In this document: positions 1 to 64,000 of the stretch, in pieces
How the letters are laid out: each line of letters opens with the position of its first letter
Position numbering within the stretch: position 1 is the first letter of the stretch
DNA from: Candidatus Nitrosymbiomonas proteolyticus
Lineage (GTDB): Bacteria > Armatimonadota > Fimbriimonadia > Fimbriimonadales > Fimbriimonadaceae
Assembly (NCBI GenBank): GCA_017347465.1
Contig: AP021858.1
Span: 2,002,472-2,066,471, forward strand
Direction of reading: 5' to 3'
Length of the DNA stretch: 64,000 bases
Position numbers and translations under genes: made by a program
Notes under the pieces: generated by a model
What the model was told of the DNA's origin: nothing
The model's input: only the letters and a program-made list of their open reading frames with translations
Database searches by the model: none

Positions 1-61
1 TGAAGATCAACCCGAAGAGGGTCGCGAGCAGAATGGGAAGCGCATAGATCGCGTATTTCAT
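1..61 (-). CDS. Partial membrane protein, N-terminus only
   Basis: Only the first 20 codons lie in the window. They read as Met-Lys-Tyr followed by a hydrophobic stretch ending Leu-Phe-Gly-Leu-Ile-Phe, so the protein begins with a membrane anchor or signal. Its ATG overlaps the stop of the lytic transglycosylase gene as ATGA, so it is the next gene of the flagellar operon. Genes after fliJ in other bacteria include motE/ylxF-like and fliK genes, but 20 residues do not allow a choice. Confidence 0.55.
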   Translation of the reverse strand, partial: MKYAIYALPILLATLFGLIF

Positions 62-654
62 GGTCGTTCCTTCTTGGCGTTATAGAGGCTCATCACTCGG
101 CGAACGTAGGCCTGCGTCTCCGCGTAGGGAGGGATGCCGCCGTGGCGCTCGACCGCGCCTGGACCCGCGTTGTACGCCGCAAGAGCCTTTTCGAGAGAGC
201 CGAATTTCTGGAGCATCTGAGACAGGTACTTCGCGCCGCCTGAGAGGTTTTGTTCGGGATCGAAAGGCTGGGCGACTCCGAGGGCGGTCGCCGTCGAGGG
301 CATGAGCTGGGTGAGTCCGAGCGCGCCCGCCCGTGAACGCGCCGCCGGATCGTAGCCGCTCTCGGCAGCGACGAGCGAATCGAGCAGGTCCGGATCGAGC
401 CCCTCCCGCAGGGCCGCAGATTCGATCAGAGACTTGAGGTGAGTCGGCGAGGAGATCGCCCTCGGACTTGCGCCGAACCCGAACGGATCGAACGGCCGAA
501 GTCCCCCCGACAGGCCGCGCGAGCGAACCTGGCCCGCGGGCGGATCCGAGGTTGCGTCGGGGCCGCCGGCCGTGCCGAGCTTGTCGGCAATTCGACTCTG
601 CAATTCGGCGATTCGGTTCTGTACGCCCTCGGGTCCTCGCAAACCGATTCTCAT
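58..654 (-). CDS. Lytic transglycosylase (SLT domain), flagellar operon
   Basis: A 198-residue protein whose C-terminal 110 residues form a soluble lytic transglycosylase domain. The motifs ESGYDP (catalytic Glu), GLTQLMPSTA, and AYNAGPGAV are all present. The family cleaves peptidoglycan between MurNAc and GlcNAc. No clear signal peptide is visible; export through the flagellar apparatus is possible but inferred. The ATG at 654 overlaps the fliJ stop as ATGA, which favours it over an ATG 24 nt upstream. Its place after fliJ suggests it opens the wall for the flagellar rod, the job FlgJ does elsewhere. Confidence 0.88.
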   Translation of the reverse strand: MRIGLRGPEGVQNRIAELQSRIADKLGTAGGPDATSDPPAGQVRSRGLSGGLRPFDPFGFGASPRAISSPTHLKSLIESAALREGLDPDLLDSLVAAESGYDPAARSRAGALGLTQLMPSTATALGVAQPFDPEQNLSGGAKYLSQMLQKFGSLEKALAAYNAGPGAVERHGGIPPYAETQAYVRRVMSLYNAKKERP

Positions 655-1070
655 GCGGAACACCTCAACACCGCCCACTCGTCGAGTTCGCGTTGGGCTC
701 GGCGGTCGTACTCCAGTCTGTAGGCTTCGAGGTCCCTTTCACGGAGTCGTTCGAGCGATTGCAGTTCCTTTCTTGCATGGAGCCATCTCTGGTGAGCAGC
801 TTCTTCTTCTTGCAGGAGAATCGAGAGCGCGCTCTTGGCCTCAACTTCTTGAAGGTCCAAAGCATGGAGCAACTGGTCGAGAGCGCGGAGGTCCGAAAGG
901 CTCTGCTTCGCTTGGGAGAGGGCCTCTCTCCGGCGCGTTTGGATTCTTTCGACGGCCCTTTCGCCTACGAGCCTGGCCCTGGCGGCGGCCGCGAATTCGT
1001 TCTTGGCCTCAGTCTCGGCGTGGGCCCGGACCCGGAGCACCGCGGCCAGGCGGAACCTAAACTTCTTCAT
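651..1070 (-). CDS. fliJ: Flagellar export protein FliJ
   Basis: A 139-residue, highly charged, almost entirely helical protein that begins Met-Lys-Lys-Phe-Arg-Phe-Arg-Leu, typical of FliJ. FliJ is the coiled-coil stalk of the flagellar export ATPase and escorts chaperones. Sequence conservation in this family is low, so the call rests on length, coiled-coil composition, N-terminal motif and position directly after fliI. It overlaps fliI by 14 nt and the downstream transglycosylase gene by 4 nt. Confidence 0.85.
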   Translation of the reverse strand: MKKFRFRLAAVLRVRAHAETEAKNEFAAAARARLVGERAVERIQTRRREALSQAKQSLSDLRALDQLLHALDLQEVEAKSALSILLQEEEAAHQRWLHARKELQSLERLRERDLEAYRLEYDRRAQRELDEWAVLRCSA

Positions 1071-2373
1071 GGACGACCCCCTTGAGTCCTTCGATCGCCG
1101 CGTCCAGCGGGGTCATTTCGTTGCGATTTTGCCGCAAGAAGCCGTTGATCTTATCCCAACGCTTGAGCGCCCGGTCGGCCAGAGGCTTGGCGCCTTCCTT
1201 ATAGGCGCCGATCGCCACGAGGTCCTCCACCTCACCGTAGGCCGCGATGAGTTCTCGCAGCTTGCGGGCGGTTTCGACATGATCGTCGCCTGCGACCATC
1301 GGCATGACCCGACTGAGGCTATGCGGGAGGTCGATGGGGGGGTAGTGGCCCTTGGCGGCAAGACTGCGGCTGAGCATGATGTGTCCATCGAGAATCGACC
1401 TCGCGGCGTCGGAAATGGGCTCGGAGGCGTCGTCGCCCTCGACAAGGACGGTGTACAGTCCCGTGATCGCGCCCTTGGAGTTAGTGCCCGCCCGTTCCAT
1501 CAGCTTCGGCAGAGCGGCAAAAACGCTCGGTGTGTAGCCCTTCGTGCTGGGCGGCTCGCCGATGGCCAGCCCGATCTCTCGTTGAGCCATCGCAAATCGG
1601 GTCACCGAGTCCATCATCAGCATGACGGAGAGGCCCTGATCTCGGAAGTACTCGGCGATCGCGGTGGCGGTGTAGGCAGCCTTCACCCGCACCATCGCGC
1701 ATTCGTCCGAAGTGGCGCAGACCAAGACGCTCCGTGCGAGACCCTCAGGTCCCAAGTCGTTTTCGATGAACTCGCGCAGTTCTCGGCCCCGTTCGCCAAT
1801 CAGAGCGATGACGTTCACATCCGCCGATGTGCCTCGCGCGATCATCCCCAAGAGCGTGCTTTTTCCGACCCCCGATCCGGCGAAAATGCCCACACGCTGG
1901 CCTTCGCCAATCGTAAGCATCGCGTCGATTGCGCGGACCCCGGTAGCGACGGGCCGCTGGATCATCGCGCGCGACATCGGATTCGGGGCCGAGTTATGGA
2001 CGGGAATGCGCCTGTTAGTTTCCAGTGCGGGACCGCCGTCAGCGGGTTGCCCCAGGCCGTCCAAGACCCTGCCCATCAACGAGGGCCCGACGGGGACGGA
2101 CACGCAATGGCCCGTGGCGTGCGCGATCGAGCCTGCGCGTGCGCCCGCAAGGTCTCCCAAAGGCATCATCAGTACGCGGTCGCCCCGGAACCCAACAACC
2201 TCCGCTTGGACGACTTCGGAACCCGTCTCGATCCAGCAGGAGTCACCGATCCGAGCGTTCGGCCCGTTGCTTTCGATCACCAGGCCGACGACTTGCGTGA
2301 CTCGCCCGGAAACGGAGAGGTTCGGAGCCTGATGGATTCGCTCGAGGGCGATTTCGAAACTTGGAGAGGTCAT
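1057..2373 (-). CDS. fliI: Flagellum-specific export ATPase FliI
   Basis: A 438-residue F1-beta-like ATPase that powers flagellar type III export at the cytoplasmic base. The P-loop GSGVGKST lies at about residues 166-173, followed by a GERGRE motif and the Walker B strand SVMLMMDSVTRFAMAQREIG. The open frame extends far upstream, but the ATG at 2373 overlaps the fliH stop as ATGA and gives the usual family length, so this start is chosen. Confidence 0.96.
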   Translation of the reverse strand: MTSPSFEIALERIHQAPNLSVSGRVTQVVGLVIESNGPNARIGDSCWIETGSEVVQAEVVGFRGDRVLMMPLGDLAGARAGSIAHATGHCVSVPVGPSLMGRVLDGLGQPADGGPALETNRRIPVHNSAPNPMSRAMIQRPVATGVRAIDAMLTIGEGQRVGIFAGSGVGKSTLLGMIARGTSADVNVIALIGERGRELREFIENDLGPEGLARSVLVCATSDECAMVRVKAAYTATAIAEYFRDQGLSVMLMMDSVTRFAMAQREIGLAIGEPPSTKGYTPSVFAALPKLMERAGTNSKGAITGLYTVLVEGDDASEPISDAARSILDGHIMLSRSLAAKGHYPPIDLPHSLSRVMPMVAGDDHVETARKLRELIAAYGEVEDLVAIGAYKEGAKPLADRALKRWDKINGFLRQNRNEMTPLDAAIEGLKGVVHEEV

Positions 2374-3029
2374 GCGGCCTCCTTGTCTTCTCGGAGGGCG
2401 CTGAGGATCAAGCGGATCTGATTGTCGATCGTGGAGTCGATGATGCCTCCGTCCGACTCGATTCGGCATCCACCTTGGATGCTCGCATCCTCGACCACAT
2501 CGACCCTGTCGAGGGAGGGCGCGCAGGCCAGGAGTTCTTGTGAGCGCTCGCGGACGACCTCGGAGTCGAACGGATTGACCCGAATGCGGGCGACCTTGGC
2601 GTGTCGAACTTCCGATAAGGCTCGGCGGACGAGGGGCAGAACTGATTCCGGGTTGGACTCGATCTCGGCCGCGAGCACTTTGGTCGCAATCGAAACGGCC
2701 AGTTGAGCCAAGGGCAACTCGCAATTCTGCAAATACTCGTCCCACGATCGGTCGATGGCGGTCAGTGCTTCTCCGAGCGACGCGCCGAATCCGCGGATCT
2801 GTTCGTCGAACTCGTCTCGTACCTGGCGAATCCCCTCTTCGCGGCCTGCGGCCACCCCTTGCCGAAACCCCTCGTCGTAGCCCTCCTGCCGTGCGCTCTC
2901 CTTCGCTTGCGCAAGCGCTCGTGCGGACCTGCCCGGACGACCCGATCCGAATTGGGCTTGGATCGCTAAGGCGTCGGCGACGGGCAAGAGGGCTTGAGCG
3001 AACGACTTCACCTGAGCGCGCTCAGACAA
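2370..3029 (-). CDS. fliH: Flagellar assembly protein FliH
   Basis: A 219-residue protein between fliG and fliI. The central region is rich in Glu, Gln and Ala with a glycine-spaced helix (EGYDEGFRQGVAAGREEG), the signature of FliH. The C-terminal half resembles the V/F-ATPase subunit E/delta fold. FliH forms a dimer that holds FliI at the export gate and restrains its ATPase. It overlaps fliG by 8 nt and fliI by 4 nt, which implies coupled translation. Confidence 0.9.
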   Translation of the reverse strand: MSERAQVKSFAQALLPVADALAIQAQFGSGRPGRSARALAQAKESARQEGYDEGFRQGVAAGREEGIRQVRDEFDEQIRGFGASLGEALTAIDRSWDEYLQNCELPLAQLAVSIATKVLAAEIESNPESVLPLVRRALSEVRHAKVARIRVNPFDSEVVRERSQELLACAPSLDRVDVVEDASIQGGCRIESDGGIIDSTIDNQIRLILSALREDKEAA

Positions 3030-4035
3030 CCATCTCCTCCTCGCCGCTCCGGCCGATCGTGATTTCGCCCGCCTCTTCGAGCCGACGGATCGCTCCCACG
3101 ATCTTCTGCTGAGCCTCTTCGACCACCCGCACCCGAACGGGACCCATGAACTCCATGTCCTCTTTCAGCATCGCCACGGCCCGTTCGGACATGTTCTTGA
3201 ACACCTTCTCCTCGACTTCAGGCCCCACGCCCTTCAGAGCGGTCGCGAGCTCCTTCATGTCGACTTCTTTGAGGATCTGCTGCACGGCCCTGTCGTCGAG
3301 TTGGACGATGTCTTCGAACACGAACATCATGTTCTTGATCCTGTCGGCAAGGTCGGGATTCGTTTCTGAGAGCATCTCCATGATTAGCCGCTCGGTGGAT
3401 CGGTCCACGCGGTTGAGGAGGTCGACGAGGGCCTTCGGGCCGCCTGCCTTGCGAAGGTCCGAAGACAGCACGCTCGAAACCTTCTTCTCAAGAACCTGCT
3501 CGACCCTTTGAATGACTTCGGGCGGGGTCTGCTCCATGCTCGCGATCCTGCCCGCGACTTCGGCCCGTAGGTCCGGCGGGAGCTTGGTCAAAATCTGCGC
3601 CGCCGCGCCGGTGGGCATGAACGAAAGCACCAGCGCGATGGTTTGAGGGTGCTCATCTTGAATGAAGCTCAAGACCTGCGAGGGGTCGGCTTTTTTGAGG
3701 AACTCGAACGGCACGACTTGCATGGCGTCGATGATCCGCTGCATCGTGTTCGTGGCCTGTTCCGCGCCAAAAGCGTGCTCGAGCACCTTCTTGGCCTGCT
3801 CGATACCGCCCTCCGCGATGAAGTCTTGGGCGATCGCCATCTCATAGAACTCGTTGATGATGTCTTCGCGCTGATCGGGCGTCACCCGGTCGAGCCGGGC
3901 GACCTCGAGCGAAAGCTGCTCGATCTGATCTTCCTTGAAGTGCCGGATCACCTGTCCGGCAGCTTCGGGGCCGAACACCATTAACATAATCGCTGCTTTC
4001 TGTTTGCTCGTAAGCTCTTCACGCCGACGCATCAC
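3022..4035 (-). CDS. fliG: Flagellar motor switch protein FliG
   Basis: A full-length FliG of 337 residues. The N-terminal domain starts SKQKAAIMLMVFGPEAA, the middle domain carries an EHPQTIALVLSFMP motif (the FliM-binding EHPQ sequence), and the C-terminal torque domain ends in charged helices such as SERAVAMLKEDMEFMGPVRV. FliG forms the rotor ring that contacts the stator and sets rotation direction. It overlaps fliF by 4 nt. Confidence 0.97.
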   Translation of the reverse strand: MMRRREELTSKQKAAIMLMVFGPEAAGQVIRHFKEDQIEQLSLEVARLDRVTPDQREDIINEFYEMAIAQDFIAEGGIEQAKKVLEHAFGAEQATNTMQRIIDAMQVVPFEFLKKADPSQVLSFIQDEHPQTIALVLSFMPTGAAAQILTKLPPDLRAEVAGRIASMEQTPPEVIQRVEQVLEKKVSSVLSSDLRKAGGPKALVDLLNRVDRSTERLIMEMLSETNPDLADRIKNMMFVFEDIVQLDDRAVQQILKEVDMKELATALKGVGPEVEEKVFKNMSERAVAMLKEDMEFMGPVRVRVVEEAQQKIVGAIRRLEEAGEITIGRSGEEEMVV

Positions 4036-5648
4036 CTATCCTCCAAAAGCCACGTCTTGAGAAGCATGGCGACGATGGCGGGCTTTTCCGACGCCATCTT
4101 CTTGATCTGTTCGAGGGGAACGTTGAGTTTTTCCTGAATGTCTCCGATGTCGACCGGCTCCTGATGAGCCGCTTGCACATGGCCTGCCGCGCTGACTGCC
4201 CGTTCTAAGCTCCGCTGGCTGGCAGTCGCGCCCGAACCTGCGATCATCGGGGCTCCCTCACCGCCTCCCGAATACGCGAGCGTGCCGTCGGGAAGAGCTT
4301 GGACGAGGACGTTCTGGCTCTTCGCGGTCTTGCCGAGCGACTTCAGCACGATGAACGACACCAGCACGAGCGCGACGACCGGCAGCAACGAGAACACCTG
4401 CTGCATCATCTCCTTCGAGGAATTTGAGGCTGCGAGCGTCTGGAGTTCTTTGGCGGCCTTGTCGTCGAATTCGGCTTGCGTGACGGCGACCGAGTAGTTC
4501 GGGTCGTTCGCCTTGGGACCGAGGAACCCGCGCAGGACATCCTCCACGGGTTTGGTGTCGGTCACGGTCTTGCTGTTGACCAGAACGCTAAGCGAAAGGC
4601 TCGTGATCGATCCAGGGGCCTTCTCGGTTTCCGTGTAGGTTCGATCGTACGGGTATTGAACTTCGTTGTGGCTGCCCTTGTATCCCGTCCCGTTGCCAGC
4701 GGCCGTTGTCCCGGCTCCACCGCCGAGACCTGCGACACCGCCTGCGCCGGCAGCGTCGCCCGTCATCGTCTCCTGAATCGTAGTGGCCGAGATCGGATCC
4801 GCGTGCGCGGTCATCTTCTCGGCGCGCTCTTTGGCTTGGTCGTAGTTCATCTCGACCCGGACCGTGAGCAGAGAGTTGCCGGGGCCGTACGCCCGGTCGA
4901 GGATCGGCTGCAGCTCCCGCTTGATTCTCCGGGCCTCGGCGATCTGCCCCTCGATCTTGGTGGCGACAAGCCCCGAATAGCTGGAGATTTCCGACCCGTC
5001 GTAGAGGGTCGCGCCGCTTTGGTTGACGACTGTTACGTTCTTCGGGTCGAGGCCAGGAACGGCCTTGGCCACGAGCGAGGCGATCGCCTTGGCTTGGTCG
5101 GCGCCGACGCTCGCTCCCGCCCTCTCGATGAGGGTCACGCTGGCCGACGGCGGATCGTCTTCGGCGGCGAAAGCGCCCTTCGAGCCCATGTTGAGCAGAA
5201 CTCGCGCCGATTCGACGCCGCCGATCACTTCGATCGTCTTGGCGATCTCACCCTCACGAATCGCCGTCAGTCGGGCCTCTTCGACCGCTTTCGGGCTCAT
5301 CATGTTGATGTTCGCAAGGTCATTGTTGCCCAAGTGCCCAGAACTCGGAGCCATCCCCGACGCCGCCAACGACGCTTGAACCTGCGCGACCTTATCGGAA
5401 GGCACCTTGACGTTGCCTTGCAGGTCGAATTCGACGGGGATACCCATCCGCTGAATCTCTGCGACGACCTTGCCTTGGTCGGCGGCTGTGAGACCCCCAT
5501 ACGCCATCGCCATCTTCGGCCGCGTAGCGAAGTAGAAACTGCCCGCGAGCAGCATGACGAGAAACGCGCTCCCGAAGAGGGTGACGACCTTTTGCGTGCG
5601 GTCGGCGGTCTCCCACCAGGTACGAAGTCTTAAGAGCAATCCACCCAT
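4032..5648 (-). CDS. fliF: Flagellar MS-ring protein FliF
   Basis: A 538-residue MS-ring protein. An N-terminal membrane segment lies at about residues 24-46 and a C-terminal one at about 425-445. Between them are the two YscJ/FliF ring-building domains and a Gly/Ala-rich linker at about 300-320. The cytoplasmic tail ends MASEKPAIVAMLLKTWLLED, the FliG-binding region. FliF builds the inner-membrane platform of the basal body. The start at 5648 has no strong Shine-Dalgarno. Confidence 0.97.
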   Translation of the reverse strand: MGGLLLRLRTWWETADRTQKVVTLFGSAFLVMLLAGSFYFATRPKMAMAYGGLTAADQGKVVAEIQRMGIPVEFDLQGNVKVPSDKVAQVQASLAASGMAPSSGHLGNNDLANINMMSPKAVEEARLTAIREGEIAKTIEVIGGVESARVLLNMGSKGAFAAEDDPPSASVTLIERAGASVGADQAKAIASLVAKAVPGLDPKNVTVVNQSGATLYDGSEISSYSGLVATKIEGQIAEARRIKRELQPILDRAYGPGNSLLTVRVEMNYDQAKERAEKMTAHADPISATTIQETMTGDAAGAGGVAGLGGGAGTTAAGNGTGYKGSHNEVQYPYDRTYTETEKAPGSITSLSLSVLVNSKTVTDTKPVEDVLRGFLGPKANDPNYSVAVTQAEFDDKAAKELQTLAASNSSKEMMQQVFSLLPVVALVLVSFIVLKSLGKTAKSQNVLVQALPDGTLAYSGGGEGAPMIAGSGATASQRSLERAVSAAGHVQAAHQEPVDIGDIQEKLNVPLEQIKKMASEKPAIVAMLLKTWLLEDR

Positions 5649-5714
5649 GTTTGTCCCGTTGTTGCGGGGACATTCCTAACGCGCGCCTTGGCGGCAAGTG
5701 CGAGTGCGACTCGC

Positions 5715-6011
5715 CTATACCTGCGTTCGGCTGATCTCTTGGTACGCTTCGAGCAGCTTGTTGCGAACCTGAAGCGTGAGCTCCATGGCGACGCTTGCGC
5801 GCTCCATGGCGATCATTACGTCATGAATGTCCACCGGCTGACCCGTCATGAGGGCTTCCTGCTGCACCCGAGATTCGTTCTGGGCCGCATTGACCTCCCT
5901 CAGGACGTCCATCAGCTTGCTGGCGAAGTCACCGCCTTGGGAATCGCCCACGGGCTTCTCGAACTGGGGAAGTCCGAGCGGCTTAGATGTGGCGATGTCG
6001 TGGATTCTCAT
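5715..6011 (-). CDS. fliE: Flagellar hook-basal body protein FliE
   Basis: A 98-residue FliE with the family's conserved C-terminal half: VDIHDVMIAMERASVAMELT then QVRNKLLEAYQEISRTQV. FliE joins the MS ring to the proximal rod. Its length and order before fliF are standard. An AAAGG stands upstream of the ATG. A 66-nt gap separates it from fliF. Confidence 0.95.
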   Translation of the reverse strand: MRIHDIATSKPLGLPQFEKPVGDSQGGDFASKLMDVLREVNAAQNESRVQQEALMTGQPVDIHDVMIAMERASVAMELTLQVRNKLLEAYQEISRTQV

Positions 6012-6040
6012 GTCTGTACCTTTCGTGGGAGGAATCTGAG

Positions 6041-6229
6041 TTAGCGTTCACTCACCGACTTCGTGCCGTAAACTCGCCGCGGTGGCTTTTGCGCCTGGGA
6101 CTCCTCCGGGGCGGTCTGAGCCCTCGTGAGGTCGGCGTATTCGCCTTCGACGCATTCGGCCAGGTTGCGCAACCGCTGGAGCACGGCCGGCCGCCAATTT
6201 CGATGCCAATTGGAAGGTGAGGAGTACAT
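6041..6229 (-). CDS. Small unknown ORF in the flagellar operon
   Basis: A 62-codon frame in the space between flgC and fliE, starting 4 nt after the flgC stop. A GAAAGG sits 8 nt before its ATG, a better ribosome site than several neighbours have. The product is basic, with a Trp/Arg-rich N-terminus (MYSSPSNWHRNWRP) and no membrane segment or recognised domain. Its fit between two flagellar genes suggests a real small protein, but no homology can be claimed. Confidence 0.45.
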   Translation of the reverse strand: MYSSPSNWHRNWRPAVLQRLRNLAECVEGEYADLTRAQTAPEESQAQKPPRRVYGTKSVSER

Positions 6230-6233
6230 CGTC

Positions 6234-6626
6234 TTACACCTTTCCTATCGACAGCGCGCTGCGGATCATCGTCCTGGCGGAGTTGAACGCAGCGATGTTC
6301 GCTTCGTACGACCGTGATGCTGAGATCATGTTGACCATCTCGTAAATGGGCTCGACATTGCTGTAAATCACGTTGCCCTCCGCGTCGGCAAACGGGTTCC
6401 CAGGCTCATGCACGACACGAAACGGAGCTTGGTCCTCGACGGTTCGGACCACTTTGACCCCGTCGCGGTCGGGAGCGAGAACGACCTCCAACCTGCGAAA
6501 CGGGTCCTTTCCGTTGACGCGCATCGTGTTGGCGTTGGCGATGTTGCTCGAAATCACGTCCATTCGAAACCGCTCGGCGGCGAGGCCGGACGCGGTCGTC
6601 TTGAGGGCGCTCGAAAGGGTGCTCAT
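6234..6626 (-). CDS. flgC: Flagellar basal-body rod protein FlgC
   Basis: A 130-residue proximal rod protein. The N-terminus has the rod signature with SSNIANANT, and the C-terminus carries the FlgC heptads MVNMISASRSYEANIAAFNS. Together with FlgB it forms the rod that passes through the periplasm. Its ATG shares one base with the flgB stop codon (TAATG), so the two are translationally coupled. Confidence 0.95.
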   Translation of the reverse strand: MSTLSSALKTTASGLAAERFRMDVISSNIANANTMRVNGKDPFRRLEVVLAPDRDGVKVVRTVEDQAPFRVVHEPGNPFADAEGNVIYSNVEPIYEMVNMISASRSYEANIAAFNSARTMIRSALSIGKV

Positions 6627-7009
6627 TACCTGCCACCCCGGATCACGTTCTTGAGTCCGCTGAAATGCCGCGACGTGAGTTCGGCGAGGGTCTGAAAGCG
6701 GAGTTCGGTCTCGGCGATCGCCACGACTTCCTTTTCTAAGTCGACCGAGTTGCCGTTCGACCTTGGGGGCCCGCCCGATTGAGACCGGCCGGAGAGCAGG
6801 GGCGAACGCCTGAGGCCCTTTTGCTCTTCAGCTTCGAGCCGAATGTCGAAGTCGATGTCCTTTCGCTGATAACCGGGCGTGTTCCCATTGGCCAGGTTCT
6901 GGCTCAGAAGCGACTGCCTTTGCGTCGCCTTGCTCATCGCCCTTTGCAGGTTCAGCGAGTGCGTTCCGAATAGTTTTTCAAGCACGGCCGTTGGTCTCCG
7001 TCCGCGCAT
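6626..7009 (-). CDS. flgB: Flagellar basal-body rod protein FlgB
   Basis: A proximal rod protein, 127 residues from the ATG. The conserved LEKLFGTHSLNLQRAM and the SQNLANGNTPGYQ motif mark FlgB. The start is uncertain: ATG at 7009 has AAAGG nearby, but a GTG at 6985 would give the common family start Val/Met-Leu-Glu-Lys-Leu-Phe. First gene of the visible flagellar operon; a sigma-28-like promoter lies about 70 nt upstream. Confidence 0.92.
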   Translation of the reverse strand: MRGRRPTAVLEKLFGTHSLNLQRAMSKATQRQSLLSQNLANGNTPGYQRKDIDFDIRLEAEEQKGLRRSPLLSGRSQSGGPPRSNGNSVDLEKEVVAIAETELRFQTLAELTSRHFSGLKNVIRGGR

Positions 7010-7076
7010 CCGTTCGCCTTTGTGGGCTCGATCCTTAAGCCCTTCTGGGTTCCAGGCCTACCTGGGCCCATCAGTG

Positions 7077-7104
7077 TTATCGGCTCAAACGCGCCGGGGC
7101 TTTA
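7077..7104 (-). promoter_or_regulatory. Sigma-28 (FliA)-like promoter of the flagellar operon
   Basis: On the minus strand, TAAA (7104-7101), a 16-nt spacer and GCCGATAA (7084-7077) precede flgB. The FliA consensus is TAAA, 15 nt, GCCGATAA, so the -10 element is exact and the spacer is one base longer. The predicted transcript would start near 7070, about 60 nt before the flgB ATG. This is a motif match only. Confidence 0.5.
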
Positions 7105-7135
7105 GGGTGATTTGCGAGGGCGGAGGACCAACCCA

Positions 7136-7168
7136 ACACAAAGCCACCCACCGAATCCGGCGGGTGGC
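7136..7168 (-). terminator. Probable terminator after the PEP-CTERM gene
   Basis: An inverted repeat with 7-bp outer arms (GCCACCC at 7143-7149, GGGTGGC at 7162-7168) and a further CCG/CGG pairing inside. On the minus strand it is followed by TTTGTGTT. It begins 22 nt beyond the stop of the minus-strand PEP-CTERM gene. Confidence 0.65.
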
Positions 7169-7190
7169 CAAGCTCAATCAGAAGCGCGGA

Positions 7191-7982
7191 TTACTTGCGT
7201 CGTCGCGCAAGGAACGCCAGTCCCGTTCCCAGAATCGCAAGCGTCGCAGGCTCAGGCACCGGGTTGTAATACATCAAACCCAACACGTTGCCGGTCCCCA
7301 TCGAACCCACCTCGACGGCCTCACCGGTAGCGACGTTCATGGTGTAGAGCTTGTCGGTCGAGTTGTCGGCCATATAGAGCTTGCCGTTGTCGGAGTTGTA
7401 CGCGAGGCTGTTCGGGTTGGTCGAGTTGATCAGTGGGCCGATCAACGTCGTCGCTCCGTTGGAGCGGTCCATGGTGTAGAAGCTGTCCGCCCCGCTGTTG
7501 GTCGCGTACATGATGTCGTTGGCGCTGTCATAGCCAAGGTTCGTAAAGGAACTGAGGCCCGAAGTGCCGATCAGAGTCGCGGCACCGTTGGTCTTGTCGA
7601 GACGATACAAACCGTTGTTGTGCGACGACGCGCCGTACAGCGTCCCCGTCGACGAATCGTATTCGAGGCCGTGCATGACCACGGAGCTATCGCCATACGG
7701 GCCGAGCAGCGTTGCGGTGAAGGTGTTGAGATCGAGCGTAAAGAGTGAATCCAAGCTGGTCGAGGTGAGATAGATCACGTCATTGGCTCGGTCGTAGGCT
7801 AATCCGCCCGTCGTGCCCGCGTTCGATCCGACCGTTCCCAGGAGCGTCTTCTCGCCCGTGAGCATGTTGACCTCGCTGACGGCCCTGGCCGAGTCGATGC
7901 TGATGAGCCTGCCCTGCGCCAGCGCGAGACTGACTACGACAGATAACGAGAGGACAAGCGTCCCTCAGCAAAGAATTCCCAT
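7191..7982 (-). pseudogene. PEP-CTERM sorted protein with in-frame TGA at codon 6
   Basis: The C-terminus is a complete PEP-CTERM signal: VPEPATLAILGTGLAFLARRRK begins with the PEP motif, then a hydrophobic helix and an Arg-rich tail. The body is a beta-propeller-like set of YDxxxxxLY and TLIG repeats. The longest ATG frame (7865) lacks a signal peptide. Reading upstream in the same frame gives a good signal peptide (LVLSLSVVVSLALAQG) and then ATG at 7982 with GGAGG before it, but a TGA lies at 7967-7965, the sixth codon. No alternative start codon exists between the TGA and the signal peptide. It is a nonsense mutant, an assembly error or a recoded gene. Confidence 0.75.
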
Positions 7983-8028
7983 TGATTTCCTCCAGAAAGC
8001 AACCACAAGAGTGGCAAACAGTACTCCC

Positions 8029-8056
8029 AGTGTATCCAGGGAATCTGGATTAGCAA
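8029..8056 (-). promoter_or_regulatory. Probable sigma-70-type promoter of the PEP-CTERM gene
   Basis: On the minus strand TTGCTA (8056-8051), a 16-nt spacer and TACACT (8034-8029) stand 47 nt before the ATG at 7982. With the GGAGG at about 7990 this makes a normal expression signal, although the coding frame is interrupted five codons after its start. Confidence 0.45.
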
Positions 8057-8082
8057 CCCGTATTCTTACCAGGAAGGCCCAT

Positions 8083-8952
8083 TCAGCCCTTGATCGCGCC
8101 CGCCAGCATCGTTTCGTGAATCTTATCGCGGAAGAGCCAATAGAGCACCATCACCGGAATCATCACGATCACGAGTCCGGCAAAAAGCGCGCCCCAGTCA
8201 CTTTGGTAATGCTGGACCATTACGAGGTTGGCGATTCCGAGCGGGAGCGTTCGGTTTTCTTCGCTGGGAATGAGCACGAGCGCCAGCGAATACTCGTTCC
8301 AGAGCCCGATAGCGTTGAAGATCCCGACAACCACGAGCCCGGGCCGAGCCAAGGGCAGCATCACCTTCCAAAACACCCTCGCATCGCCGCAACCGTCGAT
8401 CATCGCGGCTTCGGCGAGATCGTCCGGGAGGGTCTGAAAGAATCCCGTCAGCACGAACACGGTGAAGGGAAGCGAAAACGCCACGTAAACCGCTACCAGT
8501 CCCGTCAGGGTGTCCATCAGGCCCAAGTCGTTCATCAAGAAGAAGAGCGGGACGATGGTGAGGAAGATCGGGAACATCATGCCGCTCAGGAAGGTCCCGT
8601 AGAGAACTTGCGAGCCTCGAAAGGGGTACCGGGCCAACACGTACGCCGCCATCGCGCCGATGGGGATCAGGATCGCAAGGGTCGCGATCGTCACCAAGAA
8701 GCTGTTGAGAAAGTACTGGCCGATACTGGCCTTTTGCCAGGCGTTCGAGAAGTTCTCCCACCGCAGAGTCGCAGGGATCCCCCAGGGCGATGAGGTGATC
8801 TCGTGTCCCGACTTGAACGAAGTGTAGATGACCCAGAAAAACGGTAGCAGAACCGTAAGAGCGAAGAGAACCACAAATGCCCTGCCCACGAGAGCGGTCA
8901 CCGCTTCCACGCCGGAAGGAGATTTCCGACGCCGTGCCTTCGGTACGTTCAT
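8083..8952 (-). CDS. Carbohydrate ABC transporter permease (MalG type)
   Basis: A 289-residue inner-membrane permease with six predicted membrane helices. The EAA loop that contacts the ATPase reads EAAMIDGCGDARVFWKVMLPLARPG at about residues 190-215. It pairs with the permease encoded just upstream to form the channel of a CUT1-type sugar importer. The gene overlaps its neighbour by 4 nt (ATGA). The substrate cannot be read from the sequence. Confidence 0.93.
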   Translation of the reverse strand: MNVPKARRRKSPSGVEAVTALVGRAFVVLFALTVLLPFFWVIYTSFKSGHEITSSPWGIPATLRWENFSNAWQKASIGQYFLNSFLVTIATLAILIPIGAMAAYVLARYPFRGSQVLYGTFLSGMMFPIFLTIVPLFFLMNDLGLMDTLTGLVAVYVAFSLPFTVFVLTGFFQTLPDDLAEAAMIDGCGDARVFWKVMLPLARPGLVVVGIFNAIGLWNEYSLALVLIPSEENRTLPLGIANLVMVQHYQSDWGALFAGLVIVMIPVMVLYWLFRDKIHETMLAGAIKG

Positions 8953-9836
8953 GCTCTCGCTCCCGTCGGGTCCTTGCGGAAGACGAACATGACGAACGCG
9001 CTCAGGGCCATGACGATCGCGAAGTTGGCGACCGCCAGAGCCGTCGAGTATCCGTACTGGCTGTTTTCGAAGGCCTGCTCATAAAGATAGGTCAGCATCA
9101 CTTCGGTCTTGCGATCGGGTCCGCCGTCGGTCATCAAGAACACGAGCGCGAAGATGTTGAGGGCCGAAATGATAAAGTGAATCACGGCCACCCTTTTGAC
9201 CGACCACAGGAGGGGCCAGGTGACCCTCCAGAATTTGCGGAGCCCTCTTGCGCCGTCCAGCTCCGCGGCTTCCTCTACGTCTTTGGAGATCGCTTTGAGT
9301 CCCGCCGCAAAGAGCATCACATAGAACCCGATCGCGTACCAAACGAACGCCGCGCTCACGGCCGGAAGCGCCGTCTTGGGGTCGGCCAACCAGGTCACGT
9401 TGAAATCGGAGAATCCCATCTTCTGGATCGACTGCGTGAGTAGGCCAATCGAAGGGTTGTAGACGAACATCCAGAGGATCGCAACGACCACCATGGAGAC
9501 AATGTGGGGGAACAGGTAGGTCCCGCGCAGGAACCGGGTGAACCGGGATTGATCTTGCAGCGCGTGCGAGATCGCCAGTGCCAGAGCCATCGTGATCGAG
9601 CCTCCCACGCCGACGATCCAGAGGTTATGTTCGAGCGCTTGCCAGAAGAACTTATCTTCGACCAGGCGTTGAAAGTTCTCCAAGCCGACGAAGGTCTTGT
9701 TTTCAGAGATCCCCTTCCAGCGAAACATCGAGAACTGGAACGCTTGGAGCACGGGCCAGCACACGAACAGCCCGTACACGGCCACCGCGGGGGCTAAGAA
9801 CGAGGCGACGAAGAGCGTCCGGCCCCGACGCTTCAT
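8949..9836 (-). CDS. Carbohydrate ABC transporter permease (MalF/UgpA type)
   Basis: A 295-residue permease with six membrane helices starting SFLAPAVAVYGLFVCWPVL. The EAA loop is EEAAELDGARGLRKFWRVTW. The ATG at 9836 overlaps the stop of the binding-protein gene as ATGA, so an in-frame extension to 10007 is rejected. It forms the heterodimeric channel with the downstream permease. Confidence 0.93.
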   Translation of the reverse strand: MKRRGRTLFVASFLAPAVAVYGLFVCWPVLQAFQFSMFRWKGISENKTFVGLENFQRLVEDKFFWQALEHNLWIVGVGGSITMALALAISHALQDQSRFTRFLRGTYLFPHIVSMVVVAILWMFVYNPSIGLLTQSIQKMGFSDFNVTWLADPKTALPAVSAAFVWYAIGFYVMLFAAGLKAISKDVEEAAELDGARGLRKFWRVTWPLLWSVKRVAVIHFIISALNIFALVFLMTDGGPDRKTEVMLTYLYEQAFENSQYGYSTALAVANFAIVMALSAFVMFVFRKDPTGARA

Positions 9837-11152
9837 CGGTTGATTTTGCGTTTGGGGACCGTAGCGTCGTTCCGCACCCGCTCGGCTTCCGCTTCGCACC
9901 GGTTGACGAACTGCTGAGGGGTGATTTCGCCGGAGAGCAAGGAGGCCATGGCGTTTTCCGTCTCTTTGCCTAGGGTCGGATACCAAAGTCGGTATTCGAC
10001 GCTCCAAATCGCCTCGCTGTTTGCGAACGCCTTGGCCGGCTCGATAAGATGCTCCGGCAAGTTCGCCTGATCGCTGCCTCGAATCGACATCAGGGTGCCC
10101 TTCTGCTCCACGAACTTCTTGGCGTTGGTTAGGCTGGTCATGAACCTAAAGAACTCGATCCCATCCTTCGAGTGCTTGCCCTTGATGGGGATCACCCACG
10201 GCTCGATTCCGATGTTGATGTTGGTGGGGTCGTGGCCGTCCTTTAGCGGTGGTGGAAGCATGAACCGCATCTTCGCGTTGGGCGGCATCACCTCCCGCAT
10301 TTCGGAGTGAAGCCAAGTTCCGCAAGGGATCATCGCAGCCCGGCCTTGAAGGAACTCAGTCTGCGATTCGGTATGGCTCATCCCAATCGCTCCGTTTTGA
10401 AACAACCCCCGGTCTCGAAGCATCGCGATCATTTCGGCCGCCTTGAGAAAGGCGGGTGAGTTCCATGCGCCAGGTTCGAGGCTCTGAGCGGCGTCGAGGG
10501 CTTCGATCCCGCCCGCGCTGATGGCCCAAGGGAAAAGGAACCCGGAAATCATGTAGTACGGATACTTGCCCTGAAAGGTGAGAGGCGCGATTCCTTTCGC
10601 CTTGATTTTCTCGGCGAGCGTCAGCAACTCTTCGAACGTCGCGGGGGGCGTCCAGCCGTTCTTCTCAAAAACGTTCGGGTCATACCACCAGCCGTTCATG
10701 TTGTAGTGGTAGGGAAGCATGTATTGCTTGCCTTCGTACTGGCCCAACTTGAGGAGTTCAGGCTCGAAGGTGTCGCGCCAGGTGCCCTCGCCCTCAGCGG
10801 GGGGCTGTGACAGGGCCTCATCGAGAGCGAGAAGCTGCCCGTCATAGACCATGGCCCAATAGTCCATCCCCCAACCGGGCCAGGTGACGTCGGGTGGGGA
10901 ACCCGCGACGAAGCGGGGGCGAAGCTGCTCCCAGACGCGAGGGTTGCCCCAGACCTTCACCTTTGCCCCAGGGTGAGCGGCTTCGTAGTCCCGCGCGGCC
11001 TGCTCAAAGAAGTCGATCCCGTATCCGCCCTGGAACACTGCGACCTCGACCTCGGCGCTCCCAGAGGAGGACGATCCCCCCTTGTTGCAGCCGGCAGAAA
11101 TGAACACTAGGGAAGCGGAAAAAGCTACTCCGAGCAAAAGTTGGGTACGCAT
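9833..11152 (-). CDS. Extracellular sugar-binding lipoprotein of ABC importer
   Basis: A 439-residue family 1 solute-binding protein. Residues 1-22 form a lipoprotein signal with lipobox I-S-A-G-C, followed by a Gly/Ser linker. The mature part has the usual features of sugar-binding proteins (aromatic residues, a WPGWGMDYWAMVYDGQLLAL stretch). The ATG at 11152 has GAGG upstream and gives the signal peptide; an in-frame ATG at 11185 does not. It captures sugar outside the membrane for the two permeases. No ATPase gene is linked, so a shared MsmK/UgpC-type ATPase is likely. Confidence 0.92.
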   Translation of the reverse strand: MRTQLLLGVAFSASLVFISAGCNKGGSSSSGSAEVEVAVFQGGYGIDFFEQAARDYEAAHPGAKVKVWGNPRVWEQLRPRFVAGSPPDVTWPGWGMDYWAMVYDGQLLALDEALSQPPAEGEGTWRDTFEPELLKLGQYEGKQYMLPYHYNMNGWWYDPNVFEKNGWTPPATFEELLTLAEKIKAKGIAPLTFQGKYPYYMISGFLFPWAISAGGIEALDAAQSLEPGAWNSPAFLKAAEMIAMLRDRGLFQNGAIGMSHTESQTEFLQGRAAMIPCGTWLHSEMREVMPPNAKMRFMLPPPLKDGHDPTNINIGIEPWVIPIKGKHSKDGIEFFRFMTSLTNAKKFVEQKGTLMSIRGSDQANLPEHLIEPAKAFANSEAIWSVEYRLWYPTLGKETENAMASLLSGEITPQQFVNRCEAEAERVRNDATVPKRKINR

Positions 11153-11295
11153 GTGATTCCTCTGGGGGGCTTGCCCTTGGCGCATTTCTACCAGATTCTG
11201 CCCAGGCCGCGTATCCTTTTCGGCGCAGTTCTTCTCCGGTCCTGTGGCTTCGGTCTGAAGACGGGTCGGCTGGGCTACAATTCCCGAAGGAGCCT

Positions 11296-12375
11296 ATGTC
11301 GAACCTCAATAACGTTCCTGAGAGCCAACGAGGCCTCGTCGACCTTCGGAGTGATACGGTTACGCGCCCAACGCCGGAAATGTACGAAGCGATGCAGCGC
11401 GCGCCCCTCGGTGACGACGTGCTGGGCGACGATCCAACGGTCGCAGAGCTTGAAGAAATCTCCGCCCAAACCATGGGCAAGGAAGCCGCCGTCTTTGTTC
11501 CCAGCGGAACGATGGGCAATCAAATCGCCATCGCGACCCACGTTCGCCGAGGAGACGCGATTCTGGTCGAAGAGGAGGCGCACGTCCTTTACTATGAGTG
11601 CGGCGCGCCGGGGGTTCTGGCGCAGGCCGTCACGTTCACGATTCCTTCGGACAAAGGCTTGATGGACCCTAAGGAAATCGAGCGGCGAATGACGCAACGA
11701 AGCCTTCATACGCCGGGGACGACGCTGCTCTGCATCGAGAACACCCACAATCGGGCTGGCGGAACTGTGGTTCCGCTCGCACGAATGAAGGAGTATCGGG
11801 AGGTGGCTCAACTCCACGGCGTCAAGGTACATCTCGACGGCGCGAGGGTCTTCAATGCCGCGGTGGCGCTTGGGGTTGAAGCCCGCACGATCGCCGCAAC
11901 CGTCGACTCTGTGAGCTTCTGCCTCAGCAAAGGTCTCGGCTCTCCTATCGGGTCGGTGCTGTGCGGAGGCGCCGCGTTCATCGACGAGGCGAGGATCTGG
12001 CGCAAGAGGCTCGGAGGAGGGATGCGGCAAGCGGGAATCCTCGCGGCCTGCGGTTTGGTCAGTTTGAGAACTCGAGTCGGCCGCCTTGCCGAAGACCACG
12101 CCCGCGCGAAGGCCTGCGCGGAAGCGCTGTCCGAGATTCCGGGTTTACGGGTCGATTGGGATCGCGTTCAGACGAACATGGTCCTCGTCGAAACGGATCG
12201 CCCCGCAAAGCAGTGGCTCGATTGCCTGCGGTCGGAGGGTGTCCTTGCGCTTCCGCCCGCTCCCAGTCGGATTCGCTTGGTGTTCCATTCTGACGTCGAC
12301 GATGTCGGCTTGGGCCGCGCGATCGACGCGTTTGGCAAGGCTGCGAAGGCTCTTGGGGCCTCTCCCGCGGCGTAA
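11296..12375 (+). CDS. ltaE: Low-specificity L-threonine aldolase
   Basis: A 359-residue PLP enzyme that cleaves L-threonine or L-allo-threonine to glycine and acetaldehyde. The N-terminal DLRSDTVTRPTPEM and GDDVLGDDPTV motifs are diagnostic. The PLP lysine lies in FCLSKGLGSPIGS at about residue 205, and HLDGARVFNA holds the PLP-binding Asp. GAAGGAG precedes the ATG by 5 nt. A TACAAT at 11276-11281 could be the -10 element. It is transcribed divergently from the sugar importer. Confidence 0.95.
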   Translation: MSNLNNVPESQRGLVDLRSDTVTRPTPEMYEAMQRAPLGDDVLGDDPTVAELEEISAQTMGKEAAVFVPSGTMGNQIAIATHVRRGDAILVEEEAHVLYYECGAPGVLAQAVTFTIPSDKGLMDPKEIERRMTQRSLHTPGTTLLCIENTHNRAGGTVVPLARMKEYREVAQLHGVKVHLDGARVFNAAVALGVEARTIAATVDSVSFCLSKGLGSPIGSVLCGGAAFIDEARIWRKRLGGGMRQAGILAACGLVSLRTRVGRLAEDHARAKACAEALSEIPGLRVDWDRVQTNMVLVETDRPAKQWLDCLRSEGVLALPPAPSRIRLVFHSDVDDVGLGRAIDAFGKAAKALGASPAA

Positions 12376-12383
12376 TCGTCCCT

Positions 12384-12927
12384 CCGGTGCGCACGCGTAT
12401 GGGAACGCCCGCGCCCCGCGTGGCACTTACCGTTCGACCCACCCCTTACTAGAAGGAACGGAAATCGCGTCTCCGGGAGCGCTCGCGTCCCGCGTGGCCT
12501 TCGCTCTCCTTCGCTTTCACAGGCAGAGGAACTTGCGATTCCGGGAGCGCACGCGCCCCGCGTGGCTTCTACCGCTCAATCCACCCCTTACTAGAAAGAA
12601 AGGGAAATCGCGTCTCCGGGAGCGCACGCGTCCCGCGTGGCCTTCGCTCTGCTTCGCTTTCACACGAATAGGAGCTTGCGATTCCGGGAACGCACGCGCC
12701 CCGCGTGGCTTCTACCGCTCAATCCACCCCTTACTAGAAAGAAAGGGAAATCGCGTCTCCGGGAGCGCACGCGTCCCGCGTGGCCTTCGCTCTGCTTCGC
12801 TTTCACACGAAAAAGAGCTTGCGATTCCGGGAACGCCCGCGCCCCTCGTGGCTCTTACCGTTCGACCCGCCTCTAGGTAAAAAAAAAAAAAATCGCGTCT
12901 CCGGGAGCGCACGCGTCCCGCGCGGCC
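12384..12927 (+). repeat. Left REP-like array, eight hairpin cores, 143-bp composite period
   Basis: About eight copies of a core containing CACGCG, a 3-nt loop and CGCGTG. Cores with loop TCC begin at about 12475, 12618, 12761 and 12903; cores with loop CCC begin at about 12543, 12686 and 12829; a degenerate first copy is near 12407. Each class recurs at 142-143 bp, so the true unit is a two-core composite. Linkers contain TTCGCTCTGCTTCGCTTTCAC and a CTTACTAGAAAGAAAGG block. A run of 14 A lies at 12879-12892. All ORFs here are repeat artefacts. Confidence 0.93.
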
Positions 12928-13535
12928 TACGCGCTCTCTCCCGCGCTACTCCACCGCCACTCCTCCGGCGCAGCACAAAGGCGCGCCTTGACCGGGTTCA
13001 TGTGGATGTACTCGACGCATCTCCGAAAGTGATCTTCATTGCGGATGAACCGATCGAAGCTCTCTCTTTGCCAGAACTTCGAGGGCTGGGAGCAACCGAG
13101 GAACGCGTCTTCCTTCAACATTCTTAGGGCCTCGTGTGCCGTAAAGGACTTCCAGCTATGAAGGATTCGGCTCAGTGCTTGACCCTCCTCGGGCGTGATC
13201 AAGACGTGAACATGGTTGGGCATCACAACCCATGCGTGCAAGAGATAGCGCTCTCCATCGAACTTCAGCAGCGCCGATTGCACCAAGTCGGCGATTCGGG
13301 GGTCGCGCAAGTACGCCGCACCGTGGCCAGCATCGAGCCACCTCTCAATACGCTTTCGCTCCTCCGCGGAGGCTTTGTCCTTGGGAAGGCTCTTGAGTTC
13401 TTCTCTCCAAGCCCAAATGCGCTCCGCGGGGAGGGAGTCGGCGAGCCTAAAGGTGACTGCCTGCGAAATGTCTCCGCCGTCGAAGTGTGGAAGGTAGCCT
13501 CGGGAATACCAGCCTCGGGGCTTGAAGTCAGCCAT
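12927..13535 (-). CDS. REP-associated tyrosine transposase (RAYT, Y1_Tnp/HUH)
   Basis: About 202 residues. The HUH motif is PNHVHVLI (His at about 108 and 110), and the catalytic helix is EYIHMNPVKARL with Tyr at about 176 and Asn four residues on. The C-terminal EEWRWSSA is typical of RAYT proteins. These enzymes nick single-stranded REP hairpins and are usually single-copy, domesticated relatives of IS200/IS605 TnpA. The residues needed for catalysis look intact. The start is ATG at 13535; an upstream ATG at 13553 is also possible. The gene sits exactly between two inverted repeat arrays and its stop touches the last left-array core. Confidence 0.92.
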   Translation of the reverse strand: MADFKPRGWYSRGYLPHFDGGDISQAVTFRLADSLPAERIWAWREELKSLPKDKASAEERKRIERWLDAGHGAAYLRDPRIADLVQSALLKFDGERYLLHAWVVMPNHVHVLITPEEGQALSRILHSWKSFTAHEALRMLKEDAFLGCSQPSKFWQRESFDRFIRNEDHFRRCVEYIHMNPVKARLCAAPEEWRWSSAGESA

Positions 13536-13583
13536 GGGGACTTTATAGCGCATGGAGGCGCGGAATAGGGATTTGCTGGGATG

Positions 13584-14433
13584 TGTGCGCTCATTGGTGT
13601 CCGCACGTTGGGGAAGTGAGCGGAAAGAGTTGCGAGGGCCACGCAGGACGCGTGCGCTCCCGGATGCGTGCGCTCATTGGTGTCCGCACGTTGGGGAAGT
13701 GAACGAGTAGAGTAGCGAAGGCCACGCGGGACGCGTGCGTTCCCGGATGCGTGCGTTCATTGGTGTCCGCACGATGGGGAAGTGAGCGAGTAGAGTCGCG
13801 AAGGCCACGCGGGACGCGTGCGTTCCCGGAAGTGTGGGCTCATTGGTGTCTGCACGTTGGGGAAGTGAGCGAGTAGAGTCGCGAAGGCCACGCGGGACGC
13901 GTGCGTTCCCGGAAGTGTGCGTTTGTTGGTGTCCGCATAACGTGGAGTTGCACGGGTGGAGTTTCGAGGGCCACGCGGGACGCGTGCGTTCCTGGACGCG
14001 TGCGTTTGTTGGTGTCCGCACCCTGGGGGAAGTGAACGTGGAGAGTCGCGAAGGCCACGCGGGACGCGTGCGTTCCCGGAAGTGTGCGCTCATTGGTGTC
14101 CGCACGTTGGGGAAGTGAACGAGTAGAGTAGCGAAGGCCACGCGGGACGCGTGCGCTCCCGGACGCGTGCGTTCCCGGAAGTGTGCGTTTGTAGGTGTCC
14201 GCGCAACGTGGAGGTGCACGGGTGGAGTTTCGAAGGCCACGCGGGACGCGTGCGTTCCCGGATGCGTGCGCTCCCGGACGCGTGGGCTCATTGGTGTCCG
14301 CGCAACGTGGAGGTGCACGGGTGGAGTTTCGAGGGCCACGCGGGACGCGTGCGTTCCCGGACGCGTGCGCTCCTAAACGCGTGCTCCAAAACGCATACGC
14401 TCCTATACGAATGCGCTCATAGAAACACGCGCC
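13584..14433 (+). repeat. Right REP-like array, nine cores at 83-bp spacing
   Basis: Nine copies of GGCCACGCGGGACGCGTGCG, the reverse complement of the left-array core, with the CC at about 13639, 13722, 13805, 13888, 13971, 14055, 14138, 14237 and 14336. Spacing is 83 bp (once 84) and then 99 bp twice, the extra 16 bp being a duplicated block CGCGTGCGTTCCCGGA. Linkers are of two types, one with GTTGGGGAAGTGAACGAG and one with AACGTGGAGGTGCACGGG. After 14360 the unit decays into degenerate 13-17-bp pieces ending just before the nuoB promoter. Confidence 0.93.
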
Positions 14434-14478
14434 CACAAGGCGACCCGTGTTCAAGTACACTTGGCGCAGAGGAGTTCG

Positions 14479-15054
14479 ATGCCGAAACGAGTCGAAGAAA
14501 TCGTCCTTCATGACAGCGCCACCCCCACCCTTGGAGGGATGGAGCGGGGCGGGAACGTGGTCCTAGCGCAGGGAGCGATGCTGATCAAGCAGGCCCGCGC
14601 GAACGCCTTATGGCCGCTTACGTTCGGCCTCGCCTGTTGCGCGATTGAGATGATGAGCACGGTCGCGGCTCGATTCGACCTGGCGCGATTCGGGTCCGAG
14701 GCCTTCCGCGCGACGCCGCGCCAAGCGGATGTGATGATCATCGCCGGGCGCGTCAGCAAGAAGATGGGGCCGGTGCTCCGGCAGATTTACGACCAGATGC
14801 CCGAACCCAAGTGGGTGATCAGCATGGGCGCTTGCGCCAGCAGCGGCGGCGTCTACAACAACTACGCGATCATTCAGGGCGCAGACCAGATCGTACCGGT
14901 CGACGTGTACGTTCCCGGCTGCCCTCCCTCGCCGGACGCACTGATGTACGGCATCATCAAACTTCAGCAGAAGATCAAGGCGCAAGAAGGGACGCTGAAA
15001 GCGCTCAAGCTCTGGGAGTTCGATCCCCGCCAACTCGAAGAGGTGACCGGGTGA
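14479..15054 (+). CDS. nuoB: NADH-quinone oxidoreductase subunit B
   Basis: A 191-residue subunit that holds cluster N2 at the quinone end of complex I. The four cluster ligands are present: the Cys-Cys pair in LACCAIEMM (53-54), Cys in GACASSGG (about 119) and Cys in [10 protein letters not shown] (about 148). AGAGGAG stands 5 nt before ATG 14479, so the longer TTG-initiated frame is rejected. A TACACT at 14456-14461 may be the -10 box. It overlaps nuoI by 4 nt. Confidence 0.96.
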
Positions 15055-15539
15055 AGGTCGAGCTACTTCGGGACGTCGTCAAGCCGGTCGTAGGGGGAAT
15101 GATGATCACCCTCAAGAGGCTCGCGCACGAAAAGGTGACGGTCCAGTATCCCGAAGAACTTCGGGAGCAGTACCCTCGGACGCGCTGGCGGCACTTCCTC
15201 ACGAAGTATGACAACGGGCTGGAGAAGTGCATCGGATGCTCGCTTTGCGCGGGCGCATGCCCGGCTCGCTGCATCTTCGTCGAGGCCGCAGAGAACACCG
15301 AAGAGGAGCGCTACTCTCCGGGGGAGCGGTACTCAAAGCGCTACGAGATCAACATGATCCGCTGCATCTTCTGCGGCTTCTGCCAGGAGGCTTGTCCTAC
15401 CGGCGCGATCGTGTTGCGGAAGAATTTCGAACTCGCCGATTACAAGCGCGAGGATTTTATCTACACCAAGCAGGACCTGCTCGAAAAGTACCCAGGCGAG
15501 TCCAACGAGCCGTATCGAGGGAAGTTCCAGCGCGACTAA
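15051..15539 (+). CDS. nuoI: NADH-quinone oxidoreductase subunit I
   Basis: A 162-residue ferredoxin-like subunit carrying two [4Fe-4S] clusters, N6a and N6b. The motifs are [15 protein letters not shown] at about 60-74 and [15 protein letters not shown] at about 105-119. The GTG start at 15051 overlaps the nuoB stop as GTGA. The rest of complex I is not nearby; nuoI is followed by a convergent gene. Confidence 0.96.
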
Positions 15540-15551
15540 GGCGCAGGGTCT

Positions 15552-17270
<1,719 letters not shown>

Positions 17271-17783
17271 AGTTCAAGGCTTCCTGTCCAGATTCCAGGT
17301 CCAAGAGAAACCGTTTGCGGTCCAACCCTCCGCCATACCCTCCAAGACCACCCCCCGTTTCGACGACCCTGTGGCAAGGGACGACGATGGCGAGCGGATT
17401 CGCGCCGTTCGCCCGGCCCACGGCTCGCGTGGCCTTGGGGTCGCCCACTCGGTGGGCAAGGGCGGCGTAGCTGAGGGTCTCGCCAAACGGGATCCGCAGA
17501 AGCTCCTCCCACACCGCCCGCTCAAACGGGGTTCCTGCAAGGCGGATCGGAGTCTCGAAGCGTTGGAGTTCCCGATGGAAGTACCGCTCCAACTCCCCGG
17601 CCATTCGGGAGGCCAGGGTGAGGGATCCGGGATTGGGGCTGCGATCTCTCTCAGCATCCAGCCGGGAAAGGTGCGACTCGAAGCGGTTGGCGTCGGAGAA
17701 TTCGACCGACCAAACGGCGTCCTCGTTTGCGCCGATCGAAATCGGCCCCAGGGGGGAGTCCACGACGAGAACGGCCAAGGGGA

Positions 17784-19196
17784 TCAAGGTCGCTTCCAAG
17801 GTTTCGATTCTACGTTCCCCAGCCCCTTTTCGGCCATCAGCCGTTCGATGTCGGCGATCGTGCGGGGAGCGTCTTTGGAAAGGTTCACCGGACCGCTCTC
17901 ACTCACGAGGATGTCGTCTTCGATGCGAATCCCGATGTTCCACCACTTCTTGTCGCAAGGACTCCCTTCCTTGATGTAGATGCCCGGTTCGACGGTCAGG
18001 CAAACGCCGGGCACGAACGTCCCTGGAAGCGGGTCGTGGACGTCGAGTCCGATCCCATGTCCAAACCCGTGCATGTAGTATCGATTCAACTCGCGGGCGC
18101 TTGCGATGAGTCCGAGCGAGATGAGCCCCTCGGCCAGCTTCTGTGACACGATGTTGCCGACGCTGCCCGGATTGCCCCCGGGTTTGCAGGCGGCGATACC
18201 GGCTTCTTGGGCCGCGAGCACGACTTCATAGATCGCGCGTTGTTCAGGGCTGAACTTGCCACCCACCGGAAAGCTCCTCGTGACATCGGCGCTGTAGCCG
18301 TGATACTCCCCTGCCGTATCCATGCAGATCATGTCGCCCAGTTCCGTCTTGCGGCGGTTGGACTGGTAGTGGAGGATGGTGCTGTTCGGCCCGGAGCCGA
18401 CGATGGGGGGATATCCGGGGTACTCGCAGCCCTCCCTTGCGAAGACGTATTGCACAAGCGCGCTGATGTGCCACTCTCTCATGCCGGGCTCGATGGACCG
18501 CATGGCCTCGACGTGGGCCAGCGCCGAGATTTCCGCCGCCTTGCGGATCAGTTCGATTTCTTTGGGCGACTTCACCCCCCGCATGGCGCTCAGCTTCTGC
18601 CTGAGGTTAACGCCTGACCCGAAAGCCGCGCCCCCGCGCCAGGTCTCGAATTGCGTGATCATCCTGCCCAATCCGCCCCCCGTTGCTTGCGGGGGAACCG
18701 AGACGCTGAGTTTGCGTTGGCTGGCCGCTCCGGCGGCAAGTTGGAGCACCTTCTGAAACTCAGAGTTGGGGGCCGCAGCCTCGACTCCCAGCAGCGTGCG
18801 CGCGTTCTCCGAACCCATCCGATAGCCTTCCCATGTCAACGAGAAGCTGTTGGCCTCGTTGACGAAGAGCACCTCGGTCACAGTCCGGCCACCCAACTCG
18901 AATCCGTCGGGCGCGAGGATCAAGGCGGCGTCGGGTTCTTCGAATCCCGTGAGATAGAGGAAGTTGGAGTCGCCACGAAACACGAAGTCGACGTCGTTGT
19001 TTCGGTTCCGGGTCGGATTGGTGAAGAGTACCGCGAGGCTCCCAGGACCCATCGCCTTCTTCACTTCTTGACGCCGAGCCCGAAATTCGTCGGGAGGGAG
19101 AGTGTCGGTCTCGTAGACCGGATAAGGGGTTGACTGCGCAAGGATTGCCGCCGATGCGGAGACCCAGAACGTCAAAGAAATCGCTCGAAGCCGCAT
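17784..19196 (-). CDS. pepP: Secreted Xaa-Pro aminopeptidase (M24B)
   Basis: A 470-residue protein with a cleavable signal peptide (ISLTFWVSASAAILAQ). The N-terminal creatinase-like domain has the FRGDSNFLYLTGFEEPDAAL motif. The C-terminal pita-bread domain keeps the metal ligands: Asp in MDTAGEYHG and ADVTRS, His in HGFGHGIGLDVHD, Glu in TVEPGIYI and IRIEDD. It releases N-terminal residues next to proline, here probably outside the cytoplasm. Confidence 0.94.
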   Translation of the reverse strand: MRLRAISLTFWVSASAAILAQSTPYPVYETDTLPPDEFRARRQEVKKAMGPGSLAVLFTNPTRNRNNDVDFVFRGDSNFLYLTGFEEPDAALILAPDGFELGGRTVTEVLFVNEANSFSLTWEGYRMGSENARTLLGVEAAAPNSEFQKVLQLAAGAASQRKLSVSVPPQATGGGLGRMITQFETWRGGAAFGSGVNLRQKLSAMRGVKSPKEIELIRKAAEISALAHVEAMRSIEPGMREWHISALVQYVFAREGCEYPGYPPIVGSGPNSTILHYQSNRRKTELGDMICMDTAGEYHGYSADVTRSFPVGGKFSPEQRAIYEVVLAAQEAGIAACKPGGNPGSVGNIVSQKLAEGLISLGLIASARELNRYYMHGFGHGIGLDVHDPLPGTFVPGVCLTVEPGIYIKEGSPCDKKWWNIGIRIEDDILVSESGPVNLSKDAPRTIADIERLMAEKGLGNVESKPWKRP

Positions 19197-19250
19197 GAGG
19201 ACAGTTTCGCCGTCCTCGCGTAGGAGTCCTGCCCAATTGGGCCGAGCGGC

Positions 19251-20930
19251 CTACGCGGCGCGCAGAGCGTTGCGAGCGCCTTCTTCTGACCAAGCGTCGA
19301 AACTCGGCGAGAACCAGTCGATCCCCCAGAGTTCGAACGGCGTCGGGACGCCCCCTGGCCCGTAGTGGCGGACGAGCTTTCTGGCGAGCGCGTCCACGCT
19401 CCGTTGAGTCAGCGCGCGCACCTTTTCAGACGGCTCGGACTTGAAGCTGACTTGGCCCTCGTGGTGGACGAAGACGTCGGTGGCGACGAGTAGCCGGAAA
19501 CCCGCCTTCCTCAGCCGCCATGAGAGGTCAAGGTCGTCCATTCCGAGGAACAGCTCTTCATCGAGCCACTCCAATGCCTGCAAAACTGGTCTGCGTAGCA
19601 TCATGCAGAACCCGATGAGGATTCGTGATTCGATCGCATGGCGAGCGTTGGCGCGGGCAATATGCGCGGCGACCGAGTCGTAGGAGTGCTGCCCCGAGGA
19701 GCCCATCGGGAGGTGCAACTCCAGCTTCTGCAAGCCTACGACGTAATCAGAAAGGGGGCCGACCGCGCCTACGTCGGGCTGGTCAAAGTGTTGCCTGAGC
19801 CTTGCGAGCCATCCTTCTGTCACGACCGTATCGGGGTTGAGGAGAACGACAAAGTCACCGGTCGAAGCTCTCAAACCCACATTGGTCCCACCCGAAAACC
19901 CCAGGTTCTCGGAGTTCAACAGGACGCGGATGCGGGGGTCGGCCTGGGCGATTCCTCGGAGAACGTCTGCCGTCCCATCGCGCGAAGCATTGTCGACAAG
20001 GATGATCTCGTCGTTGAGGCCGAGGTATCGCAGCGCGCTCTCGACGCAGGGGCCGATCGTCCGCATCGAGTTGTAGGTGAGAATCACCACGGAGATCGAG
20101 TCGGATCGGGGATGCTCCGTTCGTTCGGACTCCGCGTGCGAAGGGTTGCCGGCGATATGTCCGAACCCGTACATCGAAGGATGCGGGCGTACGGTGCCCG
20201 CCTCGTCGCGAAGCCCGTCGGGAATGAACTGGCCCTGCCACTTGGCGATCAAGGTTCTCAGGGGCAAGACTTCCCTGGCGTCGCGTCGCAAGGAAGGACT
20301 GTTTGGGGAGACCGCGAACTCAGATTCCCGCCGTACGCAAAGCCTCCAGTTCTGAGATCGGAGCGCAAGGCAGAGCGCGAAGCCAAGCAGGGGCTCGGGG
20401 ACTTCGGGGTCCCACCCGCCCACTCCCCAAAAACAAGGCTTCCGAATCAGAAGGCAGTCGATGTGGACAGCAGAGCAGAGGTCAGTGCTTCCGCCGTCGG
20501 GAACCGGAGTTCTGAGAATGGGCTGGCGAGTCATTCGATCTTCGATCAGCGCGAACCCGTTGGGGAGCGCTTCGCCCTGAACCGTGCGGAGCGAAGGGGT
20601 TGCGCCTGCGATCGCGATGTCCTCTTGCCAATTGCCGGCAAGGGAAGCGAAGTCGGGCGCAGGCCCCCCAACGCCGAACGGTAAGAAGAGCAGGAGTTCG
20701 CCCTTGGCTCTCTGCGCCGCGGCATTGAGAGCCGTCGCCAGGTTCTCGGAATCGCTGCGGCCCGCCTCGACGCATTCCCAAGCTCCCGGCCAAGCGGCCT
20801 CAGCTGCGGAGAGAAACGCCTGCGTGGGCTTGGAGTCGAAGCCCACGATGAGGCTCACCTTTGGGCCGGTTGCGGCACGGCTCTGGTCGAGAGCCTCTCC
20901 AACCTCCAAAGCGCGGATTCTCATTCCCAT
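19251..20930 (-). CDS. Two-domain GT2 glycosyltransferase
   Basis: A 559-residue protein. Residues 1-270 form a degenerate GT-A-like domain (begins KVSLIVGFDS; the expected DxD position reads LLLFLPFG). Residues 285-520 form a canonical GT2 domain: ISVVILTYNS, IILVDNASRDGT, ENLGFSGGTNVGL and the metal site VVLLNPDT. The fold matches rhamnosyl-type transferases. ATG 20930 has AAGAGGAG upstream. It ends an operon of surface-sugar genes and probably adds a sugar to a cell-surface polymer. Confidence 0.88.
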   Translation of the reverse strand: MGMRIRALEVGEALDQSRAATGPKVSLIVGFDSKPTQAFLSAAEAAWPGAWECVEAGRSDSENLATALNAAAQRAKGELLLFLPFGVGGPAPDFASLAGNWQEDIAIAGATPSLRTVQGEALPNGFALIEDRMTRQPILRTPVPDGGSTDLCSAVHIDCLLIRKPCFWGVGGWDPEVPEPLLGFALCLALRSQNWRLCVRRESEFAVSPNSPSLRRDAREVLPLRTLIAKWQGQFIPDGLRDEAGTVRPHPSMYGFGHIAGNPSHAESERTEHPRSDSISVVILTYNSMRTIGPCVESALRYLGLNDEIILVDNASRDGTADVLRGIAQADPRIRVLLNSENLGFSGGTNVGLRASTGDFVVLLNPDTVVTEGWLARLRQHFDQPDVGAVGPLSDYVVGLQKLELHLPMGSSGQHSYDSVAAHIARANARHAIESRILIGFCMMLRRPVLQALEWLDEELFLGMDDLDLSWRLRKAGFRLLVATDVFVHHEGQVSFKSEPSEKVRALTQRSVDALARKLVRHYGPGGVPTPFELWGIDWFSPSFDAWSEEGARNALRAA

Positions 20931-20934
20931 CGTT

Positions 20935-21606
20935 TCAACTCCTCTTGGGAAGGCGCTTGGACAAGACGCCGTATTCCCCAGTCCGAAGCTTTCGCTCGCT
21001 GAACATCGTGTGGATCGGACGGATGCCAAACCCACCCAGAAAGAAGGCCAGCGGCCAACCCCTTTCCATCGCCTGCTGCTCGACCTTGGTCGAAGGAATC
21101 GCATCGAGTAGCTTCATCTGGTCGAGCTTCAGCAAGGACTCGCGGCTCGCGGCGAACATCGGGCCGAATACGCCGAGCGGCGGGACCCGGTCGGTGCGGT
21201 ACTGCTGACGAATGAACTCGAGCTGCCCCTCCTCATCCCATTGGAGAGGGAAGGTGAGCCAAGGCACGCAGCCGACGCCGTAGGTCAGGCGCGAGGTGAA
21301 CGCCTCCGTCCAGCTGGGTTCTTTTGGGCACGCGCTGTCCTGCAAGAAAATGTAAGAGTCCGCGGCGAGCTTCCGAAAGGCGTGCAGATACGCGCCCGTG
21401 TCATATCCCTTGTAGGGGGTCTGATCAACGGACAGTCGAAGCGGGCCGGAGTAGGCGGCGAGGGTTGAAAGGTACTCCTGCGCTTCCGGAGCCGACGACT
21501 GCGTATCGACGATCACGACTTCATGGCCGCCATCCCCGCATTCCTCGATCGACCGGATCAGCTCAGGCAGAAACCTGTGTCCGTTGTTCGTGGCGACGAC
21601 GATCAT
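20935..21606 (-). CDS. GT-A-like protein, putative glycosyltransferase
   Basis: A 223-residue protein starting MIVVATNNGHRFLPELIRSI, then EVVIVDTQSS, the pattern of the first two beta strands of GT2 enzymes. The metal site may be FLQDSACP. A YKGYDTGAYLHAF motif resembles the variable loop of rhamnan-type enzymes. It overlaps the GDPD-like gene by 44 nt and lies 4 nt before the large GT2 gene. Substrate unknown. Confidence 0.7.
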   Translation of the reverse strand: MIVVATNNGHRFLPELIRSIEECGDGGHEVVIVDTQSSAPEAQEYLSTLAAYSGPLRLSVDQTPYKGYDTGAYLHAFRKLAADSYIFLQDSACPKEPSWTEAFTSRLTYGVGCVPWLTFPLQWDEEGQLEFIRQQYRTDRVPPLGVFGPMFAASRESLLKLDQMKLLDAIPSTKVEQQAMERGWPLAFFLGGFGIRPIHTMFSERKLRTGEYGVLSKRLPKRS

Positions 21607-22183
21607 GTGCCCACCTCTCCGGGTAATCGGTGCAGACGCCCTCGAAGCCGAGGTACCGCGTGTAATCGATGAACAGGTCTTCGAGCTGCCATCCGTGCAG
21701 TTCGGGCGAGACCAAGTAGCCATGCCGCACCGAGATCGGAAGGTCGTCGGTGTCTCGAACGTAGTCGAGCCACACCCCATAGAACGGCCCTTCGATTCGT
21801 TCGTACCGACTGGTTCTGGCAAGGGTTCGGAGCCCCAGCTTCTCCGCCCGCAGCATGTCGGGCACGATGAGGTCGGCGGCGAGAACTCGGCTGAGCGGCA
21901 CATGGGCGCATTCGAGACTGCGGACCGCATGATCGACGATGCCGCTCTCTTTGAAGTCGAGGATCAGGGGGCCGCTGAATCCCGCCAGTAGCGACTCGAG
22001 TTTGGGACATCTCTCAGGGTCGAAGTGGGCGTCGTGAGCGGCGAACAAGGTCCCGTCGAGCGAGCGCGCATCGACTTCGATCCCCCATCCATTCGCCGCG
22101 GCTCGCGCCACCTGATCGGGGGTGTTGGCACGATGGACGTAAACCGTGGACGTGCCGTCGGTAATGGGCTCGTAGGCTCCCAT
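21563..22183 (-). CDS. Glycerophosphodiester phosphodiesterase-like protein
   Basis: A 206-residue TIM-barrel-like protein. VHRANTPDQVARAAANGWGIEVDARSLDG matches the HRG/GxExD part of GDPD enzymes, with AAHDAHFD supplying the second His-Asp pair. The family hydrolyses glycerophosphodiesters, but here the first motif is HRA instead of HRG and the barrel is short. It directly follows the nucleotidyltransferase gene (1-nt spacing), so it may handle a phosphodiester in glycan synthesis. Confidence 0.68.
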   Translation of the reverse strand: MGAYEPITDGTSTVYVHRANTPDQVARAAANGWGIEVDARSLDGTLFAAHDAHFDPERCPKLESLLAGFSGPLILDFKESGIVDHAVRSLECAHVPLSRVLAADLIVPDMLRAEKLGLRTLARTSRYERIEGPFYGVWLDYVRDTDDLPISVRHGYLVSPELHGWQLEDLFIDYTRYLGFEGVCTDYPERWAHDRRRHEQRTQVSA

Positions 22184-22882
22184 TTATGCCGCCACCTGAT
22201 CGTAATGTCGTTGGAGGTCCTCGGGCGTCCCGATTCCGAACATCTCGGTCACAGGGAACGTTCGCACAAAGAGCTCTTCTGTGAGTTCATTGAACACCGG
22301 GCAAACGTAGAACTCGCCCCGTACTCGCTTATCGGCCTGGATCATTCGATTCGCTCCCCGTACCCAGTCCGATCCGCGCCGGAAGGAGTACACGCCGACC
22401 GTCGCCCAGTTGCTGATCGGCCGCTTTTCCGCGACCTCGACGACTCGGCCGTTCTCTTCGCGGGCATAGCTCCACTTCGACTCGGTGGAGGGGAAGGTCA
22501 TGATTCCGGCCTCCGACTCGCTTAGGAACCGCAACCAGGCCTCCTTGTCGTAGCGAACGTACTGGTCGCTGTTGGCGATGAGGAGCGGCTCGTCGGAATC
22601 GATAAACGTCTCGGCGTGCAGGACGGTGCAGGCCGCCCCTTCCGTGGGCCGCTGCACCGGGATAAACGCCACATCCGAACGGTACGGCAGGTTGGTGTTT
22701 TGCAGGTGCGCGAGGTGTTCGAGTCGGCACAAGAGGTAATACTTCGCGCCGGGGACTTCGAGGTTGTCCAGCACGTGCTCGATCATCGACCGGCCTTTGA
22801 TGGGGATGAACGGCTTCGGGATCGAATACCCCGCTGCGACGAAACGCGAGCCTGCGCCGGCCATGGGGATCACAACGTTCAC
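22184..22882 (-). CDS. Nucleotidyltransferase (sugar-phosphate NTase family)
   Basis: A 232-residue NTP transferase. The N-terminal MAGAGSRFVAAGYSIPKPFIPIKG is the nucleotide-binding signature (GxGxR...PK), and LLIANSDQYV carries the metal Asp. It should activate a phosphorylated sugar or alcohol as an NDP/NMP derivative. It overlaps the HAD gene by 4 nt, so the two products are probably consecutive pathway enzymes. Confidence 0.88.
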   Translation of the reverse strand: MNVVIPMAGAGSRFVAAGYSIPKPFIPIKGRSMIEHVLDNLEVPGAKYYLLCRLEHLAHLQNTNLPYRSDVAFIPVQRPTEGAACTVLHAETFIDSDEPLLIANSDQYVRYDKEAWLRFLSESEAGIMTFPSTESKWSYAREENGRVVEVAEKRPISNWATVGVYSFRRGSDWVRGANRMIQADKRVRGEFYVCPVFNELTEELFVRTFPVTEMFGIGTPEDLQRHYDQVAA

Positions 22883-23517
22883 GCGGCCCTCCTAAGCTCC
22901 TGGGGTTCATCGAGAATACGATTGAGCAATGTGACGTTTACCTCCTGGGGGCCAGAAACGGCGATGACCGAGCGAGGGCCCGCGGCTTCGGCTGCCTGCA
23001 AACCGATGGGGGAGTCTTCGACGATCGTCGATTCGTAGGGCTGCAGGCCAAGTCGCTGGCAGGCTGCCCAATAGATGTCGGGATGGGGCTTGTTGTTGGA
23101 GACGGCCTCATTGCCGAGCACCAAGTGGGGCAGCCGCTCGACCCCGACCGCTTTCAGCATCCGCCCTACGCTCTCCGTGATTGCGTTGGAACAGACACCG
23201 ATCTTGAGTCCCGACAGCCGGAGAATCTCCAGAAGCTCGACCTTCGTGGAGTCGGGCTCGATGCGATCTTCGATCAGCTCGATCGTGTACTTCTGCTTGG
23301 CCTGGTGGACCGGCTCGTGCGCGTCCAAGGGCAGTTTGCCTTCCTCGCTGAGTCGCTTCAGCTTGACCGCCGTAGGCAGCCCGTTGAACCCGGTGAGGTG
23401 CTCCTCATAGGGGATAGGGCAGCCATAAGGCTCAAGCGCCCGGTTGAGCGCCTCGAAGTGCAAATCGCACGCGTTGACGAGGACTCCGTCGAGATCGAAG
23501 AGTACGGCTCGAAGCAT
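22879..23517 (-). CDS. HAD-superfamily hydrolase (beta-PGM-like)
   Basis: A 212-residue haloacid-dehalogenase-type phosphatase with all motifs: DLDGVLVNA (motif I), CSNA (II), KPHPDIY (III, Lys) and IVEDSPIG (IV). The cap domain is the small helical type. It heads the minus-strand operon with the nucleotidyltransferase and glycosyltransferases. It may dephosphorylate or isomerise a sugar phosphate for that pathway; the exact substrate is not readable. Confidence 0.9.
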   Translation of the reverse strand: MLRAVLFDLDGVLVNACDLHFEALNRALEPYGCPIPYEEHLTGFNGLPTAVKLKRLSEEGKLPLDAHEPVHQAKQKYTIELIEDRIEPDSTKVELLEILRLSGLKIGVCSNAITESVGRMLKAVGVERLPHLVLGNEAVSNNKPHPDIYWAACQRLGLQPYESTIVEDSPIGLQAAEAAGPRSVIAVSGPQEVNVTLLNRILDEPQELRRAA

Positions 23518-23692
23518 TCGGTCACCAAAAGTTGATCGGTCGGAAACGCCGCGGCAGGGGACGCTCTCCGCGTTCCGTTCGGCTGTTCCCAGCAGAATTG
23601 TCGGTCCCTCGGCGGCGATTTGGAGGGCCGAAATTGGGGCGTCGAGTGCGCTTTCGCCAGAAAAACCCCTCCATGGGCCTACGCAGAGAAAG

Positions 23693-23707
23693 TTATCGTG
23701 TGATAAT
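23693..23707 (+). promoter_or_regulatory. Palindromic operator overlapping the feoA -10 element
   Basis: TTATC (23693-23697), GTGT, GATAA (23702-23706) is a perfect 5-bp inverted repeat. GATAAT (23702-23707) also serves as a good -10 hexamer, 10 nt before the feoA ATG. Binding of a repressor here would block transcription. A Fur- or DtxR-type iron regulator is the natural candidate, but the site matches neither consensus fully. Confidence 0.5.
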
Positions 23708-23717
23708 ATATGTAGCC

Positions 23718-23981
23718 ATGACTAAAGATGAGGTCACTGCGCGATCTTGGATCCTGCTGGACGCCCTTCCCTTAGGGAGACGGGCGATCGTACGCGCGAT
23801 TCATCTGAAGGGCGCGGAGCGCAGAAGGCTGCTCGACCTTGGCTTTACGGTCGGCGCCCAAGTGGAGGCGGTCCAGCGGAGTCCCCTGGGTGATCCGGTT
23901 GCCTATCGAGTTCGGGGTTCGCTTTTGGCGCTCAGAGCCGAACAGGCAAGCGATATCGAGGTGGAGCCATGCGCGGCGTAG
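23718..23981 (+). CDS. feoA: Ferrous iron transport protein FeoA
   Basis: An 87-residue SH3-like protein: LDALPLGRRAIVRAIHLKG, then RRRLLDLGFTVGAQVEAV and ALRAEQASDIEVEP are the FeoA pattern. It supports FeoB at the membrane. No Shine-Dalgarno precedes ATG 23718, and the probable -10 box ends 10 nt upstream, so the mRNA may be leaderless. The stop lies 13 nt inside feoB. Confidence 0.93.
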   Translation: MTKDEVTARSWILLDALPLGRRAIVRAIHLKGAERRRLLDLGFTVGAQVEAVQRSPLGDPVAYRVRGSLLALRAEQASDIEVEPCAA

Positions 23982-24814
23982 CCGAGGGAAGCGCCAAGGG
24001 TTGTGAGGGCTGCGCGAATTGCGGGCCGACTCTAATCACAGCCGGAATGAACCTCTCGGACTGCGACTATGTGGTAGCGCTCGCAGGGAATCCGAACACG
24101 GGGAAGAGCACCGTATTCAACGCCCTGACCGGACTTCGGCAGCACGTGGGGAACTGGCCTGGGAAAACCGTCCAGAGAGCGGAAGGCGCGATGGCGGTCG
24201 GCAAGGGGGACGCGAGAAAGAAGTATAAGATCGTCGACTTGCCGGGAACGTACTCGTTGCTCTCGCAAAGTACGGACGAAGAGATCGCCCGCGACTTCTT
24301 GCTGTTTGGAAGTCCTGACGTAACGGTGATCGTTGTAGACGCAACCTGCTTGGAACGGAATCTCAACCTGGTGCTGCAGGTGCTGGAGATCACGAGCCGA
24401 GCAGTGGTGGCTTTGAACCTAATGGATGAAGCGGAAAGGAACGGCCTGAAGGTCGATCCCCGGGCGCTGGCACGGGACCTGGGGGTACCCGTGATTCCCA
24501 TGGCTGCCCGGCGCGGCCGTGGGGTTCGCGAGCTTGTGGCGGCGATCGGGGAGATCGCTGCTAACCCCAACGGCGCGCGGCCAAGGCCCTCGACTCCACT
24601 CCCGGCCAAACTGGAGTCGGCGATTGAAGACCTCAGCCATCAGATCATCGAGGCGTACCCGAACCTCCCCAACGCAAGATGGATCGCACTCCGGCTGATC
24701 GAAGGCGATCCCAGCGTGACGCGGGAGGTCGAAGCCGGCACCCTCGGGCAGATTGGGCACGACCTGAGCGTGGAATCGACGCGGCCAAAGGCCAGCGCGG
24801 AGGCCGCATTGTGA
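23969..24814 (+). CDS. feoB: FeoB GTPase domain, separate ORF
   Basis: A 281-residue protein equal to the cytoplasmic part of FeoB. G1 is GNPNTGKST (40-48), G3 DLPGTYSL (about 90), G4 NLMD (150-153), followed by the helical GDI domain. The frame stops cleanly before the membrane part. The N-terminus carries Cys-x2-Cys-x2-Cys at 12, 15 and 18, possibly a metal or Fe-S site. The stop overlaps the GTG start of the membrane ORF as GTGA, so the two halves are made together in equal amounts. Confidence 0.93.
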   Translation: MRGVAEGSAKGCEGCANCGPTLITAGMNLSDCDYVVALAGNPNTGKSTVFNALTGLRQHVGNWPGKTVQRAEGAMAVGKGDARKKYKIVDLPGTYSLLSQSTDEEIARDFLLFGSPDVTVIVVDATCLERNLNLVLQVLEITSRAVVALNLMDEAERNGLKVDPRALARDLGVPVIPMAARRGRGVRELVAAIGEIAANPNGARPRPSTPLPAKLESAIEDLSHQIIEAYPNLPNARWIALRLIEGDPSVTREVEAGTLGQIGHDLSVESTRPKASAEAAL

Positions 24815-26226
24815 GCGCGGCCTCCCCAATTCTTTCGACCGCCCAGCGGTACCGCTCTGAATTCGGCGAAGGGATGCACGACGAGATCGTGGGCGCGCTG
24901 TATGAAGAAGCCTCGCGCATCGCCTCGCAGGCCGTTTGGCAAGAAGGCGCGGAGCGCAAGCTGCGATGGGACCAGTGGCTCGATAAGGTCCTGACCAGCC
25001 GAATCTGGGGCTTTCCTGCGATGGCGCTGCTGTTTGGCGCGGTCTTTTGGGTGACGATCACCGGCGCGAACGTCCCTTCGTCGTTGCTGGGCGACCTCTT
25101 GATGGGCACGGTCTACGGCTGGCTCCACCAGGGAGCGAACGCCCTCCACGCGCCGGAATGGCTGTCCGGATTCCTGATCGACGGCGTGTACCTGGCGATG
25201 GCGTGGGTGGTTAGCGTGATGCTTCCTCCGATGGCGATCTTCTTCCCGGTGTTCACGTTGCTCGAAGACCTCGGGTACCTGCCGAGGGTGGCCTTCAATT
25301 TGGACCGGGCGTTCAAGGGCGCGGGCGCGCACGGAAAGCAGGCCCTCAGCATGATGATGGGGTTCGGATGCAACGCTGCCGGGGTGGTGAGCACTCGAAT
25401 CATCGACAGCCCGAGAGAGCGCCTGATTGCCATCCTCACGAACAACTTCTCGATCTGCAACGGCCGTTGGCCGACGCTGATTCTTATGGCCACGATCTTC
25501 GTCGCGGCCACCATGCCACCCGCGTTCGCGAGCGCGGTGGCCGCCGCAACGGTGGTCGGAATCGCCGCACTGGGGGTGGTTTTCACGCTCTTGACCTCGA
25601 AACTCCTTAGCAAGACCCTCTTGAAGGGCGAATCGTCGGTCTTCACCCTCGAACTGCCCCCCTACCGCCCGCCAAGGGTTCTCCAGACGCTCTACACTTC
25701 TCTGATCGACCGGACTCTGCTCGTCCTTTGGCGAGCGGTCGTGATGGCCGCGCCCGCAGGCGCCGTGATCTGGCTGATCTCCAACGTATCGGTCGCCGGA
25801 AACTCGCTCGCGCACTGGATGGTTTCGGGGCTCGAACCGCTCGGCGTGTGGGTCGGCCTCAACGGAGTGATTCTCGTCGCGTACATCGTCGCGATCCCCG
25901 CCAACGAGATCATCATTCCGACGATCCTCATGCTGACGCTCAACCTCGCCAAGTCTTCGCTCGCGTCCCAAGGGGTTATGATCGAACTTGAGGAGTCCGA
26001 CATCAAGGGCGTGCTGACGGGGCTGGGTGGATGGACCGCGCTCACAGGGATCAACCTCATGCTGTTCAGTCTTCTCCACAACCCCTGCAGCACCACGCTC
26101 CTGACGATTTTCAAGGAGACCGGGAGCAAGAAGTGGACTCTAATTTCGGCTTTACTGCCGCTTGCGATCGGGTTTGCAGTTTGCTTTCTGACGGCGTCGG
26201 TCGCGCGGTTGCTGGGCTGGGCGTAG
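24811..26226 (+). CDS. feoB: FeoB membrane domain, separate ORF
   Basis: A 471-residue membrane protein equal to the C-terminal part of FeoB. It contains two Gate-like segments: GFGCNAAGVVSTRIIDS followed by NNFSICNGRWPTLI, and LHNPCSTTLLTIFKETGS, matching the Cys-containing gates of FeoB. The second-gate tetrad differs from the common SCGARLP. It forms the Fe(II) channel. The start is GTG 24811, overlapping the GTPase stop; an upstream ATG-initiated frame is a shadow. Confidence 0.92.
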   Translation: MSAASPILSTAQRYRSEFGEGMHDEIVGALYEEASRIASQAVWQEGAERKLRWDQWLDKVLTSRIWGFPAMALLFGAVFWVTITGANVPSSLLGDLLMGTVYGWLHQGANALHAPEWLSGFLIDGVYLAMAWVVSVMLPPMAIFFPVFTLLEDLGYLPRVAFNLDRAFKGAGAHGKQALSMMMGFGCNAAGVVSTRIIDSPRERLIAILTNNFSICNGRWPTLILMATIFVAATMPPAFASAVAAATVVGIAALGVVFTLLTSKLLSKTLLKGESSVFTLELPPYRPPRVLQTLYTSLIDRTLLVLWRAVVMAAPAGAVIWLISNVSVAGNSLAHWMVSGLEPLGVWVGLNGVILVAYIVAIPANEIIIPTILMLTLNLAKSSLASQGVMIELEESDIKGVLTGLGGWTALTGINLMLFSLLHNPCSTTLLTIFKETGSKKWTLISALLPLAIGFAVCFLTASVARLLGWA

Positions 26227-26276
26227 CTTGCGGCGCCTTTTCGGGACCAACGGCGAACCGCCCAACGATTGCGTCT

Positions 26277-26282
26277 TATAAT
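26277..26282 (+). promoter_or_regulatory. Perfect -10 hexamer 10 nt before a start codon
   Basis: TATAAT lies 10 nt upstream of ATG 26293 and no Shine-Dalgarno is present between them. Transcription would begin about 4 nt before the ATG, giving an almost leaderless mRNA for the 26293 gene and the nadC-birA genes behind it. No convincing -35 box is visible. Confidence 0.6.
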
Positions 26283-26292
26283 CAAGCGTTCG

Positions 26293-26781
26293 ATGGACGT
26301 TGTTCGTTACAAACCGGGTGAAGCGATCCGGTGGTTGGAAGTCGGGGCCGAGGACCTTCGGAAATCGGCGCGCTCCCGAAGTCGCAGGGTGGTGGCTTCG
26401 GCAGGGCGGCGGGACTTCACCACGGACCTGAAAGACGCCGCGGGAGCGTTGTTTGGGTTTGGAAAGAGCGCATGGGCCGATATCCTTCATAAACAGGCCG
26501 AAGCCAGCGAGTTCGCCCTTTACGACGACAAATTCGAGGTCATACGCCCCTCGACCAAGCGCACCGTGCGGTACTCCGACGTGGTGACGATGAAGCTCAA
26601 GAGCGAGAAACTCTCGGTGCAACTCCGGAGCGGGTCGATTTCCATCCGGCCCCACGCCTACGTCGTCAGCGGCCGGATCAAGGTTCCGATCGGGTGGACG
26701 CGCAACGAGATCGAAGTTCCGTACGAAACACTATTGAATGAACTCTCTGCGCGATGCGGGGTAAACATAGAAACGCTGTGA
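26293..26781 (+). CDS. Unknown protein with possible PH-like C-terminal domain
   Basis: A 162-residue soluble protein with no recognised family. Residues 1-60 are basic and helical (KSARSRSRR). Residues 75-150 alternate hydrophobic and polar residues as in a small beta barrel (FALYDDKFEVIRPSTKRTVR, then KLSVQLRSGSISIRP), which resembles bacterial PH-like folds. It is the first gene of an operon with nadC and birA. ATG 26293 is preferred because of the promoter position. Confidence 0.7.
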   Translation: MDVVRYKPGEAIRWLEVGAEDLRKSARSRSRRVVASAGRRDFTTDLKDAAGALFGFGKSAWADILHKQAEASEFALYDDKFEVIRPSTKRTVRYSDVVTMKLKSEKLSVQLRSGSISIRPHAYVVSGRIKVPIGWTRNEIEVPYETLLNELSARCGVNIETL

Positions 26782-27632
26782 GCTCTTGGCTGCAACCCGA
26801 ACCCACCAACTGGTGGCACGTCGTCGACGATGCGATCGAAGAAGACGTGGGTAGCGGAGACCTCACTTCAGGTTGCATCGACCCTGAGCAGACCTCGCGT
26901 TTTTACATCGAAGTGCAAGGCGACGGGGTGCTTTGCGGGCTCGGTATCGCCGAATACCTGCTCACGCCCTATCCCAGCGACCCGGACGGTTGCGGGCTCG
27001 CAACCCTTAGTACGGACGGCGACCTCGTCGAACGCGGGCAGAGGGTTTGTGAGGGCAACCTCCCGACGCGCCGAGTGCTCATGGCGGAGCGAACCCTCCT
27101 CAACTTCATGATGCACCTCAGCGGCGTGGCGACTCTGACCCGCCATTTCGTCGACAAGGTCCAAGGTACGAAGGCCAAAATCACCGACACCCGCAAGACG
27201 ATTCCCACGCTCCGAAGCCTACAGAAGTACGCGGTCAGGTGCGGGGGCGGACACAACCACCGCATGGGCCTGTTCGATGGGGTTCTCTTGAAGGACAACC
27301 ACATCGCCGCGACAGGAGGCATTCGCTCGACGATCGCTCGAGTTCGCGACTACGCCCCCCATCTGGTGAAGATCGAGGTCGAATGCACTTCGATCGAACA
27401 GGTCGACGAGGCGGTGGAAGCCGGCGCGGACGTGATCCTTCTCGATAACATGGACCCGTTCATGATGCGGGACGCCGTCAAGAAGTACGAAGGCAGGGTC
27501 GTGTTCGAAGCGAGTGGCGGGATCTCCCACGACACGGTGCGAGGGGTCGCCCAAACGGGAGTCGATCTGATCTCGCTAGGGATGCTGACTCACTCGGCAC
27601 CTGCGCTCCCCATGCACCTGGAGCTTGCGTGA
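26778..27632 (+). CDS. nadC: Nicotinate-nucleotide pyrophosphorylase (quinolinate PRTase)
   Basis: About 284 residues. The enzyme makes nicotinate mononucleotide from quinolinate and PRPP in NAD synthesis. EDVGSGDLTS, the ADTRKT-like TDTRKTIPTLRSLQKYAV, HNHRMGLFDGVLLKDNH and ILLDNM are all conserved. The start is either GTG 26778 (GTGA overlap with the previous stop, a style used by several neighbours) or ATG 26754; neither has a strong ribosome site. It is coupled to birA by another GTGA overlap. Confidence 0.95.
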   Translation: MSSWLQPEPTNWWHVVDDAIEEDVGSGDLTSGCIDPEQTSRFYIEVQGDGVLCGLGIAEYLLTPYPSDPDGCGLATLSTDGDLVERGQRVCEGNLPTRRVLMAERTLLNFMMHLSGVATLTRHFVDKVQGTKAKITDTRKTIPTLRSLQKYAVRCGGGHNHRMGLFDGVLLKDNHIAATGGIRSTIARVRDYAPHLVKIEVECTSIEQVDEAVEAGADVILLDNMDPFMMRDAVKKYEGRVVFEASGGISHDTVRGVAQTGVDLISLGMLTHSAPALPMHLELA

Positions 27633-28354
27633 AATCCCCGCTTCTTGAGGGTCCTTGGGTCGAACTCGAAAGCGTCGATTCGACCCAGAACTACGTCGCC
27701 CGGTGCCTTCGCGGGGAGTCGGGCCTGCCAGTACCTGGGGTGGCGCTGGCGAGGGAACAGACCGCCGGACGCGGGAGGTTCGACAGGGCGTGGTGGAGCC
27801 CACCTGGAAGCTCGCTTTCGATGAGCCTGGTGTTCGGCGGGTACCCGGACGCCCCTCGGCCTTGGCTCTTGGGGATGGCCGTAGCGGTTGCCGCCGCGAG
27901 GGTGGTTCATTGCCGCCTGAAATGGCCCAACGACCTGATCGTCAACGGCAGGAAGATCGGCGGAATCCTGACCGAGATGATGCGCGACGCTCAGGGGAGG
28001 GCCATTCCGGTCGTAGGAGTGGGGATCAACCTCACGCAAACGGAGTTTCCCCCCGATCTTGCATCGACCGCCACGAGCTTGCTCATGGAGTACGGCGTCG
28101 CTCAGAGGGCCGGTGATCTCGCACGGCGCATCGTGGACGCGCTTTCTGACCTTCCGGAACCTGACGACTGGCCCTCGCTCGCCCCGGTTTGGAATCAGTT
28201 CGATGAAACGAAAGGTCGTCGGTATCGGCTGAGTTCGGGGGAGTCGGGGATCGCCATCGGAATCGGCCCGCAGGGCGAACTGCTTTGCGAGGTGGAGGGC
28301 GTGCCGCGAATCGTCTACGCCGCGGACGACGCGACGACGAACGTGGCCGTCTAG
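27629..28354 (+). CDS. birA: Biotin-[acetyl-CoA-carboxylase] ligase
   Basis: A 241-residue monofunctional biotin protein ligase that attaches biotin to acyl-CoA carboxylase carriers. VDSTQNYV, EQTAGRGRFDRAWWSPPG (biotinyl-AMP loop), LKWPNDLIV and KIGGILTEM are conserved. It lacks the N-terminal DNA-binding domain of E. coli BirA, so it does not regulate transcription. GTG 27629 overlaps the nadC stop. Confidence 0.94.
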   Translation: MKSPLLEGPWVELESVDSTQNYVARCLRGESGLPVPGVALAREQTAGRGRFDRAWWSPPGSSLSMSLVFGGYPDAPRPWLLGMAVAVAAARVVHCRLKWPNDLIVNGRKIGGILTEMMRDAQGRAIPVVGVGINLTQTEFPPDLASTATSLLMEYGVAQRAGDLARRIVDALSDLPEPDDWPSLAPVWNQFDETKGRRYRLSSGESGIAIGIGPQGELLCEVEGVPRIVYAADDATTNVAV

Positions 28355-28358
28355 GTTT

Positions 28359-28835
28359 TCAACCGTCGCTGGCCTTGAGCGACCAGGCAAGAGGCAGCAC
28401 CCCGAGCGTGATCGAGAGAACGTAGGCGCCGACGGCGATCCAGTGGAGGTGGGATTTCGTTCCGAAGCCCGCGACGATCGCAAGGATGACTCCGAACTCA
28501 CCGACTGCGAGGCTCAGGACCATCGCGGAGTTGAATCTTCGGCTGACCTTCCCCTTGGAGGCCAAATACTCCTTCGCGACCCAGGTGCGCGCGAGCACCA
28601 GTCCCACGAGCGAGCTTACGACCCCCAAAATCACGTAGGAAACAACCCCCAAGTTGGCGCTCCGGGCACGATTCGCTTCGGGTTGAGATGTCGAACTCGG
28701 TACGGACTGGGGCCGCCCGTCCATCGTTGGGTTCGGCGTCAGGGTCGCGAAACTTGCGAGGGACCCCAGGAGCACCACAAAGAAGATGAACGTGATCGGG
28801 ATGATCTTGATGGGCAACGCAGAGCCTGGAGGCAT
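28359..28835 (-). CDS. Unknown four-helix membrane protein
   Basis: A 158-residue membrane protein with hydrophobic segments at about residues 10-30, 64-82, 104-122 and 130-150 and a Pro/Ser-rich loop after the first helix. No family is recognised. The start at ATG 28835 is chosen because TACAAT stands 9 nt upstream and the longer start at 28853 would precede it. It is convergent with birA, 4 nt apart. Confidence 0.65.
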   Translation of the reverse strand: MPPGSALPIKIIPITFIFFVVLLGSLASFATLTPNPTMDGRPQSVPSSTSQPEANRARSANLGVVSYVILGVVSSLVGLVLARTWVAKEYLASKGKVSRRFNSAMVLSLAVGEFGVILAIVAGFGTKSHLHWIAVGAYVLSITLGVLPLAWSLKASDG

Positions 28836-28844
28836 GTCGTCGCG

Positions 28845-28850
28845 ATTGTA
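28845..28850 (-). promoter_or_regulatory. -10 hexamer for a probable leaderless gene
   Basis: TACAAT on the minus strand lies 9 nt before ATG 28835. There is no Shine-Dalgarno between them. The arrangement is the same as at 26277, 58878 and 60804. Confidence 0.5.
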
Positions 28851-29152
28851 CACGGCGGCCAGTCACAGGACGATTTCCGCGTGAGAGAAGTGAGGGCTGA
28901 ACCGTTCCCCGCGCGAGACCCGTCTGATTACCTGAGTGCGCCCGAGGTGTGCCTGAAGTTATCTGACGCCAAAAGTGGCCGAAAGGTGTTTTTGAGGCGA
29001 TTGCTTCGGTTAAGATAGTCGTATTACCGCAACGTCGGTTACAATTGGCTTGACTACCTCGCACTTGGGGTAAGGGCTGATCTGGACCTGACGCCGACTG
29101 AGGAAGCTCGGATGGCGAAGGGGAAAGTCAAAGCATTGAGGTGTAGGAACCT
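28851..29152. other. Intergenic region, no gene assigned
   Basis: About 300 nt between divergent genes. It holds possible promoter parts for the 29153 gene (TTACAAT at 29039-29045). A 45-codon open frame from about 29018 ends in a TGA that overlaps the GTG at 29153, but it has no usable start codon in its first half. No RNA gene or strong inverted repeat was seen. Confidence 0.5.
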
Positions 29153-32100
29153 GTGATCGCTAGCAATAATAAGCGCTTTCGTCGTAGACTGGGGCTCGCC
29201 GCCGTATTCATCGGCTCGTGTGCCGTAGTCGCAACCGCTGCGTTGGGCCTCTCGCAAGGCAACCAGCAAGGCGGGGTGAGCTTGGGTCGGCCCGATCAAG
29301 GCGGATCGGGAATCCCCGGCGTGAACACGTCGTACACGTACCAGCGACGCTTCATCGAGAACAAGGGCCAGTGGGACGGGCGCGCCCAAATGATGGCTCG
29401 CGCTCGAGGGATGAATCTCTGGGTCACCGAAACCGGCGTGTACTACGACCTCATGCGCAAGCGCGCAGAGTTCCCAGCCGGGATGCAGCCCGCTTATCGC
29501 AAGCGAGCTTTGCCGAAGATTTACCGGCACGGCCACATCCTGAAGCTTGAGTTCGTCGGGGGAACCCCCGCGATGGTGCAAGGCTGGGGCGAGGAGTTGG
29601 GCCAGCTTAACTGGCTTACCGGCGGCCGCACCGAAGCCCTCGTAGCCAAGGTCTTTACCGAATCGAGGCTCCGCGGCGTTTTCCCAGGCGTCGATATGCG
29701 TCTCTATTGGGACAATCTCGACCCCCGATACGATTTTCAGGTCCTTCCGGGCGCGGACCCGAACGCGATTTCGCTTCGACTCGCCGGGGCTGACATGATT
29801 CGGCTGAAATCGCCGACCAACCTGAGCGTCGGCACGTCGGTCGGAGATTTGGACTTCGACGGGCTCTATGCCTATCAAGAGATCAACGGCAATCAGGTGC
29901 CCGTGAGCGTTTCGTATGAGATTCGCGGCGGGAACACCTTCGGCTTCCGCGTGGGCGATTACGACCGAACGAAGCCCCTCATCATCGACCCGGTCGTCTA
30001 CAGCACGCTCCTTGGCGGAACGGGCTCGTCGGACTTCGCGACCGGAGTCAAGGTGGACAGGTTCAACTCTGCGTACGTTTGTGGCTACGCGACAGCCGAC
30101 ACCTTCCCGACGACGATCGGCGCGTATGACGAAGAGATGATCGGCATCGACGGGTTCGTGTCGAAGGTTCTTCCGGACGGCAGCGACCTCGAATACAGCA
30201 CCTACATCGGCGGCGACGGCACGGACGCATGCTTTGCGATCGACCTCGACTTCAACTTGAACGCCTACATCACGGGTCAGACCGACTCGGACAATATGGG
30301 GATCGGACCGACGGCAGCCCAGCCTGCGCGAACTCCGGCGGACGAGTTGGCCGGCTTTACGGCTGATGACCACACTGACGCGTTCGTCCTGAAGGTTCTT
30401 CCGGACGGCACTGGCATCGACTGGGGCACCTATATCGGTGGCGAGCGATTCGACGTCGGTTTCGCGATTGCGGTGGGACCCGCCAACAACGTCCATGTTG
30501 TAGGCAACGCGCAATCGGAGAACTTGTTCCCGCTCGTGAACGCCGTTCAAGGGGCGATCATGGGCGATGGCGATGCGTTCATTACCAAGATTTCGCCAGA
30601 CGGCACGACTTTCGTTTACAGCACGTACATGGGCGGGACCGACGCGATCATTCCCGATGATCCGAACGTCGGAGATCCGCCTGACGACCCAATGAATCCG
30701 TATGACAACACCAATACGCATCTCGACGATGATCAAGGGATCGGAGTCGCCGTAGATGGCGACGGCTCTGCCTACATCCTCGGCCAGACTGCGTACAACG
30801 ACATCATCAAGGTACCGGGCTCGTTCGACACCGTCGTCAACGGCTGGGATGCCTTCGTCTATAAGTTCACGCCCGACGGTACGGGCTTCGTCTACGGCAC
30901 CATGATCGGTGGCAACAACACCGAGCAACCGACCGGTATCGCTGTCGATAGCACCAACAACGCCTACGTGACGGGGGGGACAACGTCGTTCAACTTCCCA
31001 CGTACGACGGGTGTTTTCGACAGCACCTACAACCTCGGCACCGACTGCTTCATCACCAAGATCAACCGGCCGGGAACAGGTCTGAGCTACAGCACGTTCC
31101 TTGGCACCCTGGGGGGCACGCTTCCCCAAGCGATCGCCGTCGACGACCTTGGGTTCGCTCATGTGACGGGGCAGGTCGCGCAGAACACGACCAGTAACCA
31201 GTGGCTGCCCGTGACGGCAAACGCCGACGACGGTACGTACAACGGCCCGACGCAAAACGGCGGCGACGCCTTCTTGCTCGTCATGAACCCAACGGGGACC
31301 GGACTCCTGTATTGCGGCTATTGGGGCGGGTCGATCAACGATAGCGGTACCGCTATCGCGGTGGACAGCGCCCGCAACTCCTACATCGTAGGTTTCACGC
31401 AGTCGACGATCGACCAGAACATTCCGTTCCCGACGACCCCTGGGGCGTTCAAAGAAGCGTTCCCCTTCGACTGCTTGCCGTCGCCTTGTCCCGACGCCTT
31501 CGTTTCGAAGATCAAGACTCGGATTCCCTATGCGATTCAGAGCATCGTGATCGATCCGAACTCGGTGATCGGAGGCGAAAGCACCACGGCGACCGTGACG
31601 ATCTCCGGGCCGGCGTCGACATCGGACGTTCTGGTTTCGATCTCGAACGACAACGCCTCGGTGGTTTCGCACCCGTCAACCATCGTGATTACGCCGGGAA
31701 CAAACTCGGCGACGTTCACGATCAATACCGATTCGCAAGTTCAGGCAACGCACGTCGTGAAGATCACCGCAACTGTCGAAGGCGACTCCAAGTTCGCCAC
31801 GCTGACGGTCGCCCCGTGGCTTCAGTCGCTCACGCTCTCGAACGCGACGGTTGTGGGTGGAAACCCCGTCGGCGCCCGCGTTAACTTGAACAAGGCGGCT
31901 CCTGCGGGAGGCATCACGGTAAACCTGAACTCCACGATCCCTGCGGTCGCGCAGGTCCCGGCAACCCTCGTCGTGCCGGAAGGTGATGTTACGGCGGTGT
32001 TCGACGTGCTCACCAGCGGCGTGTCGGTGGACGTCAACGTGGACATCAGCGCCTCGTACAACGGTCTGACCAACACGAAGACGCTCAAGGTGATCCCTGC

Positions 32101-33514
32101 CAAACTCATTGCGCTGAGCTTCAGCCCAACGCGTGTGACGGGTGGAACACCCACGACCGGAACGGTTCAACTTGATGGCTTTGCCCCAGCCGGTGGAAGA
32201 ACGGTGTCGCTGACTTCCAGCAACCCAGCCGTTCAGGTACCTGCGACCGTGTTCGTAGTGGAGCAGACCTCTTCGGTGTCGTTCTTGGCCACAACTTCGG
32301 TGGTTCCGGCGAACACCTCTTCGACCATCACAGCGACGCTCGGCGTGGACCAGGCGTCGGCCGTCGTAGACGTGCTCTACGCCGACCTGATCCAGCTCGC
32401 GATCGTTCCCGCTAGTGTCCTGGGAGGCAATCCGACAACCGGATTCCTGCAACTCGACGTGCCTGCGGCTGCCGATGGCGTGACCGTCGCGCTAAGCTCC
32501 AGTAACCCGGCCGTGGCGAGCGTCCCTGCAACGGTGACGATTCCCGCCGGAAGCACCAACGAGAGCTTCCCGATCACCACGGTGTTTGTGCCGGTTGACA
32601 CGAACGTGACGATTACGGCGACCCGAGGCTCAACCGTCCTGAACGCGAACCTCGAAGTCAGAAGGATCCGCTTCAACGTGACGCTGAACCCGACCTCGGT
32701 ATTCGGCGGCCAGTCCTCCACGGGAACGGTGACCCTCGACGAGGCGGCTCCGCAAGGAGGCATCACGTTCAACCTGTCGAGTAACAACCCCGCAGCTACG
32801 GTGCCGACAACGTTGACCGTGGACGGCGGCAACACAAGCGCCAACTTCGGCGTCACGACGACGGCCGTCGCTGTAACGACGCTCGCGACCATCAGCGCCG
32901 AGGTGGCCTCGATCATTGAGTCTGCGGTGCTCACCGTCAACCCGGCGGTGCCTTCGAGCTTGACGATCAATCCCAACGTCGTCAACGGTGGAGACTCCAC
33001 GACCGGAACCGTGACGCTTACTGGTCCTGCGGGACCAGGCGGCGTCGTTGTGAGCCTGAGCAGCAATAATCCCGCGGCAATTCCACCGGCGACGGTGACC
33101 GTTACGGCAGGCCAACTGTCCCGATCGTTCACCATCACGACGACGGCCGTTGCTGTCGATACGGTGGTGACGATTACGGCAAGCGTTGGCGCAACGAACG
33201 TCAATGCCCAGATGACTATCATCGCCGCGCGCCTCACCGGAATCGTGTTCGTGCCTTCGAAGGTGAGGGGAGGCCAGACGACGCAAATGACGATCACGCT
33301 GAACGCGGCCGCGCCTCCCGGAGGAGCGGTGGTCACCCTGCAAAGCTCCAACCCGTTCGTGGCTGCGATTCCGGCCTCGGTGACCGTGCCGGCGGGAGCG
33401 ACCTCACGAACCGTCACGGTCGTGACCTTCCGCGTGAGCAGGACGCTGGGAACGCTCGTGACCGCTACCTACGGTTCCTCGTCGGTATTCACCATCCTGA
33501 CGGCGACACGGTAG
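29153..33514 (+). CDS. Giant secreted SBBP beta-propeller and Ig-like repeat protein
   Basis: A 1453-residue protein. Residues 10-40 form a signal peptide. Residues 55-290 match the domain that precedes SBBP repeats (FIENKGQWDGRAQ). Residues 290-780 hold about ten SBBP propeller motifs (YSTYIGGDGTD, VYGTMIGG, AYVTGGT). Residues 790-1453 are seven tandem Ig-like units of about 94 residues, each with a GG-x-TTGTVTL strand and a SSNPAVASVPATVTI strand. It is probably a surface or extracellular adhesion or carbohydrate-binding protein. Start is GTG 29153 after GTAGGAACCT; no sorting signal is visible at the C-terminus. Confidence 0.88.
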   Translation: MIASNNKRFRRRLGLAAVFIGSCAVVATAALGLSQGNQQGGVSLGRPDQGGSGIPGVNTSYTYQRRFIENKGQWDGRAQMMARARGMNLWVTETGVYYDLMRKRAEFPAGMQPAYRKRALPKIYRHGHILKLEFVGGTPAMVQGWGEELGQLNWLTGGRTEALVAKVFTESRLRGVFPGVDMRLYWDNLDPRYDFQVLPGADPNAISLRLAGADMIRLKSPTNLSVGTSVGDLDFDGLYAYQEINGNQVPVSVSYEIRGGNTFGFRVGDYDRTKPLIIDPVVYSTLLGGTGSSDFATGVKVDRFNSAYVCGYATADTFPTTIGAYDEEMIGIDGFVSKVLPDGSDLEYSTYIGGDGTDACFAIDLDFNLNAYITGQTDSDNMGIGPTAAQPARTPADELAGFTADDHTDAFVLKVLPDGTGIDWGTYIGGERFDVGFAIAVGPANNVHVVGNAQSENLFPLVNAVQGAIMGDGDAFITKISPDGTTFVYSTYMGGTDAIIPDDPNVGDPPDDPMNPYDNTNTHLDDDQGIGVAVDGDGSAYILGQTAYNDIIKVPGSFDTVVNGWDAFVYKFTPDGTGFVYGTMIGGNNTEQPTGIAVDSTNNAYVTGGTTSFNFPRTTGVFDSTYNLGTDCFITKINRPGTGLSYSTFLGTLGGTLPQAIAVDDLGFAHVTGQVAQNTTSNQWLPVTANADDGTYNGPTQNGGDAFLLVMNPTGTGLLYCGYWGGSINDSGTAIAVDSARNSYIVGFTQSTIDQNIPFPTTPGAFKEAFPFDCLPSPCPDAFVSKIKTRIPYAIQSIVIDPNSVIGGESTTATVTISGPASTSDVLVSISNDNASVVSHPSTIVITPGTNSATFTINTDSQVQATHVVKITATVEGDSKFATLTVAPWLQSLTLSNATVVGGNPVGARVNLNKAAPAGGITVNLNSTIPAVAQVPATLVVPEGDVTAVFDVLTSGVSVDVNVDISASYNGLTNTKTLKVIPAKLIALSFSPTRVTGGTPTTGTVQLDGFAPAGGRTVSLTSSNPAVQVPATVFVVEQTSSVSFLATTSVVPANTSSTITATLGVDQASAVVDVLYADLIQLAIVPASVLGGNPTTGFLQLDVPAAADGVTVALSSSNPAVASVPATVTIPAGSTNESFPITTVFVPVDTNVTITATRGSTVLNANLEVRRIRFNVTLNPTSVFGGQSSTGTVTLDEAAPQGGITFNLSSNNPAATVPTTLTVDGGNTSANFGVTTTAVAVTTLATISAEVASIIESAVLTVNPAVPSSLTINPNVVNGGDSTTGTVTLTGPAGPGGVVVSLSSNNPAAIPPATVTVTAGQLSRSFTITTTAVAVDTVVTITASVGATNVNAQMTIIAARLTGIVFVPSKVRGGQTTQMTITLNAAAPPGGAVVTLQSSNPFVAAIPASVTVPAGATSRTVTVVTFRVSRTLGTLVTATYGSSSVFTILTATR

Positions 33515-33527
33515 CACCAGAAGCAGG

Positions 33528-33566
33528 GCGGCGCGCTTCCCAACGGGGGGGCGCGCCGCTCTTGCT
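33528..33566 (+). terminator. Strong terminator after the giant repeat protein
   Basis: A 9-bp GC stem (GCGGCGCGC at 33528-33536, GCGCGCCGC at 33551-33559) with a 14-nt loop, followed by TCTTGCTTTCT. It begins 14 nt after the stop codon. Confidence 0.8.
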
Positions 33567-33626
33567 TTCTCAGCCCTAGGTCCGAAGCAGATGCCATCGC
33601 ATGGGCTCTCAGGGTAAAACTGGAAT

Positions 33627-33809
33627 ATGCGTTCGGCGAGTACGTTTATGCTCGGGGTTATCGTGGGAGTTGCCGGTACGCTGGCTTTTCAGCGGCTGCA
33701 CCAACTCCGCTGCAACGGCGACCCAGAGGCCTTGGCGGACCGAATGACCCAGCACATCGAAGAGCTGGAGGCGCGCCTCGATGAATCCCAGGCGGAGGCC
33801 ACTGGCTAA
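33627..33809 (+). CDS. Small single-pass membrane protein
   Basis: A 60-residue protein: a hydrophobic helix at residues 7-22 (FMLGVIVGVAGTLAFQRL) then an acidic amphipathic helix (EELEARLDESQAEA). The layout resembles YtxH-type small proteins, but the family is not certain. TAAAAC lies 6 nt before the ATG and no Shine-Dalgarno is present. It ends 6 nt from the convergent gpmA gene. Confidence 0.6.
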   Translation: MRSASTFMLGVIVGVAGTLAFQRLHQLRCNGDPEALADRMTQHIEELEARLDESQAEATG

Positions 33810-33815
33810 CGGGAG

Positions 33816-34421
33816 TTACTCGAGGACCCGCTTGGAGACGACTCCGCCGTCCGCTTCCAATTCGTAAACGAGGGGCAACCCCGTCGCCAGTTCGAGCTTG
33901 ACGACCTCCTCGCCCGAGAGCGAGTCGAGCTTCATGACGATCGAGCGGTTTGAGTTTCCGTGGGCCACCACGAGCACGTTCTTGCCTTGCCGAATGTCGC
34001 CGAGAATGCACCGCTCAAAGAAGGGAAGGGTACGAGCCGCAGTGCCCTTCAGGGCTTCCCCGTTCGGCGGCGCGACATCATAGCTTCGACGCCAAATGTG
34101 AACCTGCTCGGGGCCGTACTGCCTTCGCAAGTCGTCCTTGTTGAGCCCTTGCAGATCGCCATAATGGCGCTCGTTCAAGGCTTGATCTCGAATCACCGGC
34201 AAGGACCAACCGTTAGCCTCCAAGATCACTTCGAGCGTCCGCTGAGCCCGAGTCAACGCGCTGGTGTACGCAACTTGAAACCCGATATCGGCGATTCGGA
34301 TCGCCGCTTGCCGAGCTTCCTCTTCGCCTTGAGCGGTCAGGGGCACATCGACCCAGCCCGTGAATCGATTCTCGAGGTTCCAAAGCGACTGGCCGTGGCG
34401 GATGAGGCAGAGTGTCGGCAT
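33816..34421 (-). CDS. gpmA: 2,3-bisphosphoglycerate-dependent phosphoglycerate mutase
   Basis: A 201-residue histidine phosphatase-fold enzyme that interconverts 3- and 2-phosphoglycerate in glycolysis. [18 protein letters not shown] holds catalytic His9; [13 protein letters not shown] and [12 protein letters not shown] complete the site. It is about 50 residues shorter than E. coli GpmA, as in the short bacterial dPGM group. TATCCT lies 8 nt before the ATG, so a leaderless mRNA is possible. Confidence 0.93.
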
Positions 34422-34444
34422 CGAGAGTAAGGATACCGGTTGGC

Positions 34445-34888
34445 TCAGTCGCCAAACTCGCGAAGGAAGAAGATGAAGTCGGTCTCGGGGAAAGCCCTCC
34501 CTCCTTCAAGCTCGATCAGCCCTCGGAGTTGGCCTCGGTGATAGGCCCCGTGCAACAGAACGTGCCGAGCGATCTCTTCGAGGGTGTTCCGATGTTCCGA
34601 GCCGTTCGAAGTCTCGTAGGTCACGCGAGCGGAGAGCTGTTGGTCGGTGATGACCGCCCGCCAGAGGTCGTTCGAAGCTCCAAAGAGGTCGGCGAGCGGA
34701 ACGTCGAATTGAGCTTGGCTCCAGTCGATTCCGCATCGGCTGAGCCAGGTCTTATGCGCGAACAGAATGTGCTCCAGAATCTCCTGTGCGCGGAGCATGT
34801 CGCGGAACTGGCCCAGGTTCGCGACCCACTTCGTGTTGGCCCACTGGTCGTAGTCGAACCCCTGCAAAATCGCCGAACGCAAATCCAT
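34445..34888 (-). CDS. DinB-like protein
   Basis: A 147-residue four-helix-bundle protein of the DinB/YfiT type. The metal ligands are His in [14 protein letters not shown] and the pair in [17 protein letters not shown]. Members are metal-dependent enzymes, often thiol transferases, but most functions are unknown. It lies 3 nt downstream of the dihydroorotase-like gene, so the two are co-transcribed. Confidence 0.85.
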
Positions 34889-34891
34889 ACC

Positions 34892-36226
34892 TCACTTCCA
34901 ATCGAACGAAACCGGCCGGCCACGTGGAACCCCAATCACTTCGCCGTGATGCGCCTGAACCCTTCCCGAAAGCACAACCCATTGGGGCCAGCCGACAAGT
35001 TCTTCACCCTCAAATGGCGTCCAGCCACACTTGGACTTCATTCGGTCCGCCGAAGCGACTTGGGCCTCCCGAAGGCTGACGATCGCAAGGTCGGCCTTCC
35101 AGCCGATTTCGATCCTACCGCGGTCTTTGAGCCCGTAAAGACTCGCTGGCCGGGCGCTGAGCATCGCCGAGGCTACCTCCAAACTGAGCAGCTTCTCCCG
35201 AACGGCCAACGTCAGGACGGCCGGAAGTAAGGTCTGCACCCCCGGCATCCCGCTCGGACTTTGCGGATAGGGAAGGGCTTTCTCCTCCAAGGTGTGCGGC
35301 GCGTGGTCGCTGCCCAATACGTCGAAAAGCCCCGCTTTGAGCGCCTCTCTCAGGGCGTCGCGATGCTCGCGCGAGCGAATCGGCGGGTTCATTTGAGCAT
35401 GGGTTCCCAGCGTTGCATAGCAGTCAGGAGCCGCAAACCACAGGTGTTGGGGCGTGACTTCGGCGGTCACGGGGACCCCTTCGGCCTTGGCGCCGCGAAT
35501 CAGGGGCAGCTCGTCACGGGTGGAGACGTGCAGGATGTGGACGGGTCTCTGGGCGTTCCGCGCGGCTCGAATCAGCCTGTCCGTCGCCAATCGGGCGCAC
35601 TCGGAGTCGCGCAGAGTCGGATGATCGAAAACGGTCTTCTCCGAAGTCGAGCGGGCCTTGAGTTCTTCCAGCCGGTGGTGATCTTCCGCATGGACCGGGC
35701 AGGGCCGGACGCCGCTCCCAAGCACCTTCTGGAGCAGTTCATCCGTCGGGACCAGGAGGCTCCCTGTCGAACTCCCCATGAATATCTTGATTCCCGGGAC
35801 GCCAGGTAGCTGTTCGAGTTCCCGAAGCTCGCCGACGTTTTCACTGCTCGCCCCGATGAAAAAGCCGTAATCGCAGTACATACGCCCGTCCGCCCGGTCG
35901 AGCTTGAGTCGGAGGGCTTCGGCGGTCGTTGTCGGGGGAGAGGTGTTGGGCATTTCGAGCACGGCGCAAGCCCCGCCCGCGATCGCCGCATTCGATCCCG
36001 TCTGAAGGTCCTCTTTGTGTTCCATTCCGGGTTCGCGAAAGTGAACCTGCGTGTCGATGACCCCTGGGAACACATGGAGTCCCGTAGCGTCGATCTCTTC
36101 TGAGGACTCGCGCCCCGATAAGTCCCCGATTTCGGCGATTCTTCCGTCCGCGATGCCGATGTCTGCCGCAAACGCGCCCTCTGGCCGCACGAGAACTCCG
36201 CCGGTCAGCTTGAGATCGAGGGGCAT
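34892..36226 (-). CDS. pyrC: Dihydroorotase-like amidohydrolase
   Basis: A 444-residue class I dihydroorotase-like enzyme. PGVIDTQVHFREPG, NAAIAGGACAVLEMPNT, GIKIFMGSS (carboxylated Lys), PVHAEDH, HILHVST and GSDHAPHT are in order. The first zinc His of the usual HxH is Gln (TQVH). The same replacement is known in a branch of bacterial dihydroorotase-like proteins, so pyrimidine synthesis is likely but not proven. No other pyr gene is nearby. Confidence 0.85.
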   Translation of the reverse strand: MPLDLKLTGGVLVRPEGAFAADIGIADGRIAEIGDLSGRESSEEIDATGLHVFPGVIDTQVHFREPGMEHKEDLQTGSNAAIAGGACAVLEMPNTSPPTTTAEALRLKLDRADGRMYCDYGFFIGASSENVGELRELEQLPGVPGIKIFMGSSTGSLLVPTDELLQKVLGSGVRPCPVHAEDHHRLEELKARSTSEKTVFDHPTLRDSECARLATDRLIRAARNAQRPVHILHVSTRDELPLIRGAKAEGVPVTAEVTPQHLWFAAPDCYATLGTHAQMNPPIRSREHRDALREALKAGLFDVLGSDHAPHTLEEKALPYPQSPSGMPGVQTLLPAVLTLAVREKLLSLEVASAMLSARPASLYGLKDRGRIEIGWKADLAIVSLREAQVASADRMKSKCGWTPFEGEELVGWPQWVVLSGRVQAHHGEVIGVPRGRPVSFDWK

Positions 36227-36269
36227 GGGTCCATTCTATCCGCTGAAGCTCCGACAATTCCGATGGAAG

Positions 36270-37085
36270 ATGCTGACAACGGTAGCTGTATGCGCGGGAC
36301 TGTGGGGTGCGGGAGGCTTTCCCGCAGAGCCATTGGCTCACGAGGTCGCTCGGGGCGTCGAGGTCTATCGGAAGGCAAAGGGGATCGACCGCGTGCTGAT
36401 GGAGGATCGCCAGATCGTCGGTTGGTGGTTCGACGGCCGAGTGAAGAAAGGTGTCGAAGACGTGATTCGGCTCTCCCCAGCTATGCTCTCCCGCTGGCTC
36501 GGATACCTCGAGGCCAGGGAGAAGTGGCCCCCAACGGAGATTCAAGCGCGGTGGGAGAACCTCCGACGCCATCTATCAGGCAAGAACGCGTTCGTCGTTC
36601 GATTGGCCGCCTATCCGAAGCAGGACCTTTTCGGCGGACTCCCAGAGCCTTCGAGCGCCGCCAGGGACGAATGCCTTAGGGTGAGGTTCCTGCTGACGAC
36701 GGACGGAAAGTACTTACCAGATCAAGTTCGCAATCCTGCTCCGGTGAGCGTTCGGCTTGCCTCCTTGCCTGTGCCACCGCCGGGTGAGCCGGTGCCCCAG
36801 TACGCGCAGCCGCTAGCGCGACTCGCAACTTCGAAGCAAGGGCGAGACCGAGCGGACGTTTCCCTCGACGACTGGTACCTGCATGTGGAAGTCGGGAGGT
36901 GGTTGCAGCCTGAGTTCGGAGGCGCCCCACGCGGCCCCAGCTATACATTGCCGATTGGCGACAACTTCTCCGCACTCTATTGGCTCGAAGCCCCTGCTAC
37001 GTTCGAGTTTGGCGCGGCCAAGACCCTCGAAGTGAGAGTCTTCAGCGCTCGAAAGGAGCGCGTGGCGGCGTTCCAGCTTCCGTAA
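36270..37085 (+). CDS. Unknown secreted protein
   Basis: A 271-residue protein with a signal peptide (LTTVAVCAGLWGAGGFPAEP). The mature part has WWFDGRVKKGVEDVIRL and YLHVEVGRWLQPEFGG but no recognised domain. The start is ATG 36270 with GGAAG directly before it; ATG 36225 in the same frame would overlap the start codon of the divergent pyrC gene and is less likely. Confidence 0.6.
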   Translation: MLTTVAVCAGLWGAGGFPAEPLAHEVARGVEVYRKAKGIDRVLMEDRQIVGWWFDGRVKKGVEDVIRLSPAMLSRWLGYLEAREKWPPTEIQARWENLRRHLSGKNAFVVRLAAYPKQDLFGGLPEPSSAARDECLRVRFLLTTDGKYLPDQVRNPAPVSVRLASLPVPPPGEPVPQYAQPLARLATSKQGRDRADVSLDDWYLHVEVGRWLQPEFGGAPRGPSYTLPIGDNFSALYWLEAPATFEFGAAKTLEVRVFSARKERVAAFQLP

Positions 37086-37088
37086 ACG

Positions 37089-38156
37089 CTAACCAGCCGT
37101 CGGAGTTGGCTGCTTGCTGAGCGTCGCAATGCTGATTTGGGCGGCCATATTTCCCGCGATCACCCGGAACGCATCGGCTTGAGGGCGCTCCGAATGAGCT
37201 AAGAATGACGGCTCGCCTTCGTCCGAAGACTCGCTGATGGCGGGGTCGAGGGGAACGGAGCCCAGAAACGGCACGCTGAACCTACGCGCGAGTTCTTCGC
37301 CCCCAAGGCCCGAAAAAATGCGCGTGGCCGTGCCGCACGAAGGGCATAGGAACTCGGCCATATTTTCTACGACGCCGAGAATCGGGGCTTCCAGCTTCTC
37401 GAACAAGGCGATGGACTTCGCGGCGATGTTGGCCGCCACGTGCTGTGGGGTGGCGACGAGCACGACCCCGGTCAGCGGCGCGAGTTGCGCTACGGACATC
37501 GGCGCGTCACCGGTTCCAGGCGGGAGGTCGATCAACAGGTAGTCAAGCTCGCCCCAATCCACGTCTTGCAGCAATTGGCGAACCGTTGTCGCCACCATCG
37601 GGCCGCGCCACATCACGGTTTGCCCTTCTTCTAACAAGAGGCCCAACGACATGACCTTGAGCCCGTGTGTTTCGATCGGAACGATCTTGCCGTCTTGGGT
37701 GTACGGGTACTGCCTGCAGCCGAGCATCATCGGGATCGACGGGCCGTAGACGTCGGCATCGAGCACCCCAACGGCCGCCCCGGATTGCGCGAGCGCCGCA
37801 GCGAGGTTCACTGTGACCGTGCTTTTCCCGACGCCGCCTTTGCCAGAAGCGATCGCAATGCAGTGGCGCACGTGAGGGAGCGCGTCCTCCTTCGGGATTT
37901 CGCGCGGCCGAACGGCGGCGGTCATCTGTACCTCGACGCTCTCGACTCCTGGGAGCGCGCGAATGGCGTCGGCGCACTGGTCCCGCAAGAGGTCTTTGAC
38001 CGGGCAAGCGGGGGTCGTCAGTTCGACCGTCACGCTCACGGCGCAGCCATCGAGGGAGACCTTTTTCACAAACCCCAATGAGACGATGTCGCGGTTCAGG
38101 TCCGGATCGATGACGGATTCGAGCGCCTTGAGGACTTCGGGTTCCGAGATGGGCAT
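37089..38156 (-). CDS. apbC: Iron-sulfur cluster carrier Mrp/ApbC
   Basis: A 355-residue P-loop NTPase that loads Fe-S clusters onto target proteins. Residues 1-85 are a MIP18/DUF59 domain with a Cys in TTPACPVKD. The deviant Walker A is SGKGGVGKSTVTVNL at about 104-118. The cluster-binding CPSC lies in FLCPSCGTATRIF at about 277-289. It is convergent with the secreted protein gene. Confidence 0.94.
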   Translation of the reverse strand: MPISEPEVLKALESVIDPDLNRDIVSLGFVKKVSLDGCAVSVTVELTTPACPVKDLLRDQCADAIRALPGVESVEVQMTAAVRPREIPKEDALPHVRHCIAIASGKGGVGKSTVTVNLAAALAQSGAAVGVLDADVYGPSIPMMLGCRQYPYTQDGKIVPIETHGLKVMSLGLLLEEGQTVMWRGPMVATTVRQLLQDVDWGELDYLLIDLPPGTGDAPMSVAQLAPLTGVVLVATPQHVAANIAAKSIALFEKLEAPILGVVENMAEFLCPSCGTATRIFSGLGGEELARRFSVPFLGSVPLDPAISESSDEGEPSFLAHSERPQADAFRVIAGNMAAQISIATLSKQPTPTAG

Positions 38157-38206
38157 ACCCGTTCAGGGTACCCGGCGCAACCCGCTTTCGGCAGTCGGGA
38201 GGAGGC

Positions 38207-38770
38207 CTAGCTCCAGGCCACGCCGAGGTCCTTCTTCAGCAGAGCCCGCGCGCGGAACAGCCAACTCTTGATCGTGCCTTCGGGACGATTGAGCTCCTGC
38301 GCGATCTCGGTGACCTCCATGTGCCGGAAGTGGCGCATGAAGATGATCCTGCGGTACTTCTCGGGCAACCTGCCGATCGCATCGAGGACCGCGCGCTCGA
38401 TGACGCGATCTTCGGCCTGCAAGCCGATGTCCTCGGAGCCGTGGAGCATGTACTCGTGCTGGTCCAGCGGATCGCCGTCTCGCTTACGAGACCGGACAGC
38501 GTCCACGCAGCAGTTGGCGCAGATGCGGCACAGCCACGGTTTGATAGGCCGATCGACGTCGAAGTCCCGAATCGCTCGGAACGCCTTGACGAGCGCCTCT
38601 TGCACGGCGTCGTTGGCGTCGTCCGAGTTTCGGAGCATCTTCATCGCCAGACTGTGGAGGGTGGGTCGGTAGATGTCGGCAAGGAGCTCGAATGCGACCG
38701 CCTCCCCCAGCTTGGCCCTCTGTACGAGGTGTGCTTCCCAACTCAAGATTCGACCGGCTGTGTTGTTCAC
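38207..38770 (-). CDS. ECF RNA polymerase sigma factor (1)
   Basis: A 187-residue group IV sigma factor with region 2 (MLRNSDDANDAVQEALVKAF, KPWLCRICANCCVDAVRSRK) and region 4 (LPEKYRRIIFMRHFRHMEVT, GTIKSWLFRARALL). The start is GTG 38770: AGGAGG lies 6 nt upstream. The ATG-containing upstream extension is rejected. No anti-sigma gene is adjacent, so its control partner must be elsewhere. Confidence 0.93.
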   Translation of the reverse strand: MNNTAGRILSWEAHLVQRAKLGEAVAFELLADIYRPTLHSLAMKMLRNSDDANDAVQEALVKAFRAIRDFDVDRPIKPWLCRICANCCVDAVRSRKRDGDPLDQHEYMLHGSEDIGLQAEDRVIERAVLDAIGRLPEKYRRIIFMRHFRHMEVTEIAQELNRPEGTIKSWLFRARALLKKDLGVAWS

Positions 38771-38960
38771 CTTCTGCCTCCTGAAGGCATTGTAAACCCG
38801 CTTCGCTCGACCTGATATCAAACCGGGACCGGCATAGGTACATCGACCCTCACAGGTCCTAGTGGCGATGCGGGACGCGGCCCGAATCCCACGCCGGTGC
38901 CTCGCAGGTCTCGCAAATTGCCCCGTGAGATTTCGAGTTCGGTTTTCCGAGAATACCGTT

Positions 38961-39851
38961 ATGTCTGCCTCCCGCCAGTTGATCGACAAGCTCCTGGTGA
39001 TCAGCCCGCTCGTTCTCATCGCAGGGATCGCGGTGCATGCACGGACTTCGACCGATCCCTATGAGATCCCGCAGTACTCAGCCGATCTGCAAGCGAGGGT
39101 GACGGCGTTCCGGCAGCCCGTGAGGTGGGTCGTCGAACTCGAACGCAGGCGCGACGAGATCACGCTGGGCGAAGTTGTCGAAGTTGCCGATCGCTGGATC
39201 GAATGGCACGAGCAAGGGAGGATTGGCCCGCTGCCGAGCATTCGGCCCGGGGATACGATGCGAGAGGGGGCCAAACTGGAGATCTTTCAGGCCTCTGAGC
39301 GGCTGATGTCGGAGCTAACCCGGCGAGCGCATGCAGCCGAAGAGGAGGAGACTCCGGCGCTGGCAGCGGAGTTGCTCGGCAAGGCGCTTCGGGTCACCAA
39401 CGTTACCAAATACAGCGACCTCTATTCCGCTGGCACGATCGCCATGCGCCAGCGAGCCGTGCTCAAGCAGCTCGAAGACCTCGCGCCCAAGCTGAGCGAA
39501 GTCGAGAGGGAAGGGATGGCCAATCAACTGGAGAAAGCCCTCTCCGACGAGCAGTCGATCGTGCCGCTGGTCGCTCGCGCGCGCAGACAGTTCTACACCG
39601 AGAGCCGAAGGCAGGGAATCGATCGCGTGCCCATCGAGGAAGTGGGCGTTCTTGTGGAGCTACCCGGCGATTCCGCCTCACCGTCGCGGTTGAGGACCAT
39701 CGGAAGGTCGTTGCAGGCCAGGCTCATGGCGGGCATGGGCGCGCCAGGTTACTTGACGGAAACGCAATACGCGTGTACGGCGATGGGGAACCTTTACGAA
39801 GCGTACGAAGCCACGCTCCACGCCCTCGGACGGCCGATTACCGTGGAGTGA
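38961..39851 (+). CDS. Unknown membrane-anchored helical protein
   Basis: A 296-residue protein with one N-terminal membrane segment (LLVISPLVLIAGIAVHA) and a long charged, mainly helical body. No family is recognised. It is divergent from the ECF sigma gene and its stop overlaps the convergent anti-sigma gene by 14 nt. ATG 38961 is chosen because it directly precedes the membrane segment; a longer frame starts at 38862. Confidence 0.6.
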   Translation: MSASRQLIDKLLVISPLVLIAGIAVHARTSTDPYEIPQYSADLQARVTAFRQPVRWVVELERRRDEITLGEVVEVADRWIEWHEQGRIGPLPSIRPGDTMREGAKLEIFQASERLMSELTRRAHAAEEEETPALAAELLGKALRVTNVTKYSDLYSAGTIAMRQRAVLKQLEDLAPKLSEVEREGMANQLEKALSDEQSIVPLVARARRQFYTESRRQGIDRVPIEEVGVLVELPGDSASPSRLRTIGRSLQARLMAGMGAPGYLTETQYACTAMGNLYEAYEATLHALGRPITVE

Positions 39852-40689
39852 TCCAGACGATCCCAGTCGATCTCATCTCGGCGTTCCAGGGAGACTCGGC
39901 AAGCGCCTTGCTCAGGGACTGGAACGGGTCGGTTCCGCTGAACTCCCAACTGGCCGGCTTGCTGAGGTCGACCTGGGGAGCCTCGATGGCGATCACGACG
40001 CGGAAGTAATCAGCCGCGGAAAGCGCGAGTTCACGCAGAGTTCCTGACGTCTTTTCAGGAGCTTGCATTCGCCTTCCGGGTACGAACACGCTCACAGGCG
40101 AAGAGGCGCCGTCGGTTTCGATCGTCACGGACTCAGCCGCGTCGGCCCGATTCGAGAGTTCGCTGCGGAGCAGGTCGCCTTTCAGAGTTCTGGAGAGCAT
40201 GACCTGGCCCTTTGCGTCCTTGATGACAACCGTTCGAGTGCCTGAGGGTTGATAGGTGAGAACGGGCGCATCTCCGGTCATTTGGAGTTGGACCCTGTCG
40301 AGGACCGCGGACCCAGAGCCGGCCAGCGACGCCGACGACACTCGACCATCGGGGGAGTTATTGAGAATCGCAAAAGCAAGCGCGCCCACGGCGAGCCCCG
40401 CGGCGAGCAAGCTCTTCCAAGAGGAAAGGACCCCCGACTTCGCTCGACGCTTCTGTTCCCAGTCATATCGATCGAGTCGAGCTTTAATCCGGTCGTGAAG
40501 GTCGAAATCAGGTTCAGGGATTGGAGCTTTGAGGGCGTCCAGCTTCCCCAGGACTTCCTCGAACTCGTGGAACTCCCGCGCGAGCGATTCATCCGACCTG
40601 AGTCGGCGCTCGAAAGCTTGCCGAAGGCCCCGGTCGAGCGTGCCTTCTGCATAAGCTGAAAAATGGTCTCGCGCTTTGTCTGGTTTCAT
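39838..40689 (-). CDS. Probable membrane-bound anti-sigma factor
   Basis: A 283-residue protein. Residues 1-60 are a helical sigma-binding-like region (HFSAYAEGTLDRGLRQAFER), with a membrane segment at about 88-104 (LLAAGLAVGALAFAILN) and a periplasmic tail. The usual HxxxCxxC zinc motif is absent. It lies just downstream of an ECF sigma gene, which is the main support for the call. Confidence 0.75.
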   Translation of the reverse strand: MKPDKARDHFSAYAEGTLDRGLRQAFERRLRSDESLAREFHEFEEVLGKLDALKAPIPEPDFDLHDRIKARLDRYDWEQKRRAKSGVLSSWKSLLAAGLAVGALAFAILNNSPDGRVSSASLAGSGSAVLDRVQLQMTGDAPVLTYQPSGTRTVVIKDAKGQVMLSRTLKGDLLRSELSNRADAAESVTIETDGASSPVSVFVPGRRMQAPEKTSGTLRELALSAADYFRVVIAIEAPQVDLSKPASWEFSGTDPFQSLSKALAESPWNAEMRSTGIVWITPR

Positions 40690-40715
40690 GTTCTGCGATC
40701 GGGTCTATGACTGGG

Positions 40716-41309
40716 TCATATCCTGAAAAGTTCCTCGCTTCGCCCGACGATGTCCCGCAGCGAAAGGCGCGCCCGGTTCAATCGGCTCTTAACGGTTCCG
40801 ATGGGTAGGTCCAACGCCTCAGCGATCTCTTCGTACGACATATCCTCGCCGTGGTACATCACGATCATCGCTCTTTGGTATTCGGGGAGTTGGGCCACCG
40901 CATCTTCGATAGCTTGCGTCCTTTCCTCGGCTTCAACCCTCTCATCCGCGCCTGGCGACTTGTCCTCGATCTGGATTTCCAGACCTCCGTCGTCCGATTG
41001 CATCGCGGAGTCGATGCTGAGGGCGCTGCGGGATTTTTCCTTCTTCCGGATGTCCAAGAAGCAGTTGGTCAGGATGCGGTAGAGCCAGGTGCTGAAGGCG
41101 CTCTGGAACTTGAAGTTGGTGAGGGCCACGTACACTCGAACGAAAGCGTCGGCGACCACGTCGGCCGCTTCGTCGGCGTTGTTCGTCAGGCGGAAGGCAT
41201 ATTGATAGGCTCTGCGTTCGTGTTTGCGAATCAAGGCGTCGAACGCCGTGCGATCTCCGTTTCGAGCTCGCTCGATAAGGGTGTTGTCGGGCAGAGAGTC
41301 CAGGCTCAT
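40716..41309 (-). CDS. ECF RNA polymerase sigma factor (2), RpoE-like
   Basis: A 197-residue sigma factor with region 2 (RLTNNADEAADVVADAFVRV, FSTWLYRILTNCFLDIRK) and region 4 (LPEYQRAMIVMYHGEDMSYE, LPIGTVKSRLNRARLSLRD). A charged 40-residue linker joins them. It overlaps the DUF4446 gene by 4 nt and is followed by its likely anti-sigma factor. It probably controls an envelope stress response. Confidence 0.94.
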   Translation of the reverse strand: MSLDSLPDNTLIERARNGDRTAFDALIRKHERRAYQYAFRLTNNADEAADVVADAFVRVYVALTNFKFQSAFSTWLYRILTNCFLDIRKKEKSRSALSIDSAMQSDDGGLEIQIEDKSPGADERVEAEERTQAIEDAVAQLPEYQRAMIVMYHGEDMSYEEIAEALDLPIGTVKSRLNRARLSLRDIVGRSEELFRI

Positions 41310-41827
41310 GGGCTATGGGGCTCGCGCATCCTGTCGGCCACCGCCGCTTCGATGGCTCGCTGCTCCTCGGGCGTAAGTTCGCGGTCGGCTCGCCCAGACT
41401 TGAGTTGCTTGCAATAGACGCGGCAGTCGGTTCGGCCCACCATCGAGGTCATCACAGCGCCGTCGCCCCGGTCGTCGAAGACGGCGAGGGCGAAGCTTTG
41501 CGAACCTCCGACGTCGTCGAACGCATCGTACCGAACGAGCCCGAGGTGTCTCTTGGAGGCCTCCAGCTTCTTCTCAAGGCTCTGCAAGCGCTTTTCGGCT
41601 GAGGCCACTCGCTGCTCGATTTTCAGGCGCTCTCGAAGGTGCTCGTCGAGAAGAGATTCGAGATTCCGCCCACTGGCGCCCTCGGCGAGTTCATTCCAAA
41701 TGCGCTGGGAACGCGAATGGGATTTCGCAAGTCGAAAGACAAACACCCCAAGAACCAGCACCGCGAGCGAAAGGACCAGCAGAATCTCGCCGATATACTG
41801 GGATATGATGGGTAGTAGATTCGACAT
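41306..41827 (-). CDS. DUF4446 family membrane protein
   Basis: A 173-residue protein: an N-terminal membrane helix (EILLVLSLAVLVLGVFVF), a coiled coil, then the DUF4446 pattern LGLVRYDAFDDVGGSQSFAL and a RxxCRVY-like TDCRVYCKQL. The function of the family is unknown; it is common beside spoIIIJ or division genes in Gram-positive bacteria. Here it is the first gene of an operon with an ECF sigma and its anti-sigma. Confidence 0.85.
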   Translation of the reverse strand: MSNLLPIISQYIGEILLVLSLAVLVLGVFVFRLAKSHSRSQRIWNELAEGASGRNLESLLDEHLRERLKIEQRVASAEKRLQSLEKKLEASKRHLGLVRYDAFDDVGGSQSFALAVFDDRGDGAVMTSMVGRTDCRVYCKQLKSGRADRELTPEEQRAIEAAVADRMREPHSP

Positions 41828-41912
41828 GTCCGGTTTGAGCGACCGACCTCATGCGCCGGTCGCTCAAGTATAGCGGAGATCGGCCAATTGGAAAGTTCCT
41901 TGCAGGGCGAGT

Positions 41913-41926
41913 CGGAGGTTCCTCCG
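41913..41926 (+). promoter_or_regulatory. Inverted repeat containing the lepB ribosome site
   Basis: CGGAGG, TT, CCTCCG is a perfect palindrome ending directly before GTG 41927. The left arm is the GGAGG Shine-Dalgarno of lepB, so folding would hide it. This may damp or regulate translation of the signal peptidase. Confidence 0.4.
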
Positions 41927-42367
41927 GTGGCGAAAAAGAAGAGCGCGGCCAAGACGGGCTTCAGCTTGGCGTTGCTGTTCGTACTTGCGATCACCGCTTT
42001 CTTTTTTGCGAACTTCAAGACGGTCGTCGTCTCCGGCGAGTCGATGGAACCCACGTTCAAGCCCCACGATCGGGTACTCGCGAGCAAAGCGTATTGGTTG
42101 GTCGGGTCGATTCAAAGGAAGGACGTCGTCGTTCTTCGAAACGCGGAGGGCAACGGATTCTTCATCAAACGGGTCCTCGGCGTCGGGGGGGACGAAATCG
42201 ACGCACACAACGCCCCCTCGGACTGGAGCCTGCTCGACGGGCCGTACATCGTCCCAGAGGGACATATTTACGTGATCGGGGACAACGCCGACGTTTCAGA
42301 AGACAGCCGCAAGTTCGGACCCGTGAGCCTGAACGACGTGATCGGAAAGGTCGTCGTGAGGCAATGA
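41927..42367 (+). CDS. lepB: Signal peptidase I
   Basis: A 146-residue membrane protease that removes Sec and Tat signal peptides. Its membrane anchor is residues 11-29. The catalytic Ser is in SGESMEPT (39) and the Lys in FFIKRVLGVGGD (81); GDNADVSEDSRKFGPV is the last conserved box. The GTG start at 41927 has GGAGG; a TTG 39 nt upstream is the other possibility. It overlaps the NUDIX gene by 4 nt. Confidence 0.94.
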   Translation: MAKKKSAAKTGFSLALLFVLAITAFFFANFKTVVVSGESMEPTFKPHDRVLASKAYWLVGSIQRKDVVVLRNAEGNGFFIKRVLGVGGDEIDAHNAPSDWSLLDGPYIVPEGHIYVIGDNADVSEDSRKFGPVSLNDVIGKVVVRQ

Positions 42368-42834
42368 AGCGTTTTCCGGTTGGAAAGTACGGCAGACAGC
42401 AGCTTTCTTTTTTCCCTGCGCCGTACCGAGCCCCCTTGAGGTCGTTCGCGGTGCTGGTTTTCGCTTGGAAGGACGATAAGGTCGTGGTCTGCGACATCTC
42501 ACGCCGAGGATGGAGCGTCCCCAGCGGACGTGTGGAACTCGGCGAAACTTCGCTCGAAGCGGCTCGCAGGGAAGCCTTCGAAGAAGCCGGCCTTCAGGTC
42601 TCAGAACTCAACTACATGGGCTGCTACCAAGTTCGTGACCGTAAGGAGACCCGATGGGTCGATGCGTTCTCAGGCTTGGTTGAGTCGATGACACCGATCC
42701 AGCCCGGAGGCGAGTCGCGGGCTGTGCGTTTGGTGACGATGGCCGAACTCGTCGAGATATATCACCTCTGGAACGACCTGACGAAGATCGTTTTCGAGTA
42801 CTCCCGCGAATCGCTCAACCTCCCCGTGGAGTGA
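42364..42834 (+). CDS. NUDIX hydrolase
   Basis: A 156-residue NUDIX protein that hydrolyses a nucleoside diphosphate linked to another group. The NUDIX box is GRVELGETSLEAARREAFEEAG at about residues 56-77, with the full set of Glu residues. The N-terminal FFPAPYRAP is unusual and may be substrate-specific. ATG 42364 overlaps the lepB stop. Confidence 0.9.
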   Translation: MKRFPVGKYGRQQLSFFPAPYRAPLRSFAVLVFAWKDDKVVVCDISRRGWSVPSGRVELGETSLEAARREAFEEAGLQVSELNYMGCYQVRDRKETRWVDAFSGLVESMTPIQPGGESRAVRLVTMAELVEIYHLWNDLTKIVFEYSRESLNLPVE

Positions 42835-42837
42835 CGC

Positions 42838-43821
42838 TCACTCCCGCGCCCAAAACATCGTCCCGGCAGGCTCGGCGATCACGGCTTGACGGAGCACTTC
42901 GAGCGCCTTCCGCAACCCTTCGAGCGGAGACATAAGCCCGTCTTCGTGCTCGATCGAAAGCACGTCGTCGTATCCCACCATTCGGAGGTTCGAGACGAAG
43001 TCCTTCCACCACTCGACTCCGTGGCCATAACCCACCGACCGGAACACCCACGACCTGCGGTCGATGTCGCCGTAGCTCTTGGCGTCGAGGTTCCCGTTGA
43101 GTGAGGAGTTGTAGGGGTCGATCCGAACGTCCTTGGCGTGGACATGGTACAGCGCCCCTTCCTTGCCCAGTTCTCGGACGGCGGCGATGGGGTCGATCCC
43201 TTGCCACCAGAGGTGAGACGGGTCGAAGTTCGCCCCAATGGCGTCCCCGTTCTTGCCGATGCCGTTGCGGAGCTTCAGCAGGGTGTCGTTCGAATAGCAC
43301 ACGAACCCCGGGTGCATCTCAATGCAGAACCGAACTCCATGCTGCTTGAGAAAGGCCGCCTGCTCACGCCAATAGGGGATCACCTTCCTCTTCCATTGCC
43401 ACTCCAAAATGTCGCGGAAATCGTCGGGCCATGCGCAGGTAACCCAGTTCGGGTTCTTGGCTCGCGGGCCATCGCCTGGGCAACCGGAGAAGCCGTTCAC
43501 GTTCTTGACTCCAAGCAGCGAGGCAAGCTTGACGCTTTTTACGAACGCTTCGTGGTGCTCGCGTGCGAGCGACGCGACGGGATGAAGCGGGTTGCCGTGG
43601 CAGGATATCGCCGATACGGACAGGCCCCTCGACTCGACATCGTTCATGAGTTGGTCGCGCGCCGCCTTGGACTCGATCAATGAGTCCATCTCAAGGTGAG
43701 CCGCCCCAGGGTACGCCCCCCCGCCGAACTCGACCGCCTGGATGCCTTCTGCCTGAACGATGTCCAACGCCTCGGTGCGAGACTTGTCTCCGAAAAGCGC
43801 CGTAAAGATGCCGATCTTCAT
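42838..43821 (-). CDS. Sugar phosphate isomerase/epimerase (AP-endonuclease 2 TIM barrel)
   Basis: A 327-residue xylose-isomerase-like TIM barrel. Metal-site residues appear in FCIEMHPGF (Glu), NFDPSHLWW (Asp, His), YHVHAKDV (His) and SIEHEDGLM (Glu). Proteins of this group act on sugars or inositols as isomerases or epimerases. TAAAAT lies 6 nt before the ATG. It is convergent with the NUDIX gene, 3 nt apart. Confidence 0.9.
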   Translation of the reverse strand: MKIGIFTALFGDKSRTEALDIVQAEGIQAVEFGGGAYPGAAHLEMDSLIESKAARDQLMNDVESRGLSVSAISCHGNPLHPVASLAREHHEAFVKSVKLASLLGVKNVNGFSGCPGDGPRAKNPNWVTCAWPDDFRDILEWQWKRKVIPYWREQAAFLKQHGVRFCIEMHPGFVCYSNDTLLKLRNGIGKNGDAIGANFDPSHLWWQGIDPIAAVRELGKEGALYHVHAKDVRIDPYNSSLNGNLDAKSYGDIDRRSWVFRSVGYGHGVEWWKDFVSNLRMVGYDDVLSIEHEDGLMSPLEGLRKALEVLRQAVIAEPAGTMFWARE

Positions 43822-43862
43822 GCGGCTATTTTACGCCGAGAGCCATTGCGTGGCGGCGAAGG

Positions 43863-44663
43863 TTAAGCGGCCTTCTTGGCGGGCGGCTGCTGTTTCTTCA
43901 TGGCGGAAGTCTCGAACGGCAGCGGTCGTTGAGGTGGGAACTGCGTGGTATCTTTCGCGATCCGTTCCTCGACCCTCTTGATTCGATTCTTGTCGTCAGG
44001 GTGCGTGCTGAGGAACTCCGGCGGCTTACCTCCCGAGGAAGCCTCGCGCAGAATCTTGAACACATCGGCCATGCCTTGGGGGTTGTATCCAGCGGCTACC
44101 ATCATTTCGTAGCCAATGTCGTCGGCTTCCGTTTCGTGTTTTCGGGAGAACGGGAGAGTCAGCACGACGTCATTCGCGATGTCGGCGATGCCGGAGATCG
44201 TTCGGTTCGCTCGAGTGAGGATCAGGACCAGCGTCAGAGCGAGCGAGCGCTTCTGGCTGTCGGCGTAGGCTTTGGCCCAATGTTCCTTACGGACGTGGGT
44301 GAGTTCGTGCGCCAACACCGCTGCAAGCTGGTCTTCTGTGAGCATGAGGTCGATCAGCCCCAAGTAAAAGAACACGGGCCCTCCAGGAAGCGCAAAGGCA
44401 TTCACCTGCTTGCTGTCGATCCCGTCGAAGCTGTATTCCCAAGGCGTGTTGGGAGGGTCCGGGTTGGCCTCAAGCAGCTTCTGAGCGACCCGGCGCAACG
44501 TCCGAACCCGTTCGTCGGTCGCAGGGAGCACTTTCTCTTCTTTCCGAACCTCGACGGCGACTCGTTTTCCCAGCGTCACCTGTTCGGATTTGCTCGGCCG
44601 GAAGATGTCGTCCGCGCTGGGATTCATCGTGGAAAGCGCGAAAAGCGCCAAAAGACTGTTCAT
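43863..44663 (-). CDS. M48 family zinc metallopeptidase, exported
   Basis: A 266-residue peptidase. The zinc motif is HELTHVRKEHW, with the third ligand in KHETEADDIGYEMM. GPVFFYLGLIDLM and THPDDKNRI are typical of the BepA/Oma1 branch. A signal peptide (MNSLLALFALSTMNPSA) is present from ATG 44663; a longer TTG-initiated frame is not supported. The family performs envelope protein quality control. The C-terminus is Lys/Pro-rich. Confidence 0.92.
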   Translation of the reverse strand: MNSLLALFALSTMNPSADDIFRPSKSEQVTLGKRVAVEVRKEEKVLPATDERVRTLRRVAQKLLEANPDPPNTPWEYSFDGIDSKQVNAFALPGGPVFFYLGLIDLMLTEDQLAAVLAHELTHVRKEHWAKAYADSQKRSLALTLVLILTRANRTISGIADIANDVVLTLPFSRKHETEADDIGYEMMVAAGYNPQGMADVFKILREASSGGKPPEFLSTHPDDKNRIKRVEERIAKDTTQFPPQRPLPFETSAMKKQQPPAKKAA

Positions 44664-44778
44664 CGTTGCCACGGTAATTCTGACGAGTCCCCAGAGGATT
44701 TGTTTGCATTTCTGGGTCGCCCGGACCTCGGAGCGCAACGTCCAGCTAGGCTATCCCCTCCCATGTAGAAGCTCGGAA

Positions 44779-44909
44779 TCGCCGCCCTAGACAAACCCTG
44801 AGGGGCGATGAACGGCCTGCCGATAATCCTGGTGAGAACGCTTGGGAAACGTAACCGGACGCGTGGAACCACACCAGTACCGGGGCGCTGCCCGAAACTC
44901 TATGGGAGG
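44779..44909 (+). ncRNA. Candidate structured leader RNA of the pilin operon
   Basis: A 5' untranslated region with nested pairing: TCGCC (44779-44783) with GGCGA (44804-44808); CTGGTG (44829-44834) with CACCAG (44872-44877), enclosing ACGC (44838-44841) with GCGT (44861-44864) and TTGG with CCGG; then GGGC (44883-44886) with GCCC (44890-44893) just before GGGAGG (44904-44909). The fold is compatible with a regulated leader. No known riboswitch class was recognised; the GEMM cyclic-di-GMP core is absent. Confidence 0.4.
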
Positions 44910-44923
44910 ACCAAATAGCTCGC

Positions 44924-45262
44924 ATGAACCGAATTAACCGTCGAAAGGGTTTTACGCTGGTCGAAATCATGATTGTGGTTTTGATCATCGGAATCCTTCT
45001 TGCCATCGCAGTGCCGAACTTCATCAAGGCCCGTGAATCCAGCCGCGCGAAGACCTGTGTCGCAAACCTGCGCCAGATCGAAGCTGCCAAGGAGCAATGG
45101 GCCATGGAAGAGAAGAAAGGCGCAGCCGACACGCCTGCCCAGGCCGACCTCGAACCCACTTACATCAAGAAGTGGCCCGAGTGCCCGTCTGGCGGCAACT
45201 ACACGATCAACGACGTTGCTACGTCACCGACCTGCTCTGTTGGTGCGCCCCACGCACTGTAA
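44924..45262 (+). CDS. Type IV pilin-like major pseudopilin
   Basis: A 112-residue protein with a class III signal: RRKGFTLVEIMIVVLIIGIL (cleavage after Gly9, Glu at +5). The body is short, with a Cys pair near the C-terminus (WPECPSGG, SPTCSV) that could form the pilin disulfide loop. PilD-type processing would place it in a pilus or T2SS-like fibre. GGAGG is 14 nt upstream, an unusually long spacing. Confidence 0.92.
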   Translation: MNRINRRKGFTLVEIMIVVLIIGILLAIAVPNFIKARESSRAKTCVANLRQIEAAKEQWAMEEKKGAADTPAQADLEPTYIKKWPECPSGGNYTINDVATSPTCSVGAPHAL

Positions 45263-45284
45263 GAGCTCGAAGGAATCTCTTTTG

Positions 45285-45328
45285 GGGCGGGGGGTTGGCT
45301 CAGATCGGGTCAACCGCCTCGCCCTTTT
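45285..45328 (+). terminator. Terminator or attenuator after the first pilin gene
   Basis: GGGCG (45285-45289) can pair with CGCCC (45320-45324), with inner GGTT/AACC pairing, followed by TTTT. It lies between the abundant-type pilin and the minor pilin genes and would reduce downstream transcription. Confidence 0.6.
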
Positions 45329-45375
45329 CAACTTTCTGGGCACATAGCCCAACGAACCAAAACGAAGGAGTCATC

Positions 45376-45825
45376 ATGGGTTGCAAGAAACGTCGGGGTA
45401 CGACACTGGTCGAAGTCCTGTTCGCGGTGTTTCTTGTCGCGGTCGGCGCCGTGGTGGTCGCAGCCACCATGCCGGTCGCTTCCGCCTCGCGTGCCAAGTC
45501 GGACCTCTATAACAAGGCCACGGGTCTTGCCCAAAAGCAATTGGAGGCGATTCGCGGCGCGGGATACGGCAACATCACGGCCACTCAACTCTATGCGCTG
45601 GGTCTGATCGACAGCACCGAGCCCATCGAAGACGACACCTACTCCTTCTCCAACACTGACCTTGCCAGCCTCGATAGCCCAACGCTGGTCTTGCCGAGCG
45701 GCAAAGGCTACGTCTCTGTCGAGCAACTCGACCTCGATCTCCGCAAGGTCGTCGTCAAGGTCGAGTGGGATTGGCGCGGCGAAAAGCGTACGGTGACCGT
45801 GGGTACCACGGTCGCAAACCTTTAG
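45376..45825 (+). CDS. Type IV prepilin-like minor pseudopilin (PilV-like)
   Basis: A 149-residue protein with an RRGTTLVEVLFAVFLVAVG prepilin helix. The body includes TGLAQKQLEAIRGAGYGN, typical of PilV/GspI-like minor pilins. GAAGGAG precedes ATG 45376; the longer frame from 45097 lies inside the upstream gene and is rejected. It lies 11 nt before the PilW-like gene. Confidence 0.9.
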   Translation: MGCKKRRGTTLVEVLFAVFLVAVGAVVVAATMPVASASRAKSDLYNKATGLAQKQLEAIRGAGYGNITATQLYALGLIDSTEPIEDDTYSFSNTDLASLDSPTLVLPSGKGYVSVEQLDLDLRKVVVKVEWDWRGEKRTVTVGTTVANL

Positions 45826-45836
45826 GGAGGCACCCA

Positions 45837-46409
45837 ATGAAACGCCACCGAACACAGCGGGGAGCCACATTGGTCGAGGTCTTGACGGCCTCGTCGATCA
45901 GCGCGATCGTGATCGTGACCGGGATTCTGACGTTCCTCTTTGGGATGTCAAGTTGGCTCAAGGGCCAAGCGAGAATCGAGGTCGAAACGGAGTCGCAGCG
46001 AGCGATCAGGGTGATCGCGCAAGAACTGCGCGAAGCGATGGCGGTGTCGATCGACGGCGACGGGTTGGGCCTGACTTACCGGCTGCCCGAGAAGGACGCC
46101 GACGGCGATTTTGTCGTGCCCGCGGAGTGGGATGGAATCGAGCGGCGGATCGAGTTGAGCAGCGACGCGCTGCAAATGACCGTGGATGACGGCCCCCCGC
46201 GCGTACTCTGCACCCACGTCATTCTCCAAGACCCCCTTTCCGGAGAGGGCGAGCCGTACGAGATCTTCGTACCCGGCGCAGGAGCCGTGACACGCCAGAT
46301 TCATATTACGGTGGCTACCCAACGCAACCGCTATCGACAGGAATACGTGACCAGTCGGAGTCGGGAAACGATCTTTCTACGGAACGTTCCGGAACTGACC
46401 AAAGGATAG
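45837..46409 (+). CDS. Type IV prepilin-like minor pseudopilin (PilW/GspJ-like)
   Basis: A 190-residue protein with a QRGATLVEVLTASSISAI prepilin helix and a body with the ETESQRAIRVIAQELREAM helix found in PilW/GspJ proteins. AGGGAGG precedes the ATG. It probably forms the initiating tip complex with the PilV- and PilX-like proteins. Confidence 0.88.
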   Translation: MKRHRTQRGATLVEVLTASSISAIVIVTGILTFLFGMSSWLKGQARIEVETESQRAIRVIAQELREAMAVSIDGDGLGLTYRLPEKDADGDFVVPAEWDGIERRIELSSDALQMTVDDGPPRVLCTHVILQDPLSGEGEPYEIFVPGAGAVTRQIHITVATQRNRYRQEYVTSRSRETIFLRNVPELTKG

Positions 46410-46417
46410 GTGAAGCC

Positions 46418-48325
46418 GTGAATCCAAGAAAACGCCCCAAGAGTCGACGCGGATATGCTCTCCTGACGATGTTTGGCCTGGTCACTCTCGTGACGATCGC
46501 CGGTGTCACCTACATCGACAGCGCCACGCAAACGGTCAGGCTTTCGTACCGCCAGAGGATCGACGTTCAAACGACGCACCTTTGCGAAGCGGGCGTACAA
46601 GAAGTGCTCCGGAGCCTCTGGCGGCCCTTCAAGATCGACCAGAACTTCGAGGGCATGTCCGATGTCTGCAACGGCGCGTCATCCGCCACTCCCCAAGCCA
46701 CGTTGAGCGGAGAGATCGAGGGAGTGGGAGAGTATTCTGCCGGGGTCGTTCGGTACGAGGAACCTGACAACGATCCGTACACCCGCCTTGTCACGGTTCG
46801 GGCGGTCGGCTGGCAGGACCTCAATGGCAACAACCAGTTGGACGATAACGAGCCGCGCAAGACCGTGGATGTCACAGGCAGCTTCCAATTGGCGCGAAGT
46901 CAAGTTTTCGACTACACGTACTTCGTCAACAACTACGGCTGGATGGATGGCTTCCAGGAAAGCTGGCTCATCGTCAATGGGGACGTGCGAGCCAACGGCA
47001 ACTTCAACTTCCTGAACGGCTCGCCTACCGTCAACGGCTCGGTTTACGCCTCGCTGAACGAGAAACTCTCTCCGGCCGCCGCAGGGCTGGTCAACACTCC
47101 ACCCGTCAAATGGACCAACTCGACATACAAGACCAACCATGACAACGCAGCGACCCTGTATCGAGAGCGTTGGAGGCAGGCCTACGACGCTGCGATCCAC
47201 GGCGCGCGGGGTTCGGAAGAGTACGATAGGTGGCGCGATTACATCTTCGACTCGGAGGCTCAAATCGTCGACGGGCGGCCGTCAGGAGCGGTCATAGGAG
47301 ACGTCACCGGACATAGGGGCTGGACGCGGACTTCGACCAACGGCGCGACGACCACAACGATGCTTGACACGAGTCCTACTCATGAAGTCGTCATGCCCGA
47401 CCTGAGCGACCTGAGCTACTACTCCAATCTGAGCCAGAACTACGTGGACACGAAGGCGACATTTGGCAATGGAACGCCCAACCCGCTGTACGGCCAAGGC
47501 GCGTATGTGGACGTTTGGAACGCCAGCACGAACTCGTATCAACGCATCACGACGGACGGGGTGCTCAACGGAACGGCCGTGCTCATCGGGACCTCATCGA
47601 AGCCGATTCGGATCCACGGGCCGGTCACGTTCACGGAAGACTGCGTGATCAAGGGCTACATTGCGGGGCAAGGCACGATCTATACCGGCCGAAACGTGCA
47701 TATTGTCGGTAGTGTCCGGTATTCGGACAAGGACGCGACCGGCCAGACGGTCGGAACCCCGGACTTCCGTGGCAGCGATCCCGACGCGATCGACAACGCC
47801 AACGAAGTGCGGAATATGCTCGGGCTCGCCGCGAGGGGATCGGTGATCATGGGGAACACCACCACGTTCACCAGTTCGTACCCGCTTTACTACATGCGCC
47901 CCCCCTTCACCAAGGGTCGCTGGGACGAAAACGGGAACTGGATTCCACCTTATGACGCCACCCAGACCGACTACACGGGGCGAAAGAAGTACCAGAGCAC
48001 CATCTCCGACTCCACGATGAACAGCATTGCGGAAGGGATCAACCAACTCGACGCGATTCTGTATACGAACTTCGTGGGCGGAGGAAACATCGGTACGGCA
48101 GGCGGAGGAATCGCCTTCAACGGGACGATCATCTCCAAAGACGAAGCGATGGTCGTTTTCAGTCTGCCGATGCGGATGAACTACGACCACCGAATCCGGG
48201 AGCGGAAGATTTCGAAAGCTCCGCTGATCGACATCCAATTGCCTCGGAGTCCCACGCTGCTCCGAAGCACCTGGCAAGACCAGGGATTCCAGTTCAAGTA
48301 CTACTCCGGACTCTACGGGAACTAA
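46418..48325 (+). CDS. Large PilX-like pilus protein
   Basis: A 635-residue protein. The N-terminus SRRGYALLTMFGLVTLVTIA is a degenerate prepilin helix without Glu5, as in PilX/GspK-like proteins. The long extracellular part contains beta-helix-like stretches (VNGDVRANGNFNFLNGSP, VHIVGSVRYSD). It starts at GTG 46418 after AGGTGAAGCC. Its size suggests it is the exposed tip or adhesive part of the fibre. Confidence 0.82.
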   Translation: MNPRKRPKSRRGYALLTMFGLVTLVTIAGVTYIDSATQTVRLSYRQRIDVQTTHLCEAGVQEVLRSLWRPFKIDQNFEGMSDVCNGASSATPQATLSGEIEGVGEYSAGVVRYEEPDNDPYTRLVTVRAVGWQDLNGNNQLDDNEPRKTVDVTGSFQLARSQVFDYTYFVNNYGWMDGFQESWLIVNGDVRANGNFNFLNGSPTVNGSVYASLNEKLSPAAAGLVNTPPVKWTNSTYKTNHDNAATLYRERWRQAYDAAIHGARGSEEYDRWRDYIFDSEAQIVDGRPSGAVIGDVTGHRGWTRTSTNGATTTTMLDTSPTHEVVMPDLSDLSYYSNLSQNYVDTKATFGNGTPNPLYGQGAYVDVWNASTNSYQRITTDGVLNGTAVLIGTSSKPIRIHGPVTFTEDCVIKGYIAGQGTIYTGRNVHIVGSVRYSDKDATGQTVGTPDFRGSDPDAIDNANEVRNMLGLAARGSVIMGNTTTFTSSYPLYYMRPPFTKGRWDENGNWIPPYDATQTDYTGRKKYQSTISDSTMNSIAEGINQLDAILYTNFVGGGNIGTAGGGIAFNGTIISKDEAMVVFSLPMRMNYDHRIRERKISKAPLIDIQLPRSPTLLRSTWQDQGFQFKYYSGLYGN

Positions 48326-48330
48326 CCGCC

Positions 48331-48762
48331 ATGAAGATCAAGACCCTGATTCTACTCGTCGTCCTAAGCTTTGCCGCGCTCTCGCCCGCGCCGCATATCG
48401 ACAAAGGGAACCAAAAGGGCCCGATTCAAGAACGGAGCCAAGAACAAGTCGCCCAGGAACAGGCCGCCTACCAAATGACGCAAGGTGAAACGGCGGTTCC
48501 GCCCACGCGCACGGACTATACCTACGCGCCTGACTCTCGCTACGACGGAGACGCGCGGTCTGCGTTGAGCGCCGCTTCGAATCAAGAAGGCGATGAGGCG
48601 GCGAATGTACTTCGGGCCGCCTCCAAGAACTCCTCGTCTGGCGCCTCCAAATGGATTTGGATGCTCGGATTTGGGGTCTTGGGCCTTGTGGGCGTGATGG
48701 GCCTGCGGGCATGGGTCGTGCAGTCGACTCCGACCCCGCCGGGACTTTCGCGCCGCCGATAG
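48331..48762 (+). CDS. Unknown secreted/anchored protein of the pilin operon
   Basis: A 143-residue protein: signal peptide (TLILLVVLSFAALSPAP), a Gln/Glu-rich region, then a membrane segment (WMLGFGVLGLVGVMGLRAWVV) near the C-terminus and an Arg tail. The layout resembles a C-terminally anchored protein such as those sorted by exosortase, but no PEP motif is present. It follows the PilX-like gene by 5 nt. Confidence 0.7.
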   Translation: MKIKTLILLVVLSFAALSPAPHIDKGNQKGPIQERSQEQVAQEQAAYQMTQGETAVPPTRTDYTYAPDSRYDGDARSALSAASNQEGDEAANVLRAASKNSSSGASKWIWMLGFGVLGLVGVMGLRAWVVQSTPTPPGLSRRR

Positions 48763-48795
48763 CATCTTTCTGCCCCCTCCAGCCGTATCGACGGC

Positions 48796-49494
48796 ATGGG
48801 TTTCGTGGTCGAGGGGGCTCGGATCGTCCTGCGTAACGAGAGGCTGCGGCGCGCGTCGGTGGTTCCTGTCGTAAGCGCTTCGGTGGTCTACGTCGTCCTC
48901 TTCCTCGCAGGGTGGATTTACTTTACGCCTTTGTTCGCTTCGCTGGCTGAGGGATGGGGTGTCCCGCAACTGACCTCGCAAACGCTGGGCATGGCATCGT
49001 TCGTGATCGCCTGGTGGTTTCTTTCCGGATTACTTTTCGTTTCGCTTGCGGGCGCGTTCAGTTCGCTGGTGTGGGATGCCATCAGCCAAGACACGGAAAG
49101 GGCCGTAGGGATCGATCCGCCCAATCCTCGGCTGGGATTCCGCGCGCTTGCTTGGGATTTCTTGCTGCGCGGACTCTTCTCGTTAGCGGTCGGCATTGGG
49201 GCGGTGATTCTCGGCTGGTGTACGATGGGGATCGCGGGCATCGCTCTGACGGGTTGGGTCGGCCTATACAACTACACCGCGCCGGCCTCCATGCGGCGAG
49301 GGATCCTGTTCACCCGGCAGTTCTCCGAAGCGCACTCGTGGAACGGGTGGTTCGGGTTCGCGCTCCTTTCGGGGATCGTGGCGCTGTTCCCGCTGGTCAA
49401 CGTCCTGCTTTTCCCGGTCTTCGTGGCGGGCGGGACGCTCTTGGCCGTCCAGAGCGAGCGCCCTCCCTCGCTCGCCCATAATAAGGCATCTTGA
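48796..49494 (+). CDS. EI24 domain membrane protein
   Basis: A 232-residue protein with five to six membrane helices and the EI24/CysZ pattern ([20 protein letters not shown] near the N-terminus, [20 protein letters not shown] near the end). CysZ relatives transport sulfate, but function cannot be assigned here. Its stop overlaps the trpB start as TTGA. Confidence 0.82.
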
Positions 49495-50675
49495 GCACCT
49501 CGAATCCCGACGCGATGGGGCGGTTTGGCCCGTTTGGCGGACGTTACGTACCTGAGACTCTCGTTCCTGCCCTCGATGAGTTGGAGGCCGAGTTCCGAAG
49601 AGCATGGAGCGAATCCGCGTTTCAGGGGGAATTTCGTTGGCTCCTCGAGGATTACGTGGGGAGGCCCACGCCCCTCCAGCGGGCGGAGCGCCTCTCACAA
49701 GACACCGGCCTTGAAGTCTGGATCAAGAGGGAAGACCTCAACCACACGGGGGCCCACAAGATCAACAACGCGTTGGGCCAGGCGCTGCTGGCTCGCAGAA
49801 TGGGCAAGCGCCGAATCATCGCCGAAACCGGCGCGGGGCAGCACGGAGTCGCCACGGCGACGGTATGCGCGCTCTTTGGACTCGACTGCGAGGTCTATAT
49901 GGGTGAGGAGGACTGCCACCGCCAAGAGCTCAACGTCTTTCGGATGAAGTTGTTGGGCGCAAAGGTGAGGCCCGTATCGAGCGGAACCCGCACCCTCAAG
50001 GACGCTTTGAATGAAGCCCTTCGCGATTGGGTCGCCAGCGTCGCGACCACGCACTACATCATCGGAAGTGTCGCCGGCCCCCACCCGTTCCCTTGGATGG
50101 TTCGGGAGTTTCAATCGGTCATCGGCTCGGAGGCGCGGGAACAGTGCCTCGCCTTGACCGGACGATTGCCCTCCGCGGTTGTCGCTTGCGTGGGCGGAGG
50201 CTCGAACGCAATGGGCCTGTTTTCGGGGTTCGTGGGGGACCCTTCGGTTCGCCTCGTCGGGATCGAGGCAGCCGGCGAGGGATTGGCCTCCGGAAGGCAC
50301 GCGGCGCCCTTGACCTGCGGGTCGCCGGGGGTCTTGCATGGGTCTTACAGCTACCTGATGCAGGATGAGCACGGGCAAGTCTTGGACACCCATTCGGTGA
50401 GCGCGGGGCTCGATTACCCTGGGGTCGGACCGGAGCACAGCTACCTCAAGTCGACAGGTCGCGCTGAATACGGAGCCGCGACGGATCAGGAAGCTCTTGA
50501 AGCCTTTCGGTGGCTCGCAGAACGAGAAGGGTTGATCGCAGCGTTCGAGTCGGCTCATGCCTTTGCAGCGCTGAGAATGGCCGGACTTTTCAGCCCCGGC
50601 GACCTCGTGATCGTAAACCTCAGCGGACGTGGCGACAAGGACATGGAATCGGCGCGCAAGCTGCTCAGCCTCTGA
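49491..50675 (+). CDS. trpB: Tryptophan synthase beta chain
   Basis: A 394-residue PLP enzyme that joins indole and serine to make tryptophan. The PLP Lys is in [13 protein letters not shown] (about 84), with [37 protein letters not shown] and NLSGRGDKD conserved. The start is TTG 49491, overlapping the upstream stop. No trpA follows; an AraC gene is convergent 4 nt downstream. Confidence 0.95.
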
Positions 50676-50679
50676 AAGG

Positions 50680-51573
50680 CTAACACTCCGTCTCGGCTCG
50701 CAACTCCGAAGGCACGAGTCCGAGATACTCCTTGGTGGATTCTCGGAGCCCCTGAGTGGTTCCAAACCCACAGGCGGTGGCAATGTAATCGATCGGAGCG
50801 TCCGTCGTCAGGAGCTTCTCCACGGCAAGCTCGGTTCTGCACCGGTCGACGAACTCATGAAAGCCAAACCCGACCGTCGCCTTGAAGACTCTCGAAAAAT
50901 GAAATGGCGAGTATCCGGCGATTTCTGCCGCATCCTTGAGCGGCCATGAAGCTGCCCGTTCTTGTTTCACGGCTTCGATGAGCCTCGCAATGGGCTCGGC
51001 GACATCGCCGGGAATCGGGGTCAAGCCGGGCGAGCTCTCCATGGTGAAGAGATGGCTTAGAATCTCGACGACGCCTGACATGATGAGAAGGGGCAGCCGT
51101 TGCTTGGGTCCGATGAGGGCGGTTTCAACCCGTTCGAGAGCGGCAACGAAGTTAGGAACGGCGAGTTGAATTGCGATCGGATCGCTGCTTGGTTGGTCGG
51201 GGTTGAATCGGGTCGCACGCAACCAGTTGGCAAGCAACGGCGTGTGCGTTAGGTCCCAGCAGATGAGTCTGAGCCGATGGTTTCCACGAGCGATCCGTAG
51301 AATCAGGTCGCGGGGACCCACCGTTGCCGCGAGGCTGTTAGGTGTGATTGCAGACCACCGAGCGTGAACCGCGTCTCGTGCGAGCAATGCGCCTTCGTAG
51401 TTCGTTGCGAGGACGACGATGTTGGAATCGATCTTGACCTCTGCGGTCTGAATATGGTTCAGGGAGCATTCGTGCAGTCCGACGCACAGAGGCTCCACGC
51501 CCTCCATGCACACAGGCTCAAGAGACTTACCGCTCTCATGATCGAGAGTTACTTTGATGCGATCCTTCTCCAC
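50680..51573 (-). CDS. AraC-family transcriptional regulator
   Basis: A 297-residue regulator. The C-terminal 100 residues are the double helix-turn-helix: DAAEIAGYSPFHFSRVFKAT and IATACGFGTTQGLRESTKEY. The N-terminal 180 residues have no recognised ligand domain. It starts at GTG 51573. A 6-bp inverted repeat (51629-51645) lies between it and the divergent asd gene. Confidence 0.9.
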   Translation of the reverse strand: MEKDRIKVTLDHESGKSLEPVCMEGVEPLCVGLHECSLNHIQTAEVKIDSNIVVLATNYEGALLARDAVHARWSAITPNSLAATVGPRDLILRIARGNHRLRLICWDLTHTPLLANWLRATRFNPDQPSSDPIAIQLAVPNFVAALERVETALIGPKQRLPLLIMSGVVEILSHLFTMESSPGLTPIPGDVAEPIARLIEAVKQERAASWPLKDAAEIAGYSPFHFSRVFKATVGFGFHEFVDRCRTELAVEKLLTTDAPIDYIATACGFGTTQGLRESTKEYLGLVPSELRAETEC

Positions 51574-51628
51574 CGCTCGCGATCTCGCTTACCCCGTTCC
51601 TGGCAAACCTTCCCCTATAGACTACATT

Positions 51629-51645
51629 GCATTCGCTCGGAATGC
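51629..51645. promoter_or_regulatory. Inverted repeat between araC-type gene and asd
   Basis: GCATTC, GCTCG, GAATGC is a perfect 6-bp inverted repeat in the 123-nt divergent region, followed by a run of seven T at 51652-51658. It could be an operator for the AraC-type regulator or a short terminator-like element. Confidence 0.35.
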
Positions 51646-51696
51646 GACGCATTTTTTTGTAGAGGCACCTTCAAGTAAAGGGTATCACCCAAAGCA

Positions 51697-52701
51697 ATGG
51701 GCTTGAAGAACGTGTTGATCCTCGGCGCAACCGGGGCCGTCGGGAGGGAGTTTCTGGATGTTCTTGAGGAACGAGGTTTCCCCGTGGGGAACCTGATTCT
51801 CTGCTCCAGCCCCCGTTCGGCAGGAGCAAGGATGACGTTCCGAGGCGGCGATGTCGTCGTCTCGGCCGTCGACGAGTCCCAATTTGAAGGTGTGGATATT
51901 GCTCTGTTTTCGGCAGGAAGCGAACCCAGCAAGGTTTGGGGGCCCATTGCCGTTTCGGCCGGGGCGGTTGTGGTCGACAATTCGAGCGCTTTTCGCATGG
52001 ACCCTGAAGTTCCGCTTGTCGTGCCTGAGATCAACTTCGACTCCATTCGACCGCAGGACAAACTCATCGCTAATCCCAACTGTACCGCGATCATCCTCAT
52101 GATGGCGGTCTTCCCGCTGACCCGACTGGGGAAGGTGAGGCGTTTGGTCGTCAGCACTTACCAGAGCGCGAGCGGCGCGGGGATCGCCGCGGTTCGTGAA
52201 CTAGAGAATCAGACTCGCGCCTTGCTCGAGGGGCGTCCGCCCGCGCCTGAGGTCTTCCCCCATCCGATCGCATTCAACGTCTTCAGTCACAACAGCGCCG
52301 TCGACGTGGACGGCTGGAACGGCGAAGAGCGCAAGGTGGTCCAGGAGTGCAGGAAGATTCTCGGGAACCCTGATCTTGCAATCAACGTCACGTGCGTTCG
52401 AGTTCCTGTACGCCGAGCCCACACTGAGAGCATCACCATCGAGTTTGAGGACCGGGCTCCCTCGGAAGATCAAGTTCGTAGTGCGCTGAGCGAGTTTCCC
52501 GGAGTGAGGGTGGTCGATGACCGGGCGAACAACCGATTCCCCATGCCCTCGGAGGCCGAAGGCGGCGACGATGTCTTGGTGGGGCGAATCCGCACGGATG
52601 TCTCGCACCCCTCGGCGATCAGCTTACTGGCATGCGGGGATCAACTGCGGAAAGGCGCAGCCCTCAACGCCGTGCAGATCGCAGAACGAGTTATGGCCTG
52701 A
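51697..52701 (+). CDS. asd: Aspartate-semialdehyde dehydrogenase
   Basis: A 334-residue NADP enzyme of the aspartate pathway to lysine, threonine and methionine. The nucleotide motif is LGATGAVGREFLDVL at about 9-23, the catalytic Cys is in ANPNCTAII (about 128), and SYQSASGAG-like TYQSASGAGIAAV and the His in RVPVRRAHTESI follow. TATCAC lies 8 nt before the ATG. Confidence 0.95.
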   Translation: MGLKNVLILGATGAVGREFLDVLEERGFPVGNLILCSSPRSAGARMTFRGGDVVVSAVDESQFEGVDIALFSAGSEPSKVWGPIAVSAGAVVVDNSSAFRMDPEVPLVVPEINFDSIRPQDKLIANPNCTAIILMMAVFPLTRLGKVRRLVVSTYQSASGAGIAAVRELENQTRALLEGRPPAPEVFPHPIAFNVFSHNSAVDVDGWNGEERKVVQECRKILGNPDLAINVTCVRVPVRRAHTESITIEFEDRAPSEDQVRSALSEFPGVRVVDDRANNRFPMPSEAEGGDDVLVGRIRTDVSHPSAISLLACGDQLRKGAALNAVQIAERVMA

Positions 52702-52706
52702 GAAGG

Positions 52707-53378
52707 CTAGACCCTTGTAGCTGTCGAGAAGAGGTCTCTAAGGTCGGCCTCGTGGGATCTGGGCACGAGAGCTACGACGATGTCGCCCTCCATGAGCGTG
52801 GTGTCGCCGCTGACCCCGATCCCGTCTTCGCCCCGAAGAATCCACACGAGGTTGGTTTGAGGGGGAAGGATCAACTCCCGAACCGCCTTGCCGACCACCG
52901 GCGAGCGAGAACTTAGCTCCGCCTCGACGACTTCGAAATCGCCTCGGCCCAGAGCTCCCACCGGCATCACGAAATCCGGCATGATCTGCTGCTCCAAGAG
53001 GCTGTAGATGATGTCGGTCGCCGAAACCGTCTCGTCGATCCCAACCCGCTTGAACACATCGACGTGGGCAGGGTCGTTCACGCGCGCAAGAACTCGATCG
53101 ACGCTCCACACTACTTTGGCCATCTGGCAGACGACCATGTTGTCCTCGTCTTCTCCCGTCACGGCAATGACCACGTCCGCGCGGTTGAACCCGGCGTCCC
53201 TTTGCGTGAGCATCTCGCAGCCGTCGCCTTCCATCACGTTTTCCGAGCCCAGCAGCCCCGCGAGGCGCTGCGCGTGCTCGGGATTCTTCTCGAGCATCAG
53301 GAGCTCGTGGCCTGCAGCGAGGAGCCTCTTCGCCAGATGGAATCCCACGTTTCCGCCGCCGACAAGAATCATGTACAT
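52707..53378 (-). CDS. TrkA-type K+ transport regulator (RCK_N + RCK_C)
   Basis: A 223-residue protein. Residues 1-125 form a Rossmann-fold RCK_N domain (MILVGGGNVGFHLAKRLL, then GDGCEM). Residues 150-223 form the RCK_C ligand domain (LGRGDFEVVEAELSSRSPVV). It would bind NAD(H)/ATP and gate a Trk/Ktr channel, which is not in the window. It follows another TrkA-like gene by 2 nt. Confidence 0.9.
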   Translation of the reverse strand: MYMILVGGGNVGFHLAKRLLAAGHELLMLEKNPEHAQRLAGLLGSENVMEGDGCEMLTQRDAGFNRADVVIAVTGEDEDNMVVCQMAKVVWSVDRVLARVNDPAHVDVFKRVGIDETVSATDIIYSLLEQQIMPDFVMPVGALGRGDFEVVEAELSSRSPVVGKAVRELILPPQTNLVWILRGEDGIGVSGDTTLMEGDIVVALVPRSHEADLRDLFSTATRV

Positions 53379-53380
53379 GG

Positions 53381-53833
53381 CTAGATGCGAAGCTCCTCGG
53401 GAAGAAGGTTGTAGTTGTCGATGGTGCCGTAAGGCTCGGATATCAGCCAGTCGCGCATCATGCCGGAGGTAAGGGCGCTGGGAGTGATGCAAAAGAACCC
53501 GAGCTTCCTATACGCCTCCGCCCGGAGCGGATCAGCGACCTTGATGCAGACCTTGGGGCAGTTGAACTTCAGACGGACGATCTGTGCGGACATAAGGTTG
53601 GTGTTGTCGCCTCGGGTCAGCGCGAAGAAGCACTCTGCGTCTCGGACCTGGGCTTTTTCGAGGATGTCGTCCTCGAGGCCGCTTCCAAAGACGATCTCGC
53701 AGTTGTGGTCCTTTCCAAGTCTGCGCAGCGCGCGCCGATTCTGCTCGATGATGGTTACGGAATGGCCCCGTGCGGTCAACATGAGGGCAAGGCTAGCGCC
53801 CGTACGGCCGCAGCCGAAAATGACGACTCTCAT
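53381..53833 (-). CDS. TrkA-N domain protein
   Basis: A 150-residue single RCK_N domain: MRVVIFGCGRTGASLALMLT, IIEQNRRALRRL and GSGLEDDILEKAQV bind a nucleotide; no RCK_C domain follows. It is coupled to glnD by ATGA overlap. Together with the next gene it makes a pair of gating subunits, one with and one without ligand domain. Confidence 0.88.
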   Translation of the reverse strand: MRVVIFGCGRTGASLALMLTARGHSVTIIEQNRRALRRLGKDHNCEIVFGSGLEDDILEKAQVRDAECFFALTRGDNTNLMSAQIVRLKFNCPKVCIKVADPLRAEAYRKLGFFCITPSALTSGMMRDWLISEPYGTIDNYNLLPEELRI

Positions 53834-56220
53834 ACAGCGTCTCTGACTATACCTTTGTCGAGAGCCCTTTCGACCTCCTCCGATGCGAGCGGCCGATCGC
53901 ACTTGCCTGCCAAATAGAACGCAGCCGCGCCTCGTCCCGCCCATTGAGCGAAGCGAGCCGCGAGAATGTTCCACCCCATCGACGAGATGAGGTTGGCCAT
54001 CCGAAACGGCATGCCGCGACCTCCCGGCGCCTGCACCTCAAGGATTCCCGGAAGCCCTTCGATGTACGTGTAAGTGAACCTCTCCTGCTTTCGAGTCGGG
54101 TCGAGGCCTCTGGCTCGCAGAAGCTCATCGACGTCCAGCTCGCCGCTGATTGCGCCGCGCAAATCCCGATCGAGCTGTTGGCAGGTGGCTTGAGGAAGCG
54201 CCTGGTTCCCGAAACTCGCCGAAAACACGTCGAGAATCACGGGCTTCTCGTCTCGAGTCGTGCCGATGCGCAGACCGTGCACCGTCACATCCCAGGCGTA
54301 GAGGACTCCCAAAAGCCTACTCAGAAGACCTTCGCGGTCGGTCGCGCAAACGGTGATGTCCGTGAGGTGGAGGGCCGGGGAATGGACGAACTCTACCGTG
54401 GGTTTGCCTTGAAGAGCCTTTTTGGCATAGGTCAGGTGCAGCTTGACAAGGTCCGGAGGTGTGGAGAGGACGTATTCGGCTGGCAAGCTATCGACGAACC
54501 TGGCGATCTCGGATTCGTCGTATTCGGTCGCCCTCAACTCCTTCCTCAGTCGTCTTCGGTGGGTTGTTGTGTCGGTCGCAGGAGGTTCCTCGCTCTCCAG
54601 TACGGCGCTCGTCGCTCTGTGAAGGGCCTGAAGAAAGCTCTCTTGTGCGGGTGTCCAAGCCGTCGACGAAACGGCGGAAACGTCGGCAAAAGTTAGGAGG
54701 GCTAGCAAATCGAGCCGCTCCCTGTCTCGGACCACCTTGGCGCAATCGATCGCTGTCGACGCCTGCATCACATCGCGCATTCGGATGAACCTCGCAAGGG
54801 TCAAGTGCTCCCGTACAAGCCAAGCGATCAGTTCCGTCTGATTCGAGGCCAGTCGCCACCGGTCCGCGACCTCGCGGACGATTTCTTCCCCGGTTTCGCT
54901 GTGGGGCCTGCCCTTTCTCAGCTTGCCAGCGTCGTGCAAAAGAGCGGCGAGGTAGAGCGCGCCTTTGTGGCTGATCGAAGTCACTAGGTCGCCTAGGAAA
55001 GGTCCGGGTTGCAACGCGTCCAAGTTTCGCACCACGCGGAGCGAATGCTCGTACACCGTGAATTCGTGCGTGGGATCGTCGGGCATGAGGGTTCGGCAGG
55101 CGGTTAGCTCCGGGAGCAACTCTCCAAGCAATCCGCACCGGTCCATGTTGCGCAAAGTGGATTCGCCCGTCGCGATCGCATTGAGGACGGTTGGCCCATC
55201 CACCTCCCTCGAACCCGCTGATTCGACGTCCTCCACTGTCAGACCCAATTGCGTGGCGAGAGCAATCCCATACGCCGCGTCGCTCGCAGTGGCGTTCCCG
55301 TCGATTCTCGCCTCTCCTCGGAGCACCATGACCCCTCGCGAAACCCGATACCTAGCCTCCCGAAGGTCTCGCAGAGCGAAGGTAAGGGCGTGATAGTTGG
55401 CGTCCATCGACTCCAAGAGTCCCGACATCATCGCTTTGGGGTCGATCCCCAGCCGATCTGCTATGGCGGCCTGCTGGGGGTAGGTGAGCCGGTCGGCCGG
55501 CCTGCCCGCTGAGGCGTGGAGCAGGTTCCTCATGCGAGCGACCTGTTCATAGGCGGGCGTCGGAGCCAGCGGTTGCACGCCGATCGCTTCGCGAATCCAA
55601 TTCGCGCACTGGAAGCATCGCAGCCCGCCCGCTCCTTCCTTCAGGTTCGGCTGGACGAAATAGGGGGTGTCGTGAAACTTCAGGTAAGCCCGTTGCCGCT
55701 CGCTGATCTTGTCGATCAGGAAGTCGCCGACCGCAAAGTCGGCCCTGAGCGCTTGGTCGAAAAGCTTGAAGGGCGTTGGGGAACCCGCAACCAAGCGAGC
55801 GTCGAGCATGGAGGTCAGGGTCTTGCCGTCGAGGCTGGGGGCGTCGTTGATCAGGTGATACGAATAGGAGACGTCCAGCTTGACCCACGTCCCGAAGGCG
55901 GTGTGCAGGAGCCGATAAAGCTCCTTGACCGCGGCGTCGAGTTCGGGACTTGCGTCGTCGCCAGGGATGAGGGTGAGATCGACGTCGGAAAATGGGGCAA
56001 GCTCTCGCCTGCCGTATCCACCGACCGCGACGATGGAGAGGGGGGGTAGGTTGGGGTTCGCTTCCAGGACGGATTCGACGACATTCCGAACCACCTCGTC
56101 GGCCAGGTCGGAGTGTCGCCTGCACCAACTCAGTCCGGCTGGGTCATCGAAGATCGTAGTGAGAAGCGACGCTCGCCTATCGCCGACGCTTCGTACCCGA
56201 TCCTCCAGTTGCGTCTTCAT
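53830..56220 (-). CDS. glnD: [Protein-PII] uridylyltransferase
   Basis: A 796-residue GlnD. Nucleotidyltransferase: GGYGRRELAPFSDVDLTLI at about 75-93. HD phosphohydrolase: LLHDAGK near 395. Two ACT domains at the C-terminus (LTDITVCATDREGLLSRLLG and ILEVQAPGGRGMPFRMANL) bind glutamine. It adds or removes UMP on PII as nitrogen status changes. Start ATG 56220 overlaps the membrane-protein stop. It is unusually placed in an operon with sigma/anti-sigma and TrkA genes. Confidence 0.92.
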   Translation of the reverse strand: MKTQLEDRVRSVGDRRASLLTTIFDDPAGLSWCRRHSDLADEVVRNVVESVLEANPNLPPLSIVAVGGYGRRELAPFSDVDLTLIPGDDASPELDAAVKELYRLLHTAFGTWVKLDVSYSYHLINDAPSLDGKTLTSMLDARLVAGSPTPFKLFDQALRADFAVGDFLIDKISERQRAYLKFHDTPYFVQPNLKEGAGGLRCFQCANWIREAIGVQPLAPTPAYEQVARMRNLLHASAGRPADRLTYPQQAAIADRLGIDPKAMMSGLLESMDANYHALTFALRDLREARYRVSRGVMVLRGEARIDGNATASDAAYGIALATQLGLTVEDVESAGSREVDGPTVLNAIATGESTLRNMDRCGLLGELLPELTACRTLMPDDPTHEFTVYEHSLRVVRNLDALQPGPFLGDLVTSISHKGALYLAALLHDAGKLRKGRPHSETGEEIVREVADRWRLASNQTELIAWLVREHLTLARFIRMRDVMQASTAIDCAKVVRDRERLDLLALLTFADVSAVSSTAWTPAQESFLQALHRATSAVLESEEPPATDTTTHRRRLRKELRATEYDESEIARFVDSLPAEYVLSTPPDLVKLHLTYAKKALQGKPTVEFVHSPALHLTDITVCATDREGLLSRLLGVLYAWDVTVHGLRIGTTRDEKPVILDVFSASFGNQALPQATCQQLDRDLRGAISGELDVDELLRARGLDPTRKQERFTYTYIEGLPGILEVQAPGGRGMPFRMANLISSMGWNILAARFAQWAGRGAAAFYLAGKCDRPLASEEVERALDKGIVRDAV

Positions 56221-57770
56221 TTGAGTAAGTAGTAGTTTGGCTCGTTGAGGGAGAGATTCGACAGGGTTTCGAGAAGGTAAGAGTCGGCGAACACGCAAAG
56301 AAGGACAGTCACTAGGCCGCCTAGGAAACACCCCCAGGAAAGGATCGTAAAGAACTCGCGGATGGCGACTTTGGTCACATGAAGCGTGGGAATGCGGAGG
56401 ACGAGCGCCCACGAAGGGCCGACGAGAAGCAGTAGGCAAGCGGCCAGCAAAGCAAGCCCAAGCGGAAGCGTGTTGCCGCCAAAAAGCTCGGGCGGGACAC
56501 CCACCAAAGGAAGCACCTCGATCGCGGGAGTTGAGAGCCCCGCAAGGAAAAGGGCGCAAAGCCCGCCGAAAACGACAGCAAGGACTCCCACCGTGAACCG
56601 GAAGAACGGCCCAAAGTAGCTAGGGGGCTGAGTGCGCGCATGGGACGGATCGACCCCCAAAAAGAGCGAGCCGAGGGCCGGGACGACAGCGACTAGTGGA
56701 AGGGAAGTGGCCAAGTACAGCACGACCGAAGCCGCGACCCCTAGGAGTTGGGCAAACGGCGCGCGGAGCACGACATCTAGGAGCCCTAGCGAAATGGATT
56801 TGGAGACGGCCGCCCCTACAAGAAAGGCCCCCAGCGAGACCACGACCAGCGCGCTCGGCGCAGTGGCGGCCACAACGCTGAGGACGCTGAGTTGGGTCGC
56901 GGCTTCCTGTGCGTCTTCCGAAGTGACCAGGGCGATCCAGGCGTCGTTCGATGCAAAGGCCCTTCGCGCTGCAGACGACCGGTCTGTCCAACCCTCCGCC
57001 CGAAGCTCATCCACTAATTGGTTGCGGGCAAGCAACAGGACTCTTGGGCTTGGTTGCTCCAAGTATACGCGGGGATAGCTAGCGAATTCGATGAGATTTG
57101 CTCCAGCCCTGCCTTGGGAAACCCTTCTTGCCCCATCGCGCAGGAGAACTCCATTGAGCAGGGTTGCCGATCTGCGGTCCAATTCCTGCCGCTTGTCCGA
57201 CGCGCCGTTTTGGACAAGTCTTCTACCAAACGACTCAATCATTTGTGTGGTGGAGTCGGTCACGAGCCAATAGCCCAGCGCCGCCTGCCACGACATTGGG
57301 CTGGCGGTCGATCGCTGAAGGTCGGCCCGAACGATCTCGATTCGCGCGACCTGAAAGTCATTCCAGCGCAGGCAGCTCGCCGCTGATACCCAAAGCCGGC
57401 TGGCCTCGTCTTTATGTCCAAGTTGATCATGAAAAACTGCAGCACATTGACGCCAGAATGCGTTCTCAGGATCGACCGATGCCTGCTTCTGAGCGACCTC
57501 GAGCATGGCTTGAACCTGCGGAGCGTCCAGCGTATGGAGGCTTGCCGTGGTCTCGCCCGCGATCTGCATCCAAAGGCTGGATTCGACGGCCGTCTTCGGG
57601 GCTGGCAACACGTCGAAACTGTAGTGGACAAACGGGGAAGACTTGAGCGTATCGCTCTGCCCAACGAAACGCGCGCTTAGCCAGACGTAGTCACGGGTGG
57701 AGGGGTGGATCAGCAACATAACGAGCGCCCCGATCAGGGCGCCAACCGCCATCCTCCGAGTGCGCGTCAT
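56217..57770 (-). CDS. Unknown multi-pass membrane protein with helical N-domain
   Basis: A 517-residue protein: an N-terminal membrane segment (MAVGALIGALVMLLI), a TPR-like helical extracytoplasmic region at about 35-300 (AQKQASVDPENAFWRQCAAVF), and then at least five hydrophobic helices. No family is recognised. It overlaps the anti-sigma gene and glnD by 4 nt each, so it may sense an envelope signal for the operon. Confidence 0.7.
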   Translation of the reverse strand: MTRTRRMAVGALIGALVMLLIHPSTRDYVWLSARFVGQSDTLKSSPFVHYSFDVLPAPKTAVESSLWMQIAGETTASLHTLDAPQVQAMLEVAQKQASVDPENAFWRQCAAVFHDQLGHKDEASRLWVSAASCLRWNDFQVARIEIVRADLQRSTASPMSWQAALGYWLVTDSTTQMIESFGRRLVQNGASDKRQELDRRSATLLNGVLLRDGARRVSQGRAGANLIEFASYPRVYLEQPSPRVLLLARNQLVDELRAEGWTDRSSAARRAFASNDAWIALVTSEDAQEAATQLSVLSVVAATAPSALVVVSLGAFLVGAAVSKSISLGLLDVVLRAPFAQLLGVAASVVLYLATSLPLVAVVPALGSLFLGVDPSHARTQPPSYFGPFFRFTVGVLAVVFGGLCALFLAGLSTPAIEVLPLVGVPPELFGGNTLPLGLALLAACLLLLVGPSWALVLRIPTLHVTKVAIREFFTILSWGCFLGGLVTVLLCVFADSYLLETLSNLSLNEPNYYLLK

Positions 57771-58204
57771 CTATTTGTAGACGGGGAGCGGTTCTCGAAA
57801 AGCGGAATTGCCGGCGCATCCGCCGCGCGTTTTACGCCTGCGCCGCCGACGTTGAAGACTGGCAAATCCGAGCTGCGAGACACCAACTGGATGGCTGCGA
57901 GCATCACGATCATCGCGATCCCCGCGCCCAAAATCGCCGGAGACCAGTATCCCACGCTCGACCGAACTCGATCGACGTGAAACCTGCGCAAGACGCGAGA
58001 GTCGAAGTTGGATTCCGATTGGCCGTCGAACGAAGCTTCGCGCAACATGTTCAGGGCAAGCGAGAACTGTTCTTCGTGCCTTCGGCAATCGGAGCACTCG
58101 GCGCGATGCCGATCCATGAACGCCTGATCGTCCCAGCGAATGGCGCCATCATTCGGCGACGAGATCAGCCGGTAGAACTTACGACAGGCAAAGCGGAGCT
58201 TCAT
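57767..58204 (-). CDS. Zinc-type membrane anti-sigma factor
   Basis: A 145-residue protein. The cytoplasmic N-terminus has the zinc motif His-x3-Cys-x2-Cys in RHRAECSDCRRH (about 33-44). A membrane segment at about 88-108 (AILGAGIAMIVMLAAIQLV) is followed by a short periplasmic tail. It overlaps the sigma gene by 4 nt, as sigma/anti-sigma pairs usually do. Confidence 0.86.
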   Translation of the reverse strand: MKLRFACRKFYRLISSPNDGAIRWDDQAFMDRHRAECSDCRRHEEQFSLALNMLREASFDGQSESNFDSRVLRRFHVDRVRSSVGYWSPAILGAGIAMIVMLAAIQLVSRSSDLPVFNVGGAGVKRAADAPAIPLFENRSPSTNR

Positions 58205-58758
58205 TCGGCCATCGCCTCGATCCAGAGTTTCCGAAACCGTTCGCGAGCGGTGTGCAACCTCGATCGAACCGTTCCAATGGGTACGCCCATGACTTCGGCG
58301 ACCTCTTCATAGCTGAACTGCTCAATCTCTCGAAGAACGAGCGTGGCGCGGAGGTCGGGCGGCAATTGGCCTAATATCTTCTCGATCACGACGCGGCTTT
58401 CTACAGCTCCACCCTCGTGATCTTGCACAGAATCAAACTCAGCGGGTTCGGGACGCTTGACGCGCAAGCGATCCATGCAAAGGCGAACGCAAATTCTATA
58501 CAAAAAGCCCGAAAACGCGCGGTCGTCGCGGAGTCGCCGAATCTCCCGAAATGCCTTGAGGAACGCCTCCTGCGAAACGTCCTCCGCCTCATGGCGATCT
58601 CGGAGGAGGTTGGACGCCGTCCGAATCAGTCGATTCCGATGCCGCGCGATAAGGTGGGACAACGCGGTCTCGTCCCCCTCGCGGCACCTGGACACCCACT
58701 GCAATTCGTCAGCAATGGCATCGGCCTTCGAGGTTGCAGTCAGTCGGACTTCAAGCAT
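58201..58758 (-). CDS. ECF RNA polymerase sigma factor (3)
   Basis: A 185-residue ECF sigma factor with region 2 (RDRHEAEDVSQEAFLKAFRE, FSGFLYRICVRLCMDRLR) and region 4 (LPPDLRATLVLREIEQFSYE, VPIGTVRSRLHTARERFR). First gene of a six-gene operon; a promoter stands 18 nt upstream. Confidence 0.94.
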   Translation of the reverse strand: MLEVRLTATSKADAIADELQWVSRCREGDETALSHLIARHRNRLIRTASNLLRDRHEAEDVSQEAFLKAFREIRRLRDDRAFSGFLYRICVRLCMDRLRVKRPEPAEFDSVQDHEGGAVESRVVIEKILGQLPPDLRATLVLREIEQFSYEEVAEVMGVPIGTVRSRLHTARERFRKLWIEAMAE

Positions 58759-58775
58759 GATCTCACACCTTACCC

Positions 58776-58803
58776 ATTATAAACTCATTTCCCTGAGTTC
58801 CAA
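58776..58803 (-). promoter_or_regulatory. Promoter of the sigma-anti-sigma-glnD-trkA operon
   Basis: On the minus strand TTGGAA (58803-58798), 16 nt, TATAAT (58781-58776), with AAGGTG as ribosome site before ATG 58758. A GGAAC, the core of ECF -35 elements, overlaps the -35 region, so autoregulation is possible. Confidence 0.6.
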
Positions 58804-58892
58804 GCAGGTTTTGCGCCGAGAACAGCACACTATACGGGCAAGACGGATCGCAGACTCCAATTGGTTCGAACCTACGGTAGACTGGCGATCCT

Positions 58893-60431
58893 ATGCCGGT
58901 TCCTTTGATGCTGGTCCCCACCGGTCTTGCGGCCCTCCTTGGCGCGCAACAGGGCGTGGACCGGTTTGAAGGAGAACTGACCGTTACCTGGCGCACCAAG
59001 ACGATCGACGTCGAGCGAAAGTCCGTCATTTTTGCTGGGGAAGTCAAAGCCGTTTACGGGGTCAGCACCGTGTATTGCGACCGGCTCGAAATCCGCTCGT
59101 CCGAGTCCGAAAGCTACGCGGTCGCCAGCGGCAACGTTCGGCTCGAAGACCCTGATGCTAGGATGTCTAGTGATTCTTTCGAGTTTGACTGGAAGCAGCG
59201 AACGGGCGCGGCCCAAAACGTTCAACTGCTACTAGGCAGTCTAGCGGTGTGGGCCGGTCGCATCTCGGTTTCTGGCTCGCGATGGGAGCTTTTTGATTCC
59301 AAGGTTGTGGTTTGCGAGCAGCAAGGCAAGATGCTCGGCGCGCAGATTCGCAAAGCCGAGGTGGAAGTGGGGCGAAGGGCGATTCTGCGGGGCGCCAGCT
59401 TGATCGTAATGAACGGAAAGTGGCTGACGCTGCCCCGATACGAAGCCCAACTCGACCCGGATCAGGCGGGATTTAGGTGGCCGACGCTTGCGTATGAAAA
59501 GGATTCGGGCATGGGCACACGATGGTCGAGCGACCTTCGGCTTTCGCCTTCGAGCATGTTCGTGTTCGATGTGACCTCCTACCCCAAGCGTCTACCGAGC
59601 AGCCTCTACGGGCTGTCTCTCGACCTTGATCCCGCTCGTTCGGGCGTCCGGCTCGCCCCCCAGAGCGATCTCAACGAGCGCTTTCAGGGGAGTTTTCTCG
59701 ACAACGTCGCCGTTTCCAGCCCTCAGGACGAGCAAGATTCGATGTCGGTGCGGCGGCGATTCCTTTCAGTCAGTTCGGTGTGGAACCAGAAAGTGCCAGG
59801 GTTTCCGGGCATGAGGGTAAGCGAGCCCTGGCAGCTCGCTTACGCCCACTCCGGGGCAACCCAACTCGGAGCCTTTTCGCTCGACGCGCGGTACCAGCAA
59901 ATAGGGATTGCCGGTGAGAGATATGAGCACCGGGCGAACGTCCGGCTCGCTTTCCGGGGCCGGACGGCAAGTCTCGCGTCGGGTTTCGCACCGTATTGGG
60001 GATTCGACGGACAGTGGTTCGGCGGTGGCGACGATTACTCGTGGGTGAGGGCAACCGGTGGGCTTATCTGGCAAGCTCCGGGCGGTCCCCGAGTCGCGGT
60101 TGGCTATGCGCATACCCTGTTTCGCGGCGACCCTTCGTTCCCGTTCGATGCTCCTGGCCCGGCGGAACTCGCTCTGACCCGGCTCGACTGGAGACTGGGG
60201 CCGCGTACCCTGAGCGTACTGGGTCAATGGGACGTGCGAGCGGACCGGTGGCACAAGACGGAGGTGCGGTTTGCGCAGGTTGCGGGCTGCTTCGAGCCGT
60301 TCGTCCTCTGGCGCGAACAGACGCGGCAGTTCACGGTAGGAGTCACCTTAAGGCCGCTGGAAGTGCTGACTCAACTGGAACAGAGGCTGGCGTCTCGCGA
60401 CAGAAACAACCGCCCGAAACAGCGGGATTGA
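58893..60431 (+). CDS. LptD/OstA-like outer-membrane protein
   Basis: A 512-residue exported protein. Residues 22-190 form an OstA/LptA-type jelly roll (YCDRLEIRSSESESYAVASG, NVRLEDPDARMSSDSFEFDW). The rest alternates as a beta barrel (FQGSFLDNVAV, ARYQQIGIAGERYEHRANVR) and ends in a barrel-closing strand QFTVGVTLRP. LptD assembles LPS on the cell surface; this one is short and so is only LptD-like. TAGACT lies 9 nt before ATG, without Shine-Dalgarno. Confidence 0.75.
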   Translation: MPVPLMLVPTGLAALLGAQQGVDRFEGELTVTWRTKTIDVERKSVIFAGEVKAVYGVSTVYCDRLEIRSSESESYAVASGNVRLEDPDARMSSDSFEFDWKQRTGAAQNVQLLLGSLAVWAGRISVSGSRWELFDSKVVVCEQQGKMLGAQIRKAEVEVGRRAILRGASLIVMNGKWLTLPRYEAQLDPDQAGFRWPTLAYEKDSGMGTRWSSDLRLSPSSMFVFDVTSYPKRLPSSLYGLSLDLDPARSGVRLAPQSDLNERFQGSFLDNVAVSSPQDEQDSMSVRRRFLSVSSVWNQKVPGFPGMRVSEPWQLAYAHSGATQLGAFSLDARYQQIGIAGERYEHRANVRLAFRGRTASLASGFAPYWGFDGQWFGGGDDYSWVRATGGLIWQAPGGPRVAVGYAHTLFRGDPSFPFDAPGPAELALTRLDWRLGPRTLSVLGQWDVRADRWHKTEVRFAQVAGCFEPFVLWREQTRQFTVGVTLRPLEVLTQLEQRLASRDRNNRPKQRD

Positions 60432-60445
60432 AATCCGCGCCCTGC

Positions 60446-60652
60446 CTAAGCGGCGCTGGCTTCAATCAACTCACACCCTTGGATGCGGTCTAGGCGGATC
60501 TCACCCTTCGAGGTCACCAAGCAGGGCCCATAAAGGGGCACGAATCCGACCTCATACACGAACAAGCTCTCCGATATCTCGTCGCCTTTGCGGTTCGTCC
60601 ACGTCAGCCGAACGTTGGAATTGAGGAACCTTTTTGCTTCATGTATTCCCAT
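60446..60652 (-). CDS. Small unknown protein
   Basis: A 68-residue soluble protein with alternating beta-strand pattern (NVRLTWTNRKGDEISESLFV then GEIRLDRIQGCELI), resembling a small RNA- or regulatory-type beta barrel. No family is recognised. GAGGTGAGACCAGGAT stands before ATG 60652. It is convergent with the LptD-like gene, so it is not a shadow. Confidence 0.6.
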   Translation of the reverse strand: MGIHEAKRFLNSNVRLTWTNRKGDEISESLFVYEVGFVPLYGPCLVTSKGEIRLDRIQGCELIEASAA

Positions 60653-60818
60653 ATCCTGGTCTCACCTCACTCTGTGATTCACACTTCGCGCCCCTAGAGT
60701 TCCTTCCCTATTTCAATTCGGAACGTGCCCGTACATCGCTCAGGTTTGTTGTGCGACAATGATCGCAAGGATGGGCCTCGTCCGCCGGACATCGGGGCCG
60801 AGGCATACTGGAATCCCC

Positions 60819-62723
60819 ATGCGCTACGTTTTCAACCGCGATCGCTGCCAAAACGTCGAGTACTCGTCGCGCCGTGAGTGGCTCCTCACCAACGGGATCG
60901 GAGGCTACGCGATGGGGACCGTAAGCGGAATCAACACCCGTCGGTACCACGGCCACCTCGTCGCCGCCACAAGGCCTCCGACCGAGAGAACCCTGCTTTT
61001 GGCGAATCTGGAAGCGAGTGCGGCGAGCGGGGGCGCGCAAGTGTGGCTTTCGGCCAACCAGTACCCAGGGGCGGTATTCCCGGATGGGTACAGGTATCTG
61101 GAGTGGTTCTCTGCAGGGAGGTCGATTCGTTGGCACTATCTCAGCGGTTCGGTCGCCATCGAAAAGTCCCTCTCGATGATGCAAGGCAAGAACGCAATCT
61201 GCGCGAACTACCGGAACGCGGGGGAATCCTCCGTCCTATTGATCGTTCGGCCGCTGATCGCGCTCAGATCGTATCACGGAACCTTCAACGAAACCCCTCG
61301 CTTTCCCAATTCTGTTGGGTTCCCGCCAGGGCTGACCCGCATCGAGCACAGCGGCACCGTCCTTTCGCTGGCCCATCCAGGGGCTCAATGCGTGCCCGTA
61401 CAGGGCTGGTACTACCGCTTCGAGCACGCCCGCGAAATCGAGCGCGGACTGGAGCCTCGCGACGATCTCTACTGCCCTTGCGAACTGCGTTTCGACCTCG
61501 AGTCGGGAGCGGTCGCGTCGATTTCTGCGGCGGAAGGAGACCCGGTCGCGCCGTGGTTTCCCGACTGGAACGATCAAGACGAAAACCTGGAATTCGGTGA
61601 CCATTTGGAAGAGATGGCGGGGCCGTTCTTGGTGAAATCTGAGTCGCGCCTGACGATCGTTGCGGGGTATCCGTGGTTCACGGACTGGGGCAGAGACGCA
61701 ATGATTAGCGTGCCGGGAATCTGCCTTTGCAGCGGCAGGGTGCAGGAGGCGCGCGAGATTCTCGAAGGCTTCTCGTCGGAGATGCATCAGGGCCTGATTC
61801 CCAACCGCTTCATGGAACAGGGCAGCCCCGAATTCAACACCGCTGACGCGACGCTTTGGTTCTTTCAAGCAGTCTACGAGACCCTGCGATCCGAGTGGGA
61901 CGCCGAGTTCGCCGTGCGAATGTTCGACGTTTTGAGAGAGTCGCTGGATTGGCATCTGCGAGGCACGCTGTTTGGAATTCGGACCGACCCGGAGGACGGC
62001 CTTCTGACTCAGGGTGAGGCTGGTTACCAGTTGACTTGGATGGACGTCAAGATCGGCGACTGGGTGGTGACGCCCCGGCATGGGAAGCCCGTCGAGGTCA
62101 ATGGGCTCTGGGTCAACGCCTTGCGAATCCTCGAATGGCTCGCCGAGAGGCTGGGACACGGGGGCCGCTCCTATGCCGAGGCAGCGGAGAGAGCGGAACA
62201 GGCGTTCGAGCGGAAGTTCTGGGTTGCGGGCCGGGGCCACTATTACGACACCGTCGACCCTTACGATGCCACTTTGCGACCAAATCAACTGATCGCCATG
62301 TCGCTTCCGTTCGGACCCGCCAAGGGAGATCGGGCGAAGGCCGCGCTCGATGTCGTCACCGCTGAGTTGTTGACGGCAGTTGGGCTGCGCACCCTCGGTC
62401 CCAATGAGCCCGGTTACCGGGGCCGATTCGACGGGCCGCTTACCAACATGGACGCCGCGTATCACCAGGGAACCGTCTGGCCCTGGCTCTTGGGTCCTTA
62501 CGTGACCGCCCTTCTGAAGCTGACTGGGGACACCGAGCAAGCCGAGCGGGTCCTGTTGCGCTCGCAAGGGATGTTGGTCGAATACGGAATCGGAGGCATC
62601 GCCGAACTCTATGACGGCGACCCGCCCCATCGCCCGAACGGGTGTCCGTTTCAGGCATGGAGCGTGGGAGAGATATTGCGGGCTTGGAGGCTCATTCATC
62701 CTCGCAGCGAGGAGACGAAGTGA
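60819..62723 (+). CDS. Glycogen debranching enzyme (archaeal/bacterial type)
   Basis: A 634-residue enzyme. Residues 1-260 are the N-terminal GDE domain (REWLLTNGIGGYAMGTVSG, NTRRYHGHLVAA). Residues 290-630 are an (alpha/alpha)6 barrel with WFTDWGRDAMIS, NTADATLWFF, TWMDVKIGDWVVTPRHGKPV and YHQGTVWPWLLG, the amylo-alpha-1,6-glucosidase signature. CATACT lies 9 nt before ATG 60819. It is coupled to the oxidoreductase gene by GTGA. Confidence 0.92.
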   Translation: MRYVFNRDRCQNVEYSSRREWLLTNGIGGYAMGTVSGINTRRYHGHLVAATRPPTERTLLLANLEASAASGGAQVWLSANQYPGAVFPDGYRYLEWFSAGRSIRWHYLSGSVAIEKSLSMMQGKNAICANYRNAGESSVLLIVRPLIALRSYHGTFNETPRFPNSVGFPPGLTRIEHSGTVLSLAHPGAQCVPVQGWYYRFEHAREIERGLEPRDDLYCPCELRFDLESGAVASISAAEGDPVAPWFPDWNDQDENLEFGDHLEEMAGPFLVKSESRLTIVAGYPWFTDWGRDAMISVPGICLCSGRVQEAREILEGFSSEMHQGLIPNRFMEQGSPEFNTADATLWFFQAVYETLRSEWDAEFAVRMFDVLRESLDWHLRGTLFGIRTDPEDGLLTQGEAGYQLTWMDVKIGDWVVTPRHGKPVEVNGLWVNALRILEWLAERLGHGGRSYAEAAERAEQAFERKFWVAGRGHYYDTVDPYDATLRPNQLIAMSLPFGPAKGDRAKAALDVVTAELLTAVGLRTLGPNEPGYRGRFDGPLTNMDAAYHQGTVWPWLLGPYVTALLKLTGDTEQAERVLLRSQGMLVEYGIGGIAELYDGDPPHRPNGCPFQAWSVGEILRAWRLIHPRSEETK

Positions 62724-63709
62724 AGGAGGTCCGCTGGGGCATTCTGGGGCCGGGTTCGATCGCGCGGACGTTTGCCGAAGCCGTGAAGCGAGTTCCTGGT
62801 TGCTCGCTCTCAGCGGTCGGATCGCGAAGCTTCGAACGAGCTGCAGACTTCGCCTCGAAGCATGACGTTGAGCGTCCCCACGGCAGCTATCTCGAATTGG
62901 TGAACGACCCGGACGTCGACGCGGTGTACGTTGCGACGCCTCACGCGTTTCATTGCGAACACGCGATTCTTGCGCTTCGGGCGGGGAAGGCGGTTCTTTG
63001 TGAGAAGCCGCTCGCCCTGAACGCAAGACAAGCGGAGGCGATGGCGCGGGCCTCGCGCGAAGAAGGGCTGTTTCTCATGGAAGCGATGTGGACGCGATTC
63101 TTGCCCGCCGTTAAGTGGGTTGGGGAACGGGTCCGGGCCGGCGACTGGGGCGAAGTGAAATTCGTTTACGCGGACTTTGGATTCCGATCCAGCTTCGATC
63201 CGGCGAGCCGTCTGTATGACCTCCGATTGGGTGGTGGTGCCCTGCTCGACGTAGGGGTCTATCCGGTTTCCTTCGCAACGATGCTTTTGGGCGAGCCTGA
63301 GAGCGTTTCGTCGGCCGCCGAACTTGGCCTGTCGGGCGTCGATGAATCTTCGAGCTACCTGCTCGCTTATGCCAATGGCGCGCAGGCGTTGCTTTCGAGC
63401 AGCATCATCGTCGCGACTCCCCAAGAGGCTCGGATCGTGTGCGAGCGGGGCTGGCTCCGCCTCAAGGCCCCGTTCTTTCGGTCGACGTCGGTCGAAGTTC
63501 ACTCCGGAGGCGAGGTGGAGATGCACGACTTCGCGATACCTGGCAACGGGTTCGAGTTTCAGATTGAAGAGGCGGCGGCTCGTATCCGAGCAGGAGCGGT
63601 CGAGAGTTCGATGATGCCCCATCAGGAGTCTGTGGCCGTTCTCCGGACGCTCGATCGGATTCGAGAGCCCTGGGGTCTGAAGTATCCGGGCGATGAGGCG
63701 AGCGAATGA
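62720..63709 (+). CDS. Gfo/Idh/MocA family oxidoreductase
   Basis: A 329-residue NAD(P) oxidoreductase. Rossmann motif WGILGPGSIARTFAEA at the start, YVATPHAFHCEH and VLCEKPLALNARQAEAM (catalytic Lys), then MEAMWTRFLPAV, typical of the dihydrodiol dehydrogenase-like branch. It oxidises or reduces a sugar or cyclitol. GTG 62720 overlaps the debranching stop. Confidence 0.92.
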   Translation: MKEVRWGILGPGSIARTFAEAVKRVPGCSLSAVGSRSFERAADFASKHDVERPHGSYLELVNDPDVDAVYVATPHAFHCEHAILALRAGKAVLCEKPLALNARQAEAMARASREEGLFLMEAMWTRFLPAVKWVGERVRAGDWGEVKFVYADFGFRSSFDPASRLYDLRLGGGALLDVGVYPVSFATMLLGEPESVSSAAELGLSGVDESSSYLLAYANGAQALLSSSIIVATPQEARIVCERGWLRLKAPFFRSTSVEVHSGGEVEMHDFAIPGNGFEFQIEEAAARIRAGAVESSMMPHQESVAVLRTLDRIREPWGLKYPGDEASE

Positions 63710-64000
63710 AATACGGCTCCGTCGCCGGAGTCGGCAAACCCGTTTCGCGCCTGGTTCAAGGCACGGTCATGCTCACGGCAGCTCGTCGGGAGGCCGGCTT
63801 CGAACTCCTCGACGGCGTGTTCGAGCGCGGATGCACCTGTTTCGACTCTGCGCACGTCTACGGGAACGGCGATTGCGAACGCGTTCTTGGGGAGTGGGTC
63901 CGCAGCCGGGGGATCGAAGACCGAGTCGTGATTCTCGACAAGGGCGCGCACCCCTACGAGGGCCGGAACCGGGTCACGCCCCACGACATTCGCTCCGACT
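63706..64000 (+). CDS. Aldo/keto reductase, truncated by window end
   Basis: The first 98 residues of an aldo/keto reductase: VQGTVMLTAA, CTCFDSAHVYGNGDCERVLG (catalytic Asp and Tyr), then VILDKGAHP with the catalytic Lys. It overlaps the previous stop as ATGA, so it belongs to the same operon as the debranching enzyme and oxidoreductase. Confidence 0.88.
   Translation, partial: MKYGSVAGVGKPVSRLVQGTVMLTAARREAGFELLDGVFERGCTCFDSAHVYGNGDCERVLGEWVRSRGIEDRVVILDKGAHPYEGRNRVTPHDIRSD

Follow-up and report, generated by a model that had tools for sequence, protein, structure and literature searches.

A RAYT gene between two mirror-image tandem arrays of a hairpin repeat in Candidatus Nitrosymbiomonas proteolyticus

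The RAYT locus

The stretch of DNA analysed here, termed the window, comprises 64,000 nucleotides (C1:2002472-2066471) of a single-contig genome of 2,809,316 bases. Within it, eight minus-strand hairpins are followed by an intact RAYT frame and by nine plus-strand hairpins (Table 1). An earlier note on this DNA had described eight copies on the left and nine on the right, the right ones being reverse complements, and that observation is confirmed: the feature is real and was correctly described. The left array separates convergent genes and the right array divergent genes.

Table 1. Positions of genes and repeats at the RAYT locus (window coordinates)
Feature	Position	Strand	Remarks
Neighbour gene	11296..12375	+	Presumably threonine-aldolase-like; converges on the RAYT across the left array
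Left array	12406..12927	-	Eight hairpins, core GGCCACGCGGGACGCGTGCG and variants; spacing alternates 68 and 74/75 bp
RAYT (REP-associated tyrosine transposase, HUH/Y1)	12927..13553	-	208 aa; inner ATG at 13535
Right array	13579..14353	+	Linker homology from 13579, then nine hairpins, 13637-14353
16-bp tandem repeats	14343..14384	+	Head-side half of the hairpin (GGACGCGTGCGCTCCC); close the right array
Neighbour gene	14482..15054	+	Presumably nuoB-like; divergent from the RAYT across the right array

The left hairpins start at 12406, 12480, 12548, 12623, 12691, 12766, 12834 and 12908 (spacings, in order, 74, 68, 75, 68, 75, 68 and 74), and the gene-proximal one overlaps the RAYT stop codon. Those on the right start at 13637, 13720, 13803, 13886, 13969, 14053, 14136, 14235 and 14334. 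Periods of 143 and 83 bp had been claimed for the two sides and both were found, with the qualification that the first is a dimer of two kinds of unit (68 and 74/75 bp) and that the second, 83/84 bp, turns to 99 bp at the far end. Short runs like the 16-bp half-hairpin repeats are also present at 14145-14187 and 14244-14289. The claim that both arrays share one core stands as well: with up to three mismatches it has 16 matches in the window, against a mean of 0.04 and a maximum of 1 in 100 dinucleotide shuffles, and the 17th copy (12834) has four mismatches.

The gene is indeed a RAYT, as had been proposed; the span of 12927-13535 first given for it is the frame from the inner ATG. NCBIfam REP_Tyr_transpos (NF047646) scores 95.5 bits (cut-off 80), Pfam Y1_Tnp 29.1 bits (cut-off 23), and the sole match with a solved structure is E. 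coli TnpArep (4er8, E 3.8e-7). The catalytic HVH and Tyr-x3-Asn residues, said to look intact, are both present in the sequence (NHVH, YIHMN). There are four Y1_Tnp matches in the genome, and the window RAYT is the only one of its type found. The other loci (L020, L019 and L022, at C1:1190921, 205449 and 1584951) each have different inverted flanking hairpins of their own. At 1190921 the gene has a 115-bp array (2.5 copies) along one flank, plus a scattered repeat family. The hairpin of one of these other loci, unlike that of the window, is found at 16 places across the genome; these come from 26 rows, because palindromes count on both strands.

Did the gene arise at this site? The nuoB-like gene has matches in 39 of 41 genomes, including its own. 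The nuoB locus was extracted from 29 relatives, and tblastn (E up to 1e-5) detected no RAYT within about 1.5 kb of nuoB in any of them; the RAYT thus arrived here or was lost elsewhere. The aldolase-like gene was likewise not detected within that distance in all 29 (same search).

Two other identities for the repeats were considered and rejected. Rfam gives no match at gathering scores between positions 11000 and 16000, which speaks against a known structured RNA. CRISPR was set aside because linkers within one array resemble each other (mean identity 0.66-0.99).

Structure and distribution of the hairpin

Read from the outer side, the hairpin consists of a head, CCGGGARC, followed by GCACGCG, a TCC loop and CGCGTGgC with one bulged base. 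The outer foot CCGGGARC is found in most copies, and the inner side varies (GAAG, GAGG, GTAGAA, others). This head occupies the place of the GT[AG]G guide in canonical REPs. The earlier note pointed to the pairing of RAYTs with REP/REPIN sequences; this hairpin is not a canonical REP, as GT[AG]G is missing from its foot. Single units folded as DNA are weakly better than shuffles (z -0.5 to -2.0). In the aligned RAYT-less arrays the stem appears as CATGCG/CGCATG, a C-G to T-A pair change, in 9 of 24 distinct rows. This two-sided change affects one of seven pairs and counts as minor support, because the other six pairs are unchanged and a partner slid by +2 has a slightly higher covariation score than the true register (0.153 vs 0.140), but with fewer pairs (77 vs 96%).

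A genome search with a covariance model built from 27 hairpin copies, in which 150 of 3502 first-look candidates were scored, gave at least 37 strong copies (E up to 1.1e-7). The RAYT locus accounts for 17 of these, the arrays near 2142 and 2163 kb for 7 each and the one near 464 kb for 6. A degenerate array near 1315 kb is among at least 12 weaker hits from the same scored candidates, and none of the strong copies scored stands by itself. The three strong arrays away from the RAYT lie about 0.13, 0.15 and 1.55 Mb from it, and the genome search found no Y1_Tnp gene there. Are the copies clustered at RAYT loci or dispersed? This check, proposed at the outset, has a divided answer: the strong copies scored lie in tandem arrays at four loci, one at the RAYT and three without a RAYT. 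A search of 60 relatives with stricter filters gave no strong hits, and four weak ones in three genomes (E 0.0017-0.009).

The arrays at 464, 2142 and 2163 kb have common 57/58-bp units with related linkers; mean linker identity among them is 0.57-0.72, compared with 0.33-0.50 with the RAYT arrays. The kinship of these linkers makes it probable that copies of hairpin plus linker once passed from one distant locus to another. On the head side, four arrays (the left array and those at 464, 2142 and 2163 kb) stop, by eye, about 14 bases or less from the end of the core; the right array starts with linker, not hairpin.

Array length in a close genome

The complete genome CP054189.1 (Chthonomonadaceae bacterium isolate H1_ARM1) carries this RAYT too, at the corresponding site and with 96% identity. 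G160, a genome assigned to the same species with its RAYT inside those coordinates, is probably the same record. Arrays are present in CP054189.1 on both sides of the gene and at the same loci, so an assembly artefact is unlikely. Copy number, which the earlier note had proposed to compare between strains, does differ. At the RAYT there are 8 hairpins on the left here against 7 in CP054189.1, and 9 against 3 on the right. The RAYT-less arrays also vary (here/CP054189.1): 6/5 at 464 kb, 7/4 at 2142 kb, 7/5 at 2163 kb and 4/7 at 1315 kb. The amplified unit is not the same either, being a 143-bp dimer and an 83-bp unit here and 68-bp and 99-bp units in CP054189.1.

Outside the arrays the flanks are 95-99.6% identical between the genomes where alignable. 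At the RAYT the two sides have values of 97.3 and 98.8%; the 464-kb array has 97.3 and 98.6%, the 2163-kb array 95.4 and 97.4%, and the 1315-kb array 98.3-99.6 and 96.3%. Beside the 2142-kb array, identity is 97.2% over 4.4 kb on one side and 95.9% over just 218 bases on the other, beyond which the genomes differ. On this comparison the arrays evidently grow and shrink quickly. Since both genomes have the same array loci, arrays changed length between them without new ones appearing. Present dispersal of the hairpin would be slow or absent, because neither a new array nor an isolated strong copy separates the two genomes (150 of 3502 candidates scored in the own genome).

The region beside the 2142-kb array in which the genomes separate after 218 bases is represented by L123:5141-8511 (near C1:2143140-2146510) and L016:1846-2397. 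A similar stretch of about 200 bases recurs at L123:8315-8511, and a frame there resembles what is presumably a UvrA piece.

The RAYT itself differs from that of CP054189.1 by eight nonsynonymous and two synonymous changes, and five neighbouring genes by 30 and 72 (Fisher p 0.0026). The nonsynonymous excess fits fast evolution and also relaxed selection; fast evolution of rayt genes has been published, and the differences seen here agree with it (PMC2817692).

Hairpin heads in RAYT homologues

The nearest RAYTs in relatives have other stems and similar heads: GGAAC (L054), GGAGC (L076, L056 and, on the inner side, L057) and GGATC (L055). Among 79 further homologues from public genomes (L132-L210), for some of which a hairpin pair was printed and for others none, TCC loops recur together with heads of the kind CTGGGAGC, CTGGGAAC and CTGGGACC. 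In the flanks of RAYT-type genes, the inverted repeats of 23 of 32 loci (four of them in the own genome) beat the best of 226 mixed flank pairs (34.6 bits), and nine do not.

Heads were counted by a rule that places GGANC before a stem of at least six pairs, with the stem start allowed 0-2 bases further in. RAYTs were typed by a D[HR] motif, which was not readable in 15 of 127 loci and put at least two rows in the wrong place (L076, which is DR, and L234, ambiguous in type); six DR loci and one DH locus lacked flanks. Of 90 DR-type RAYTs, 65 have GGANC on the outer side and 47 on the inner side, against 8 of 96 distal flanks, in a DR sample that leans to near relatives and to which one motif scan contributed its best 80 of 550. 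The DH type has GGANC in 1 of 15 outer and 4 of 15 inner flanks. Under a laxer rule, with a shift of up to 2 bases allowed either way, 12 of 15 DH loci have GT[AG]G, as do the outer flanks of 11 of 90 DR loci. The window head CCGGGARC fits GGANC; the window's own locus scores 0 under the GGANC rule because the bulge shifts its stem.

These counts bear out the proposal that the RAYT pairs with the flanking hairpins. Most probably these hairpins serve as its cognate repeat and substrates, and the evidence is good because head and loop are conserved across a deep clade while stems change. That many stems have a GGANC head in common amounts to a direct prediction on how RAYTs read their guide sequence.

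In a tree of 110 proteins, 94 of 96 DR rows fall in one clade, at 100/100 support from a bootstrap that had not settled, and the DR/DH types take three changes on the tree. Labels in this clade come from at least 16 phyla, with many metagenome-assembled genomes. In the 4er8 alignment the position that separates DR from DH falls on E. coli H101, which is among the residues discussed for GTAG recognition (PMC6006769, section 12). Could an arginine here go with the changed head? We put this forward as no more than a hypothesis, because the DR/DH split is essentially one event on the tree and because, according to the same section, an arginine at times replaces H101 in subclasses 2.5 and 2.7, which have GT[AG]G REPs; for these reasons covariation of arginine or histidine with the head was rejected as support.

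Relation to known systems

How unusual are such arrays? The survey covered 101 RAYT loci whose flanks reach 400 bases or more on each side (26 of 127 were omitted for short flanks), 93 of which also had at least 400 bases of distal flank on both sides; a tandem array was defined by a period of 30-300 and at least two copies. Arrays stand beside the RAYT at 24 of these loci, in 10 cases on both sides and in 14 on one, against 3 of 101 in distal flanks. The window is at the high end, together with L062 (6.4 and 9.4 copies). The literature describes inverted REPs or BIMEs on the flanks of RAYTs, clusters of REPINs in tandem next to them, and tandemly reiterated REP singletons (PMC2817692, PMC3116915, PMC3733652). 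Because such arrangements are in print and 10 of the 101 loci share this one, the layout, first called unusual, is uncommon but not unique. At L062 (G006:C1) a RAYT lies between two arrays of a 58-bp unit, which appears to hold two inverse hairpins in a REPIN-like manner.

REPtrons are the closest comparison. Here too a HUH/Y1 transposase, with the HUH and Y motifs that mark RAYTs among the Y1 transposases (NF047646, 4er8 alignment), lies between inverted flanking hairpins, eight on the minus strand to the left and nine on the plus strand to the right. Published REPtron accounts also have BIME-2 on both sides of the gene in E. coli, several hairpin families per genome each with its own gene, a fast-evolving gene, and hairpins concentrated near the gene in some species (PMC2817692, PMC6006769, PMC8266576). 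The window differs in that its hairpin has no GT[AG]G head and its gene belongs to a clade with GGANC heads. Further, copies within either window array all point one way, unlike the alternating or paired inverse REPs of BIMEs and REPINs, and the 37 strong copies are confined to four clusters (150 of 3502 candidates scored), whereas REPs are scattered and often exceed 100 per genome.

The TIRtrons (TIRYTs) likewise have a RAYT-like gene with inverted flanking repeats unrelated to GTAG REPs, as has the window, and some of their repeats form families in dimers or clusters; the one motif quoted, GGGGWSAS, is not the window head (PMC3733652). CTGGGA, CCGGGA, GGGAAC and GGGAGC are absent from the main text of that paper, whose figures and supplements may hold an overlap. 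In SBW25, as published, tandem repeats include flanking sequence and a cluster lies beside each of three RAYTs, but the unit is an inverted REP pair and the largest ordered cluster has four; the window has single hairpins, in 8 and 9 copies, mirror-imaged about the gene. A literature search of main texts gave no published REP-associated case from an Armatimonad. The locus is a variant of the known RAYT-REP arrangement, with a different head and fast array turnover.

How might the arrays arise?

How do REP hairpins multiply, and what part does the RAYT take? The present case offers a small, countable system: one RAYT of its type, about five array loci and two genomes. We favour a REPtron-like locus with its own cognate hairpin. 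The arrays would be local tandem amplifications of hairpin plus linker; the RAYT would nick and rejoin single strands at hairpin heads during replication, and such cutting would promote loss, gain and occasional copying elsewhere of these units, with ordinary recombination between units helping. This is suggested by the hairpin architecture common to related RAYT loci, the mirror-image arrays, the length differences between two genomes and the related distant units. That the enzyme may extend or trim the arrays, as the earlier note had it, is plausible, and the interpretation given there is partly supported. We rate the RAYT-driven version little better than even, because slippage and recombination give much the same pattern and the far arrays vary too. 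Nor does the head always lie where outer-head pairing would have it, as seen in the inner GGAGC of L057 and the inner GGANC heads in about half of the DR loci counted.

The hairpins could be cognate REPs and the arrays nonetheless ordinary minisatellites, shaped by replication slippage and unit recombination without the enzyme. Variation of RAYT-less arrays between the two genomes, the different amplified units, the slippage-like 16-bp half-hairpin repeats and the lack of dispersal between the two genomes would all be expected from such a process; the concentration of tandem arrays at RAYT loci, the four arrays that stop close to a hairpin head and the probable copying of units between distant loci would not. 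We consider this account a serious one, though on balance doubtful. Arrays maintained for a regulatory or structural role at gene junctions (as terminators, messenger stabilisers or promoter spacers) would suit a left array that begins at the RAYT stop codon between convergent genes and a right array between divergent ones, but a right array that has nine hairpins in one genome and three in the other, and the Rfam result for 11000-16000, make this very improbable. Hardly any weight can be given to an IS-like unit of RAYT and arrays moving as a whole: a gene gained here or lost elsewhere, as the 29 relatives indicate, would agree with it, but each of the two close genomes has a single copy, and the site does not differ between them.

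RAYTs within host enzymes

A side finding, RAYTs lying in frame in other proteins, is more surprising than the arrays. Nesting was counted only where a single open frame has Pfam domains both before and after Y1_Tnp. A long open frame was rejected as a sign on its own, because in G160 the RAYT of this species is enclosed in an open frame of 393 aa. Seven loci have Pfam host domains on both sides. The host is CarB in L059 (G007:C27) and L079 (G005:C1), a type ISP restriction enzyme in L225 (G276:C103) and a cobalamin-dependent methionine synthase in L230 (G157:C2); it is a GH38 alpha-mannosidase in L078 (G007:C6) and L229 (G127:C244) and a zinc alcohol dehydrogenase in L224 (G128:C1), with the second host domain under the cut-off in these three. 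With RAYTs in CarB and methionine synthase, enzymes of core metabolism would contain a transposase domain, an unexpected arrangement.

Thirty CarB loci were compared. The insert is at the same place in three (G005, the query; G007, 232 aa; G002, 188 aa), 23 have an empty site (two sides 0-7 residues apart) and four could be placed in neither group. The 188-residue insert (L252, G002:C40) has the look of a decayed RAYT still in frame, with HxH kept and the tyrosine motif lost, by eye. At E 1e-60 there is a single CarB match in G005 and in G002, and the second match in G007 is its other nested RAYT; for this reason the interrupted gene may be the only copy of this CarB half in all three genomes. 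A literature search of main texts found no published in-frame insertion of an IS200-type transposase in carB.

Can these strands be drawn together? One tentative picture, to which we give somewhat less than an even chance, is of a widespread DR clade (labels from at least 16 phyla) in which a guide code C[TC]GGGANC would replace GT[AG]G, perhaps matched by arginine at the H101 position, in which cognate hairpins would build hypervariable tandem arrays, and whose RAYTs, with those of a sister clade, may lodge in frame in host enzymes, one CarB keeping only a decayed RAYT domain.

Nesting is one-sided or ambiguous in L061, L223, L226, L233, L235 and L239. L061 (G059:C26) looks nested in CarB, with one side only owing to a contig end, and L077 resembles CarB by eye only. 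Of interest are L232, L233 and L235 (G090, G270 and G095), RAYTs in DUF1156-type methylase proteins, apparently at different places. Pfam gives DUF1156 in L233 and L235 only; L232 has no Pfam host domain, and its outer parts resemble those of L235 by eye. In L232 and L233 the flanking short tandem repeats are read in frame.

Follow-up and report, generated by a model that had tools for sequence, protein, structure and literature searches.

We consider the six minus-strand genes for ECF sigma factor, ZAS-type anti-sigma factor, TPR/membrane protein, GlnD, TrkA1 and TrkA2, which lie in that order in the window (the whole 64-kb stretch of DNA analysed, from an uncultured Armatimonadota bacterium; Table 1), to be somewhat better explained than otherwise as a long-standing Fimbriimonadales locus in which two separable cargoes are attached to a constant core, with a nested promoter for the TrkA pair and KimA as the partner of that pair. 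The original prediction had described "one overlapping operon" with a linkage known from no described system. All its junction coordinates were rechecked and hold (an overlap of 4 bases at four of them, a gap of 2 bases at the fifth), and our literature search likewise found no published description of a sigma/GlnD/TrkA linkage.

Table 1. Genes of the locus, its upstream neighbours and predicted promoter elements, in window coordinates.
Feature	Position	Strand	Basis or remark
ECF sigma factor, 185 aa	58201..58758	(-)	profile match, orthologues
Anti-sigma factor, 145 aa	57767..58204	(-)	ZAS motif HRAECSDC, one transmembrane segment
Membrane protein, 517 aa, matching no known family	56217..57770	(-)	profile search, AlphaFold2 model
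GlnD, PII uridylyltransferase/uridylyl-removing enzyme, 796 aa	53830..56220	(-)	profiles, motifs, PII co-loss; ATG start (mechanical ORF with TTG start is longer)
TrkA1, 150 aa, TrkA_N/RCK-N only, TM1088A-like	53381..53833	(-)	profile and structure relatives
TrkA2, 223 aa, TrkA_N and TrkA_C, TM1088B-like	52707..53378	(-)	profile and structure relatives
Divergent gene, 512 aa	58893..60431	(+)	without a Pfam match; likeness to OstA/LptA judged by eye only
Glycogen debranching enzyme (GDE_N and GDE_C)	60759..62723	(+)	kept directly beyond the divergent gene
Predicted ECF-type promoter GAAC-N18-CGTC (GAACCAATTGGAGTCTGCGATCCGTC), candidate autoregulatory site	58842..58867	(-)	motif conservation
Predicted sigma-70-like promoter TTGGAA-N16-TATAAT near the ECF start	58776..58803	(-)	2 in region, 1.2 expected by chance
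GGTATAGT, predicted -10 of a near-leaderless internal promoter of trkA1-trkA2, within glnD at its 3' end	53846..53853	(-)	motif conservation

Across the order Fimbriimonadales all six genes are found together in 32 genomes, the series from sigma to GlnD but no TrkA pair in 20, and the series from sigma to the membrane protein followed by the TrkA pair, with GlnD missing, in nine. Junctions measure at most 30 bases in 49/52, 49/50, 45/47, 28/32 and 48/49 cases, and the linkage proposed for the window is real and conserved. By this comparison the order is not a product of chance, since it is met with in tens of genomes that share only 18-38% identity in their membrane protein. The downstream neighbours of the locus are not kept outside the species. 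Each cargo can also be found elsewhere: GlnD-TrkA-TrkA stands without the sigma core in two genomes (G074 and G076), GlnD is on its own in another family of the order, and the TrkA pair is separated from the membrane protein in four genomes (G071, G080, G068 and G069). On this distribution the sigma/anti-sigma/membrane protein set is the constant part of the locus, to which GlnD and the TrkA pair are added as separable cargoes. Among the sigma relatives outside Fimbriimonadales (L139-L181), none is adjoined by the membrane protein, GlnD or TrkA.

The sigma factor, for which an orthologue scores above the strict threshold in 79 of the 113 genomes of the order, matched both Sigma70_r2 and Sigma70_r4_2 (E 1e-16 each) and has no region 3. 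The anti-sigma gene beside it encodes an HxxxCxxC motif, and its single transmembrane segment is placed at about residues 87-109, in a helix of residues 67-109; its match to NCBIfam antisigmaE (E 7e-6) is below the cut-off and tentative for the window protein, and 14 of 26 orthologues match antisigmaE and five match zf-HC2. The motif is not universal, being present in 43 of 68 candidate orthologue frames. The third core protein has an N-terminal membrane helix, a TPR-like helical domain (about 40-285) and then about five membrane helices; its AlphaFold2 model is of high quality (mean pLDDT 94, pTM 0.89) and fold comparison was uninformative (top Foldseek hit at E 0.17; top VIA-align hit, to helical repeats, at Z 6.5). 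This layout resembles ECF sigma/ZAS anti-sigma operons of the RpoE-RseA, SigR-RsrA and SigW-RsiW types, in which the sigma gene is followed by an overlapping gene for a membrane-anchored HxxxCxxC anti-sigma factor and preceded by a GAAC-type -35 and a CGTC -10, but differs from them in that the TPR/five-helix membrane protein follows and, in most genomes, GlnD and/or the TrkA pair after it.

All promoters were called by motif conservation. The putative ECF-type motif precedes the ECF gene in 37 of 59 loci, with a spacing of nearly always 17-18 and against a background of 0.041 per 220 bases; the divergent gene shares this intergenic region, an adjacency kept in most loci. Scanning for a regulon with GAAC-N17/18-YGTC was abandoned as non-discriminating, since the 64-kb window by itself already contains 15 sites. 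No convincing ECF-type promoter was seen in the own genome upstream of KimA or of the tyrosine-bearing PII, nor was one found upstream of relocated TrkA pairs. The promoter-like internal -10 lies about 19 bases ahead of trkA1 and is conserved in 36 of 49 loci where 3.0 were expected, and the same conservation test gave no excess before the membrane protein gene, glnD or trkA2. Two relocated TrkA pairs (L182, L196) carry their own -10 along. Given this conservation, trkA1 and trkA2 probably form a second, nested transcription unit. The "one overlapping operon" therefore survives in its tight, conserved junctions but is not supported as a single unit, as the cargoes are lost independently (nine loci without GlnD, 20 without the TrkA pair) and a predicted internal promoter, of the kind that the original prediction had itself named as evidence against it, is seen at sequence level for the TrkA part, inside glnD.

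Independent loss of the cargoes, and a TrkA pair whose own -10 stays with it even on relocation, would also be left by a purely historical linkage. On that view glnD and the trkA pair are housekeeping genes that the ancestor carried behind an envelope sigma operon and that were retained by overlapping frames and promoters with no functional tie; the debranching enzyme upstream has no functional relation either and is likewise kept. We nevertheless hold this to be unlikely, since the order survives at 18-25% membrane protein identity while the downstream genes are completely reshuffled, and since core and GlnD are still joined in more than 50 genomes. Slightly less probable again is one strictly co-transcribed stimulon, with the six genes on one mRNA under the ECF sigma factor, and K+ uptake and glutamate supply forming an envelope or turgor (potassium glutamate) response. 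In bacteria the chief osmolyte pair is K+ and glutamate, and the 4-base overlaps, the gaps not exceeding about 30 bases throughout the set in most genomes and the ECF-type promoter upstream would all fit, but the conserved promoter-like -10 before trkA1 and the many loci lacking the TrkA pair or GlnD speak against it, and an osmotic signal is without support.

The first cargo is almost certainly a genuine PII-modifying enzyme, because a PII with the modifiable tyrosine occurs in 14/14 of the GlnD genomes tested versus 0/16 of those without GlnD. Two of the GlnD-less genomes keep a PII in which proline replaces the tyrosine, and joint presence of GlnD and PII, scored on PII presence, gives five supported independent pairs and none contrary. 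A search for PII genes, suggested by the original prediction, found one in the own genome (P0008) with Tyr51. The UTase profile NCBIfam TIGR01693 matches GlnD at E 2.6e-101 (340 bits, under the curated cut-off of 519), the HD domain is matched, and both the NTase motif GGYGRRELAPFSDVDL and the HD motif HDAGK are intact; among relatives the NTase motif, in the form searched, is found in 51/60 and HDxGK in 59/60. As in the known GlnD-PII uridylylation cascade there are NTase, HD and C-terminal ACT-like regions, and the enzyme and tyrosine-bearing PII match perfectly (30 genomes); unlike in that cascade, glnD lies behind a sigma/anti-sigma core and not with amtB or glnB.

In the second cargo, the profile search found TrkA_N in both proteins and TrkA_C only in the second, and their relatives of solved structure include TM1088A and TM1088B of Thermotoga maritima, which likewise pair an RCK-N-only with an RCK-N/C subunit from adjoining genes and form one octameric ring (PMC4380455). 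By these likenesses the pair is a predicted two-subunit RCK gating ring of the TM1088A/B type. The "potassium-channel gating subunits" originally proposed are more aptly taken as a gating ring that probably serves a transporter: the suggested search for TrkH/KtrB (PF02386) found none in the own genome by profile (11 of 14 controls positive), and for this reason we take the partner to be probably a KimA-type K+ importer rather than a TrkH channel. That the pair gates TrkH or the operon's membrane protein instead is very improbable, even though it adjoins the membrane protein in GlnD-less loci, classical TrkA acts on TrkH, and TM1088A/B works with the TrkH-type TM1089 (PMC4380455): TrkH, detected in 11 of the 113 Fimbriimonadales genomes, is missing from about 100 as well as from the own genome, which led us to reject it here, and in both loci inspected it is accompanied by a TrkA-like gene of its own. 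The membrane protein was rejected as the pore on the strength of 20 loci of pair-less genomes that keep it and of the four genomes in which the pair persists separately.

A clear orthologue of Bacillus subtilis KimA is encoded in the own genome (P0007; residues 7-612 match PDB 6s3k, E 1.4e-127). Clade-A KimA and the TrkA pair are both present in 41 genomes and both absent in 21, with one having the pair only (G042, 99% complete) and none KimA-A only; because well-assembled genomes give only two independent joint losses, this association alone is not statistically significant. KimA adjoins a TrkA1 homologue in Nonomuraea (touching) and, within a phylum sample, at four loci, and the two are about 2.3 kb apart in Streptomyces; the actinobacterial neighbour test comprises Nonomuraea and this one Streptomyces locus. 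Rings of the TM1088 type are not KimA-specific, as indicated by a pair beside TrkG on an Acaryochloris plasmid and by the Thermotoga partner. In B. subtilis, KimA is under c-di-AMP control, and our literature search found no described RCK partner of KimA. CeoB/CeoC of Mycobacterium tuberculosis is similarly a two-TrkA system, whose membrane subunit is not named in the published work examined, but unlike the pair described here it is linked to neither sigma nor GlnD.

From the gene identities, conserved order, promoter-like motifs and GlnD-PII co-loss, all observed at the sequence and comparative level, we propose that the ECF sigma factor would be held by the membrane-anchored zinc-type anti-sigma factor, with the TPR-like membrane protein probably reporting an envelope signal. 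Free sigma would transcribe its own gene from the GAAC-N18-CGTC promoter. GlnD would be expressed by read-through, adding UMP to or removing it from the PII tyrosine and so setting nitrogen assimilation. The TrkA1/TrkA2 ring would be made from its own promoter in the end of glnD plus read-through, and may gate the KimA-type importer encoded elsewhere. With this arrangement, sigma activation would raise GlnD, and the ring more weakly, and the envelope state may thereby be linked to glutamate and K+ pools.

More tentatively, two-subunit TrkA rings might gate KimA-family importers in general, with the Fimbriimonadales envelope ECF locus controlling both the ring and PII uridylylation; this would also supply the unnamed CeoB/CeoC-type membrane subunit in Actinobacteria. 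For two-TrkA systems that lack TrkH, KimA is in this respect a candidate for the protein acted upon. The co-loss of GlnD and PII, with the tyrosine lost where GlnD is gone, allows PII modification to be studied outside model bacteria as a clean natural experiment, and the locus as a whole may allow a connection of envelope stress with nitrogen signalling and potassium uptake to be tested in a phylum of which few members are in culture.

All six minus-strand reading frames of the original prediction were recovered at exactly the positions proposed, and trkA2 begins after a gap of 2 bases behind trkA1 (coordinates of the other features are tabulated below). Profile searches matched an ECF sigma factor, GlnD with its HD domain, TrkA_N in TrkA1 and both TrkA_N and TrkA_C in TrkA2, while the anti-sigma factor has a single membrane helix and an HxxxCxxC motif in the form HRAECSDC; the NCBIfam profile antisigmaE recognizes 14 of 26 orthologues. 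The genome is a single contig of 2.81 Mb; the sigma locus is 100% identical in the MAG H1_ARM1 (CP054189.1), the other named relatives being Fimbriimonadaceae/Armatimonadetes, which places the window in the Armatimonadota, order Fimbriimonadales.

Positions of features in the window and in compared stretches
Feature	Stretch	Position	Remark
GAAC/CGT[CA]-type motif	window	58867-58842	5' of sigma gene
Sigma-70-like site (predicted)	window	58803-58776	also precedes sigma gene
Stop/start overlaps	window	58201-58204, 57767-57770, 56217-56220, 53830-53833	ATGA type
Divergent gene, 512 aa	window	58893-60431	GTAGACT element 9 bases before start; no Pfam family
Glycogen debranching gene	window	60759-62723	
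Downstream neighbours	window	51697, 50680, 49491	control
Membrane protein-TrkA1 interval	L190	between 3073 and 6486	
Membrane protein-TrkA1 interval	L186	between 935 and 3225	
Second PII gene, own genome	L007	1462-1821	Phe at Tyr51 position; divergent T-loop
KimA homologue and TrkA pair	L302 (Nonomuraea)	1843-5327	divergent, touching

GlnD-like matches occur in 89 of the 113 genomes of the order Fimbriimonadales, and we compared 60 GlnD loci, 20 TrkA-pair loci and 20 further stretches. The synteny was borne out: sigma-membrane protein-GlnD-TrkA1-TrkA2 recurs in 32 genomes, the set ending at GlnD in 20 and the set lacking only GlnD in 9, with successive junctions of at most 30 bases in 49/52, 49/50, 45/47, 28/32 and 48/49 cases. 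The core of sigma, anti-sigma and membrane protein stands alone in G036 and G072 (three more such entries are short contigs, possibly cut), GlnD-TrkA1-TrkA2 lacks the core in two genomes, the TrkA pair lies at another site in three, and GlnD is unlinked in another family of the order. The gene order is old, since the membrane protein is only 18-38% identical over the range in which it is conserved. Outside the species, the divergent and glycogen debranching genes are kept beside the locus and the three downstream control genes are not; none of 43 sigma relatives outside the order adjoins the membrane protein, GlnD or TrkA. The arrangement of known parts is thus real and conserved, and it appears new, as no earlier description was found in the literature searched. 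Two records have discordant titles: L104 (JADZEW010000001.1), titled 'Methanoregulaceae archaeon', bears a Fimbriimonadales sigma-membrane protein-TrkA locus and is a mislabel or contamination, and L169 (G113) is titled an Actinomycetota bacterium while its genome's phylum sample includes the window's close relative.

At 37 of 59 loci the sigma gene is preceded by GAAC-N16..19-CGT[CA], against 0.041 expected per stretch of 220 bases, and the spacing is 17 or 18 in nearly every case. Promoters from which an ECF sigma factor activates its own gene classically have this form, and through this predicted promoter the core is probably self-regulated. For the 517-aa membrane protein Pfam gives no match (one of 49 orthologues has one marginal match). 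In its AlphaFold2 model, built with 49 orthologues (mean pLDDT 94), a membrane helix at the N-terminus is followed by a TPR-like helical domain and then by roughly five more membrane helices; the model has no informative structural neighbours. The charges of the protein suggest an outward-facing helical domain, which would fit a sensor for the anti-sigma factor.

A further promoter-like element lies within the 3' end of glnD. Of 49 loci, 36 have GTA[TA]NNT within the 50 bases preceding trkA1, where 3.0 would be expected, and its distance from the start codon is almost without exception 17-23 bases. Nine further loci have GGTATAA[AC] at the same place, and relocated TrkA pairs (L182, L196, L186, L190) retain the element; before GlnD (5/59), the membrane protein (2/57) and TrkA2 (1/52) it is at chance level. 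In two GlnD-less genomes the membrane protein lies 2.3-3.4 kb from TrkA1 and the pair keeps its own -10. In the window, the wider GTANNNT stands 6-14 bases before the start of 7 of 54 long frames vs 1 of 744 internal codons, and so behaves here as a general near-leaderless promoter element. At sequence level this predicted internal promoter is of the kind that would refute the single operon first proposed, but for the TrkA part only; the pair is probably a nested, separately transcribed unit.

The NTase and HD motifs of GlnD are intact, and among 60 relatives HDxGK is found in 59 and the NTase motif, in the form searched, in 51. The suggested search for PII genes returned two in this genome, P0008 with tyrosine 51 and one without; second copies in relatives have H, I, M or Q there. 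Among 30 genomes picked by GlnD presence or absence, all 14 with GlnD have a PII with tyrosine 51, whereas of the 16 without, 13 have no PII match at 1e-5 (one PII as query, so that distant PII proteins could be missed), two have proline for the tyrosine and one has a weak match without the loop. The PII of the proline-bearing genomes (L353 and L354, from G027 and G032) is 63% identical, and the substitution apparently followed GlnD loss. With the gene tree taken as species tree, the presence of PII co-varies with that of GlnD in 4-5 of the 5 independent pairs that have support, and no pair is contrary (median sign-test p 0.06, a value constrained by there being five pairs). GlnD is taken as a true PII-modifying enzyme.

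TrkA1 and TrkA2 resemble TM1088A and TM1088B, which in Thermotoga form one octameric ring with a TrkH-type protein as partner (PMC4380455). The potassium-channel gating first proposed for the pair lacks such a partner here, as no TrkH/KtrB was found in the genome; TrkH exceeds the cut-off in 11 of 113 genomes of the order, and at both loci inspected it adjoins a TrkA-like gene of its own. The genome does encode an orthologue of the K+ importer KimA (P0007). A tree was built from 81 KimA proteins. Of its 44 clade A rows, 43 come from pair-bearing genomes (the exception, G003, is 88% complete), and its 32 clade B rows divide into 20 from pair-less and 12 from pair-bearing genomes; the latter are 11 genomes, one with two copies, of which 10 also hold a clade A copy and G042 does not. 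Among well-assembled genomes, with those absent from the KimA tree assigned to a clade by percent identity, 41 have both the pair and clade A KimA, 21 neither, one the pair only and none clade A KimA only, counts that reflect just two independent losses. A second line of support comes from gene neighbours: in Nonomuraea a KimA homologue adjoins a TM1088-type TrkA pair, and in four loci from other members of the phylum (L334, L337, L339, L341) a TrkA1 homologue lies about 0.5-1 kb downstream of KimA on the same strand. The literature consulted on mycobacterial CeoB/CeoC mentions neither KimA, TrkH nor a permease, and no pairing of KimA with CeoB was found in the relevant literature. Most likely, the TrkA ring serves KimA.

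The locus combines a probably self-regulated envelope sigma core, a GlnD behind it that would be transcribed by read-through, and a nested TrkA ring, probably with its own transcription, most likely acting for KimA.
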